From Xanthostigma xanthostigma (lineage: Eukaryota > Arthropoda > Insecta > Raphidioptera > Raphidiidae): 64,000 nucleotides of DNA. Both the position numbers and the translations under genes were made by a program. The stretch is taken from positions 10,052,501 to 10,116,500 of the forward strand of contig OY754470.1 in assembly GCA_963575645.1 (NCBI GenBank), in the 5' to 3' direction. Positions 1-64,000 of this stretch are shown here, in pieces (within the stretch, counting starts at the first letter, position 1; each line of letters begins with the position of its first letter). Below the pieces are notes generated by a model. It did no database searches. It was not told where the DNA came from and saw nothing but the letters and a program-made list of their open reading frames with translations.

Positions 1-96
1 CTCCCTGTTTATAACACGTTTTTTTAAAGAGGTTAATGATGAATCGACAACGCTATGATATACAATTAGTACCGATTCATATTATTATTAATGTTA

Positions 97-492
97 CTAG
101 CGGACCCGGCGAACTTCGTACCGCCTAACAGTATAATATATATATATATAGCGGCCCTGTACGTGCTTCGCTACGTATAAAGTGAAATAATAAAACAATT
201 TAATTGGAACATCTATCTATCTATTTTATTTATTTTAAAATATACATGGACGTATATGTGTGTATGTCGAGCACTCCGGCTGCGCCGTCGTGCCCGGTGC
301 AAAAGAACGAATGGGGAAGGAAGAAAAAAAATTTAGGGGTGGACTACCCCTAACATTTAGGGGGATGAAAAATAGATGTTGGTCGATTCTCATAGATACC
401 GGATAAGCACAAAAAATTTCATCAAAATCGGTCAAGCCGTTTCGGAGGAGTATGGCAACAAAAACTGTGACACGAGAATTTTATATATTAGA
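97..492 (-). mobile_element. Non-autonomous Helitron, complete ends
   Basis: On the minus strand the element starts TCTAATATATAAAATTCTCG and ends in CTAG, the 5'-TC...CTAG-3' ends typical of Helitrons. The host base is A before TC and T after CTAG, as expected for insertion between A and T without target duplication. The interior holds a short (TA)n run, a CTAT-rich stretch and the phrase about 'aaaatcggtcaagccgtttc' that many insect Helitrons carry. No coding capacity for Rep/helicase is present, so it was mobilised in trans. Confidence 0.75.
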
Positions 493-1360
493 TATAAATT
501 ATATATTTTGTTAAGACTAATTCTGTTACACCTGATTTTGTCCAGGTGAAGTTTAGAAATTCAGCGTTTCGTTCATTCTAAATTATTATTGCATTTGTAA
601 CTAAAAAAAAAAACTTCTCCTCCTCGTCGACCTGTTCTGCTAGTTTTTTCGAAAAACATTCAACTAATTTCTTATTTCTAACTCAAATGACTTCGAAGAA
701 AGCCTATTTCACTCTTTTTCCATATTGAAGTTCCAAAAAACACATCATAACTAAAGAAGGAAAAATTCCTAGAAGTTCATAAGTACAGCTATTCGTTGAT
801 GAATCAGTCAGTCAGTGTTACAAGCAAACATATTTTGTATAAAGAAAATATTATAAATTTTATTCAAAAAAAGTTTTAATTTTATAAACAGATTATATCT
901 GTACAAAAATGAACAAAAATAATATATTCTTCAATTCAGTCAGAAAATTGCTAATTGTGTTATAACTGTAAAGATGAAAATGAAACCCAAAATGGATGTT
1001 TGGAATTTATAATTAGCAACTTTCTATACGGAATATTTTCACGTCATTTTATAACCGCGTTACGCCATATTAATAATATTTGTATCAGCGTAATGCACGC
1101 ATTGTTACGCACTAAACAACGCGTTGTAACGAATTTATTATGAGCATGCGCTGTATGTAATTAAGATAGTAAGCCAAAAGCATTGAATTGGGCTTTTGAA
1201 TGAAATTTTTTTTTGTCATAAATGGAAAGATCGTATATAAGTTTTATAACAAAACTATTTTTCTTTTTTTTATTTTCGTTATAATTCAAAAGTTATATCA
1301 AATTAAAAATAAATTTTTGTACCCAGTTCCGAGAACGCGCCGACATTTCCCGAACATAAT
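493..1360. other. Intergenic, no gene seen
   Basis: AT-rich sequence without a supported gene. The 1,040-1,140 stretch repeats short GCGTTAC/GCGTAA-like words around an AACGCGTT core. I could not assign this to an element. Confidence 0.5.
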
Positions 1361-1756
1361 GTGACGTCATAATGTTAATTTATATTATTATAATAATAAA
1401 TAATAAATTAATTAGTTATATTTAATGAAAAATATTTAGTTTCTCATAAATTACAGTCACATTATTATTTTGTGAAAAAAAAAACTTCCATTGATGCTTT
1501 CGCAACTCGAACCGCAGCTGAATTGAACCGAAAATATATCATTTTTTAGAAAATCTGTGATCATAAATAATATCTACAGTAAGTATATTAGCAGAATTGG
1601 CTTTTATAAAAGATTTGTCACACATTATTAAATATAATTACTTGTCAACAAAATTTTTTTATACTAAATTTAGGATAGGTTTAGTCAATACACATGTAGA
1701 AGCCATTGATAGTAGTATACTGCGTATATAGGTACATTTTAACATTATGACGTCAC
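1361..1756. mobile_element. Terminal-inverted-repeat element (MITE-like)
   Basis: An 18-bp perfect inverted pair, GTGACGTCATAATGTTAA at 1,361-1,378 and its complement at 1,739-1,756, brackets about 360 bp of non-coding AT-rich DNA. The arrangement fits a miniature inverted-repeat element, but no clear target duplication was found. The true ends may lie slightly outside, because flanking bases are partly symmetrical. Confidence 0.5.
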
Positions 1757-2290
1757 AACTGTCAAAAACAATTTTAGTGCGTTTGCAGTCACGTGATTTT
1801 TTTAATATTATATCAATTTTAAATTGCTTATAATTAATTTAAAAAAAGTTTTTTGAAAGTTTTTCGCATCGATTATCAATATTATTTATAAGTAAGTTTT
1901 AAAATACAATAAAAAAATCGATAATTATTTTTTTTCACAAGCCTAATTGCATCCTCCGCTTACCACAAAAAAGGGATTGTACAATATTATCAATCTCCCT
2001 TTATAGTGAACATGAGAGTGATCAAGATTTTTGATTATGGTACATCAAAGATCTTATAACTTACTACTCGGCTCCGACAAAGCAAATTCATTCCGAAATC
2101 TACTTAAGTTTCAGTACTTTTACTTTGTATTTTGAAAATTCCAGATAAGATCAGGATCACGCAGTGCCCTAACTAGCCTTTTGTGCGCCCGGTGCGAGCT
2201 TCTGTAATAACTGCGTCTAATCTTAAAACTTGGTACTAGTTCGAGCTCCGTAGGTCTGCGCCCTGTGCCTGCACATGATATAAAAAATGT
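1757..2290. other. Intergenic, possible repeat fragment
   Basis: No gene. Around 2,160-2,275 a less AT-rich stretch (gcgcccggtgcgagc...) resembles ends of dispersed insect repeats with a 'cagtg...ctaac' start, but only one end is visible. Confidence 0.35.
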
Positions 2291-2291
2291 A

Positions 2292-3263
2292 TTTTTTTAA
2301 CCGACGAAAAACAAAAACGGAGGAGGTTCTCAATTCGACGCGTATATTTTTTTTTTTTTATTTTTTTTTTTTTTTTATTTATGTATGACCACGCATAACT
2401 TTTTACAGAGTAGTCCGATTTTGATAATTATTTTTTTGTTTGAAAGGGTATACCCTGAAGTTGGTCCCATATAAATTTGGTAGAAAAATTCCAACCCTAA
2501 GGGTAGGAAAACAGGGGATGATTGATTGTTCACTCACTGATTGTAATGTATGACCACACATAACTTTTTACAGAGCGGTCCAATTTTGATAATTATTTTT
2601 TTATTGGATAGGGTATACCTCGAGGTTCGTCTCATATAAATTTGGAAAAAAAATTTCTACCCTAAGGGTGGGAAAATAGGGGTGATTTATTGTTCACTCA
2701 CAGATTTTCATGCTGAGTTGTGTATATTACAATTATAAATTATATAGCCACAAAAAATTATTAAATAAAAACTTTTTAACAAAAAAATTAAACCGCCGAA
2801 AAACTGAAAAGCAAAAAATAATAAATCTTTTTATTTAACTAAGTTCTATCTAAGTAGTTGAACGTATGTGACAGTCTAGTATATCTAAGTAATTTTGAGT
2901 CGGCGTCAAACCATCAATGAACAAAGATCACTAAAAGAAATAACCAAATCAAATTAACAATGATACGTGAAATCTCCAGCGATAAACATTAACATTCTAA
3001 ACATGCGCTCTCCACACGACCACTCGCAAAGACGTGTGCCCTCAGTGTGCCCGTTAGGGTTGCTCTGTCGCTGATATTAACTTCGTGAACGCTCAGAGAT
3101 TTCCGGCGAAGGATTGTTGACGCCGACTCAAAATTACTTAGATATACTAGACTGTCACATACGTTCAACTACTTAGATAGAACTTAGTTAAATAAAAAGA
3201 TTTATTATTTTTTGCTTTTCAGTTTTTCGGCGGTTTAATTTTTTTGTTAAAAAGTTTTTATTT
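2292..3263 (+). mobile_element. Composite interspersed repeat with 146-bp terminal hairpin arms
   Basis: The head (ttttaaccgacgaaaaac...ggaggagg) matches a widespread unclassified insect repeat. Next come two tandem copies of a ~165-bp unit (2,381-2,545 and 2,546-2,708), each beginning atgtatgacc. The tail is an inverted repeat with 146-nt arms (2,763-2,908 and 3,118-3,263) that looks perfect by eye, around a ~210-bp loop. The arm tips read ttttaacaaaaaaattaaac. A second copy with the same design but different arm sequence lies at 29,780-30,306. No coding region was seen. Confidence 0.65.
2381..2708 (+). repeat. Tandem duplication of ~165-bp repeat unit
   Basis: Two diverged copies begin at 2,381 and 2,546. 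Both run through 'cataactttttacagag', 'attttgataattatttttt', 'gggtatacc', 'ccctaagggt' and 'ttgttcactca'. They sit inside the composite repeat described above. Confidence 0.8.
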
Positions 3264-3919
3264 ATATGATCATTGGTCACCCATCAACAAAATATTTGTC
3301 GACTCTTGAGCAAAGATATGTAACGACCGGTCCACACCCGGACTGCAGATGGTACGAAACTGGACCGCGCTTACAAAGAGAGAGTTTTCAAATGCGGAAA
3401 AATTTATGTAAAAGTAAATATATTTAAATATTTTCTCCATTATTCAGTTTCATTTGTAACATTTTTTGTAAGATATATTATCGATAGAAAAAAACGTTGT
3501 ATTTTCTAGGTCACGAAGTTTTTTTCAAAAACATCCGAACCCTAGTAGAAATTTCTTGCCGTCCCCTGCTGGAATGTCTTCAAGCCCTATAGACAGTATT
3601 TCTAATACCTAGCGTGTAAGTTATGAAACAAAAATAATTTGAATTAATACTCATATTTAGTTATTCCCGAAATTAGAAGTTTGTTTTGGTATACGTCGAA
3701 TATAATTCAAAACTAACAGTTCTTTAACAATCATTTCATATTATTACAGCGCTCTCTTATGAGTGTGTGCTGTAAGTACTTTTATTTAATACTACTTTCT
3801 AATAAATTAAGCGTAGTTCACGTACAATTATTTAGATGTCAGAGTATGCAAGTATAAAATAAGATTTATAGATGGTGTGCTCTTGCAAGTTTTCTCAATA
3901 TTTCGAATATATATGTCTA
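3264..3919. other. Intergenic, nothing supported
   Basis: AT-rich, with no ORF, RNA gene or clear repeat boundary. Confidence 0.4.
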
Positions 3920-3948
3920 CTAGCCGTTACCCGCGACTTCGCCCGAAT
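3920..3948 (-). mobile_element. Helitron 3' end fragment
   Basis: On the minus strand it ends ...gggtaacggCTAG followed by host T, with the gcgaagtcgcggg hairpin just inside. This is a standard Helitron 3' terminus. The body has been lost or replaced by the repeat that follows. Confidence 0.55.
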
Positions 3949-4284
3949 ATAGGAATAAAATCGTCATCGAACCATTAGGGTGCAAACATGTACTTCTGTC
4001 TTTTTTTACGCCGTAAGCACTGGCGTATCCAGAAGAGCAAAATAAGCACGGAGGACGCGGCTTAATAAATTTCTAATTTGCTCCTTCCTGGGCCAAAAGC
4101 TGGGTGCGCCCATGTTAACGTCATAGAAAAAGTTTTTGAAACAGAGATACTTTATTCAGATTGCATGCAAGTACATCAACAAATCCTAACATCGAAGAAA
4201 GAGACGCAGATATATTTTCGATACGCTTTGCTGCCTTCGCTTACCGCACATTGAGTAGATACAGACAATGATTCAAATAGTAAA
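3949..4284 (+). repeat. Dispersed repeat, copy 1 (direct pair with 63,568-63,903)
   Basis: About 330 bp starting ataggaataaaatcg and ending near cattgagtagata...gattca are closely matched by 63,568-63,903 in the same orientation. Inside is a small unit bounded by tggcgtatccag and ctgggtgcgccca, like the ends of a miniature element of about 95 bp (4,019-4,113). Confidence 0.75.
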
Positions 4285-5574
4285 TTTTTAAATATATGTG
4301 ATGAACACATCTTTGGGTACTGTGTACTGTGCATGGCCAAATTCACTTCGAACTGATGACATTTTTTTAAACAATTTGAAATTAAAAAATTCTTAAGTAT
4401 GGTCAAATAAAAAAATATTTATTTTTCTATAACATATACATACTTTAAACATAACATTAATATTTTACAAATTGAGCTAATCTTTAGACGTACAATAATA
4501 TGAATATTCACAGACAGAATGAGAAAATGATTTTTAATAATATTGAAATAATATAATATATCTTATAAATAATATATGTTCTGGAAAACGAACAGTTTTT
4601 TTTTCATTTTGGATTATTTAACAATTAAATTTTAATTTCACAATGGATATTAAAACAATTGATCAAATAATTATTGCAACAATAAGAGTGTTTTCCTTCC
4701 TAATCAAAGGTTATATTTGATAAGTTTTATTTTGAATTTGGAAAGGTGCGTGTGCAAAGTATTTTTCCTAAATATTTCAATATTATTATATCGGTTGAAT
4801 AAAAAAATAATAATTTAATGTCTTTACATTTAGATTTAAGATTGTTGGTGTCAAGATCAACATTTTTAGATTGTGCATCTAAGTTTCGTAGTGCTTTTTT
4901 TTAATCTTTTTAATTTGAATTACGTTTTACGCATAGCTAATTAAAAACCAAGATTTTTTGGTGAAAATACAAATCACTATAAACATCTGTGCCTTAAAAT
5001 TTAAGAAAACAATTGTTAAGGCAAAGATTCTAGTGACTAGAAAGAATAATAATAATTATTATCAACAAATTTAACTTTATATACAATAAATTAATACTAA
5101 AAACAACAGTGATAAATACGTAATGAGATGACTCTAAAAAAATATATTATTTGGAATGACAATATTCTGATAACACGAATGCCTATACGAAATGCAATAA
5201 ATAATCAAAGACTTTGAAATTTTGGATTCAGCTTGCAGTAGGAAACTTCTTCATTAAAAAAATCAGCCACTGTCATTAATAGTTGTCGCCATTATCGTAG
5301 TTACCTGTCAAACAAAAACAAAATTAGATAGGTACATGAACGTCTAACTTAAAAAATTCTTCGAATTGCCAATGAATTATTATTTTTTGATTATAGACCG
5401 CGCAATAACCATTTTTATTGTCTGAACTACCTATTTTTTTTTGTTTCTTCCAAGGAACACGTTTTTGTTAGAAAAGTTATTTCTTAGTGCCGTTATGATA
5501 TGCTTCCAATGAAGCCAGCGAAAATAAATACAGTTATATCTTCAGTATAAAGTAGTGTTGATCCAATAGAATGT
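4285..5574. other. Intergenic, no feature seen
   Basis: Very AT-rich, with no convincing ORF, RNA or repeat. Confidence 0.45.
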
Positions 5575-5610
5575 TACGATGAAGGAAGGTTTTGGTTAAG
5601 GATCATAAAT

Positions 5611-5680
5611 AAGCTTTACCAATGTTACGCTAGTGCGCAACGTTTCGAAAAATTTATTTTCATCTTCAGGGATTCAAGCT
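5611..5680 (-). ncRNA. Candidate hammerhead-like motif (left arm)
   Basis: CTGAAGA lies at 5,663-5,669 and GAAACG at 5,641-5,646 on the minus strand. Stem III would be 5,624-5,641, with seven pairs including one G-U and the loop ACTA. Stem I would pair AGCTT with AAGCT across an internal loop. CUGANGA and GAAA fit the hammerhead core; one extra U between the core and stem II, and a C-A mismatch in stem III, do not. Confidence 0.35.
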
Positions 5681-5774
5681 GGTCAAATGGTGGTAAATTG
5701 TTCTAACAACATACATGATCATTATAATTATATTATATTATTATATTCTTAGAACAATTTACCACCATTTGACC

Positions 5775-5845
5775 AGCTTGAGGCCCTGAAGATAAAAGTA
5801 ATTTTTTCGAAACGTTGGCTACTAGCGTAACATTGGTAAAGCTTA
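5775..5845 (+). ncRNA. Candidate hammerhead-like motif (right arm)
   Basis: Mirror copy with CTGAAGA at 5,786-5,792 and GAAACG at 5,809-5,814. Its stem III is weaker (GTTGGC against GCGTAAC). Confidence 0.3.
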
Positions 5846-5880
5846 TTTATGATTCTCAACCAAAACCTTCCTTCATCGTA

Positions 5881-6696
5881 TGTGCAGTTATAGCAAGTTC
5901 TTTTAATGGACGACTGGATTTAAAGTTAATCCGAAATTCTCGTTGACTTTTTGTAAAAGTTCGGTTCGATTCAATTTACACTATTTAATGTTATGTGCCA
6001 TGCTAGAGATATTAGTAATTTATTAATTGAATTGACTTTAATGAGTTCATAGAAAAATATAAATAAATGTGCAAAATTTGAATAAAGAAAACCACAATAA
6101 TTTAACCATAATTTGTAAGAAAAAAGATAAAAATAAAATAGATAATTTAATTAGGAATATATATTTATGGTACATGAAGTAACTGCGGTAAATTATGGGT
6201 AAAAAAAAGAATGATTTTGTCAAACCAGATAAACTACTAGACTGGTTATTTACACGAGTATCTTAATATTGGCGGTGTCTAATTTATTGAATTGCCTTTC
6301 TAATCGAAATAAGGTGGAGCTCTTTGTAAACTTTGCAATAATATAAATAATTAACTGGTTGTTGTGTTGCCAAAGGAGTTTGTCTCTTCGTATTATTTTT
6401 TTCATGTTGTTTATGCGTCATAGATACATTTTAAAAGCATTTAGTGTTTAGTAAAATGAAATAAAATGTAAAATAATTAAGAAATTAATTATTAGACGAA
6501 AAGAAATATTAAATGTCCGCAAATTATTGTTTTATGATAGAAAAGTTAATTGTAAAAGTCAAGTTATATTTTGTATAAACAAAAGTAGACTGAAATGTAT
6601 GAAAGATTATAGACGTTCGACAACTGAGATCGTTAGCGATGAAATGTATGAACATTATAATTAGATGATAACTAATTCAGTACGGTATTAAGTACC
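5881..6696. other. Intergenic, downstream of the secreted-protein gene
   Basis: AT-rich DNA between the hairpin element and the poly(A) site. Nothing else is supported. Confidence 0.4.
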
Positions 6697-6702
6697 TTTA
6701 TT
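6697..6702 (-). terminator. Poly(A) signal AATAAA
   Basis: AATAAA on the minus strand, about 55 nt after the TGA stop of exon 5. It is a good distance for 3'-end formation of the secreted-protein mRNA. Confidence 0.65.
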
Positions 6703-6756
6703 CGGTAAAAACGTTAAGTCGTGTGTAGATCAGTACAGATTCAGTCTTTTTAAAGT

Positions 6757-7886
6757 TCAGGGACGTCTACGATATCGCTTCATCGTTGCTGAAGACATGA
6801 ACGTCGGTGATTTCAGTTCATATACGATTGATTTCTGAATATTATACCCCGGATGTCTTGAGGGTGCATTTTTTTTACTTTTAGGTCGAACGCCCATTAC
6901 ATAATATTTTGAACCTGAAGGAATTGAATCATATCCATAATGTCCTCCGTATGTCGGTCCAGGACCAGGCATGAATTTGTATGACACAGGGTTTCCATAG
7001 GAATCAACAATTTCTTTGTCTGGAAGTGGCTTGAAATCTGGAATTGGTGGTGGAGGTCCAGCATAATTCTCTAACGGTAAATGTGCTATGTTTGCTTCGA
7101 CATGATTAATTGGTGTAACATTTTCGTTATTTTCTTCAACCTGATAATCAGGACTACCAGAAGGTTGAATATTTATTTGAATATCGTAATTATCCAAAGA
7201 TGCTCCAGGGCCTGACAACTCAGGATTGAGCTGTAATGGAAAGACTACGGGTCCCGCACCAGGTTGTGGTGTTGAAGAAACGCTTACATCGGCAGGACGG
7301 GGCTCGGGACCTGATGGGTTACCGTTGTTGAAAACTTGCACATCGTGACTCAGTCCGACATGAATATTTGATGAATAATCATAGCCGGGAGAGGGTTGAT
7401 CAGTAGGATAACTGGATTGACCAGACGGACTGAATAAATGAGAAGTTGAATGATCAACTGAAAGATGACCAGAAGAATAATCTTGGCCAGATGGACTCGG
7501 CGAATCAGATGGCGCTGTATGACTCGAGCCAAGTGAATGACCATAGCTTGATGGAATAGCAACATCATTAGCTGAAGGATGGTTAGATTCGGTATCGGTA
7601 TGAGAACTGCCTGACGATGAAGAGGCACCTGCTATATTCTTGCCAAAGGTAGCAGATGACGAACTAAGGATAGTTTGGATCAATGCTGATGGTATTTCGG
7701 AAAAACTGGATAGTTGGTAAGGTTCGTCAGGTGGGGAAGGACCGTGTCTCGGTGGCTCATTATAGTGATGTCCGTGTCCGTTGTTTATTGTTACAACTCC
7801 TGAATGTGGTTGGTTCAAGTTTGGTTGCATTGGCTTCAGTATTACGAGTCCTGCATGGTAGCCGTCTGGTACTGTTCCTTTATTAC
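6757..7886 (-). CDS. Secreted low-complexity protein, exon 5 (C-terminal 375 residues)
   Basis: Last and largest exon, continuous from the acceptor ACAAAG/GTAATAAAG at 7,887 to TGA at 6,757-6,759. Joined to exon 4 in phase 1, it encodes residues 265-640. The order is a His/Pro segment (GHGHHYNEPP), a long Ser-rich region with repeated SPSG, SSYG and SGQ-type words, a Pro-rich patch (AGPPPPIPDFKPLP), a Tyr/Gly segment (GGHYGYDS) and a basic tail ending KRYRRRP. No catalytic motif or transmembrane segment is visible. An alternative in-frame acceptor (TAAAG/GAACAG, exon start 7,877) would remove three residues; the upstream one has the better pyrimidine tract. The product looks structural and extracellular, but the function is unknown. 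Confidence 0.85.
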
Positions 7887-10240
7887 CTTTGTCACAAAGT
7901 CAAGTCAAAGTTAAATTAGTACAGTATAAAGTTATGGTCCGTCTACGCTTTAAACGGATACGGGAATTGATACAATCCATTTTAGAGTGTTTGTCACAGG
8001 AACTGGTCTAAAGTAATGTAAACAAATATTGGGCAAACGAGTGCAATCGAAAATAAGCGATTAACATCCGTTTAAAAAGTAGACATATGGATAAATAACT
8101 TATGTAATTATAAACTAAGGTCTTTAAACTATATATGTCGATGTATCAAACGTGAATTTCACATACGAAGGGCAACGCCTACCTATGACAAAAAGAAAGT
8201 AAGAAAGTGACTTCATAATAAGTGAATTATTCAGTTAGGTAAATAAACAAATGCAGTAATCGTTTATTTGATTTGCTAAATGTTCGATAAACTGAAATGA
8301 TTATATTGATGCTTTCAATTGTTCGGGAAATGTTCTTAACCTCATTACCTTGACATTAATTGGACAAAAATTAATTACAACAAATTTTAAAATACGGAGA
8401 AACGTGTTTAGCTATTCATGTTTGCATAAATTCGAGAAGGTGAAACTGCGCTGATTGTGTGTTGTCGATTCCGCGGAACGTCAAGTTTATGTAATATTTA
8501 AATTTTATAATTATGATTTGAAAAAATTGATTCCGTAAGGATTCTCCAATCAATTTTGTAATTTTTTCCGTTCCTTTCACAAATTTCAAAAACGAAACAA
8601 AAAAATATTCTTTAATTTTGAAATAATTATATAGGTACCTAGATATTATTAAAAATAATAATCAATCAGTTAAAGCTTGAAAATTTTCCTCCAGGATAAA
8701 CAGGCGCGATAAATAACCACCGTCATATTTTGTAATACAAAATATTTCAAATAATCTAACATTACAATGTTGCCGCATATCTTGGAATCGTGTATGATTT
8801 TACAGCCGTGAATAAAAATATTTCAAATAAGTTTCCATTATATGCATAGAAAAAATACAGAAACCGACACAAGTAATTTTACATTTTCGTTGAGATAAAT
8901 GTATTATGTATTCATTTTTATCTTCAGTAACTCTTGTAGAGTAATACAATTATCTTAGTACTAAATAGGCCAGGTATGATGTCACAGGAAATATATCAGC
9001 TGAATCATCCGAAGTAAAGAAGATTATTCGCGGTTACATGTTATTCAAGCGACCGCCATGTTCTAAGAGAGAGTGGAACTAATCTGCCGGTGTGCTATGC
9101 CGTCATTTTGTGAGCGCAAAAAAGGAGCGGCTGATTTTTCAAAGCAGTAGAATATCAATAAATCAATAAATAGAGAGGACAAAAAACTGCATTTTTGAAT
9201 TTCAAACAAAATTTTACCGCGAAACATTTTTTTATGTAAAAAAAGGTCTGTTGTCTTTCAATTTTGATATTACTTCACACGTTCAATGAACACATTACTA
9301 ATATAACCGGGTTACGTAAAACGATTGTGATTTTAGATAATGTCTTAACGACTAATTACGCTGTTTTATTTGTCATAGTTCGATAACCATTTGAGCGACA
9401 TAGATTCAAATAATCCAAAACCTAACAATGTTTATGTCGTACCTTGTATATTAGGTAATTTAGTGCATTGAACTTATTTCTCAATGTCATTGTGATATTG
9501 TGCGATCATTTTGCAATGCACTTGCTACCATTAATCTAATACAGTGATTTGTTCCATTTTACTAATAACACCAAAAGTGTACTCAGGTACGTGTGAATAA
9601 TATTAATTTTTATTCAATATGCTCTTTAAATTAACTCATTGTAATAATTACCATTAATAAGAAGCATATTAAACGAAAAGTATTTTGTAAGCAAAACGGG
9701 AGTTTTCAATCATTTTAGGCGCAACTAAAGTTTTTGAATTTAAACAGTTTCTCTGCAAAATAATTAAGATTAGTGTGTCACTGTAGGATCTTCGCTGTAA
9801 ACATTTAGTCTTAGAATGTTAATGGATGATACCACTCAACAAGGGCGTAGATATAGGAGGATACAGGGGGTATTTACTCCCCACCGTCAGGATGATTATA
9901 ATAAATAAAACTGAAAATAATACGAATACCTGGCTAAAAAATAAAATTTAGAAATACTTTTTGAAAAGGAATCTGTAAAATTAGTTTGGGAATAATATTT
10001 TGCCTGACATCTTCCTTCGTGAGTATTTTTGTGCGGTTTTAATAAAACTTAAAAAAATATTGATTTTTTTGCTTCACCTCTGAAAAAAAAAATATCTACG
10101 CTTTTGCCACTCAAATTAGATGACACTCTCACGGTCAAATGTTTGACTTAACTTTATTTTCATCAGGATTAATTAAGTATTTATAAAAAAAACTTTGTAA
10201 ACCCATTTTTGAAATACCACCTAATGCAGCTATATTGTAC
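7887..10240 (-). other. Intron 4 of the secreted-protein gene (2,354 nt)
   Basis: Donor GTACAATATA at 10,240 and acceptor ACAAAG at 7,887. The contents are mostly unique AT-rich DNA. Near 9,836-9,850 and 10,100-10,120 an inverted 'gcgtagatat' word hints at a degraded inserted element of about 280 bp. No gene on either strand is supported inside. Confidence 0.65.
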
Positions 10241-10435
10241 CTTCATATGACGCATAATATTTTTGAGGTATATATTGATTCGAAGGAACTTGGTGTTGTG
10301 AGTAACCACCGCCATGGGTTTGATACGTCGGTCCACTTGGTACTGGGGATCCGTAGTGTGCTGCTGGTGTTGAAAAACCGCCAGGGATTGCTACAGCACT
10401 TCCAGCATGAGCAGTTGGGGTTGAGTAAGCGTAAC
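10241..10435 (-). CDS. Secreted low-complexity protein, exon 4 (Tyr/Gly/Pro/Ser segment)
   Basis: Encodes residues 201-264 plus the split glycines at 200 and 265. The acceptor is TTCTGTATAG/GTTACG and the donor ATGAAG/GTACAA. The reading frame is open on the minus strand only in the phase given by exon 3, and exon length (195 nt) keeps the phase. The peptide begins GYAYSTPTAHAG and is rich in Tyr, Gly, Pro, Ser and His with no charged core, like flexible cuticular or matrix proteins. Composition is the only functional hint. Confidence 0.8.
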
Positions 10436-11791
10436 CTATACAGAATTTGTTAAAAATTTATTTTTAAATATCAACACAAACGACTATTTCCTACAAAAAC
10501 AATAGAATGGCAAAAATAGGTCACTTTTTGTGATTATTCTCAAAAGGTCTTAAAATTATTTCGTTTATTTTTAATCAAAATTATTTTGTCGCAATATTTT
10601 GAAACAAAAAAATATATTAGAATTGATATACCAATCATTATTTCTTAACAAAAAAAAACATGCATAATGCATGTAATATTTATCAATGATTGCACGGAAT
10701 TACGGAAAATAAATTTAAGTACTATAATATTTAATAATTTATAATAGCATATATTAAACATATAAAATAATAAATCGAATTAATAATGCGTAATATGTTA
10801 TTAGACAAGTTGTACTTATTTCAAAGAGGATATGATTGAATAAAGTGCGTGTGTTAATTATAATAAAATTGCGCATTGATAGTTTGAAATAAACTTACAA
10901 AACACTACAAAATTACTGAAAAATACTTTCTCAACTCCAGGTTTTGAATATATTTCTCTGTCGAGTGCGTATTGAATTAATTAAATAATACATTGTCGTA
11001 TATTGAGGAAGTTTCATTAATACAAGAAGTTGTTTCCTACATTACGATTTACGGCGGAAATAAAATAAAACCTTAGTATGCTTAAAAACTTTTTGTGGTC
11101 TTTTTAAAAGGAAATTGTTTTATAGTATTCTGAATTAATATTTTACATTTTATCGGTTTGATGAAATAATTGACATAATTAAAATTTATACAACGATTTT
11201 CCTGGTGATAATTTACTATCTGAGTAATTTAACAGCATGTGGGACGAAGATTTTATTATCGAAATTCTTAATTCAAAATAGATTTTGATAAACGTCTTAG
11301 TTCTGGGATACTAAATTAGTAACAGTTAATAGTTTCGAATAAACCTGGAACGATTTTTAAAATACGGACTGAACAAAAAAGTCAGTACATAGTAAATTAC
11401 GGTTTGTTGACCCAAGTAAGCTGCTACATCAGTTATTCAAAATTCTACGAAATAAATGACAAACTTACTGGGAAATACATATATTTTTTAATATGCCTAT
11501 CAAACAACTAATAACGTTTCGTGTATACCCTGTCGAATTCTTTTATTATTTGCAATTGAAATAAACAAGTGCAGATATAATATTGCTTTGATTGCGTTCC
11601 AACATCATTATTCAGACTAAAGGGACACGGTCTTCCAAAAGACCAATTTAATTCTGATTAATTCCTTGATTTGATGAACCGGTGGCCCAATTAATCGGAA
11701 TCGACTGTATATATTTATCATTTTATTTTTCTTTTAAACTATTACAAAATAATTCGAAATATATATTTTTATAGTGGTTCAAATATATTAC
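10436..11791 (-). other. Intron 3 of the secreted-protein gene (1,356 nt)
   Basis: Donor CAG/GTAATA at 11,791 and acceptor TATAG at 10,436, phase 1. AT-rich, with no recognisable element or gene. Confidence 0.7.
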
Positions 11792-12065
11792 CTGCTGATA
11801 CGTGATGTTCTTCGTGGTGTTCTTCAGCATGACTGCCTGGTTTGACAAGCAATGCGTTGGTAGCAATATGTTTTCCAAGTGACGTGATAGCATCTCCTTT
11901 AGTGCTGATAATTTTACCCTTTGTGCTGATGATTTGTCCACCACCTTTGATCAGTTGACCTTTGATGGCTATTGTTCCACCAGTAATAGCTTTGACGGCT
12001 TGGAACAGGGTGTTGATAATTGATTTCTTCAAACTCAACCAGTCGAATGACTTCTGGTCGTAAGT
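11792..12065 (-). CDS. Secreted low-complexity protein, exon 3 (heptad-repeat core)
   Basis: Encodes residues 109-199. After a TYDQKSFDWL lead and an amphipathic KKSIINTLFQAVKA stretch come six seven-residue repeats (139-180). Glycine sits at residues 144, 151, 158, 165 and 172, Ile/Leu fill the apolar positions, and Lys is frequent; two adjacent repeats read IISTKGK and IISTKGD. The exon then turns His/Glu-rich (HAEEHHEEHH). This is the most ordered part of the protein and probably the conserved domain of its family. The acceptor is TTTTTTCATTAG and the donor GCAG/GTAATA. I do not know a named domain for it. Confidence 0.85.
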
Positions 12066-12142
12066 CTAATGAAAAAAATTGACCAAAATACAAGTAAGTA
12101 TATTATTTATTAAAAAATAATTTTTTTCACTTTTAAGCTTAC
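12066..12142 (-). other. Intron 2 (77 nt)
   Basis: Short intron with donor CAC/GTAAGC and acceptor TTTTTTTCATTAG, phase 0. It is a typical minimal insect intron. Confidence 0.85.
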
Positions 12143-12460
12143 GTGGGGAACCGCATGTTCATACGGATTGTAGGCGTCGTGTCCATCATGTCCATGTCCT
12201 CCAGAAGATCCAGCTGAGAACTGTGAAATTTTGGACGTGATTCCGTGCGTAATTTTATTTTTAATTGTATTGAAAATATCGAATCCACCAGATCTCTTTA
12301 TTCTTGATGGGTCATCTATTAATACTTCTACGTTATCTTTATTGGCTATTATATCTAATTCTATTTTTTCTGGTTTTTCTGGTGCCTTAGTTGAAGTCGC
12401 TGGAGCAGAGTATGATGAAGTAATTGCTACTGTAGCGATGGTTACTAAAGCAATGAAAGC
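12143..12460 (-). CDS. Secreted low-complexity protein, exon 2 (signal peptide and propeptide)
   Basis: 106 codons, opening directly after a strong acceptor (TTTTTCTTTCAG). With Met-Lys from exon 1 the N terminus reads MKAFIALVTIATVAITSSYS followed by A-P, a textbook signal peptide with likely cleavage after Ala21. Residues 22-54 are Lys/Glu/Asp-rich and end in R-I-K-R (55-58), a furin-type R-X-K-R site before SGGFDIF. The exon ends in a His/Gly stretch (GGHGHDGHDAYNPYEH). Exon length keeps phase 0. The protein should enter the secretory pathway and may be processed to a ~580-residue mature form. Confidence 0.85.
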
Positions 12461-13923
12461 CTGAAAGAAAAATCAAAATATATCTTATTTCCGATACAAT
12501 TATCATATTCAAACTAGGAATAATAAATTTTGACTTCAAAGAAAAAATTTACTTTTAAAACTATTTACGTTTTTAGGACAGAATTGTGTCATTTGACCAC
12601 TTTTACCAGATTAGAATTTTGATTAAGAACGGTTATTATAAACGAGCCTATAGAATGGTATTTCACCGATCTAAACTATTTTCAAGTTTTTTGTGCAATA
12701 ATAATAGTACCTGGTATTAATATTCACATTGATGTAAGTAGAAGAATATGTTGATGATCAACATTCTCGACTGTTATAGGAAATTTTTAGAGAAAGTTTT
12801 TTTCTTAAATACATTGCAACATATATATATCAGATTCATTCTATATTTAAAGGTAAATATCTTTATGTGAATTCAATTGCATTAAAATTACTTTTTAAAC
12901 GTTGTGCAATTATTAAAAACAATATTAAACTCGTACGTGCTCAAGTTCTTTGCCATTGTCAATGTTCATCAGTGACTAAAACAACTTTTCGTGTGCTATT
13001 GTAACGAGAACCAATTTTAACATTTTAATATTTATAGCTAATAATTATAAATTATTAATAATGTTGCAGCTTATTTAAAATATTGATGAAAAGCAATTTG
13101 TATGCTTGTGAAACATTGATCAAATAAACGTAAAAAAAATAAATTCATCGAAATACCGTCTTATTATGAGTTTTAACATCGTATCCGATAACATTTTTTT
13201 TTTTTAATAATTAGAATCAGTTCGGTAGTAGCTGTGTAATTATTAAACAATTAAAAACCCAATAAATGTTGTCAATGTTGAAAAATGTATACAATATAAA
13301 TTATTAGAAATCTGCCATAAACCAAATTTTGTTTTCAAATAAATTGTTGATGTTAATATTCCAAGCTCTAATTTAGATTATAATATGGTAAATGTTGACA
13401 TATAATTTCCATATTGTACGATGAGAAAAAATGATCTTTGAATTTTTTTATACAAATTAACGAATATTAAGCAGTTAAAAGTGTAACACTCCCGCGTTCA
13501 TTAGGTTATGGAGCAGCGTGCAACGATGCTAAGTCATTGTTTAAAGCCAATGTTTGCATTCCATTGTTTTTAATCACAACACGCGACGAACTAACTGATT
13601 CCACACTCTGTGAGTAAATTCGTGCCTAATTAATAATATTCTCAACATTTTCTGTTAGAAATATTAGTACAGAAATACATTTTAAAAGTAAAAGTAAGAA
13701 AATAATATGTTTGCGACATAATCATGCTTGATGAACTGTACTAATTAATATCTATATTTTATGCCACTCTTGAAGAAAATTTTCGCGAAATGATTTTATT
13801 GAAATTGTTAAATAGATTGGACTATTGTTTTATTGATTACAAAAAACGATTTTCTCAGTTTAGTATCTTTGAATCTATACGTTACTTGTAAGTTAAAAGT
13901 GGCTTCCATCACTTTTTCAATAA

Positions 13924-13950
13924 ATAATAATAATAATAATAATAATAATT
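13924..13950. repeat. (TAA)n microsatellite
   Basis: About nine AAT/TAA units in intron 1. A smaller run of the same kind lies at 17,447-17,467. Confidence 0.9.
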
Positions 13951-14420
13951 TTATTTCCAACAGACCTCGAAGGATGCTTGGATAGTCAAAAAATACATAA
14001 TATAGTTACAATTTATAAAAAGAAATCGCTAGTTTTATAAATAAAATAGATATGATCAACTTGTTATTTTACATAAGATAATAATGATTAGTCCTTTTTT
14101 GATTTCTGTGTAATCACGTCAAACCTTAGAATTCCAACCGGGAACAATGGGAAAATATGTGCCATTGATACTAAAGTATTTAGTTAACAAAAAATCAAAA
14201 TCTGATATCGTGACTTTTGTAGCGTTAATTGTGCTCATATTGAATGACTACAAAAAAGATTTCGTTAGTTTTTCTATTAAATATTTTCACAAAATCATTT
14301 TTCAACATTTCGCTTTTTTGAAATTTTATGGAAATAGACTAAAATTCAGTAATTGAAAAAAGTTCTAATTTTTTATCTAAAACAAAAGATGCCACTGGCC
14401 GATATGGCTTACAATCTTTA

Positions 14421-14645
14421 TAATATTATTATAAAGATATTAATTTTGTAAGTTTGGATGTAGGAGGTAATCGCCGAAATTACTTATCCGATTTCAAAAA
14501 TGTTTTTACCAATATTTAGACTGGACCTTAAGAATGGATAATATATTATCGCGTTAAAATAAAAGCACTTTTGTTGGAGACCAATTTTGTAACGTAAGTT
14601 GATGAAAAAACGGTAGCAATTTACAAAGCCGGTCCGGGTGGCTAG
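14421..14645 (+). mobile_element. Helitron, ataaag/aagtttg family, diverged 5' end
   Basis: Starts near ataatattattataaag, continues through taagtttggatgtaggaggtaat and ends gtccgggtggCTAG followed by T. It shares its body with copies at 23,815, 44,350 and 61,676. Confidence 0.65.
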
Positions 14646-16124
14646 TATTTAATAATTATGTAAATCTGAGGCATCAAAAAACCGGCGGTATTTTTCTGAT
14701 TTCTATTTCCTGTCCACGACCGAGTGCATTATTGTTATTTCAAATACATAATATGTGAATGTAAAAAATAGATATTACTTTTACTGCTTTATATTGTCTA
14801 CCATCATATTATATCTAAAAAAATTATACACACAAATATGTCAACTAACAGAAGTTACCTAATAAAAATACAAATAGGTACCTATTTTTTTATTGTACAA
14901 CTAACAATTTTAAATGCGACAATTCTACGATAAACATCTGAAGTTTTCGCTAATTTCATGAGTTGTTGAATTATATAATACTGCAATTTATTTTTTTTCT
15001 TGCTGCCAACTAAACTTGCCAGGTTGCGCTAAATTAGAGCACATTGTCGCTAGAATTGCAATTTCAATGATTCGGAAAGTTGTCTTTCCACTTAAGAAAT
15101 CTATGCTGTTAAACTTGTTTCGTTACTATGAAAGGAATTAAAAGCAGACATATTTTTAAATTATTGCCAATTTACGTTGTTTAATTTTTTTGCTATTCTT
15201 GTATTTTATATTTATGAATTCAATTTGCTCAAATCACACAGTCCAAACTCTGATCGTACACAAGTCTACCGGGCAACACAACTGAAATTTTATTATTGAA
15301 TTTAACTTAAATCATGTTATAATTATATTTCTTGCTGCCAGTATCTCGATTACGGCTTAACATTACTTGATGAAATCAATCCAGATTATAGATAAGTATC
15401 AATCGTTTAGAATTATCATCGTCTGTCTTCCAATTTTTTCTGCATGCCCGGCAGACCTGATATTGAACATTTATTCAAGAGAGACATCTTCCTGTGATAT
15501 TCAATAATAATTGTAAATAATTGATACTTCTTTGGAACCTGTATTTTTATCAAAAAGTGTATTCGAGGCACAACAAAAAACGTTTAAAAAATAGTCTGCT
15601 TTTGATTTGATTATCTGCTAAATTCGAAAATAAAATTTTAGTGTAATTATCCAGGAGACTCTTGTAAGGTCAATGCACGAACTAACAGTTTTTATGAATC
15701 TAAAAAGTTCTTCTATTGATTTTAATCTCTCAAAAATTTTTATTAAGTAGAACCTTTCAACCTTGATAGTAATAATATTTTTCATTACTTAATTGTTGAT
15801 TAAATATTAACATATATTATTACTCGTACACTATGCACTAAGCATTTTTTAGAAAGTATTTTTTTTTCATTTTAGTAACAATAACTGCAATAATCATAAT
15901 GCAATCATTCATAAATATTTTTAGTTATATTGAAACATGTGAATATTTAACGAAGATTTTAAAAAAGTTCTCAACTAATTAATTTCCCATGAAAAAAATC
16001 ACATATTAACAAATAATTAGTAGTTGACTTATTAAATTAAGAAGTACATTTTTTCTGTTACTCAATGTGTTGATGAAGTTGGTTATAGAAATAATCTGTA
16101 AAAATATTATAAATTTATTTATGA

Positions 16125-16754
16125 CTAGCGGTCCCGCCCGGTTTCACCCGGGTGCAAAAGAATGAATGGGGAAGGAAGGGACATGAGTACACACATTCAT
16201 CTTAGTTTACCGAGATGAATGTTGTGTCCAAATTTCATGATGATGATCGGAGTTACCGTTCAAAAGTTTTTGTCGATAGAGCAGTATTTAAACTTTTTTT
16301 AACTAATAATTTTTTTTAAATGAATTAAATAAAATTAAAATAAATTTAAATGTAAGCCTTAGAAGAAAGCAATGTAAAAAATAAAAAAAAAAAAATAAAA
16401 ATATTTTCACCCAACGTGGGGCTCGAACCCGCAACCCTGATATTGACAGTCGCATGCGCTACCGATTGATCTACCCGAGGTTGTGTTCTTTCATCACTAA
16501 TATGGTATATCTAGTTAGTGCATTTCACATGAATAGAAGCTTATTTTTGAAATACTTTTTGCAACATTTTTCATTAAAGCTCCGCTCCTAATGGTCGTAG
16601 CGTAATATTATATAGCCTATAGCCTTCCTCGGTAAATGTGCTATCCAACAAAAAAAAATGTATTCAATTTGAACCAGTAGTTCCTGAGATTAGCGCGTTC
16701 AAACAAACAAACACACAAACAAACAAACTCTTCAGCTTTATATATTAGTATAGA
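16125..16754 (-). mobile_element. Helitron carrying a tRNA-Lys-like segment (full length)
   Basis: Minus-strand ends are TCTATACTAATATATAAAGC and ...gggaccgCTAG, flanked by host A and T. The palindrome CACCCGGGTG lies about 10 bp inside the 3' end, as Helitron 3' hairpins do. A tRNA-like block is embedded at 16,408-16,480. Its best relative in the window is 57,905-58,521, with partial relatives at 40,779, 49,505 and 56,486. No protein-coding capacity. Confidence 0.8.
16408..16480 (-). repeat. tRNA-Lys-derived pseudo-tRNA inside Helitron
   Basis: On the minus strand the block has an A box-like TAGATCAATCGGTAG, a B box GGGTTCGAGCCCC and an acceptor end CACGTTGGGTG matching tRNA-Lys. The anticodon triplet is GTC, and the anticodon stem does not pair well, so it is not a working tRNA gene. 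The remaining A and B boxes could still bind RNA polymerase III factors. Confidence 0.75.
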
Positions 16755-18656
16755 TATAGATTTTTGTAATAGTGCAGGGACATTTTATTAATAAACAGGA
16801 TAAAAATTTGTCTTTAATTTAAAACGTAAATTTTAAATCATGCTAAGTCTTAGTATTAACATAATGATGCTTTAAAAACATTTTCAATTTCAGTTATTTC
16901 CCTTTAATATCTAATTCTTTTAAATGTGTCTCTGTGTAATTTTAAGTGCTAGCTAATAAAAATAACATATCCGTCAGGGTCTATTATATTAAATTTTATC
17001 GCATTCAGGTTGATGCTCTCTAAAGCATATTGTTTTATGCATTTATCAATAAGTTACATATATTATTATTTTGATTTATGAACAATAAATTGGATTATAT
17101 AGTGTCATCTCTTCAATCAGACCTTCAATTAAATATAAAATTTGCGACTGTTGATACGAGAAAGTGATGCAAATACATGCATTTTAGGTATGAAATTGTG
17201 ACAGCACTATATTATTATAGCTTTGATTTTTTACATGACTGTAGAAGAGAGCACAGTATTAAACATGTTTATCTCAGTTGAGTCGTTGCAATGTAGAGCA
17301 GCAATATTATTTAAATAATAAAACACAATTTAAAGATGTACAAAAACGGAATTTACACTCAGAGTAAAAAAAACTACCTCTAAGCTATTTTAAAATCAAT
17401 TTAAGATCCGAAACTGTTTTTATTGCCGTTAAATTGTTTAATGTTTTATAATAATAATAATAATAAAAAAATCGACTTTACTTAGGGTCATGAGTAGCCA
17501 AAGCCGTTTCAACATGCCCTCTCTGATAAAATATACAAAAAGATATACAAAATATGAGATATTTATCTTGACATAAAATTATTAAAGCTGTAGCCGCCAA
17601 AACATAAAAATTAAAAACCTAAAAAAGTGGGTTAAAAATATTTATCGTTTTCCAGCAGCATTTCTTTATATACATTTATTTAAAAACTGTTTTTTATTTT
17701 TGATGCCTCTTTTACTGCTTGGCAGTTTATTCGAATGTTTTAGTCCCTCAACTAAAAATGATGTCGATCCAAGAGCTGAATGACAAGATGGAATAACCAA
17801 ATCTAAGTCATTGCTGATCTGATTATTATGATACTCTGTAAGATAGCTGAATTGCTCATATAAGTACTCAGGCTTTGTTTTATGTAATATAGAATGCATC
17901 AGACCCAGCATATATGGGTTTTGCCCAGAACTAATTTCTTGGTAGTACTTTCTGTTAGTGTAATAATGAAATTAAAAATGACTTGTTATACCAAAGAGAG
18001 TAAGTTTAAATTTGTATTTCCTGACAACAAAATTTACACATTCTCGATATATTTGACTATTGAAAGCAATAAGTGAAATTTTGATACATGCAAAAACTAT
18101 AAAATTGTTATCTATCTGATTCAAAAGTTGAATGATTCCTTTGCTGACAGCAGGATAAAATTTTTAATTTGTTTAATTTATTGCTTTGAATGTTTAAGCC
18201 TTAAGTGAAAAATAAAAGAGAGTAGAATGAATGGTTTTAAGTTCAAGCCAACCAAAAGTTCGGACGGGCAATGGCTAAACTGATTTTGATGAAATTAACT
18301 GACACCTAATTTTTCATATAGGTACTCGTCAAGTATTTTTTAAAGTTCCTCTCAAAAACGGCAACAACCTGAACGAAGTTTTAAAAAGCACATTTATGTT
18401 ACTATCAATGATCTTTTATTTTTATCAATAAAAATTGTAAAAATGTAAGCAAAGGCGTGTAGAGTATCTTTTTTTCGGTAGATCAAAAAAATCACGAACA
18501 ATACTTTCACTTGGTCAGGTGGTTCAGTTTTATGACCTTGCGACCTTTGCGTGGGAATGGGAGATGAATAAGTATAAAATACTTTGTAGTTGAAGCCACA
18601 GATTTGTTTATGAATTTTTTCATTAAATGAATTTACCTTTAATTTTGTATAGAAAA

Positions 18657-18908
18657 CTAGCAGCCCAGTTGATTTCGCCTGAATTTTTAGATTGTAATTA
18701 TTTGTTTTTTCTTTGAAAAATTAAAAAAAAATATTTTATAAAATTTGGGCTGAAAATTAAAAAAAAATTCTGGACCTCAATAACAGCGCCACCTACCAGG
18801 TTCAACTAAAAACCATCCAAGTGATCCTATAAGTTCAAAAAAAAATCGGTCAAGCCATTTAGAAGGAGAAGAATTACGAACACGCTCTACCGGAATTTTA
18901 TTTATAGT
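18657..18908 (-). mobile_element. Degraded Helitron
   Basis: The 3' end CTAG (with host T) lies at 18,657-18,660 on the minus strand, with the Helitron-type body phrase 'aatcggtcaagccattt' and a TA-rich start near 18,905. No clear 5' TC was found. Confidence 0.5.
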
Positions 18909-19982
18909 TTCTTCTCCCGAAAGGAATATGAGCTATTACCAGAGATATATTAAATATCTCTGGCTATTACCGGTCATAATAAAAATATAGAGTAGATAAG
19001 GTATTTTATACACTGTGTTGACAAAATCAGGCAATAATAATCAAATACATTCTGAATTTCATATAAAAATCTTACGCTTTTTTAGAAAATTATTGAAATT
19101 TTACAGTCATCCAAAGTGTCAAAAGTGACATTTGTTTAGCAATAATCGTGGCATTTAAAATGTATGAAAAATAACAATTTTTCCGCCATTATTCACAATT
19201 TTCACGCAAAATGGTTCGCTTGACGTACCGTACAAAATTTGGTCGTAAATTTTCAAGTGACGAATAAATGTAAATATACTCTTATGTCAAAATAGTCATG
19301 GTACACTAATTTAAATTATAACTTAGTTTAGTCGTAGATGCACTGGCGACATATATGGAGAAAGTTTTTTAGGTAGATGTGTGCGTTTTTCCTCCATAAA
19401 TAAATATGCACATATTTATAAATTACGAATATACATATACAAATTGTGACACATAAACCCAAAAACTTGTGACGACTTAATATTTTAATTATTATTTTTC
19501 ACGCTAAATAATCAGGTGACAACTTCACAGATTTTCATGTATGTCTTATGATGATCAAGACAACCATTTAGTCGAATCACGTAAATTTCTTTCTATTAAA
19601 TTAGTAGTCTTCAACTTATGTTTTGTGGAAAGGTTCCGCGAAATAATTTTAAGACTTCCGGAAAGAAAATGTCTCTTTCAAAAAAGATACTGTTTTTAAC
19701 TGTGAAAGTTTCCAAAAAGGTGATTTTATTTTAAAGAATTCTAGAGTTGAAAATTATTTAAGTCAAAAGTCACGCAAAGAAACTCAAATTTTAGTGAGGC
19801 CCAAAAAATGAAATTATAAACTGGAATTGTTTGTCTCAACAAAAAAAATTAAACCCCCAACACTAAACAGTATTAGCCACGGAAAGTTTTAACATTTCAA
19901 TTAATTTAAAATCATTTTTCGAGCGATAATAGTAATACTTCTATTAGTGTTAGTACAAATAATATGTTCAATAAATATTTCT

Positions 19983-20025
19983 TGAAGAGTTCTAATCAGA
20001 CGTTAATCAAATATTTGAATAAATA
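19983..20025 (-). repeat. Flank fragment of the 48.9/59.3 kb hairpin family
   Basis: ttgaagagttctaatcagac...gttaatcaaatatttg is the reverse complement of the leader found at 48,860-48,895 and 59,260-59,297. The hairpin core itself is missing here. Confidence 0.6.
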
Positions 20026-20884
20026 ATATGTTATATACAACAAAAATAATGTGTCCAAATATCCGACATCAGTCATATTTTTTGACTATAAATTTTCAAA
20101 ACATGCTAATTGCCTCAGTTGTCAAACGTCTATAATCCACAATCATTATATTTTCAATTATAAGTTGCAATTCACTTTTCTAAATTATTATCCTATATGT
20201 ATCATTTTTTTATGAATGAAATGATTTTTCATTCATAAAAATATGCAGATATATAAATGAAGTAAATCAATATTATGGCATGATTTCAGTATTCATTTAT
20301 GCTACACGGTGTGTATTGAAATATTTATTTTATTAAAAATTTGTACTTTATCTACACATTATTTATTGCAATAATTAAGTGATCATGAAATTGTTTCAGG
20401 GCTAGAAACCAGTTTCGATAAATGCAGTAATTTTTTCTTAAAAGTGATAGTGAAAAAGACCTACTTTCATATTCTGAGATTAAAATCATCAGCGTATGTA
20501 TATCTATATATTGATTAGCGTGTGCATCAAACATTAAAATATATTTCCGATTTTTTTTGTAACGTCATTAAGTTATTAGTTCAGATTTATAATGGAAAAG
20601 TTAAGAACTGTAGTTTTGTAAACGTTGATTGAATTAATTTAGGTAGATGTTAATATGTTTAAAAAATCGGTATTGAAGAGAAACATTGAATGAGTTTCGT
20701 TTTCGTATGAAATTCTTTCATAGACATCTCTGCCCTTTGTCTTTTTTTATCCCCGAGTTGTATTTCAAAAGTAATTAAATGTAGAGAACCCGCAGTTTTA
20801 ACGCCGATTCTTAATCAAAAGAAGCAATTTTTATACTACTTAATTTTGCTAGACGCTTCTCGGCTTATAATATTTTACAAACCC

Positions 20885-21060
20885 TCCTTCATTCGCCCAT
20901 TGCTATTAATTAAGTTGACGTTTAAAAATGTAGAAAATATCGGGAAGTGTGGTAAATGGAAAATGGTAACGGTGCGAATGGCGTCTGTTATGACATAAAG
21001 TCGACACACAGACGTTAAACGCATTGTTACTATTATATTTTACAAACCCGAGATTGGTAA
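20885..21060 (-). repeat. Dispersed repeat, opposite orientation to 45,020-45,170
   Basis: Shares tggtaaatggaaaatggtaa, cgaatggcgtctgttatgac and the gacgttaaacgcat word with 45,020-45,170 on the other strand. Neither copy has clear ends. Confidence 0.65.
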
Positions 21061-21438
21061 AGATATAGCCGATGACAAATTTACTTTTATTAAAAAAGAA
21101 ACGTGATAGTAATTTAAATAAACAATAGAATAATGTCAAAATGTAAATGTAGTCAATAAAATAATTAGTATTTTAAATTATCATCTTGAACATTAATTAC
21201 TAATTAGATGTGTAGAATAAGAAATATTTTTATAAAACCAAAACTGTAATTTCGAATAATGAGAGCAGACACGCCGTTTTTAAGTGAGAGTTTTAAGCAA
21301 GAAATAACAGAAAGTAAACACACTCGAGTTCATAATATCGACGGCTGGCCGTGACATTAGCGGCCTTGTAAAAGAAATTACACTCTCATTTGTTTTGCAT
21401 GCACTACGGCAAGTTTTATTTCATATCTAATTAGATAT

Positions 21439-22223
21439 TATAGCTAAGAGCCAGCGACAGGTTTTTCTTACCAATTTCCTTATGGCTCAATGACTCGTAA
21501 AATGCTCTAGACAGTTGTACTATGTAGCATCGTGACTGTCAGCTGCGGAACTATCGGTGGAATAGACAACTGAAGCCTCTCACGCACCGTAAAAAAGATA
21601 ATATATTTTATCATTACCTATCGATTGACAATTTGTCAAACGATAGTTATTAATGATCTTTTATAAAAATAAACGTCAGCTGGCTGTACGATGGTGGATG
21701 TTACGTCAGCTGATCATACGAACTTGACGAAATGAAACTTTGTCAAAAGATATTTTTTATAATATTTAAAATAAATAAAATCGTCAGCTTTTCTGTATCA
21801 GCTAACAATCTTTCCCCCAATATACAACCAACTGACGATTTTATTTATTTTAAATATTATAAAAACTATCTTTTGACAAAGTTTCATGTGAAAGGGAATG
21901 ACTGAATTCATATTTCATTTCGTCAAGTTCGTATGATCAGCTGACGTGTAACATCCACCAACGTACAGCCAGCTGATGTTTATTTTTTATAAAAGATCAT
22001 TAATAACTATCGTTTGACAAATTGTCAATCGATAGGTTATGATAAAATATATTATCTTTTGTACGGTGCGTGGGAGGCTTCAGTTGTCTATTCCACTGAT
22101 ACTGGCGCAGCTGATGGCCAGGATGCTATATGGTACTACTGTCTGGACTTCTAGAGCATTTTACGAGTCATTCAGCCGTAAGGAAATAGACGACCTAAAT
22201 ATGTCGCTGGCTCCTAGCCTATT
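21439..22223. mobile_element. Foldback element with ~370-bp arms
   Basis: Two long complementary arms (about 21,439-21,790 and 21,815-22,223) surround a short unpaired centre. The arms contain tagctaagagccagcgac, the palindrome gacaatttgtc, gtcagctgatcatacgaac and a 3' partner for each. Divergence between arms is a few percent with small indels. No transposase ORF is present; a short open frame in the right arm is only a by-product. It lies in proposed intron 1, where it would form a giant hairpin in the pre-mRNA. Confidence 0.75.
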
Positions 22224-23204
22224 AATGCAGATATGGTTACCTACTTAGAGAAGTCTAATGGCATAACGTCCATAAGTCACTTGATTAAAATTTAACTTAA
22301 AATTTTCGCTTTCAAAAATCGGACATTTTGGAGTCAATCTGCCAAATTTTTAAAAAATTGCAAAAAGCTTATCTTTAATTAAGTGATCAAGCTTATGTTA
22401 TTGAAATCAGTGACAGACGCAAAAAGAAAGACCTGTGTCGCAAGGACCGCAAATTGACAAAAAACACTTTTTTTTAAAGAATGGTCTCAAAGACAGGGGT
22501 GATCAAATACTACTTAAACCGCTGTCGATTGAGTTTAAAGCTTCGATAATAATGATATAGCTGTTGATGTATAATAATTTGCCTTTGATCTATTATTATG
22601 AATGCATGCACACTGAACAGGTTACTGTCCTAACCGCTCGTTGCAGTTACTTGTGTGTGCAATTTTAATGATAACGAAAAAAACCTTTGAAATATATGAT
22701 GACTTTATTGGAAATTATGAGAATTTGTTTGAATGGTGTAACCGGTTAATGTATTATTGTTAACTTAACAAGTATTTTTTAACAAATAGCTTTATTTCAA
22801 ATTTTTGAGTTTTATAAAAAATCTTTATAAAACAATCTCGAAATATTTAAATAAGAAAAGTGTCTGGCAAAAATTACTCATTAGAAATTTAACATCATCA
22901 GTGAGACAAAAGAAGGTGTGTCCATTTAAAAAAAATGAAGCTTCAAAAATATTTTTCTACGTTTCTCCCCGCGATTGTAGAATAACTATTCATCTACCTA
23001 TTGCAAATAATATAAATGAACCGGCATTTGTAAATCAATAACTTAATTCACTGCCCTTTTAGGTTTTCCAAATTATTTTGGTGATCAAAACCAAACCAAT
23101 ACGTTTCTCTAATATACGTTTATCAAAAACCGGCAAAACCAAAATTTTGAAAATATTATCAAAGTCACAATTTTTCACTTCGTAACTAAGAATACAAATC
23201 TCAC

Positions 23205-23483
23205 CTTCATTTTAATAATTATTTGTATTTTTAAAGTCTTTGCACCAAAATAACAACACTACACTTTTTTTAAAGGATAATCCAGTATAAGCTATTGTTA
23301 TCGTCCCGATAGTCGTCTGTCTTCGATTGTCGAGTTGCAAGAAGACACTACTACTGTGACTAGATAAAGTTCATCACATATGAATTCACGGCGAGTTAAC
23401 TTTCCAAAACGCGGTTTCACTCTCACTGTAGACACTGTATTCTTCACGAGACTGTCTTTTGTTTGTGTATATCGTACTAAACT
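23205..23483 (-). CDS. Proposed exon 1 of the secreted-protein gene (5' leader plus Met-Lys)
   Basis: At 23,205-23,210 the minus strand reads ATGAAG directly followed by GTGAGATT, a near-consensus donor in phase 0. This is exactly what exon 2 needs to complete a signal peptide (MK + AFIALVTIATVA). The leader upstream has a TATA-like box at 23,493-23,500 and an arthropod initiator TCAGT at 23,481-23,485. Two tiny upstream ORFs (ATG-TGA and a four-codon frame) occur in the leader. Met-Lys mini-exons and long first introns are common in insect secreted-protein genes. Only the two codons at the end are coding; the leader start is inferred. Confidence 0.6.
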
Positions 23484-23510
23484 GACCCACATCTTTTATA
23501 GTTATATTCC
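23481..23510 (-). promoter_or_regulatory. Putative core promoter (TATA and initiator)
   Basis: TATAAAAG at 23,493-23,500 and a second TATAAC at 23,501-23,506 precede the initiator TCAGT at 23,481-23,485. The first box is only 17 nt from the initiator A and the second 23 nt, both closer than the usual ~30 nt, so the exact start is uncertain. Confidence 0.4.
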
Positions 23511-23814
23511 TTGCTTCGAATCCCCTCTTTGGATATTGATATTACATGAGAAAATACAGGAACCCCTACTCACATGTACAAAAAAAAAAACAATACATGC
23601 AACGCATCAAAACTATAACGAATTTGCATAATAAATTCCAATGTTAGATAATATCAATTTAATAATTCATTAATATTACAATTAGTTTAATAATCTGCTA
23701 ATAACAAAGCAATCAGTCCAGTTTAGAGCATGCAATTAATTTATTAAACGTATAATTAATCACACTTTGAATTAAAATAAAAGCTCGGCTTGCAGGACAA
23801 AGTCCTGCCGACAA

Positions 23815-24045
23815 TCTATGTTAATAGATATTATAAAGAGGTAAAACTTGTAAGTTTAGATGTAGGAGGTAATCTCCGAAACGATTCATCTGATTTCAAA
23901 AATTTTTCACCAATATTCAAAATGGACCTTCAGGATGGACATAGGTTATATATTGTCGCTTTTCATGGAGACCAGTTTTGTAACGTAAGTCGATGATAGA
24001 ACGGTGGCAATCTACAAAGTCGGGCGAAGCCGGCCGGGCCGCTAG
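23815..24045 (+). mobile_element. Helitron, 231 bp, complete ends
   Basis: Begins TCTATGTTAATAGATATTAT, continues taaagaggtaaaacttgtaag and ends ggccgggccgCTAG, flanked by A and T. It holds the phrase gtaggaggtaatctccgaaa common to this Helitron family. It lies about 330 bp upstream of the proposed promoter. Confidence 0.75.
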
Positions 24046-24795
24046 TATTTTATATATTTAAATGTATCATTTGAGTGAAATTTGTTTTTTTGTTTTATTC
24101 AATAATGTTTCATTATTATTTATTTAGTAAGGAATTAAGGATACAATATTCAGAGAATACTGGTAATATCACTTAAAATGTTCGAAATTTCTATTTTCTA
24201 AAGAATAATTTTTTGTTTTTAAAGTAACGAAAATATATTAATACTTATATTATAATTAGAACAATAAGTTAAAACTACATCGTAAATTATACACTTGTTA
24301 CGTAATGATATTTATTATTTGTGGCTTTGACCGGAGACGGAATTTCCTTTTCTATCAAAAAGGCGTTAAAATAAAATGAAACAATATTAGAATTAGAATT
24401 GGTTAATGATTTCACGATAAACAAAACAGTAAACATTTATGCAAAATATTTGCAAGAATATAATATAATTTATATAAATCTATGGGGTATGTAAGCTAAT
24501 ATAAGTGTTTTTAGTATCACAAAAAATATGCTACGATGAAAGATTTGAAAAAAAATTCGCAATTCAAATAATTACTATTCCGGGGCATACAGGCATCGAT
24601 GGCAATGAGATAGAAGACTTCCTCTAACTAAAACTTTTATAGGCCCTGAACCTTTCTGTGACTATTCTAAGAGCCATGTCAAGTTGGGGGTTCGCAAATG
24701 GGAGGATGAAAAGAAGTCGTTGGAAGTCTACTATAGGACTGAGACAATAAAAGAGATTTATCTCTCACAATACCAAAAGGACTAAAGAAATCCTT

Positions 24796-25077
24796 ATGCT
24801 CAGCAAAGCAGAACTGAGAATAATGACAGGACTCATTACAGGCCACTGCCCTCTGAGGTACCATCTCTCAAAAATGGGTAAAGCCCAAGATGATAACTGT
24901 CGCTTCTGGAAAGAAGCAAAAGAAACTGCTGAACACATCCTATGTGAATGTGAAGCAGTGCTCTCCAAAAGACTATTATATCTTAAAAGGCCTTTTCCAA
25001 AGCCTGAGGACATATGGAGAGCAGCCCCCAGTAAGGTAATAAGGTTCATAAAAAGCATTCTACCAGACTGGGAATAA
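24796..25077 (+). pseudogene. LINE ORF2 C-terminal open fragment (93 codons)
   Basis: The ATG is an internal Met of a longer polyprotein. The HCPLRYHLSKMG and C-R-F-W...H-I-L-C-E-C motifs identify it; a Trp replaces the usual second Cys (CRFC to CRFW). The frame ends naturally at the polyprotein stop after PDWE. Confidence 0.8.
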
Positions 25078-25115
25078 TACTATTAGGGGATTCACAAAAG
25101 ATCTTTTAGGTCGCA

Positions 25116-25206
25116 GTGTTTGTGAGATATCAAAATTTGATATCTCACAAACACAAAATTTATTTAGGGTGATAAGAAATTTAATGTCTTATCACCCTAA
25201 ATAAAT
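25116..25206. repeat. Two adjacent hairpins in the LINE 3' tail
   Basis: A near-perfect 39-nt palindrome (25,116-25,154, arms gtgtttgtgagatatcaaa) is followed by an inverted pair atttatttagggtgataag / cttatcaccctaaataaat (to 25,206). The second pair contains the LINE's own 3' end twice in opposite orientation. Confidence 0.8.
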
Positions 25207-25222
25207 CTAATCTAATCTAATC

Positions 25223-26592
25223 CCTAAGTATGAAAGAAATTGGAAAGTTTTTTTTTTTTTTTAATATGGGTTTTATTGGCTTTTGTTTAGTAACATTTAG
25301 CCACGACAAATGTTTAAAAAAATTGGAAAGTTTATTTTCGAGAAAAAAATTGATAAAGTTTTATTAGAAATATTGTACCCTCCACTGACGAATTCAATGT
25401 TATAGTATGCCCTCGTTAAGGTCAAATTAAATACAAATATTTATCATTGATTATGTAACTTATACAATTAGGATAAAATGTGCAATTTTATAATCAGTTA
25501 GTAGCAATTGTTCTGCCGTGATATTCATGAGTATGGAACATTAAAAAAACAGATATAGTTTTATTATACGGTAAAGTGGGTGGAAATGTTTCAGAAGAAC
25601 GCAGATGATATGTTAATCGTTTTTTCTGGAGTCGTATCTCTTAAACACCCGCTTTTAATAAAACCGTGTTACATTTGTGTGTTCGTGGACATTGTTTAAT
25701 AAAGTTTTCGAAGTATCGTGTAAGTACATGTTTATACTTTTTGTTTTAATTGTGCGTTCATTTTGTTTCATGCATGTCAAAGTTACTCAGAGTTCACAAA
25801 TGTTTTTGTCTCGGATTTTTGAGAATAAAGCAAGTAATTTTGTGAATGTGATCATGTTTTCTGTTTAACATCCTACTAATTAACGATTAAATATCTATCG
25901 TTTGAACAAAAATGTTAGTCTGTCATTTTATATCGAATATTAACAAAAAAAAAAAAACATTAAAAAATCGACTATGAGTAATTTTTCCCGTATTTCACTT
26001 CTTATTTTCTCACGATAAAATTGGAATTGCTCTTGTTTTTATTACGGTCAGGCATCGATTACTTTGTACCTCGAATTCATGAAAAAAAAAATACAGCAAT
26101 TATCACGTATCATTCCTGTTGCCGATACAGTTTTCGGTCAAAATTGGAATAGTTTCGGGATTTTTTTAATTAAAATTTGAAATAATAGAAAATTTATTTT
26201 TAAGCCATGATAACGTGTTCTTTTAAACTTCATAATACCCACATTTTTCCGGCTCTATTCATCATTATGTTTATCAGCATTATTTCAAAATATGTCTAAA
26301 GAAACACTGCTGTTGCGCGGAAAGTCAATAAGTTTTCCATGAAAAACATTAAAAAATTATAATATAGGTAATGTTTGGACCGTATACCCCATAAAGGAAC
26401 CAAGATGCTTCGTTAAAATTTGAGGAGTTGTGAAGTGTGAAAATTTTGGGAAATGCTGCTGTATATCATCTTTCCAAGCAGTAGCAGTAACGAAAGCATC
26501 ATCACAGGTAAATGCTAGATATTGTTATTATTATCAAAACGAAAAAACGGCACTTATAATAGTTAAATTTTAAATCATCAATCATTTTCTTT
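25223..26592. other. Intergenic, no feature seen
   Basis: AT-rich; contains long T and A runs at 25,243-25,262 and 25,944-25,960 but no gene or clear element. Confidence 0.4.
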
Positions 26593-26785
26593 AAGCCCTG
26601 GTTTTCTAAGATATCGATACCGTAATATAGCGACAGTAATATGACAGTGAATGACATCATAAAAAACAAACTGATGTAGTTTTTTTCGGTAACGATCGTT
26701 ATATAGAAAATGGCATCCGTTTATTTCTGGGTACACGTTTTTTGTGACATTATACAGCAGTCGTTATCTTAGGAATCCGGGGCTT
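26593..26785. mobile_element. Small TIR element with TTAA-like flanks
   Basis: Left end AAGCCCTGGTTTTCTAAGAT and right end (as complement) AAGCCCCGGATTCCTAAGAT form imperfect ~20-bp inverted ends, about 190 bp apart, with TTAA words at both borders. Non-coding. Confidence 0.55.
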
Positions 26786-28922
26786 TAATGATAATGTATT
26801 GATATAATTTTTATTTTATTGTAGATAATATAATACGCGTACAAAATATTTCAGTAGAAATGTTTATTTTGGAATATTGAAAACAGGTGTGAATATGTCA
26901 TAATATAATCCAATAATAGGTTATATATCAAATGTAAGCCATTAATCCTATAAAAAAACGCTTTCCAATAATTAAGAAATCCTTAAGATTTAAGGTCAGA
27001 ACTTGACATGTTTTCATTTTTTTGTAGTTATCTTTAATCATAAAATCTTTTTGTAAATTTTTCCTCAGAGAATAATAATATGTATTTAATCGAAAATGTA
27101 TTTATTCAAACAGTTAACGTGTTTCTTTAAAATTGCACAAACTTGACAGTCGCTTATCGGATTTAAAGCTATGTTAATTAATCACAATTAATTGTAATAT
27201 ATATAATATTGAACTACTAATTATGAAAAATAACGGAAATTATTAAAAATTGAATTGAGTAACACGGTGAAGGATATTTATTAAGAAATTTAGTCGGATT
27301 TAATGCAAGAAATCAAGTGAAATTTGCATCAAGGGCTCTGATTTCGTGTTTAAATCTAGAACATAACTTTTAAGGTTAAAACGGAAATTCTTACAGTTAA
27401 TTTATGTGCTTAAATTATGTAATAATATAGGGTAATAATTTATTAATTGCATTGAATTTATTAGTTGATTATTCGAATAAATAATTTCATTACCATAAAA
27501 CAAGAAGTGACTAACATTAAATTAATTATTATTGACAATATACACCTACTAAAAAGAGTTAAAAAAATGAGATACGCACATTACACCATTAAGTTAAACG
27601 CTGAAAATAAATAAATCGATATAAACATTAGATCGAAATAAAAGCTTTATAGTCCAATTGACAGGTAGATTTCAATCTGAAGAAGAGCGGAAGTTTTGGA
27701 ATGAAATGAAAAAAAAAAAACCGCAACCGCCGGAGCCGCTATAATAGAAATATTGCGCGAAAACAGTTTCTTTGAAATATCTTGCTTTGAGTACCTCCTA
27801 CAGCGAAATATGTTTTTATGAAAATAAAATAGAATTAAATTTTCTACAAAATATGTCTTATACATTTTTTCTTAAAACGGACTAGTTTCTGTGCAGCAAC
27901 TGAGCGAAGTATTTTTGATAAAATTATGCATTTGTGAAATTTACCAATAATTATTTAATCTCGTATATATTTTGCATGTTTATTTGAGCCGTATAGGTCA
28001 AACGCATCTGATTATTTTTTATTTCGAACATAATGTTTTGAAGGTTCTTCACTGTTAAAATTCGTTGTCGCTCGTTTTCTCGTAAAATCACAACTCGCAC
28101 ACAAAATATTTCATAACAATCTAGATACCTACATAAATCACTATTTCGATACACTGATGATTTATAATCAATATTTTCTTCTAGGTATGAAAAAACGAAT
28201 AATACGCCTTTTACAGTTTTTTGTTTTTTTGCGCAAATATGTGATCTACTTATATAGGAAGTAAATAAAAAGAAAATTGATTCTTAAATAATATCTTAAC
28301 TACTATTACATGTGAACATGACTTATCTTGTGGTTAGGTGATGTAAATTTACAATAATAATGAAAAAAAGCAATAATAAATATGTAGCAGGTTCCGCCTT
28401 TTAGTGAAAGATCAATCAATCGTTTCCTCGATTAATTGAATCCTAAGTTTAAACTTTTCACTTGTGATCAGTTTCTGAAACAATAGATACCAACATAAAC
28501 AAAAAATTTGTACTATTCCTTTATAAAATTTTTGTCGATTTGCCAGCTTTTGTAGGTCCATGTCTAAGATAAGATTAGCTCTCGCTTGATGTGACTAAAC
28601 TGTTACAAATATGGACAGTTTGGGTAATTGATAACTCATTCCACTGCAATAGTAGGATGATTCAAGTTAGAGAGAAAATAAATTTTTCTAATTTTGCACT
28701 GTAACAATGGGCGTTGTACCAAACTGTTGCTATTCTACCACTAGTATTTATATTTTTTTTTTGTAAATTTATTTCCTGAATCTTAGAACTGAAATAAAAA
28801 CATTTAAACAATTTGATTACCATCACAAACACTGTAGCGATTAAATTTCGATATTATTTCCGGCCATCAAATATTCTTAAAGTTTTATTGAAATACACGA
28901 AATATGCATAACAAATACAGTA
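26786..28922. other. Intergenic, no feature seen
   Basis: AT-rich DNA without a supported gene, RNA or repeat boundary. Confidence 0.4.
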
Positions 28923-29519
28923 TGTTCACTGATAGTGAATAATTCTTGTATCCTATACTAGACACAAAAAATGTTTATTTCATTCAACTCAAAACTTACT
29001 GTTGAAAACTGCTAAGATATATTTTTTGTACTTCAAGCTCAACCGGAAGGTACAATCATTTTTTTTTCAAATGACAACATATATTTTTTTACATTTTCGA
29101 AATCGTCATTTTTTTCTCTATAAATTCATATAAAATTGTACTAAGGTTACACAAGAAAATATTTGAGAAAAAAGTTATCGATTTATGAAATGAACAAATA
29201 GTAATAATTATTGTTAATATTTACACATGTGAGGAGTGCTATAAAAAATAGTTACTACTGTTTGTTTCATTAGTAAATCGATAATGTTTTTCTCGAATAT
29301 TTTCTTATGTAACCCTAATACAATTTTGTATGAATTTATAGAGAAAAAATGGAGATTTCGAAAATGTAAAAAAAATATGATGCCATTAAAAAATGCATGT
29401 ACACTTCCGGACAAAAAAATATACCTCAGCAGTTTCCAATAGTAAATTTCAAGTTGATTGAAAAACTATTTAAAAATTTTCTTGCATGTGGTCGGTCAGT
29501 GTTACACTATGAGTGAACA
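28923..29519. mobile_element. ~600-bp foldback element, ends TGTTCACT
   Basis: Arms ~28,923-29,205 and ~29,222-29,519 are complementary with perhaps 10-15% divergence. Shared words include ctgctRagatata, cattttcgaaat, ctctataaattcata and gttacaYaagaaaatatt. The loop is only about 15 nt. No ORF of note. The long, diverged arms suggest an old inverted duplication. Confidence 0.7.
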
Positions 29520-29779
29520 CCTGTATATAAACTAATTGTGTTTGGCCCATTAGATTAATTACAGCTTGCACTTAGTAATGTGATTCTGACATACCTTTTG
29601 CTCTCCATCGTGTCTTAATAATACCCCTTTACTATTTCCTATTTTACATTCTTTTTTGCAAATGCGAATGAAACGTTATATCATCTGGAAACAGATCTAA
29701 AGTCTGAGGAGACAAGAAATGTCGCGTTGCTATTGTTGACAGCTCGTAAGTTACGTAAGCAACTCTTTTTTTGATTTAT

Positions 29780-30306
29780 TAACCGACTTCGAAAAAGGAG
29801 GAGTTTCTATGTTCGACTGTAGGTATATATATATTTTTTTTTATGTATGTTCACCGATTTCTCCGTCAATTATGGACCGATTTTCAAAATTTTTTTTATT
29901 CGAAAGAGTGCACTTCCGAGGTGGTCCCATCGGAACCAAGTCAGGATCTGATGGTGGAATCCGGAGAAATCGAGTGAAACTCTCAAATTTCAAAGGCACG
30001 CATACTTGGCCTACCCATTGCAATACTTTATCTAAGACTAAAAAGAGAAAAATAAAATATTTTTAACAAAAAAATTGAACCGACTTCAAAATATGCACTA
30101 AAAAGTAAAAAATAATAATTATTGTTATTTTTGGAGTCGGTGTCAGCCAAAATGAAATATATTCCGAGAACTAGAGACATGTAAGATTTAAATTGCTACT
30201 TTCGAATTCTGATGTGACACCGACTCCAAAAATAACAATAATTATTATATTTTACTTTTTAGTGCATATTTTGAAGTCGGTTCAATTTTTTTGTTAAAAA
30301 TATTTT
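29780..30306 (+). mobile_element. Composite interspersed repeat, second copy of the 2.3-3.3 kb design
   Basis: Head aaccgacttcgaaaaaggag, body with atgtatgttcaccgattt and gtggtccc, then terminal inverted arms of 92 nt (30,054-30,145 and 30,215-30,306) tipped by aatttttttgttaaaaata. Compared with the copy at 2,292-3,263, tips and internal (g/c)ccgactc words are shared while most of the arm sequence differs. Confidence 0.65.
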
Positions 30307-30369
30307 CGATTATACTTTTTGTTTACTAACAAAAACATATCTCTTCAAACTAAATTTCATTTCGTGAAA

Positions 30370-31085
30370 AGTTACGTATGGTCAGTTTTAAGATATGGAC
30401 GATCTCAAAACAAATGGAAAATGCCTTGGCGGCACTGGAAATGTGGACGTGGCGAAAAAATATGATATAACACCACGTCTTAAAAAGCCACGCCGCCACT
30501 GATGTACCCTGTGGTCATGTAGAAAAACAGAGGCAAGATGGCAGCGGAGCGTATGAACTAGCAAGTAGTGTATTCATGTTAAAAAACTTAAAATAATAAT
30601 TGTTAAAAACTTGGCGCCCAGCGTGGGGCCCGAGTTTGTAACAATTATTATTATTTTAAGTTTTTTAACATGAACACTACTTCCTAGTTCATACGCTCCG
30701 CTGCCATCTTGCCTCTGTTTCTCCACATGACCACCAGGGTACACCAGTGGCGGCGTGGCTTTTTAAGACGTGGTGTTACAATGAAGATTTCATGGGTAAC
30801 GAAAACATATAACATTGAAGTATTAGAACGCGCTGGTGTAGGAAGACTTTTAGCTACGATAAGGAACAGACAAATGTAATTTCTGGGTCATATTGTACGG
30901 GGAAAAGGTTTTCGAACATTTAATATTAATTGGAAAAATTTAGTGGAAAAAAATATAGAGGTAGAAATACTCTTATGTTTCTGAAAAGTTTCAGAACTAA
31001 TATAGACTCAAGAAACATTTTAAGAATTGCGGATAGCCGCGAACAGTGGAAATCCATGATTGCCGACGTCTGTAGCAGACATGGC
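30370..31085 (+). mobile_element. LINE reverse-transcriptase 3' fragment, interrupted
   Basis: Before the interruption the sequence encodes SYVWSVLRYG-like and ALAALEMWTW-like residues. After it come ISWVTKTYNIEVLERAG, a LLATIRNRQM-like segment, FLGHIV and SREQWKSMIADVCSRHG. These are the familiar C-terminal landmarks of LINE endonuclease/reverse-transcriptase ORFs. Several frame breaks and one stop are visible. The palindromic insert at 30,468-30,778 splits the MWTWR...ISWV join. Confidence 0.8.
30468..30778. mobile_element. Palindromic insert with tRNA-Lys primer-site-like centre (possible LTR-element fossil)
   Basis: About 145-bp arms tipped TAACACCACG/CGTGGTGTTA face each other around a ~30-nt centre reading TTGGCGCCCAGCGTGGGGC. 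That centre matches the complement of a mature tRNA-Lys 3' end including its CCA, as a retroelement primer-binding site would. It may be an old inverted relic of an LTR-type element. It is short and non-coding; family not determined. Confidence 0.5.
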
Positions 31086-31302
31086 AGTTTTTTACACGCT
31101 TTATATTAACTTCACTTGCAAGTTTGTATGTATGTCTGTATGTTTGTTTGTAACCTTCGTTTGGACTACAGCAAGTGGTTTATTGCTGTAGTATAATATG
31201 CCAGCACTGTAACTACAGTGGTTAGCCGTCCACGCCGAAAAAAAATAGTTTTTTTTTTCGGCAAATTTTTGACAAATCTAGCTAGAAAGTGGAAAATAAA
31301 TA

Positions 31303-31510
31303 TAGTTTAAAAAAAACTAAAAAACGCTTTATATCGAACTAAAAAGTAAAAAATATTTTTTTTAAAATAAGCTTAAAACAATAATGAATAAAAAATACAA
31401 GTATTATTGTGAAAAAAGCGTGGGGCGCTCGATGTACGAAAATGTGGAACAAAGCGCCCCACGCTTTTTTCACAATATATAAAGCGTGTTTTTTAGTTTT
31501 TTTAAAACTA
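31303..31510. mobile_element. Small foldback with nested 21-bp perfect stem
   Basis: Outer arms (31,303-31,335 and 31,476-31,510) are tagttt-(A)n-ctaaaaaacgctttatat and its near-complement. Inside sits a perfect 21-bp stem (31,409-31,429 with 31,453-31,473; gtgaaaaaagcgtggggcgct) around a 23-nt loop. The two nested inverted repeats share the acgcttt word. Confidence 0.65.
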
Positions 31511-31825
31511 TCTTTATTTTGTATAAAAAATGTTAGAGAATTATTTAACATCCTGAAGTTAATTATATCATATTTTATTATTGATATTTATTACTTAGTA
31601 CACACGGATACCTTAAAATATGAGTGGCTTCTAAATTGCTAGCGTCGGCGGCGTTTCGGGGAAGCGTCCTGCGGTGGTTGAGTTGTAAATAGAAGGGCAC
31701 GGCGATAACATCGGCGGCGTAACGGGCATTTTTTTTGGTCGTACTTTAATAAATGAAGTATGTGTACCTTGGCAATATTTTTATTGACTATTATTAAGTT
31801 TAATGTCGTAATAATAACTGAATAA

Positions 31826-32355
31826 TAAAAACTCCGGGTCGCAGTGCGAAACCCTGCCGACAATATAGTGTATTTGCTTTTATAAGCAGTGTGGCTCTAT
31901 TATATGAACTTAACTTTGTTTTTGGACAAAATAAAAAAAATTACCCCTTAATACAACCCTTAAAACATTTTTTTACTTAATTTCAATACTACATATCAAT
32001 TCAACATCTGTACCAAATTATATACACTCTTCAGTATGTAAATCCATATCAGAAACTTGTGTTTTCATAAAATTTGTAAGTCCGGTCCTGTCGGGCCGAT
32101 TTTATTAAAATTTTAGCAACACATTTTAATAATTACTAAAGGGTTAAATTTCAAATTTGAAACGGTTCCGAAAATTTTTTCGGTATTTTTGGGCCCGAAA
32201 ACTTTTTTCAATCCCTAAATACCACCCTTAACATAGCCCGATTGGGCCCATTTTAAATAGGCTTCGTGCGGTGATGGATTTTAACATGTGGTCCAAATTT
32301 CGTTAAAATCAATTAACTCCTTCGAAAGTTATAGCCCGCACACATATATATATAT

Positions 32356-32418
<63 letters not shown>

Positions 32419-32564
32419 CATATATATATATATATATAAACATTTCCAAAAATGGTGCCAAACTTCTTAGAAAGTTATGAAACGTCGAGAAATTTTGGTC
32501 CGACCCCTAGGTCCCGCCATCCGACCGACGCCAATAGTGTAAGTGCCTTATGGCAAATACACTA
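31826..32564 (+). mobile_element. Repeat with TAGTGTATTTGC inverted ends, long copy
   Basis: A leader (actccgggtcgcag...ccgacaata) precedes TAGTGTATTTGC at 31,866; the complement GCAAATACACTA closes at 32,564. The body has gcccgattgggccca-like words and a long (TA)n tract. A short version with the same leader and ends lies at 52,198-52,337. Confidence 0.6.
32340..32438. repeat. (TA)n microsatellite
   Basis: About 100 bp of nearly pure TA dinucleotide with a few CA/AA interruptions, inside the element above. The tyrosine/isoleucine open frame across it is not a gene. Confidence 0.95.
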
Positions 32565-33124
32565 ATAATAACTGAAAGCACCGCTAATTAAGTATGTTTA
32601 ATGATATTAATAATGTATTATATTTTTGATGGGACTACCGTTTCATAATTCTATGGGTACTAAATTTAACACAAAAAATAATCATTTAAAAACGTGTTAT
32701 GTTACACTCCAGTGGCGTATTAATAAAAATATTAAGTTTGTCAGCTAATAACATTTTCATAGTCGATGAAATTAACTTATTGACCCAATATTCAAGGAGC
32801 AAAAAAAAATCCTTAATTCCGCGTCCAAAATAGTTTTTAATAGGTATATACGGTGACCAATAATTGGTCGTATTCCTCTTGGGTGGAGAAACTATGACTA
32901 ATTTGGAATGATTTACCTCTGTCACTTGGGGGACGGAAATGCGTCTATTTTTATGATAACGACACTTAGTGAAGAATATTTATTTTATTTTTTTTATTTA
33001 TTGCAAGTTTTAACACACAACATAAAATCTAACAGTAAATGTCGTAGTTTTTAGCTTTAGGAAGGTTGTTAAATTGGTAAGCTCTCAGATCAGGGAAATA
33101 AGTGAGAATAATTTTTTTGAAGGA

Positions 33125-33317
33125 GATTTATTTGGTTGAGGAACAATAGAAAAATTATCTTCACCAAAGTATCGCTTGTGGCCAACGTTTTGAAAATTAT
33201 ATTTTCATCCTCAGAGCCTATGAACATATAAGGATAAAAATATAATTTTCGAACCGTTGGTCACAAGCGATATTTTGGTAAAGCTTATTTTTCTATTGCT
33301 CCTCAACCAAATAAATC
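33125..33317. mobile_element. Inverted hairpin unit, hammerhead-like core (second family)
   Basis: Outer arms gatttatttggttgagg / cctcaaccaaataaatc. On the minus strand the left half reads CTGAGGATGAAAATATAATTTTC, then (C/G)AAAACGTTGGC and ...TTTGGTGAAG. The right half has cgaaccgttggtcacaagcg. Order of words and the terminal TTGGTAAAGCTTATTT are as in the 5.6 kb element, so the two are related. Confidence 0.55.
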
Positions 33318-34362
33318 TTTTTTTAACTTCCAAAATTCGGATTTTAGTAAAAAAAAACGATGTAGATTTTCTCGAATGTGACCCATTTCCGACCCCCCCT
33401 TGATAGAGGTTAAATTATTCCAAATTAGTTATAGTTTCTTCAAAAAGTAAATAATTAGTAACATTGACAATATTCTGAATGTGTCGATAACATTGTAGTA
33501 TAATATTGTAAAACATATCTGTTTAATATTTATCGCAATATATTAAATAGTTCATTATCATTATAAATTATATTGAGTGTAAAAATTACTTTCTCTTAAA
33601 TCGAATAAGACGGCTCTACTTTTGTTACAGCTTTATCTATAAGTATTCAATTTTGAGCAGGAATGGAACAATATTTGTGTAATAAATAATACATATCTAC
33701 TATAGGTATATTTTGTTTTTTTTTTCGTTTGAAAAGTGCATGTATATAAAGGGGGAGACCAGCTGTTAGCTGAGTAACAAACCAGACAGACATAGTTGAT
33801 CTGGTTCACTTTCACTGATACTGCACATATGTTAAAATACTAGGCGTCGCTCGTATAATGTACATTGACCTTTAGTACAGGTGTGTCAAAACACTAATGC
33901 ATATTAGGTGTCCGTTATTTGCCAAGTTGATTTTTTTTTGCAGCGCCCCCTAGATTTTTAGTTCATGGCTCAAAAAAATACCAGACCAAAAACCATAAAG
34001 GTGATGCATTTCCCATTTAAATAACATTGGATTTTTTTACTTTTTACTTTTAATCCCCCTCCACCCCAAATAAATAAACGTACAGAAATGAGCAAAACAT
34101 GTTTTTATAGGGAATTGAACGCTCTAAAAAAAAGTCTCTTATTATTTTTCTATAAATTCACTCCGTCAAAAATTATTCAAGGTTAAAGTTAAAACTTTTA
34201 AGAAAAGAAATAAAATTAAAATCATTTTATTGACCACGTTTTTGAAATGTGACACTCACCAAATTTTATCTGAAAATGCCTTTTATACTCCTCTATATTC
34301 GGAAATTTATTCAATTTTTTCGAAGTGGTGGAACAATATGAAAAAAATTTAAAATTTTTTTT
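33318..34362. other. Intergenic, no gene seen
   Basis: AT-rich. Contains a run of C near 33,394 and a gcgccccctag word at 33,944 that can occur in repeat ends; nothing definite. Confidence 0.35.
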
Positions 34363-34522
34363 GACCCGGTTCGACTCAGTAATTTTTTTAATTTTTTCGA
34401 AGTGGAACAATATGAAAAAAAAAATAGATTTTATTTTTTTTCATATTGTGAAAAAATTTTTTTTTTTTTTTTATATATTCCACTTCGAAAAAATTGAAAA
34501 AATTCCTGAGTCCAGCCGGGTC
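34325..34522. repeat. Hairpin with duplicated arm word
   Basis: Inverted arms (34,363-34,420 and ~34,470-34,522) start gacccggttcgactcag and end ctgagtccagccgggtc. The word ttcgaagtgg(tgg)aacaat occurs twice directly (34,319 and 34,399) and once inverted. A/T-rich loops. Confidence 0.65.
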
Positions 34523-35130
34523 GCGTAGCCTAATGATAAGTAGCCTATAACCTAAGCCAGAATGCATATTATATATTTGCAAAATTTTATTGATTTCCGT
34601 ACAGCTGTTTAAGCGTGAAAAGCAGACAACTAAACAAACATTTCACTTTTATTTCAATTCATTTCCGATTGATTTATAAATTTTTTCACACCCTTCAAGG
34701 CTGCATACGAACTAATTTTAGCTCGTTTCATTTTTTGTTACATATACAACAATTATCAAAAACAAGCACATTTTCATAACACATTTCTATACTAAACAAA
34801 TAACTCTATAATTTATTTCTCTAACAATATAATCATGACATAATAATACCGCACAATAGAATTTTTTCACATTTTTCTAAAATTTTACACCTTTAGAACA
34901 ATGTAATTGTCATATTGGTTATATAAGTGTCTTGAAATTTCTTCGTAAACAAAATTTATTAAAAATTTTTAATTTATTATAATTTCAGATCTAGTGAACT
35001 ACTTGACTTAGAAACTAATTTTATTAGAATACTGATTTAATGCGAAACGCAAATAGGTATATCAAATGCATCTGAATAAGTTCTGAAATTGTTTGTATGT
35101 TCCGTTTTTTTATAAAATTAGTTTAAAATC

Positions 35131-35487
35131 TCTATAATACGAATATAAAACAAAGTTCCTTCGCCGCGTCTGTCTGTCTGTCTGAACGCGATAAACTAAA
35201 AAACTACCGAGCGAACTTTATACCGTTTTCACTAATAGAAAGAGCAATAAACGAGGAAGGTTTCTGTATATAATTTGTAAATATTTTGTACAAAATAGCT
35301 CAACTATAACGATGTTTTGTCAAAAAAAAAAAAAAAAAAACAACAACAAACTGTTTTCGTACGTGGCCAACGCTCTGGCCAAATCTTTATAGAGATACAT
35401 CAAAACAATCTACTTTGATAGTATGTAGATCAATGCAATATTTCCAAAACAGTTTTGCACCCGGGTGAAATCGGGAAGGGCCGCTAG
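35131..35487 (+). mobile_element. Helitron, 357 bp
   Basis: Begins TCTATAATACGAATATAAAA, has gtctgtctgtctgtctgaac and aactaccgagcgaac, and ends gggaagggccgCTAG followed by T with the gcacccgggtgaaa hairpin just inside. The 3' end matches the tRNA-bearing Helitron family while the 5' half is different, so it is a chimeric or sister family. Confidence 0.7.
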
Positions 35488-35622
35488 TTAATATTATAAA
35501 ATTCTGGTATAATTAAAAATTGTTTTATTTTATCAGAGAAGCTCTATTTCTGTATACTGTAGCCAATTTGTTATAAACTCGGATGGCGAAATTGTGAGAC
35601 TATGTATCCTTTCCGCCTAGAA

Positions 35623-35955
35623 CAGGGGTCGGCAACCTGCGGCTCTTTTGATGTAAAGTTGCGGCTCTCCAGTTCCATACGCAAAAAACAATTATTTTAT
35701 TATATAAACCCTTAAAAATCGTCCAATCGATCCATGATTGAGCACCATGTCTATCTCATCTTCTATCAGCCATTTCCACTCGCGTCTCACCCGCACGCCC
35801 CCGTCGCGCCGTGTCGTCCTCGGATATATATTATACCTATATAAGCAAATACTAAAATACTAGAACGAAAATGTTTAGGGGCTATTTAAAAATTGTGAAA
35901 TTTTGTAAATTGTAACTTTTTGCTCTTCCGCGTCTCAAAAGGTTGCCGACCCCTG
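35623..35955. mobile_element. Non-autonomous hAT element (MITE), 333 bp, 8-bp TSD
   Basis: Ends CAGGGGTCGGCAACCTGCGG and AGGTTGCCGACCCCTG are hAT terminal inverted repeats. The flanks gcctagaa (35,615-35,622) and gtctagaa (35,956-35,963) form an 8-bp target duplication with one mismatch, the hAT hallmark. The subterminal word gcggctctc repeats near the left end. No transposase is encoded. Confidence 0.9.
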
Positions 35956-35963
35956 GTCTAGAA

Positions 35964-37717
35964 CAAAAAATACACTATCTATATAGGGCGCAATGCTATT
36001 TTGACTATTGTGGCTGGTAAACTCGCTGACTCTCGATTAACATAACGTCACAGCTCGTCGAAAATATATATATCAATACGCCCTAGATACACAATTTACT
36101 ATTCTTTTCTAAAAGAAAAGAAAATTTGTTAATTAAATGTGTCAAAATATACACTGCAATAGACGTGCTAATTTGTTCTGTTTGACGTTTCTCTTGTTAC
36201 AATTACTCGAGTTCATCGTGCATTGAAAATTGTCTTCTTTCTTCTTTCAATATTTCGCAAATATTATTTTAATTCCGTGAAGGTAAATTTTATATATTTA
36301 ACACGCATTTATAACAATATGATTTAAAATAATTATTTTACAGGAAGTAACTGCCAAATGAAAATGTTTGAATTCTGAACTAATTAAATAATGAATCTTC
36401 CAAAAAAATGTGGGTCGATAAATTGCAGTCAACAGATGGACCAATTCCTTCAAATGTGGCCAAAATAGCAAAATTTAAAGTCGTTTTGTATCTAGTGCGG
36501 GCATTATTATTTTATGACGTAAGTTGACACTATGGTAAAACGAGTGCCAGCAAGTTATAAAGTTATAAAATATCCACGCATCAGATATAAATAATTGAAC
36601 CCACAATCTATTTCAAAAGTTCTCGATAAACGCATTATGTAACTATCAGCTGGATTGGATCTAATTTTTAATCCTTAATTGGTGTACTTCAAATATTAAT
36701 CCTAATACCTTTATTAAAATTAGTCACAAAAATGGTTGAAATCGTGACCTTTCCCGGCTTTATGATAATATAAATAAATCGCAAAATGGTTAACTAGCTT
36801 TTTATAACTATACGCGAACTGAATTGGAAACAATAGTAGGATGGTTTTCTGACACCGATTTGCAATTGTTTTTACCTCTTGTTCACTTTTATGTGACTGC
36901 ACATTATCTGCAGTATACAGTACTTGAAAAATTAGATTTCTAAAAACTATGATTTAGAAATAAACTTAGTATATCTACTATTGATATGACAAGAAATTAA
37001 ATTCAAATTCAGGATTTTAAATTAATTTATTTTTTACTTTGAATTAACCTACAGCAAATTGTTGGTGCTGTTTGGTAGAATTGCTAGGGAAACCGTGCAT
37101 TAACTGGGCTAAAGTAAATAATTGTATTTTGTCACTGAACTTTTCCAGAAAGTGAAATAACTTGTTATTTCATTTATGTAATTTTTTTCCAAAGAAACTT
37201 TTATATAGCTACAAACACATTGTAATTTTTATATGTTTGCTTAATTTCTTGTTGCATTTTATTGCAAGTTCTACACGTTTCTTAAGAGAAATTTTTGTAA
37301 TAATAATCAGTGCAAATTATTAAAAAGGAAACGTTTAGATATCTTTGATGGGTTCGGTTAATATTACAACCAAGTTTAGAATACAACGCATGCGCTTACA
37401 AATTCAAGGCTATTGATTTCAGAATTTGCAATAAAATAGTCATCTTTTAATAAAAATTCATTTTATTGGTTTGAAGTATATCTTGGAAGATTAAACAATC
37501 TATCATATTTTTATTGTAACTTTGATTATCTTAAAAATAAAATATTTTTCAGAAAATAAAAAATGTATCTAATATCTGACTTTTGGTATTTATTTGCAAT
37601 TACTGTGAAGACTAAGCTTGAATAAATTATCAGATTCTAAGTCAGATTTGATAACTAATCGTTGTTGAATCTATACATCTATCTTCATCGAGTGTTGAAG
37701 TCACTCTAATTTTCTAC
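35964..37717. other. Intergenic, possible spliced leader-like pattern only
   Basis: No supported gene. At 36,275-36,350 a donor-like AAGGTAAA and acceptor-like TTTTACAG bracket ~70 nt, followed by a 25-codon ATG frame at 36,391. This is too little to call a gene. Confidence 0.3.
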
Positions 37718-38105
37718 AAATCGTCGTGGTTCTGTAATAGCTCTTATGTGCATAATTGGTAGATTTTACGTTTTTTAAATGAAAAGATTCAGGAAACGGA
37801 GCTCTATACACTAGTAATAGCTCCAAATTAATTTTACAGTAACCAACAAGGAGAAGTAACTCTTATGTGAAAAGTTGTATCAAATAATTCCTTCCGTGTG
37901 CCAATAAATCCGAAATTAACGTTAAATATTTTTTAAGAAAATAGTTCGTCTTAATTAAATACGTATAGTAAAGATATAAGTATGAATTAGTAATATACCT
38001 CTGAAATTGCTAGTTCTTATCATCCATTGCTGAAATAACCACTTTTTGGCTTTTCCTGCAAATTTTACTTTTTGCACATAAGAGGTATTACAGAACCAAC
38101 GATTT
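37718..38105. mobile_element. MITE-like element with ~33-bp TIRs
   Basis: Left AAATCGTCGTGGTTCTGTAA and right complement AAATCGTTGGTTCTGTAATA continue as tagctcttatgtgca / tacctcttatgtgca. The word ctcttatgtg recurs inside. About 390 bp, non-coding. Confidence 0.65.
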
Positions 38106-39127
38106 ATATAACGATACTATTAATAATTATTGTTGATACTATTTGTTTGTATTAATCTTGAATAAAATTAATAGAACGACTAGCTAGATGAACAACAAAT
38201 AGTAATTAAAAATTTGGTTTATTCTTGATACGAATAATAAAACTATGTAGGTAATCGTATAATCATTAGGGGGTCGTATCCAAAGGGTCCAAACGGAGCA
38301 CAATTGGTCCGGCAGCCCTGTCTATCTGTCTGTCCATCCGTCTGTCAGAGGTTTCTAGGTCGTCAACGGTATAATTGAAAGTTGAGTTTTTCACAGATTT
38401 TGTATTGCTTTGACTCAAAAAATTGAAAATCGCGTTATGTTTATTTGATAATTTTATATTTTTTTTTTTTTTTTGTTAACGTGTGCAGCAGCTTAGGCTA
38501 TATGCACGAGTCAATAAAATAAGGTAAGTATATACAATATAATACTAATTGTAAACTACTTAGGTCTAGGTAAATTAAGCGTTGGTTTGACAGGGATATA
38601 GTATACCTACCTATTATGACTATTAATTAACGGGAACCAATAAGGTCACAACAAATTTAAAAAAAATGAATTTTAGAGACTTGAAAGAACATTATAGACT
38701 ATTTTGATTATAATGGAATATTTTTGCACGTTTTGAATAGAATACAAGTCGTTTCACTATCGTAGCATTAATTTCTTTTTAATTTCATAACATTTTTACG
38801 TGTGTTACAATTTGAAGTCTGACTTTCGGATGTGATGATTAAAATACTAATAAGTATTATCACATCGATCTTCATGGCATTTTGCTTTTTGAATACAAAA
38901 AAAATAGTGAGTTAATTTATACTTTCTCCGATGATGAATGTGAGAACAATACCAATGAATCAAAAGTACACGCGCTTTGAAATTATACTATAAATAATAT
39001 CGATTGATTTTTATTTATAATCGATTGTTATCTACACTAAGTCATCTAAAAATCTCATCAACGCTGTTGAATAACCGTCTAGTCATTAACGAGACGACTA
39101 GAAATTATCGTACATATTTTTTTTTTT

Positions 39128-39324
39128 ATGTGAAACATCTATTGGCATGATGTCGTGTGGGCGCGCGCGTATACTATACACTTCGTTGCTTCTCTGTGAA
39201 TTACTCTGCGTTGTTATATATATCGATAAAGTTACATTACAGGGCGAAATTACGTTACAGGCCGAATTTCAGTTACAGGGTGAAATTTAGTTACTAGAAT
39301 TTTACTTAAATTTATGTTTCACAT
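39128..39324. mobile_element. MITE with internal CCTGTAAC minisatellite, copy 1
   Basis: Ends atgtgaaacatc / atgtttcacat. Three to four diverged repeats of 'gttacaggg(c/t)gaaatt(t/a)agttac' lie in the right half and a cacttcgttgcttctctgtg word in the left. Copy 2, in reverse orientation, is at 58,544-58,842. Confidence 0.7.
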
Positions 39325-39916
39325 ATGCCAGGCGTCTCACGACAATTCAATTTTTTTTTGCTGTCATGTCTGCTACTCTGAAATAACGGGTGTATTCGGG
39401 TCGATACTGCTTGGTTTCCCAAAGGTCAAGGAGGTTTAAATGAAAACAAAAATAGAAAGAAAACTCTAAAATGATCTTTAAGGATCATAGAGTTTATAAT
39501 ATTTATTTATCTTTAACTTCTATCGCTTGATACTTAAGTATCACAGTTTGTCCGTGACAATTCAATAAATCTCTTCATTAAACATGATTTACACTTCATT
39601 TTTAGTGGTTTTGATTATGCAACTTGGTATTTAATGCTGCAGATTAAAAGAGATTAAAACTGTAGACTATTAAATTATTCAATACCTAAAGAAGATAATA
39701 TATTCATATATTTTATTTATTCTTCGATTAATTTCTTAAGAAACTGGTAAAAATTACAATATAATTTTTTTGCATGACATTTTATAGAATTTATATTTTA
39801 CAAAACTGCTAGTATCTTTACCATAATTTACTGTGCCGGGTAAAAGTCGCACATTTTTTACTTATTTGTTCTTTTTTTAATTTAAATCGTATTTACGACA
39901 CAACTGCAAAATTTAA

Positions 39917-40349
39917 GGTAGTTCACTCGCGACATAACATACCAACAGTCAGAGATTCCCATGCATCTTTGTAAGAGACTGTTCCCAACACATAGGTATA
40001 CAGATACACTCCTATACAATTGCAAGTAGGTATAATACAAATATTTTTATTTTTAAGATCTATATTTTTTTAACAAAACGGCAAAAAATTTAAATTTTTG
40101 AGTTTACAATGCATTAGTTTTTAAGAAATATACTAAGAACCGTTTCGAGATACTCTGGAAAGTACTCGTTTTCTTTATACGTGGTATGCCTCCAGTATGT
40201 TAATTATGCACATTTTGATTGTTAATATCTCGATTCACAGACGGTGAAAAAATTTCATTTTTTTTAACCTAAATATAGGGCATTTTTATTAGCCTTATAC
40301 TTCAATTTTATTAAATTCCTAAGAAAAGCCATTTCACAAGTAAACTACC
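39917..40349. mobile_element. TTAA-flanked MITE, TIR GGTAGTT(C/T)ACT
   Basis: TTAA at 39,913-39,916 and 40,350-40,353. Ends GGTAGTTCACTCGCGA and the complement of TCACAAGTAAACTACC. The TTAA target suggests piggyBac-type mobilisation; the interior is non-coding. Confidence 0.6.
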
Positions 40350-40778
40350 TTAATATACTTTTTGCAATTATTAATGTTTATTAAGTGTGGCTCTTTATCA
40401 ACGAGTATATAGGCATATAGCCATGCTAGTAATAATAATGACAATCACAAAAATGAAATTATAATGAAATCATCGCTAATATCTTATTTCGAATATTATT
40501 AAAACCACATTAAATAAACATGCCAATCGTCATTTGTTTACAAATATGATACAACCAAAATTAATGCCATTCAAATCGACTGTGGTCATACATTTACATA
40601 AATAAATAGTTAATACCAAAGACAGAAGTATTAAATATGCCCAATTCACATCAAATCTGTTCATATACACACTTACATAAATTGTGATTATTAAATCATA
40701 AGACAAGCGATATGTTTTAGTTACTGACAAAAAACACAAATTTTAGACTGTTGTTAACTGGCTAAAAAATTAGTTATT

Positions 40779-41273
40779 TGTATGTTGTTTGGTTGAACGC
40801 GCTAATCTCAGGAACTACTGGTTCAATGTGAAAAAAAATTTTTTTGTTGGATGCGACTGTTAATATCAGGGTCGTGGGTTCGAGCCCCACGTTGGGCGAA
40901 TATATTTTTAATTTTTTTTTTATTTTCTACATTTCTTTCTTCTAAGGTTTACATTTAAATTTATTTTAATTTTATTTACGACTTATAAAAATTAAATAAA
41001 TTTAATTAATAGCTCATTTGAAAACTGTTATAACTATATAGGTACTCATATAAAAATAATTATCCTACAGTGTTTTCAATTAAATATTTATTATATTTCA
41101 TTAATTACAGAAATTATTGATTTAAAAGAAACTTATTACTTAAAAAAAGTATAACCACTGCTTTTTATCGACAAAAACTTTTGAACGGTAACTCCGATTA
41201 TCATGAAATTTGGACACAACATTCCTTCCCATTCGTTCTTTTGCACCCGGGTGAAACCGGACGGGAACGCTAG
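40779..41273 (+). mobile_element. Helitron with tRNA-Lys-like segment, 5' end degraded
   Basis: Shares ggttgaacgcgctaatctca and the 3' end gcacccgggtgaaaccggacgggaacgCTAG with T after it. Just after the left part it drops into a tRNA-Lys-like block (40,853-40,899: cgactgttaatatcagggtc, gtgggttcgagccccacg, ttgggcg). Compared with 16,125-16,754, the segment between the 5' part and the pseudo-tRNA is missing. Confidence 0.7.
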
Positions 41274-42779
41274 TACTTCATATATTTCGACATTAATTTC
41301 GTCTATCATAAAACGAGTATTTTGTTGCGTAACTTTGCGTCACACGGTGCTTGTAAAACTCCCTAAGAGTAATATGTTTATCAAACATTAAAATAAAGAA
41401 GAAAAGCATAATAAATTACAAATTAAAAATTATAAGTATTATATAACTCGTGGAATCAGATATTGAAAGGAAATTTGGTATTTCCTTTTCTTTTCAATGC
41501 ATTTTAATGTTTACATACGGAAGTCTATTCCGGTCCATATAGCTAAGAAGACACCGAATCTGATTGTAGTGAGCGCAGGTCCCACCTAAACAAGAAAAGG
41601 CATTGAACTTCATGGAAACAAGTAAATCAAGTTACAAATATTAAGTGTTCAAAAATGCTCGTCTCATTGTTTAGATTTAAAATCTGTTTGTATGGTTCAA
41701 GGTAGGATTGGGCCCGAAGGGCCCGGGTGGCTCCTCATAAGCCCGGGGCCCGAGACTGGATAATGGCAGATCAGATACTATCCTACCTACTGCCTGGCTT
41801 GAGGCATGTTCCGCAAGTCAGGCCCGTGACTATACGGCTATATTCGGATCCAGTGCAATTGGCAAATTACAACATTTTGCATTTTTAATGAAAAAATAAC
41901 TAACATTAGAATGTATTTTAAGACTCAACGAGAATACAAAAAAGACAGTCGGACAATTTTTAGTTTTAAATAATGGTCACCAATTTTAGAAGTTTTAAAA
42001 TTTGGTTTTATCGCATTGTGAAACAGTAAATAAGTAGAAGTATTTTATTTAAAAAAAACGTAGTTGCCTGCCAAGTTGTGTAAACGCTGCTTTATATAAA
42101 AAATATTTAGTAACAAAAAATTCTTTATCCTACGGATTACGTTAATTTTTGTAAGCCGTAAATTTTTCATATTTTTCATAACAGTCGAGATAAGAGACAA
42201 AATGCCATTAAAATTTATTTGGACAGAGAGACTTCACCGTTAGGTAAAGCGGGTAACCTAAAATATAATTAAATTGTTTATTGCTCTTCTATTTTCAACA
42301 TTTTGACATTAAACTTTTTTGTTTAAAAAAATAACCTAAAAAAAAGGGTTAAACACAATATGACAGTGTGTCAACTGGTACCTATATATTATGTTCTTCT
42401 GCGGTACTACTACGCTGAACAGTATGCTACCTATATAGGTTTTTAAATAGAAGACGTAAAATTTGTGAACATACAGTATCACAAATTAATGTTAGTTTTG
42501 ATTTTATTTTATGCATAATTTTATGTTCATCTTTTAGGTGGAGATACAGTTTCAGTTGTTTTAATTCACTTTCGTTGTATGTGCTTCCGCCTTTCGAACG
42601 GCATTTATTTATTATAATCTTAGATATTAGAAAAATAAAAAAAAATGTATGTCGTGTGAAACATTAAAATTATTTTACTTATTAATTAAAGAAATTATAA
42701 AAAATTAAGGGCTTGATTTGCAAAAAGTCAAATTTATTACACACATTCTATAAATATGATTTTTTTTATTGATTCTTTT
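41274..42779. other. Intergenic; GC-rich patch at 41,700-41,830
   Basis: Mostly AT-rich. The patch has gggcccgaagggcccgggtgg and agcccggggcccgag, an unusual run of GGGCCC words in this region. No ORF or RNA fold was assigned. Confidence 0.4.
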
Positions 42780-43235
42780 TTTAACAGCGTATAGAAATCA
42801 AATCGACGAACAAATATTTCTGCAAGTAACTATTTATCAAAACTCAAAAACAAAAGGGAAAGATTTATTAAATTTTATTAACTTTTGAGGTCGGTCCTGG
42901 CGTTATGTTATATCACTATGTAAATATGTTATGTCATTATTCACAGAAAATGTTCAAAGTTGTCCACGTTTTCTTGGACACAAGAATACGTGCGCTTTAG
43001 CTATATGCTTCTGTACATGGTCATGCTTGTAGTAGGGATGAGGGCCTTCCGCGAATTATTTGGGATGGATTTCCGATTCGCGCTATCATTTCTTTGCGTA
43101 TGATAACCGGATTTTTGAATTAATAAAATAAAATTTATTTAAACTTTGTACGCCTGTCTCTCTCTTATTTTTGAGTTTTGATAAAAAAGCTACTTAAAAT
43201 TTTTGTTTGTCTATTTGATTTCTACACGCTGTTAA
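42780..43235. mobile_element. MITE-like element with ~65-bp TIRs
   Basis: Left tttaacagcgtatagaaatc and right complement tttaacagcgtgtagaaatc continue through aaat...gacaaacaaa, ttaagta and ttatcaaaactcaaaaa. Interior about 320 bp, non-coding, less AT-rich than the flanks. Confidence 0.7.
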
Positions 43236-43504
43236 AGTAGTACGAGCACCAAGGCAACATTAAAAAAAATGCTTGATTTTTTTTATATTTCGGTAGATGG
43301 ATGATACGTTTTCATTGATTTCTCCAAAACTAGTCGGTGGAAATTAAAAAAAAAAAAAAACTATTTAAATTAAAGTTAAAACCTTAATAAATTATTGAAA
43401 ACAAAAAAAAAACCGTTGAGCCCGACTAATTAAAAAGATATTTAATCTAGTTTTTGACAACCAGTTCTCTTGGAATAATAGCTACAGTTGTAACTGTAAC
43501 AGAT

Positions 43505-43715
43505 TTTTTTTAAAGGTATGCCCAATTGTATATTGTACATATACAAGAAAATATCACTTGGGGATGGCACTACCTCTTGGTATCTGGCCAGTATAATTAA
43601 ATATCAAAGCTGGGGTCTAAACGACAAACTCAAAATATCCATGAGCAGAGATGAGATTCGAACTCACGACAGTACGATTCAAAGGCCAGCACGCTGGCCG
43701 TTACACCACGCTGTC
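43505..43715 (-). mobile_element. tRNA-derived SINE (Gln-like head)
   Basis: On the minus strand, 43,715-43,644 has an A box-like GTGGTGTAACGGCCAGCG, an anticodon region GGCCTTTGAATC (TTG) and a B box GAGTTCGAATCTC, followed by a tail of about 140 bp. It is tRNA-like but lacks the paired acceptor stem, so it is a SINE head and not a tRNA gene. Confidence 0.7.
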
Positions 43716-44349
43716 CTCTAACAGAAATTTTTTAGCCGTCACGAAACGATACGTATTAGTTCAGCACTGATTCGATAAAACATTTTTTTTTTATTTACTC
43801 GTATTGAGAGAGTCTATAGTGGTTTGTACAATTTAATATGCCTACTAAAAAGTGCTGAAGGGATACGTATCTGAGCTCATAGTATAACCGGATCTTCGAA
43901 TCCGTAGTTTTAAAGTAATTGTTACTAAAAGAGTGACTCGTCCTTATCGATTAAATGATGTCACATTACAACATAATGATTACTTAACTTTTGCTTGTGG
44001 GCGGAAAGGAATTTGAAGCTGCATCATGTATTTTTATCTGGTATTTTTAATTAAGGCTCAGTAGTGTAAGGTTTACTTTCTCTTTCAATTTTATAGGATG
44101 TTAAAACTTAAACATCAACAATAGATTAAATAAATGTGACTATGAACCATCACAAAGAAGTATAATCTGTATATATTTACTATATCCGGTGGTTTTCTGG
44201 AAGTATACCCACGATTTTATTAGAGAAAAATATAACAAAAACCTGATACACCTTTCATTTCAAAATGGGAAAACTCATTGTTCCAAAAATTCAGTTTTAA
44301 ACTCATCACCGATTCCAGTACGAATCCCGAAAAATATTTTTATAAAAAA

Positions 44350-44563
44350 TAGCGGCCGGTCCGACTTCGCCCGAATTTGTAGATTGCTACCGTTTTTTCT
44401 TAGACTTACGTTGCAAAATATATAGATATATATAGCCTATGTCCATCCTGAAGGTCCATTCTAAATATTGGTGAAAACAATTTTGAAATCGGATGAGTAG
44501 TTTCGGAGATTGCATCATACATCCAAACTTGCAAACTTTACATCTTTATAATATTAGTATAGA
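44350..44563 (-). mobile_element. Helitron, ataaag/aagtttg family
   Basis: On the minus strand it begins TCTATACTAATATTATAAAG, continues atgtaaagtttgcaagtttg and ends ...gggcgaagtcggaccggccgct; the CTAG end is altered to CTAT. Confidence 0.7.
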
Positions 44564-45019
44564 TTACCTATATATTCTGAACTCATAACTTTATTTGAAT
44601 GACATGCAAGAATTGTACATTACCTAGACTTTTAATCCCGGAAGATGGTCATGCTAACTCTAATGTGTAAATTTTTTTATAGAGTCGGGCTGTAACTCTA
44701 GTTAAGAAAGCGATAACTAATTACATTAAAACTTGAGTAACGTATTTTTATATATAAAATATGATGAAAACAGCTGTTAGAAAACTAAACAAACGAGGAA
44801 ACCAGTGAGTGCCATGCAATATGAAAGATAATTTAAAGACTGGTTTGTGAAAAATCTGGATTCCCGATTTCAGCATAAGCAACTCAATAATATGTCAATA
44901 GTATATCAATATTAAATATTTGTATATCTACGAATATAATAATGCCAGTTATAACAAACATATTAACTAAAATATTTTTATTGTCCTAATTCCCGTGAAT
45001 TTTTTCATAATTAATAATA

Positions 45020-45170
45020 ATAATGCGTTTAACGTCTGTTTCTCGACTTTATGTCGTAACAGACGCCATTTGCACCATTACTATTTTCCATCTATTACAG
45101 TTCCCATTTTTTCAACTTCGACTAATTTATAGCTATGGGCGGCGAATGAAGTAATTGTAGGGCATTAGGA
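45020..45170 (+). repeat. Dispersed repeat, partner of 20,885-21,060
   Basis: Carries gcgtttaacgtctg, gactttatgtcgtaacagac and actattttccat, the reverse complement of the 20.9 kb copy. Confidence 0.65.
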
Positions 45171-45189
45171 TAAGGTAGGCAAATTTTGA

Positions 45190-45433
45190 GCATAGGAGTT
45201 TGACAGGTAATCGAACATGGCCTTAAAATGAGGAAACATCTCGATATTTATCTGCAATTATTGAGGAAAACCATGGAAAACCTCAACAAGATGGCCGCGG
45301 TACAGGAATTAGCGTTTCTCGGCGAGAGGCAGCAGGAAAAAGTCCCAACCACATCTGTCCCCGCCGGGATTCGAATCCGGTACCTCCCGAATGCGAGTCT
45401 AGTGCTCTCACCACTACGACACCCCGCTCGGTG
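45190..45433 (-). mobile_element. tRNA-derived SINE (CGC-anticodon-like head)
   Basis: The minus strand, 45,433-45,358, reads GAGCGGGGTGTCGTAGTGGT, gagagcactagactcgcattcgg and a B box GGATTCGAATCCC. The body continues with ...gatgtggttggg, 'catcttgttgaggttttcca' and a final AT-rich tail. This head type (actcgcattcgggagg) is frequent in insect SINEs. Confidence 0.75.
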
Positions 45434-45461
45434 ATTTTTCATAATTTATTTGTATATTTTC

Positions 45462-45600
45462 AACAAATAAAATTATCGACCAATTTTTCAGACAAATATA
45501 TTAACAAAAAAATATAATTAATATACATTAACGTTTCGATTCGGATTTGGATCTTATTCTGATCTAAATTCTGATCTAAAAATATAAAAAGTAATTAATA
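45462..45600. repeat. Half copy of the 48.9/59.3 kb hairpin family
   Basis: Contains aataaaattatcgaccaatt, tttcagacaaatatattaac, aacgtttcgattcggatttg and then gatctaaattctgatctaaa, where the ctgatctaaa word is doubled. It lacks the complementary second arm. Confidence 0.6.
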
Positions 45601-47148
45601 TTTAGTTTCTATTTATTTTTAATGAAAGTCGTGAAAGATTTTAAAGAGGTTGATCCGTTACAGTCCCAATCAAAAGTAAGTCGAATTCTAAATGGGAACT
45701 TTTATAGTTTATAAGTCGATGATACCAATAAATTATTGTCATAAAGGCATAAATAAATATTTTTTTTGATATTAATTAATTATTTCAGTACTTTATACTT
45801 AATGGACTAACTTTTGTATTTTTTGTACAAAGTTAGGCTAAAAAAATACATTTATGTAAATATCTGTATATTACATATTTTTTGCAGTAAATAATTGAAA
45901 AAAGAAATTGGAAGTAATAAAAATTAAAATTAAATCATTAAAAAGTTCAAAAATTCAGTTAAAATTGTTAAATCTGTCAAGAATAAAAGTCCATAATCGA
46001 AAAGTGCTAAGGTTTAATAATTTTTTTTATTGATTAAAAGTCTCCTAATTAAATTGGAAAAAATATTAAAATATGCGTAAGACATCGATTCACATAGATA
46101 GTTTTTGGAACTGCTGACATTATTTGGTTATTTGCAAAAAATTAAAATGAACAGTTTGCATGCTAGCTTGACATATTTTCCATAAGACTACATGTAAAAG
46201 TTTTTTTTTAATTTTTCCTTTATAAATCTCCTAATGATTTTGGATTTTTTACGGAAAATTTTGTCATAAAAAATCTATTAAAAAAACTTTATTTCAGATT
46301 TTTTTCATTATCTTCGTAAAACGGCTCAACCTCCTTAAGAAACAATTTTAAATAAGTAGTCATGGATATGATTGTGGGTACCTAAAAAGAAAGAAAAAAT
46401 TTATTAAAAACAAAATATTATTTCAAAATAATATTTTTCCCTATCTAATTGAGCATTGAGAGAATTTATATTTGATTTTATATAATATGTAACATTTCCG
46501 AAATATTTCTTTTAAAGAAATTTGTTTCATTATCTAAAATTTTTATATTATCCCAATAAATTTTGTGGTCATGTTCGAATTTATGTTTAGTTATTACATT
46601 AACTATTATGTTTGTCAAGGATTAATTTATGATTATTTTGGTGTATTATTTAGTTTGTATATTCATGAATTTGACTTATATCCGGCCGAAGCCAGGCCGG
46701 GTATCTAATTCTCTAGAATTATCCGGTCTAGATGCAATAATTGGTTCAAAATCTGTTCCCGCCTTGCGGTCACTTTCTGGTACTCGTATATAATGCAGTG
46801 CATCATATGTTGCACATGCCTGCAGATAGACAGTTATTATGTCAAAGAATCACGATGATTTACTTTCACAATAAAGAAATTAGTCAAATACTAACACAAT
46901 CCGCCGACACATGATTGTGGTCAGTTTTTTTTGTAAGGCGCGTTCACAGAAGAAACAACAAATAAGAATACATTCGGGATCAAAAGCGGCTTTTGGGCAC
47001 TGAGAGTTAACCAACCACCATCTTTGAAATAGAACATAGAAATTTATAAAAATTGAATTTTTTCTTAATTTTCTGGCTTTTACACTTTTGTCTATTCAGC
47101 TACTATAACTAAACTAAAATTTAATACTGACTTAATGTAATGCTTTAA
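45601..47148. other. Intergenic, no gene seen
   Basis: Very AT-rich; a ccggccgaagccaggccggg word at 46,682 looks like a repeat end. Confidence 0.35.
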
Positions 47149-47523
47149 GAGTATTCGTCCCTGCAAATACCCCCTGCACCCTTCATCTCAAATCTTTTCC
47201 CCTCGCCTAAAAACGGTTCCCGCTCTCTCGACGCTATTTTTAAAGCTAGAGGGTTCTGGTAAACGCCAAATGAAAGACAAAGAATCAGACTACAGATCCT
47301 TCAGGCGAATTTTTTTGAAAAAAAATTCCTGAAAAAACTTATAACCTTTTGAAAAAAATAATAAGTTACGTAATATTTCACACGTATGCGAGACTGTTTT
47401 TCAAAAAATTCGCCTGAAGGATCTGTAGTCTGATTCTTTGTCTTTCATTTGGCGTTTACCAGAGCCCTCTAGCTTTAAAAATAGCGTCGGGTGAGCGCGA
47501 ACCGTTTTTAGGGACGAATACTC
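47149..47523. mobile_element. TTAA-flanked MITE with ~150-bp TIRs
   Basis: TTAA at 47,145-47,148 and 47,524-47,527. Ends GAGTATTCGTCCCT and AGGGACGAATACTC. Inverted arms extend through cgctatttttaaagctagag, taaacgccaaatgaaagac and agatccttcaggcgaatttt. The loop is about 90 bp. Non-coding; the target suggests a piggyBac-type source. Confidence 0.75.
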
Positions 47524-47527
47524 TTAA

Positions 47528-48859
47528 ACACAAAACAACACAATTATGAACAGGGACACAAGATGGATGGATCAAAAAAATAATGGATTCAGAGCCACGG
47601 AAGTGCCTCGGAGCCAACTCAAAAATTAAAAAAACAATTAAAATTAAAATGTCAAGTATCACTGTATAAAATTGAATACTTAGACTTTTTTGGGCCAGGA
47701 CAGTACGCAGGGCGGGAGGCTACCATGAGAAACTTAAAATCAAAAATCTAAATATATTATTTCATTATCAATCAACAGAGGAGATTCAGAAAAGAGGAAA
47801 TATAATAACTGAGTAACAATTTTCACCAAATTCTTATTGGTTCAAAAAATTAATTCAAAAGTACTTTTCATAACTAACATTGGATCAAGCAACTTTTCGG
47901 ACTAGATTATAGACGCCCAATAACTAAGCTCATTTCGAACTGCGGTTGCACTTCCAAAATACATTTTCAAACTCTCGAAGCTTTTTTTGTGTAGATACAC
48001 CTTTATGTATCTAATCTCTATGCACAGCCGTACTCATTTGTTTATGTATAGACAAAAGAATTATTATTAACACAAATTACTGTTATGTATATCATGTAAA
48101 ATATTCCACTTGGTGTTAAATAATATGCAACGTACATATTTTTTTATATATATTTATGGTTTGAGATAATTATCTCTACATTTATTATGAAAAATTATTT
48201 ATATAACAGCATGGTAGAATTTTCTATTTCGATTCGATTTGCGAAAACAATATACCTACATCAATTTATGTACTTTATTTAATTTATAAACCAATATTGA
48301 CACGTTTATTTTTTAATATTCGTCGAGATAGATGGAGATGGACTTCCACAATTCCAACTCCACAAGTGGAGAATTGTACTAATTTCGGGCAAAATTCACT
48401 TTTTAAAATTTTACATTTTTTCGTTTTGAAGTCCCCCGAATCCAAAAAAACATATTTTCTGTAAAAGTCTGTACGTCTGTTTGTCTGGGAACACGATTCA
48501 GGTCAAACGAATGAGCGGATTGAAATCAAATTTTGGGAGGATGTTTGATATGGAAATAAAAAGGGGGGCAAATCGGCGCATGATGGTATACTTTTGATAA
48601 CGGATTTATTTTATTTGTTTTTACAAGGCACTAAAAAATATTTCATAGTTTCGGAAATATTTTGAAAATTAAAAAAAATCTACTAACCTCGGTCAAAACC
48701 GATAACACCCACCAACGAATTTGCAGACAGAATCGACATTCATTCGAACAAAAGTCAATACAATATAATTTAAGGAATATAAAAATATGTAAAGTACTGC
48801 TGTGAATCCACCTCAAAAGAAACTAAATTCGAAATTATTTTCTTAATTAACACAAAATA
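47528..48859. other. Intergenic, no gene seen
   Basis: AT-rich. Near 48,460-48,540 a gtctgtacgtctgtttgtct...gaatgagcggattgaaatc phrase resembles the body of insect Helitron or SINE repeats, but without ends. Confidence 0.35.
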
Positions 48860-49202
48860 CTCAAATCTTTGATTAGCGTCTGATTAGAACTCTTCAATAA
48901 ATAAAATTATCGACCAATTTTTCAGACAATATATTAACAAAAAAAATATAATTAATACATTAACGTTTCAATCCGGATTTGGACCTTCTTCAGAACTGAT
49001 CTAAAAAATATAAAAAATAATTTATATTTAAATTCTAATTAAGTAGCTTTTTATAATTTTTTTTTTCAAAATTATAAAAAGCTTTTTTTATGTTTTATAT
49101 CAGTTCTGAAGAAGGTCCAAATCCGGATTGAAACGTTAAGTATTAATTATATTTTTTTGTTAATATATTGTCTGAAAAATTGGTCGATAATTTTATTTAT
49201 TG
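48860..49202. mobile_element. Inverted hairpin element with CTGAAGA...GAAACG core
   Basis: Inverted arms (48,895-~49,035 and ~49,065-49,202) carry aataaaattatcgaccaatt, aatatattaacaaaaaa and, outward from the centre, TTCTGAAGAAGGTCCAAATC then CGGATTGAAACGTT. GGTCC can pair with GGATT/GGATC to make a short stem between CTGAAGA and GAAACG. A leader (caaatctttgattagcgtct...) is present on the left side only. Copies lie at 45,462, 59,257 and, leader only, 19,983. Confidence 0.65.
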
Positions 49203-49504
49203 AACACAAAATATACTGTTTGAAATAAATTAATAATTGTTTTTTACCTGTACAAATGCAGCTGTTAGGCTACCTTTCGAACTGCAATGAATACCACCTT
49301 GCATATATCTGAAGGTATATTCAATTACTTCCATAGCTCAGTAATTTTTATTAAAAATGGATCCAAACCGTGACTCAATTTTTGTAAAACTAAAAATTTG
49401 GTCAATGACACAGAATGATTAAAATATTCGCCTGTTTTCCCATGTATCGGTTTTTCAGTACTTCTTAGCGCAAACAGAGCTTTTAAAAGCTATATTTTGC
49501 TGAA

Positions 49505-49847
49505 TCTATTCTAATATACGTATAAAGTTGAAGAGTTTGTTTTTTTGGTTGAACGCGCTAATCTCAGGAACTACTGGTTCGAATTGAAGATTTTTTGTTT
49601 TGTTGGATAGTCCATTTATCGAGGAAGGCTATAGGCTATATAATATCACGCTACGACCCATAGGAGTGGAGCATCAATGAAAAATGAAAAATTTGTCCGC
49701 CGACAAAAATTTTTGAACGGTAACTCCGATTAGCATGAAATTTGGACATAACATTCATCTCGGTAAACGATGATGAACGTACGTACTCATGTCCCTCCCG
49801 CACCATTTGTTCTTTTGCACCCGGGTGAAACCAGGCGGGACCGCTAG
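49505..49847 (+). mobile_element. Helitron, tRNA-free short copy
   Basis: Begins TCTATTCTAATATACGTATA after A, has gttgaacgcgctaatctcag, aggctataggctatataata and ttgaacggtaactccgatta, and ends ggcgggaccgCTAG before T, with the CACCCGGGTG hairpin. It lacks the pseudo-tRNA found in the 16.1 and 57.9 kb copies. Confidence 0.8.
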
Positions 49848-49966
49848 TTATATATAAAGAAGATTAATATGAAGTACTTCACATCAATGACCCCAGTTTT
49901 GACAGGAAGGGGTCTTCTACCTTCACCAAGCCAGAGTCACCGTTCATAAATCTTTAATAATAATTA

Positions 49967-50082
49967 TTATAATATTATTTTTCAGCGGATTATAGATCAA
50001 TAAAGATATATGCTATTAAGCTATATTTTTAATCGCAACGTTTCTTTATTGATCTATAATCCTCTGAAAAATAATATTATAA
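49967..50082. repeat. Hairpin, ~45-bp arms
   Basis: ttataatattatttttcag(c)ggattatagatc... pairs with gatctataatcc(t)ctgaaaaataatattataa around a ~35-nt loop that holds gcaacgtttc. Confidence 0.75.
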
Positions 50083-50290
50083 AATTAATAGATCTGAAAC
50101 ACATATCATCATCAAAATAATAATTATTGTTATCTTTGGGAAGTTACGTAGCTCTCCTTAGAGAAACGAACATTAGTATGTTAGTCGATTTGTCAAGTTG
50201 TATTGATAACCAAATTTCAGCTTTTCAAAAATTGTTTGAAGGCAAAAACTAAAAACCTGGAACTGCTAGATTATTATTTTTAACAATTTT

Positions 50291-50510
50291 TAAAGTTTTT
50301 GTCTATCTGTCTGTTTGTTCCGGCTAATCTCCGAAACGACTGGACCGATTTTGAATAGGACTTTCACTGACAGATAGCTAATGTTATAAAGAGTAACTAA
50401 GACAGTAAATAAAATAAATAAATAATAAAAAAATAAGGAAGTCTTTCCGTAAACTCTGAGAACTGAACAAACAAAAATTCCACGCGGACGAAGTCGCGGG
50501 TTACAGCTAG
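50291..50510 (+). mobile_element. Helitron, 5' truncated
   Basis: Has tttgttccggctaatctccg, aacgactggaccgattttga and the 3' end cgcggacgaagtcgcgggtt-acagCTAG followed by T; cgcgNNNNNcgcg forms the terminal hairpin. Confidence 0.65.
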
Positions 50511-51057
50511 TTTGTAATATGATGATAGCTCTAAATATACAGTTGCTAGCCAAAGCTCCAGGTCTATCAATCTACAGCTTAACAAAAAATTAATGATTAC
50601 ATGACATCATTATTTCAAAATCAAAATAGTAATCACATGATGATACAAAATGAGTAATAAAATGATTAACTTTTGTTACAACATTAAATATTTATAATAA
50701 TTGCAAATTACTAAACACATCTTGTACATAAACAAAACACCCACAACAAAGCAACAATAATAGAAGCATTTTTTTTGTCTCGCATTTTGCATCGACACTT
50801 GTGACGTATTTATCATATATATTTGATTGATAAACTTAATATATAGTTTACGTCTACGGATGACCACACACGCCGGAACATGTGGTAGCCTTTGTTCCAT
50901 TTAACCGCCGGAAATGAGTGTTCAAGCAGACAAGCCGAACTAAAAATAAAATAATATCTATACAATTTGCAAGTCATTCATATCGATTTTTTGATCATTT
51001 ACTAATTCATATTTCAGTAAGTAACGGATATTGATAAAAATGAAAAAAAATGTTTAT

Positions 51058-51341
51058 ACCACGAAGTCTATAACCAGGAGACCCAGCTCGAGCGTAGCGG
51101 TGGACCGATATCTGTCGCATGAACCAATATGGCGTCAGCTACTGGATAACGCACACATGTTCATGGCTTACATATGTGTGCAGTGTCTGTGAAGTAAAAC
51201 AACTTTGGTAAATATGGCGAAAACAGGTGGAAAGAACCGAAGTTAGTGATAACAGCACAATCTCGCGTGCGCCAGAAAACGGTCCATCTCGAAACACAGC
51301 AAGCATAGGAAGCTCGGTCTCCTGGTTACAGACTTCGTGGT
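51058..51341. mobile_element. TIR element, ends ACCACGAAGTCT(A/G)TAACCAGG
   Basis: 26-bp inverted ends with one mismatch bracket 284 bp that are notably less AT-rich than the neighbourhood. It sits next to, and possibly in, the ggttccg repeat at 51,343-51,436. No ORF fits a transposase. Confidence 0.75.
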
Positions 51342-51342
51342 T

Positions 51343-51436
51343 TGTGCATGAAAAAATGTCGCATAAGAACTTTAATGACATACGACCAGGCGGACGGACA
51401 TGACGAAATTATTTTGCCATTTGGCTACGGAACCCT
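51343..51436 (-). repeat. Dispersed 'gggttccgtag' repeat
   Basis: On the minus strand it begins ttttagggttccgtagccaa and runs into gtccgtccgcctggtcgta, a common insect repeat. A related copy is at 59,889-60,010 on the plus strand. Confidence 0.6.
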
Positions 51437-51522
51437 AAAAATATCAAAATACATAACTATGTTATATAATAAAGTTGACTCTATTTAATAAATAGAGTAA
51501 CTGTGATCCAATGAAGTTAATG

Positions 51523-51620
51523 ATAGGTATTTGGAAAAAATTCCGTGGCATAAGGATCGAAAATTTCAGTATTGCCTCATTTTCGATTCTTATGCCACGG
51601 AATTTTTTCCAAATACCTAT
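51523..51620. repeat. 98-nt hairpin, near-perfect
   Basis: ataggtatttggaaaaaatt-ccgtggcataag pairs with its complement; the loop is about 10 nt. The flank gttatataata occurs on both sides, so the hairpin may be a small inserted element. Confidence 0.8.
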
Positions 51621-51668
51621 GTTATATAATATCACCTCTAATAAAATGAATTTAAAGTAACTGGACAA

Positions 51669-51930
51669 AGGCCTAGTTTATATGAGAGGCGTTCAACGCG
51701 CGTTTACAATTTCTATACAATTGTATAGAACTGTTTATATGATAACGCGCGTTATCATATAAACAGTTCTATGCAATTGTATAGAAATTGTAAACGCGTT
51801 TATATGATAACGCGCGTTGGTGGCGCGTTGAACGCGCGTTATCATATAAACAGTTCTATACAATTGTATAGAAATTGTAAACGCGCGTTGGGCCAACGCG
51901 CGTTGAACGCTCTTCATGTGTGCTAGGCCT
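51669..51930. mobile_element. Nested-palindrome element built on AACGCGCGTT
   Basis: Outer ends aggcctag / ctaggcct. At 51,701-51,796 a 96-nt near-perfect palindrome centres on AACGCGCGTT; its arms contain atttctatacaattgtatag and aactgtttatatgat. A further partial copy of the arm follows (51,838-51,884). The word gcgcgtt occurs about eight times in 260 bp of otherwise AT-rich DNA. Non-coding. Confidence 0.75.
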
Positions 51931-52197
51931 AACTTATAGCCCAGTGAGCCTCTACAATTCACTCGCTTATCAGAGCATCGATTTTTGTGATTTCACAAAT
52001 TTTGGAATTTGCTGTACTTTATCCTACCACCATCACATTTCTCAATATTTCTTCACGTGAAATTCATTGCGTATCCAATTACCTAATTTAATTAAGTTTA
52101 TTAACGTACTTAAAACAATAGTCAAATATTAACTTAAGAGGCCGTTAAAGTTTTTATAACCAAATTATAAAAATCTATATAGAAAGATTAAATTGAT

Positions 52198-52337
52198 AAT
52201 AAAACTCGGGTCGCAGAGTCGACAATATAGTGTGTATTTGCTAATATAGTACAGGCATGAGGCATTACGGCATTATTTTGTGAAATTCAGTTTGTTTTCT
52301 GACAAAATAGGGTATGTGCCATATAGCAAATACACTA
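52198..52337 (+). mobile_element. Short copy of the TAGTGTATTTGC repeat
   Basis: Leader actcgggtcgcagagtcgac, then TAGTGTGTATTTGC, and closing GCAAATACACTA. It is about 600 bp shorter than the copy at 31,826-32,564, so probably an internally deleted derivative. Confidence 0.6.
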
Positions 52338-52356
52338 ACAATTGGTTTATATAAAA

Positions 52357-52821
52357 CTAGCCGTTTCCCGCGGCTTCGTCGCGACTGAGACGAAACACGA
52401 ATGCGTTCCCAACATTTGGCATATAGTTACTTCTTTCACGACGTAGACCCCCCCCCCTAATAAATTTTAAAATTGATGACATTCACGTGATCAACGTCTT
52501 GAAAAACCTTGAAAATGACACCCATGTTGATTTTAAGACATCCTCTGAAAGGAATGTTTTTGAAACAGCATGAAACACGTATTTATATAAGTATTTGTTA
52601 ACAGGAGTAATACCACGAATTTTCGAATTGATACATCTATCTTATATGATTTCTCCTTGCAAATTTTGAACCCCCGTTTTAGGGGTTGAATTTTCAAAAA
52701 TCTGTTCTTAGCGGATGCCCACGTCATAATAACTATCTGTGTGCCAAATTTCAGCTCAACCCGTCTAATGGTTGATAGATCAGTCAGTCAGTCAGTCACG
52801 GTTTCCTTTTATATATTTCGA
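52357..52821 (-). mobile_element. Helitron with (GTCA)n near 5' end
   Basis: On the minus strand TCGAAATATATAAAAGGAAA starts the element, ctgactgactgactgatc follows, and gcgggaaacggCTAG ends it with host T. Flanking bases fit A/T insertion. The body includes a ccgtctaatggttgata-like phrase and a run of nine or so C. Confidence 0.75.
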
Positions 52822-53567
52822 TTAACGAACTTTAAAATGGATTTGTTAACATAATCACTAGTTTAATTAGCATCTTAAATTAACAATAAAATATTTTTTT
52901 ATTAACTCCATTTATTTTATCACACTATAAAATAAAATAGAATAATTACAATTTTTACAGCAGCTTTAATTATTTTAAATTTAGTGGTTTTTGCATTATT
53001 ATGTTTGTGATATAAAACTCAAAATCACTTTTATCAAATTCAAAAACCAGTTTCACAACCCACAAGCATTAAGTAATAATCTTCTTGAAAAAACTGGTAT
53101 AGAGAACGACTTTCATGCGTAAAAAAAACTTTTTCATAGTAATTTTTAATTCGAAAAAAAACATTGAAATTGCTATAGAAAAAATTATATTTTGACCATA
53201 TTGTTATTATAGATGCAAAGTTTATTTCACAATTGGAATGTCAAAAATGTTTTAAATGTGCGGAAATTAAGTGAAAATCAGCTATATAGAAGATACGTGT
53301 TAAAATTTAGTAGATATGTATTTTGGACATAATGATAGACTCATTATTAATAAATTTACAAAAATTAGCTTAGTAACGAATTTACTTTGATAGACAAGCG
53401 CCATGAACCTACTTTGCCTTCTTTTGCTTGTACGGAGACTGCAGAGAAATGACGTCACGCTTTGTTCGATGGATAGTCAATTTTCAATTAACTTATTTAT
53501 TGATATTTTTATAAACGAAAAATTTTTTTTTCCCATTGATCTATTTCAGTAATCAGTGAATACCAAA
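52822..53567. other. Intergenic, no feature seen
   Basis: AT-rich with no supported gene or element. Confidence 0.4.
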
Positions 53568-54064
53568 GGTGGCACTTCACATGGCTATTTGTGTTCGCTA
53601 TTGGGTGTTTGTTGTATTTGGCAAAATATATGACGTTCAAGACAAACATGCAAATAGAGGCAAATATGACCATCCACACATGACAGTCAAATAACAAAAA
53701 CACAAACATTTGGTAGCAGAACGCAAGGTTCAAAATTCCAGGAATTTTAGCACTATTTCATTGTCCCAATTCATTTTCAATAGTAATTGTTCCAGTTCTC
53801 GCTCACAGCACAGACACAAAAATACTGCACGTCCGTACAGGTTCACGGCGCGTACGCTTCTGAATATGGCCATTGTGTTTATTTGCGTACCTATTTATCT
53901 GTTTCACTCCTTTGATGTGCCTCGAAAAACCGACAAGCCCACGGTAACGCGTATTTAGTATTGGCCTTATTTGTCAAATAGGCAAATAAGGCCGTCAAAT
54001 AGACTGTAATTGTTTGCCAAATATGCTAAATACACAAATACAAATAGCCATATGAAGTGCCGGC
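53568..54064. mobile_element. TIR element, ends GG(T/C)GGCACTTCA(C/T)ATGG
   Basis: Inverted ends of about 28 bp continue into ctatttgt. Many subterminal caaata/tatttg words follow inside both ends, as in hAT- or P-like elements whose transposase binds such repeats. About 500 bp, non-coding; no clear target duplication. Confidence 0.65.
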
Positions 54065-55089
54065 ATAACACTGAGTTATCTACAAAACTAATATACCTAC
54101 CAAACGCACCTAATAATTCGATGCCATAAGCTATTCTTAGATTAAAATTATATAACTAGTTAATTATTTAAGACGTGTAGTTATAAATTGATATGGTTCG
54201 AGACGTATCGGATATACCAAACTACCACAGAAAACAAGGAAACCAAATAATGACCGGATTTAGTTTAGATAAAAAAATCATTATTCTAAAAAATGTTGCG
54301 TGTACACACCACTTCCTATAGATGCTTGGCATAGACGTCAATCGTGCATCTAAAAAATTCGTACTTCCTTATAATTTTGGAAATAGTTCCGCCATATTGC
54401 GATTAAACATCAAACGCTGCAGTCAAAAAAGATTAAAACACTGATAATGATTTAAAGATAGTGGTTTATTTCACTTGATTACTGTTATATAATTGTAAGT
54501 ACACGCTACACACAATATTAGCCCACAAGAGCTGATAACAAGATAAATATAGGTATTTTAGACACTCCAAACTTTTTTACAGCAGTGCCGTCTCTATACT
54601 TATAGTTAAACAAGGAATAGACAGTCTGGGGAGCCGTTAGCGGCTATTTACCCACTGCGGAACTCTCATGTTTGCAAAAAAGTTATCCCCAAAAACTTTG
54701 AATTTAAATCATTAAAATTAAATGCCACACAATTTGGATGGTAACAAAATAAGCCCAAACTGCCACAAATTTGTATTTTTAAAATAGCTACCAAAGATAA
54801 TTGAGGCACATTAAAATGTTTAATAACTGTTGAAATTAATACTGATATTTATTGTTCTTAGAGTTTTTAAACTATTTTCAAACTGCTGTTTTTATTTTGG
54901 ATGCTTTGTTATTCTATTCCAAGAGGGAAACAGTTAAGGTCGTGTTTCTTGGCAGGTATCACGTAACAATTTTAGCCAAAAAAATGTAGTTTAACTGTAA
55001 TTACGACAGACTTTTCTTATAGATTGAGTAGCCAACGTAAACATGATGTCAGTGTTACGTTTTTTTTTTAATTAAATCGTATTGTTTAA

Positions 55090-55961
55090 GGACGTAGTCC
55101 TATGCTCAAGCTCGTTTTCAACCGTTATTTCAGATTTTTTTTTTAATGTCAAAATAATGTATGATGTTTTCAATTTTGTTACATGCTTTTACTGACATCG
55201 TAAACTAAGAAAGAAAATTTTTTTTGCTTAATTTTACGCCATTTTATAATTGTTTTTTTAACCTAAAGTAGACAACTTTAAATGGAGGTAAGTGGGTAGC
55301 GCGGGTGATAACGTCACTTGGAGTCAACTGAATTATAAAAATTAAATTGGTTATTGTTTCGTAGAAATAAACATTTTTATTGATAAATAACAAAATGGCG
55401 GGTCTTAGAAAAAAAACAACGAGAAAATCGTGATTTTTTTGTTGAAAATCGGTTAAAAAAAATAGAAGTAATTTTTATAATTAAGTAATTCTAGTACCGG
55501 ACGGAGCTATTGTTGTGTAGGATACCCTGTGAAAAACTGAAATCAATCGGTTGTATACAATTGTTTCAATCACCCGCGCCGCTTAGAAAAACGTAGTTTT
55601 GAGAAAAACGCGTTTTAAGTTTTAATTTCAGATTTCTTACAAAAAAATAAAAATGAATATTTGCACTAATCAGCTATGCCTGGTGTATAGTAAACCTTCC
55701 GTTTCTTCAAAGGCATCGTTTTCTGCTGATTTGTTTGCTCTACTCTGCGAGAGTATAATGGTAACGTGATAACAATTGAGAGGTAAGAGCAGGTAAGTCT
55801 TACCGTAAGACCGTTGCTGCTCTCGACTATATGCTATAGCTTTGTAAATATTTAATATTTCGGTCTAAAATTTGTACAGTATTTTCTCAATATAATATAC
55901 TTACTTAAAATGTTAAAAAAATAAATTCGTTTTTTCAAAACCCGAACACCAGACTACGTCC
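55090..55961. mobile_element. TTAA-flanked element, TIR GGACGTAGTC
   Basis: TTAA at 55,086-55,089 and 55,962-55,965 with 10-bp inverted ends GGACGTAGTC/GACTACGTCC. At 872 bp it is longer than a typical MITE, but no transposase frame exists. Inside, gcgcgggtgataacgtcac and tcacccgcgccgctta form a looser inverted pair. Confidence 0.65.
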
Positions 55962-56485
55962 TTAAATGTGTTGAACTTCTATTTGCATCTTTTTGAAAAT
56001 TTCGATTGTGAAGTGATAATATTATTGATGAATGAAGCCTTGGTACTTAAATTAATTGTTAGAAAAGAAACATTTGGTTTAACAATCTCAATAAGATGAT
56101 GTCTTAAAAAATAAATAGATAAATGGGGAAATGAGCCTTAATAAAGCTGTATACACAAGCGGAGTCACACCCTGGTCTTTTCCAATCTTAATACTACTTT
56201 AAACATTTCATTAATAATTGAAAATCAATTTATTTATTACGAAATCCAACATCAATTGTAGTGGGTATTTTTTGTGACATCAATATATTAGCATAACTTA
56301 CATTAGAACATAAACGCTAATGGTACCTGGATCCCCTGCGAAATAAGACATCTCTGACCCTATGTAATTAGCATAAGGTGTGTTCAAATTGACCACGTCA
56401 TTATTATTGGGTAATGTCCTTATAGAGAGCATTTATACAAAAAATCCAAATGTGGGTGTAGTTCATGTCCAACTAACTTCCTTCA

Positions 56486-56806
56486 TCTATACTAATATAT
56501 AAAGCTGAAGAGTTTGTTTGGTTGGTTGAACGCGCTAATCTCAGGAACTAATGGTTCTAATTGAATATTTTTTTTTGTTGGATATCCCACTTATCGAAGA
56601 AGGCTATAGGCTATATAATATCATGCTACGACCAATAGGAGCGGAGCATCAATGAAAAATGTAGCAAAATGTAACTCAAAATTTGTATGTCCGACAAAAA
56701 CTTTTGAACGGTAACTCCGATCATCATGAAATTTGGACACAACATTCATCTCGGTAAACTAAGATGAATGTGCGTGCTCATGCCCCCCCCCCGCCGAGAC
56801 CGCTTA
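56486..56806 (+). mobile_element. Helitron, tRNA-free copy with altered 3' end
   Basis: TCTATACTAATATATAAAGC after A; the body matches 49,505-49,847. The 3' hairpin is lost in a C-run and the end reads accgCTTA instead of CTAG. Confidence 0.7.
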
Positions 56807-56875
56807 TTAATAATACAGTGAAACTCTTTTACTATGGATACGTATATATCTAAAAATTGGTTCACAATATATGCA

Positions 56876-57580
56876 CAGTGGAACTTCGTTAATAGAAAGT
56901 CAAATGGATCGGCGCTTAACTTCAAAATAATGAGACTTTGAATTATCGAATTTTTAACTCCTGTCGCTTCTTTTTTTTTAAATTGTCAAGCCATCCTATG
57001 CTGGCCTTGAAATGATCTTTTGGCAAGCATTTCAGCTTCACTTTTGATAAAAAAACCGCTGATAGGAATTCTCAAATCACGAGCCACTTCAATGCCACTC
57101 GTCAAATTCCGGAAAGTCGGGACCTCGGCCGCGTTTCTTTTCAAATTGTTCTCACTCAAAATCGAATTTTAATTTTTTGACGTGATAACGTCTTATAAAT
57201 TGATGAAACACCAGCTGCACGCACGAAAAAGTGTAACGCCGTACCGTTCCGCCTGACCCTGTGCGTGCAAGCGAGAGCGCAGTATAAGCGATAGAGAAGC
57301 ACGATCGGCCCAAGTTTGACAGCTACTAAAATTTAGGTTATATATTATTAAATATGATATTCGAGCGGAATACGTTATCACGTAAAACTATCGTCCGTAA
57401 ACCGACTTTACAGACAACCATTTTTTTTAATAACTCGACAGAGTCGCTGGTATGCCAAACTCATTTGCCACTTTTGATTTTTGGCCGGTTCTTCATTTCG
57501 AGAATAATCTTCGCGTTCTTGGGCTATCATTATAATCTTTACTTACACACTGACCTTACAGGTACGGTCGTTGAACACGC
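56876..57580 (-). mobile_element. Tigger/pogo DNA transposon remnant, one end and N-terminal transposase
   Basis: Left end CAGTGGAACTTCGTTAATA resembles Tigger/pogo terminal repeats. On the minus strand the codons give a VANEFGIPATLSS-like helix-turn-helix (near 57,440-57,480) and, further on, ARDLRIPISGFFI, KSEAEMLAKRS and FKASIGWLDN, landmarks of the CENP-B-type DNA-binding domain. Frames shift several times and there are stops. The catalytic DDE part and the other end are absent, and a 200-bp element interrupts it. Confidence 0.7.
57179..57385. mobile_element. MITE inserted in the Tigger remnant, ends GACGTGATAACGT
   Basis: Ends GACGTGATAACGTCTTAT and ...ATACGTTATCACGT bracket 207 bp of GC-richer DNA (gcctgaccctgtgcgtgcaa, gagcgcagtata). 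It separates the two transposase-like parts, so it came later. Confidence 0.65.
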
Positions 57581-57904
57581 ACTTTGTATGGAAGATAATC
57601 AAATACATTATACAAATAAAAAGAAATCATTTACGTCATCACTAGTCTGGTTTTTATTAAGCCACTAAGTACATCAGTTTAATAAGTTTAATAACATGCA
57701 TTATGCATCAGTACAAAAACAAATAACCAAAAAAATAAACTTATGAAAACTGAAAACTTGTTATTATTATCTTGTCATGAGATTATCTTGAGTGTTCTTC
57801 TACACATATAATTTATAAAAAAAATATCAGCATACCAAGCTTATTCTATATCATTCAAAGTTGAAAAGGAAATGCACAAATATGTAAGTATATATATAAA
57901 ATAA

Positions 57905-58521
57905 CTAGCGGTCCCGTCCGGTTTCACCCGGGTGTAAAAGAACGAATAGGGAAGGGAGGAATATGAGTACACACATTCATCTTAGTTTACCGAGATGAAT
58001 GTTGTGTCCAAAATTCATGATGATCGGAGTTACCGTTCAAAAGTTTTCGTCGATAAAAAGCAGTATTTATACTTTTTTAAATTAATAATTTTTTTTCTTA
58101 ATTAATTAAATAAAATTAAAATAAATTTAAATGTAAGCCTTAGAAGAAAGCAATGTAGAAAATTAAAAAAAAATAAAAATATATTCGCCCAACGTGGGGC
58201 TGGAACCCACGACCCTGATATTGACAGTCGCATGCTCTACCGATTGATCCAGCCGGGGTTGTTTACTCAAAACGCTAATATGAGTATATTTAGTTAGTGC
58301 ATTTCACCTAAATAGAAGCTTATTTTTTAGATACATTTTGCAACATTTTTCATTAATGCTCCGCTCCCAATGGTCGTAGCGTGATATTATATAGCCTATA
58401 GCCTTTCTCGATATACTGGGCTATCCAACAAAAAAATTTTTTTCAATTTGAACCAGTAGCTCCTTAGATTAGCGCGTTCAACCAAACAAACAAACTCTTC
58501 AGCTTTATATATTAGTATAGA
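57905..58521 (-). mobile_element. Helitron carrying tRNA-Lys-like segment, full length
   Basis: TCTATACTAATATATAAAGC to gggaccgCTAG on the minus strand, flanked by A and T, 617 bp, with the CACCCGGGTG hairpin. It is colinear with 16,125-16,754, including the pseudo-tRNA at 58,187-58,259. Confidence 0.85.
58187..58259 (-). repeat. tRNA-Lys-derived pseudo-tRNA inside Helitron
   Basis: Closer to tRNA-Lys than the 16.4 kb copy: GGCTGGATCAATCGGTAGAG, catgcgactgtcaatatcag, ggtcgtgggttccagcccca and cgttgggcg. The B box has one change (TTCC for TTCG). The anticodon triplet is again GTC, so this change predates the two copies. Confidence 0.8.
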
Positions 58522-58543
58522 TTTTTTAAAAATAATCTGATAG

Positions 58544-58842
58544 ATGTGAAATATCAATTTAAGTTAAATTTTAGTATAACTACATTTTGCCCTGTAACTA
58601 AATTTCACCCTGTAATGTAACTTACCCCTGCAGGAATGAAATTTCGCCCTGTAACTAAATTTCAACCTCTAATGTAACTTACTAATATATACCTAAGTTA
58701 AATAAAGGCACGCGTAATACAAAGTTCACAGTTCACACAGAGAAGCAACTATGTATATATGCGGTGGCGTAGAGGGGGCATGACGCTATGCCTATACGAG
58801 TCGTATACGAATCGCAATAACGTGCCAATAGATGTTTCACAT
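58544..58842. mobile_element. MITE with CCTGTAAC minisatellite, copy 2 (reverse)
   Basis: Ends atgtgaaatatc / gatgtttcacat. 'ccctgtaactaaatttcacc' words repeat at least four times; the far half has cacagagaagcaac and ccaatagatg as in copy 1. Confidence 0.7.
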
Positions 58843-59256
58843 CAAAAACTAGAATTTTCACGAGAGGTTCAAATGGGTTAATACCGCAGCATCGCGTTGA
58901 CGCAACACTGGAAACTTATATTGTTATAAATCACTTGTTAGACGCACGCTACAATTATTACATTGTTGTTGAATAAAATGAGTAATATTGCTAAAAATAA
59001 AATTATTAAATTTTTTTATATGTTCTTTCCCAGTCATTTAATTCCGGAAACTATAATTACTTCCACACCTGTCGGAATTTACAGCGAGGAAAAGTAACAG
59101 ATATATGTTACATACTATTATAGTTTAAATTTCTAGTCGGATTCCCCAACAATTTACTCTTTTAAACTGGAACGTTATAACTTGATTTTGTTGAAGCCGA
59201 ATCACATTCACAATCGGGTGGCAAAAAAACATTTTAAAATATATTAAATATATATT

Positions 59257-59530
59257 AATGTTCAAATCTTTGATTAACGTCTGATTAGAACTCTTCAATA
59301 AATAAAATTATCGACCAATTTTTCAGACAATATATTAACAAAAAATATAACTAATACATTAACGTTTCGATCCGGATTTGGACCTACTTCAGAACTGATC
59401 TAAAAAATATAAAAAATAATTAATATTTAATTTCTAATTCGCTTTTTATAAAATTCTTTCAAAATTATTAATTAGTATCAAAATATTGAAAAAATAATTA
59501 TTTTTTCAATATTTTGATACTAATTTTATT
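59257..59530. mobile_element. Hairpin-family copy (CTGAAG...CGAAACG) plus AT hairpin
   Basis: Leader ttcaaatctttgattaacgt, then aataaaattatcgaccaatt and aacgtttcgatccggatttg-gacctacttcag. On the minus strand GGTCC pairs with GGATC, then CGAAACG follows. It ends in a separate 56-nt near-perfect AT hairpin (59,470-59,526, attagtatcaaaatattgaa). Confidence 0.65.
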
Positions 59531-59696
59531 TATTAAATATTAATGTGTCCAACAGATCATACAAAATATAAGTCACGTCATATTAAAGTACAGTTACAGA
59601 TTTAAAATTCCTTGATATTATATTATTTTCTTTTATATTGATGAGTTCTTTTACTGCAGTATAGTTCGTAATTACCTATTACTATATGATACATTA

Positions 59697-59842
59697 CAGA
59701 GTAGCTACTGTTTGCTACAATTGTTAAGAACAACCATTGTTACAACGCTATCAACATTAGAAAAATTTAATTTTTTAAACAATGTTGATAACGTTGTAAC
59801 AAAGGGTGTTCTTAACAATTGTAGCAAACAGTAGCTACTCTG
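59697..59842. mobile_element. 146-bp palindromic MITE with TA flanks
   Basis: TA at 59,695-59,696 and 59,843-59,844. Ends CAGAGTAGCTACTGTTTGCT and its complement; arms of about 65 bp with only a few mismatches and a ~15-nt loop. The TA target fits Tc1/mariner-type mobilisation. Its near-perfect symmetry suggests it is young. Confidence 0.8.
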
Positions 59843-59888
59843 TAATTTTCTTTTATACTTTTATTGTTTTTGTTTGTATTCATTTTTA

Positions 59889-60010
59889 AGGTTCCGTACC
59901 TCAAAAGGAAAAAAGGAACCCTTATAGGATCACTTTGTTGTCTTTCTGTCTGTCTGTCAAGACTGTTGGGAATCAAAACCTATAAGGTACTTCCCGTTGA
60001 CCCAGAATCA
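59889..60010 (+). repeat. Dispersed 'aggttccgtacc' repeat
   Basis: Starts aaggttccgtacctcaaaag, has ggaacccttataggatcact and tgtctgtctgtcaagac. Same family type as 51,343-51,436. Confidence 0.6.
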
Positions 60011-61675
60011 TGAAAGGCAAGAAGCAATGTCTTATAGTACAAGTAATGGGAAAAATCTGAAAACCGTAAATTTGCAGTTACATCACAAAAAAATAATATT
60101 TTTAAACCGCAACATGCTACGCACGTACACAGTAACAGTTCTATTCTAATACAAAGCAAGCGTCCGCTACCGGTGCGTTTATACAGCACAATATGAGAAC
60201 TCTCGCATACAACACAGTACGACTATCAGATATAGCGACGATGTACAATACAGTTCAGTAGTCCATCTGAACTCGTTACAATTACACGCTTAGTTGGCAA
60301 ACTGGCTGCGACCTTTGTCGATGCATAAGGACAACAGTTTTCCAAAGGCTAAGTGGAAAAAATCTACGAGACTCGTGTTGGACGAACTATTTACATATCT
60401 ACCAGAAAACCAGAAATTCACTTCGGGGGGAGTCGAGCTCTGGACCGGAGACAAAAAGTAATAACTTTATTTGAAAATAAGCATACATATATATCATAAT
60501 TTTACATAAATACAAATTTAATTAAAAGGCAGCCGACGTAGATTTCGACGAAATAGTTTAATGATTAATTTAGTTTATTAACAATGCATTCAGTGGCGGA
60601 TCCAGGATTACTGCAAGGGGGGGGGGGTCTTGAAAATTTTTTACTACTTTTGCGGAGAATTCATGAAAAACATGAAATGCTTTTTTTTAATTGCGCAGTA
60701 AGATTTTAATTTGGGATTTTTGATTCTCTGGAAGGGGGGGAGTTCCTTGGGACGCAATAGTGAAACTACTCATTTGCATCTAATTGTAATAAGTAAGCTT
60801 ATATCATGAATGATATAATACTGCATCCTGGTTTAACTGCTCAAAGAGTTGAATATTGGATGTTGGGATGTTTTCATTTCTCGAAACTACTTGCTATGTA
60901 AACTTATCAAATGTCATTAAAAACGAATGTTAACTGTCTTCATTTATTATTTTATATTGATTGACCAGATCTGGTAACGGTTTTTAAACAATGATTACCC
61001 ATTATAAACTCTTATACTGACAACTTTTTCTTAATCTCCGGTGAACGACACCGAGCAACGAATGAATGAAATAAAATTATATTTAATATTACACATGCAT
61101 TTTGGGTTTTACCCGATTTCTGTTTTCTTAATATGGTATCGAATTTACAAAAATATAGTAGCGTTCCGATTATCTGACTCTTTTGAACCATGTTGTATCC
61201 AAAACAGGACAAGATGTGTTTTTTTTCCTTTGAAACGGCTCGTTTTTTCTTGCTAAAAGACAAGGTATTTAAAGTTTAAATTACCCGTCGTAAACGAAAT
61301 TGACAGGTAGTCAAATTTTGTATAGAATCGACATCGGAAGAAAAATAAACACAAAGTTATACATTGGAAAGGGAAGTCCGACCTCGCTTACAATGTAATA
61401 TCTACATTATTATCTTGGTGATTGTTTTTTCCCGATATCGGATCGGGAGAAATACGGATTCAATGAATGGGTGCCTTAGGCGAAAAAACGAATCAATTAT
61501 AGTACGCTTCGCTTATTTAGGTAGTAACTAATACATTTATATATTTCATAATATAAGTCACACAGTTTTCATGTGTGAGATTTACATTGTTTCATTGTTC
61601 GCCACTCCATTAAATGATCTGTCACTCTCTATTATTTCGGATCGTAGTATAGAACCTAATTTCTTTATATAATAA
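60011..61675. other. Intergenic; repeat end at 60,592
   Basis: At 60,592 cagtggcggatccaggatta followed by a run of about ten G looks like one end of a dispersed DNA element; no partner end is clear. No gene seen. Confidence 0.35.
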
Positions 61676-61921
61676 CTAGCGGTCCGGTCCGTCTTGGCCC
61701 GAATTTGTAGATTGCCATAATTTTTTCATCGACTTACGTTGCAAAATTGGTCTTCTCGAAAAGCGCTTTTATTTTAACGCGATAATATATATTATATAGC
61801 CTATGTCCATCCTGAAGGTTCATTCTAAATATTGGTGAAAAAATTTTGAAATCGGATGAGTCGTTTCGGAGATTACCTCCTACAAACTTACAAACTTTAC
61901 CTCTTTAGAATATTAATATAA
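61676..61921 (-). mobile_element. Helitron, ataaag/aagtttg family
   Basis: 3' end gacggaccggaccgCTAG with T after, body gtcgatgaaaaaattatggc, aaatcggatgagtcgtttcg and ctacaaacttacaaactt. The 5' end is diverged near ttaatata. Confidence 0.7.
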
Positions 61922-62884
61922 CAAGCCTTTTTGTCAATACAGGTATATATCTTAAAAGATATTTGATATATTTTTAGAGAAATGCACGCTAAAAAATATA
62001 TATTCATTTGAAATTTCTTCACTATGTCGATAACGGTGAGTTAGATAATCGGAGCTATACTGTACATTACATCTAAAGTATTATTCATTACAGCATTATT
62101 AATTTATATACTCTCAAAGCAAATACACATTACATGTTAAACCTTTCATTAACTATGAGATGTGCCTCAAGCATAACCAACAAGCAGTACCTACATTATA
62201 TTAGGTATACGGATATCCTATTGCAGATAGTTTTCTGGCTCCACTAGCGACAGCGCATCGTATCTTTGACGACAGTAGACTGCAGCTTTTAATATTTGGT
62301 AGTAAGTAAAGGTCGTTGTACACGAGGCTGGATTTGCCGCTAGATTCCCTGCTAAATTTGACTACTAGTTTTCTACCGCTGGTTTTCTTGATTGCTTTTA
62401 TGTGCTCGCTTCACACGAAACGTCTTTTCAAGCTTGTTTTGTGGATGGATCTGGGGCGCGCGTTGCAGTGACAGTTCAAATATAAAGACAGAGTTAGAAC
62501 CTGGGAACTAATGGGCTTGTAATCGAGAAATGACGGTTATAGAAAATAGACTTTTGCGTTTCGTGTTTCCCTTATTTTAGGTGTATCATAGTGTAGGTAT
62601 TTAAAATAAATGAATTTAATTTTTTTTTTTAATATCAAAATTGATAATAATTTCAAGTTAAAAGATATGCAAATTGGAAAAAAAATAGTCACGCTTAATC
62701 TCAAGGACATCAGATTTCATATAATAAAAAAAATGTATTGTAGATTAATATAAATAATTAAACAAAGAAATTCTTTTTGTATAACAATTTATAATAATAT
62801 TTACAAGAAATGTATATAACTTCCTGATTTTTAAATTAAAACATTACGACAACGATTTTTTTAAGATTAAATCAAGGAAATTAG
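61922..62884. other. Intergenic, no gene seen
   Basis: AT-rich except for a moderate-GC patch at 62,300-62,480; no ORF or repeat ends supported. Confidence 0.35.
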
Positions 62885-63150
62885 AGACGAGGAGAACGAA
62901 CCGCAATACTTTTAGCATTGGCCGCCAGAGAAAAAATACCAGGCGGCGCTATGAGCGTCCTCGAACCTGCGCACAGTATGTAATGCGATAATCTACGCAT
63001 AATATAATATAAATACCCGCCCGCGACATGCGCAGATTTCCCCGAACAGACTTCCGCGCACGTTTGAGTCTAGTATACCGTCGTGTTTTTTCTCAACTTA
63101 GAACTCGAAATTCGGTCTTCTCCTGTCTAACCTCTTTAGATTAGACGTAG
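62885..63150 (+). mobile_element. GC-rich island with TATA box, possible solo LTR fossil (Gypsy-like)
   Basis: Sequence such as gccgccagagaaaaaatacc, aggcggcgctatgagcgtcc and cgaacctgcgcacagtatg is reminiscent of insect Gypsy-type LTRs. A TATAAATAC box lies near 63,009, with gcgcagattt about 28 nt downstream as a possible start, and a CTCTTTAGA word follows. Ends and target duplication were not resolved, and no internal region is adjacent. It could instead be a host promoter whose gene lies beyond the window. Confidence 0.4.
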
Positions 63151-63567
63151 TAAAACTAACTAGCGAGTATTCTTTAAATTATTGGTTATATAATACTGAG
63201 ACCAAATGAGCGCTTTTTTGTTTAAAATTAATTACAGTTGCAATTTAATCTAAAAGAAAATTAAAAAAGTTTAATATACGTGATTTCCAAACTACCAAAT
63301 AATTCCAATATGCTTTTCAATGGAATTTGTTAGAAACCTCTTCGATTTTCTTAAAAGTCAATAGACTTGGGGTCTTCGCTAAGACAAACTGTTACAAAAA
63401 TCACTTAAATCAGTGCATTTTTGCAAGAAATTGTTGTTAATTAAAGAAATTATATGTATATAAGCTATGCACAAAATTGCGAATATTTTCAGACTAATTA
63501 GATTGACATTAAAATCAATATGTCTGCAACCATTATTGAGACCATATACTTTTATTCTATACTGAGC
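63151..63567. other. Intergenic, no feature seen
   Basis: AT-rich DNA downstream of the GC-rich island; no ORF of note follows the TATA box within the window. Confidence 0.4.
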
Positions 63568-63903
63568 ATAGGAATAAAATCGCAATCATTCTATTAGTGT
63601 GCAAACATATACTTCTGTCTATTTTACGCCGTAAGCACTGGCGTATCCAGAAGGGCAACACAAGCCCGGGGACCCGGCTTAAGAAATTTCTAATTTGCTC
63701 CCTCCTGGCCCAAAAGCTGGGTACGCCCATGTTAACGTCATAGAAAAAGATAAAGTTTTTGAAACAGATACTTTATTCAGATTGAATGCAAGTATATCAA
63801 CCAAGCCTATCATCGAAGAAAGAGACGCAGATATATTTTCGATACGCTTTGTTGCATTCACTTACCGCACATTGAGTAGATAGGCAAATGATTCATATAG
63901 TTA
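63568..63903 (+). repeat. Dispersed repeat, copy 2 (direct pair with 3,949-4,284)
   Basis: Highly similar to the 3.9 kb copy in the same orientation. It includes the inner unit bounded by tggcgtatccag and ctgggtacgccca (63,638-63,732). The open frames here on both strands match the other copy only as repeats. Confidence 0.75.
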
Positions 63904-64000
63904 ATTAATAGATATATTATGATTAAGACAAACGTTTAAAAAGAATGCATTAAAATAAATCCATGGAACATAAAAGTAAAAGAAAATGCACTTATTGGTC

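Follow-up and report, generated by a model that had tools for sequence, protein, structure and literature searches.

Which kind of element is the short inverted repeat near the start of the window, and do its arms carry ribozymes? The window, the stretch of 64,000 nucleotides from Xanthostigma xanthostigma analysed here as a whole, had initially been annotated with a 306-bp inverted element bearing hammerhead-like motifs on both arms. We consider it highly probable that this element (element A) is as a whole a non-autonomous derivative of a Penelope-like element (PLE), with mirrored pseudo-LTRs (pLTRs), one 3' tail and minimal hammerheads, that was inserted in trans as cDNA.

Anatomy of the element

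The inverted repeat was found where the initial annotation had placed it, with two arms of 139 nt each, 28 nt apart and identical at 127 of 139 positions (Table 1). These coordinates were right for the inverted repeat at 5575-5880 and left out the tail (5539-5574) and the duplications (5531-5538 and 5885-5892). Since the tail and the CAGTTATA duplications lie outside the arms, the insertion in the window spans approximately 5539-5880, or extends to 5884. A coding region for reverse transcriptase (RT) and GIY-YIG endonuclease was absent from the roughly 342 bp of element A, and the only frame of at least 130 aa in the window lies outside the element. The RNA of the whole element was computed to fold into one long hairpin (-201.4 kcal/mol, z -27.8).

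Table 1. Features of element A and of related elements, in window coordinates.
Feature	Position	Strand	Basis or remark
Target-site duplication CAGTTATA, left copy	5531..5538		exact 8-nt match to 5885-5892
Tail, extension of the long arm past the inverted repeat	5539..5574	-	one-sided extension in 39/40 copies
Long arm, pLTR	5575..5713	- (sense)	inverted-repeat comparison, copies
Left motif, stem I 3' strand	5635..5638	-
Left motif: CUGAAGA, extra U, stem II, GAAACGUU	5639..5669	-	stem II 5/5; predicted cut between 5639 and 5638
Left motif, stem I 5' strand	5670..5673	-	2/4 pairs kept
AT-rich centre of 28 nt, separating the arms	5714..5741
Short arm, inverted pLTR	5742..5880	+ (sense)	inverted-repeat comparison, copies
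Right motif, stem I 5' strand GGCC	5782..5785	+	4/4 pairs including one G.U
Right motif: CUGAAGA, extra U, stem II, GAAACGUU	5786..5816	+	stem II 4/5 (closing A.C); predicted cut between 5816 and 5817
Right motif, stem I 3' strand GGCU	5817..5820	+
Intervening 4 nt, arm end to duplication	5881..5884
Target-site duplication CAGTTATA, right copy	5885..5892
Element B, related inverted element	33124..33318		74-76% identical to A
Element C, second family	48849..49213		mirrored anatomy as A, 11-nt duplication AACACAAAATA
Element C motifs	48993-48965 and 49106-49134	- and +

Five more long inverted repeats are present in the window (21506-22147, 2762-3264, 29081-29378, 47206-47512 and 30040-30320), and the arms of that at 2762-3264 are 100% complementary. 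No target duplications were found for element B, and none that were convincing for the other foldbacks of the window. Two other copies of element C, at 45459-45615 and 59262-59471, are not mirrored over their length. Positions 6760-7899 (minus strand) hold a 380-aa open frame rich in Gly, Ser and Pro, without Pfam match, and a frame at 24751-25074 with a zf-RVT match just under the curated cut-off is possibly a LINE remnant.

Copies in the genome

We searched the 623-Mb assembly (28 contigs) for further copies, scoring 40 of 2300 first-look candidates. This search favours full-length copies, and its counts are lower bounds. Besides the window copy, family A occupies at least 40 places (80 strand matches) of 258-328 bp with 81-90% identity, and all 40 scored places matched on both strands, as expected of inverted pairs. 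With the copies oriented alike, a one-sided tail of about 36 nt was visible in 39 of the 40. On the short side the arm ends at or near TACGATGAAGG, and on the long side it runs into about ACATTCTATTGGATCAACACTACTTTATRCTGAAGACAT, often slightly shorter; other DNA follows on either side. Among the tail rows, locus L125 is gapped inside the tail, and L160 is a partial match that was misplaced by extrapolation. Exact repeats of at least 8 nt in the outer flanks were found for 29 of the 40 copies, compared with 3.6% of 1951 swapped pairs in the control; the 11 others had no duplication of that length, and a few of the 29 sit in simple repeats. At L125 (approximately 1005-1310) a family C copy is inserted near the family A copy, with GTACTCTAGTT on both of its outer sides as read by eye.

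A short, non-coding, multi-copy inverted repeat, in many copies with TA...TA ends, also resembles a foldback or MITE of DNA-transposon origin, in which terminal inverted repeats form the arms and the hammerhead match is incidental. Against this reading stand the unequal ends with a tail on one arm, the length of the duplications, which is not fixed but varies among copies, and the recurrence of the motif close to PLE coding regions, where its stems differ in sequence but still pair (see below). We consider this origin very unlikely and return to the derivation from a PLE.

Such an anatomy has been described for PLEs. In the rotifer Adineta vaga, the elements Pen2a and Pen2 have head-to-head pLTRs of which the inverted one is 37 bp shorter, and Penelope elements of this species show an optional 31-bp tail and 9-10-bp duplications (PMC3846280). 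Inverted pLTRs and short 3' extensions are also named among the peculiarities of PLEs (PMC8969392). Element A is like Pen2a and Pen2 in its head-to-head pLTRs, one of them longer by a tail, and in its target duplications. Because mirrored pLTRs are a described PLE trait (PMC3846280), the doubling remarked on in the initial annotation is by itself not new. Unlike Pen2a and Pen2, in which PLE or captured sequence lies, or formerly lay, between the pLTRs, family A consists of two pLTRs only and is present in at least 40 copies. Element A would then be a new form, a short, multi-copy PLE derivative devoid of coding sequence, whose anatomy itself is the published anatomy of PLEs. In the portion of the open-licence literature that was available, no description of a stand-alone family of mirrored pLTRs was found.

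A minimal hammerhead motif in each arm

CUGANGA, a hairpin and GAAA had been reported on both arms, and we recovered them on the minus strand of the left arm (5669-5642) and the plus strand of the right arm (5786-5813), pointing outwards. The core of CUGANGA and GAAAC-GUH is kept in both. For the pattern CUGAAGA-N-hairpin-GAAAC the window holds four places versus 0.42 expected, two in element A and two in element C. In the left arm, 25 nt lie between the A of ATG and the predicted cut by manual count.

The consensus of 80 family A arms reads GGCC-CUGAAGA-U-GAAAA-UAAAU-UUUUC-GAAACGUU/GGCC (slash, predicted cut), a complete minimal hammerhead without stem III in which all four pairs of stem I and all five of stem II form. 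The whole core is kept in 51 of the 80 arms, and the core together with all nine stem pairs in 38. The mean divergence of the arms from the consensus is 4.4%, and the core is little more conserved than the rest (3.6% versus 4.5% substitutions among copies). Each family A arm would hold a minimal hammerhead of the PLE type, and going by published work on this class its intact form would be expected to cut GUU/GG, probably as a dimer. Small PLE hammerhead variants cleaving as dimers were reportedly described by Lunse et al. in 2017, and by title this class matches the family A motif.

The initial annotation had drawn the motif differently, as a pair of canonical type I hammerheads with the second hairpin as stem III, an outer stem and a cut at AUU/GG. 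In part the data agree with this drawing. The left arm alone folds on its minus strand into a three-way junction at minimum free energy, which explains how the drawing arose, and a fuller descriptor of that model matched three places in the window, both element C motifs and the left but not the right arm of element A, compared with one match in 60 shuffles of the whole window. Each of the seven outer-stem pairs is formed in 73-79 of 77-79 family A arms. As this stem hardly varies in family A, the copies neither support nor refute it, but on reading by eye its 5' strand is missing from the related element B. Stem III did not hold up: its seven pairs form in 71/79, 75/79, 77/79, 34/79, 3/78, 2/78 and 76/78 arms, so that pairs 4-6 fail in most arms, and of the 80 arms just one has the GCGC by which the left arm completes the stem. 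Rfam searches at gathering and E-value thresholds, proposed as a check, returned no hammerhead row for the window, the element, each arm, the copy at L130 or motif D (see below); below threshold the long hairpin gave many microRNA rows and none for a hammerhead. A canonical type I pair is therefore extremely improbable in our view, and the predicted cut at AUU/GG is replaced by the GUU/GG expected of the minimal form. The hammerhead-type motif and its mirrored arrangement were themselves borne out.

Reviews describe the hammerheads of PLEs as minimal forms without helix III (PMC6155905, PMC7761336), and Poseidon PAc of Anolis carries one (PMC11167929). In that work cleavage required protein and was dispensable for insertion in vitro. 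Unlike Poseidon PAc, element A is too short for a coding region, and its window copies of the motif are worn: neither has complete stems, with an A.C closing stem II on the right and two of four stem I pairs on the left. Because both motifs are worn and the hairpin of the whole element is predicted to bury them, little or no cleavage would be expected from the window locus.

Size and a type I hammerhead would fit in part an animal non-LTR retrozyme spreading as ribozyme-cut circular RNA, and element A is like animal retrozymes in being non-coding, a few hundred bp long and provided with such a motif (PMC7229834). Animal retrozymes are head-to-tail tandem repeats (PMC7229834), whereas element A is an inverted pair, as are the 40 scored copies, none of them tandem in a search that favours full-length copies. 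Furthermore, the arms end at the fixed tail and not at the predicted cut site. We regard retrozyme ancestry as exceedingly unlikely and retain the PLE-type minimal hammerhead.

Related motifs in other families

The element B left arm keeps four of four stem I pairs and five of five stem II pairs, but AAAA replaces GAAA, and the right-arm motif is degraded. In window copies of C, stem II forms 2, 5 and 1 pairs when 0, 1 and 2 bases are skipped, and stem I of copy C2 has three of four pairs. A scan of the flanks of the 40 family A loci revealed two further motifs, L125+1175 (family C) and L128-3188 (family D); for the latter, no PLE coding frame was evident within 4 kb in a listing of frames.

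We compared eight chosen representatives from six sequence groups (A with B, C, D, E, F and G; the last three from the coding loci below), taking the consensus for A and the L125 copy for C, and leaving out the degraded C3 motif and the right arm of B. In all eight, skipping one base lets stem II form 4-6 contiguous pairs, and skipping no base or two bases leaves it with 0; stem I has four of four pairs in seven and three of four in L168. Owing to the A.C mismatch at the closing pair, the right arm of the window copy forms no contiguous stem II whichever skip is applied. The extra base before stem II, named at first among the features that left activity open, is present in all eight representatives and is therefore no defect peculiar to element A. 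Natural insertions in hammerhead cores, some with low activity, have been described (PMC3088659), and none of those in the accessible part of that work lies at the present position.

Compensatory changes had been named as a further test. Within the young family A none were useful, since its copies are too alike for covariation to be informative; between families the stems have changed yet remain paired. When strands were exchanged among A, C and D, 1-2 of 4 pairs of stem I and 1-3 of 5 pairs of stem II formed. At 91 background places with the core letters in viral contigs, both stems formed in none and stem II alone in one, a background that tests the stems only, because its base composition is unlike that of the host and the places were chosen by their core letters. 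A loose motif pattern gave 120 background stretches in viral contigs, of which the best-paired (L019) lies among prokaryote-type frames, and specific patterns gave no matches (two patterns in viral contigs, one in a genome-contig collection). In a phage collection six Bacillus phage records gave a 46-nt match at E 0.1, a lead that was rejected. Among the titles accessible to us, none on Lepidoptera and hammerheads was relevant.

Penelope-like coding loci in the same genome

A search for GIY-YIG domains, in which 150 of 521 candidates were scored, gave at least 37 matches. Eighteen of the 37 fall in the 16 loci examined (L162-L177), which include one shared region as L171 and L173 overlap. The motif pattern was found in five of these 16 loci, downstream of GIY-YIG matches and on the same strand, at L162+2178 (E), L168-894 (F), L169+2254 (G) and in the overlapping L171/L173 (G2, two mirrored motifs), and not in L163-L167, L170, L172 or L174-L177. 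Besides its GIY-YIG match, L168 has an RT domain, and in L174 a single frame of 804 aa contains both RVT_1 and GIY-YIG. The tail of element C matches part of L164; no coding PLE with an A or B arm was found in the 16 fetched loci. The connection to PLEs in the initial annotation is borne out by the pLTR, tail and duplication anatomy and by motifs near GIY-YIG matches.

Two arrangements at these loci are of separate note. In L171/L173 (C5:12169472-12173095) outward-pointing hammerhead-type motifs flank two GIY-YIG matches on both sides, and at positions 3862-7013 of L174 PLE copies lie head-to-head, with arms of 1576-1577 nt that are 100% complementary and have no spacer.

Possible origin of the mirrored form

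RT and GIY-YIG endonuclease from a PLE elsewhere would act in trans on element A, which would have been inserted as cDNA, leaving the observed 8-nt target duplication. The mirror form would be best explained if, during reverse transcription, the cDNA primed itself or the template turned back, as has been proposed for PLEs; the head-to-head palindromes of Adineta vaga were ascribed to self-priming (PMC3846280).

Rare variants common to both arms of one copy numbered 15; in 500 re-pairings the average was 2.4 and the number never exceeded 7. The two arms of the same copy diverge by 5.4%, long and short arms of different copies by 7.9%, long arms among each other by 6.9% and short arms by 8.9%. 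In these sequence comparisons the shared variants and the closer paired arms fit turn-back copying or later gene conversion. Yet 239 rare variants are confined to a single arm, and just 8 of the 40 long arms have their own partner as closest relative, so copying from arm to arm does not explain everything.

More tentatively, several PLE families of this genome might independently have given rise to mirrored ribozyme-pLTR elements devoid of coding sequence, in which snap-back reverse transcription would rebuild the mirror from one arm at each insertion and the hairpin would hide the self-cutting RNA. We offer this as a speculative scenario, somewhat less probable than its opposite.

Significance

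Short non-autonomous PLE families provide a handle on the poorly known insertion of PLEs through junctions, tails and duplications that are numerous and independent, and the variants that paired arms share can be used to test the proposed self-priming step. Families in one genome show, in their representatives, a minimal hammerhead with one extra base before stem II.
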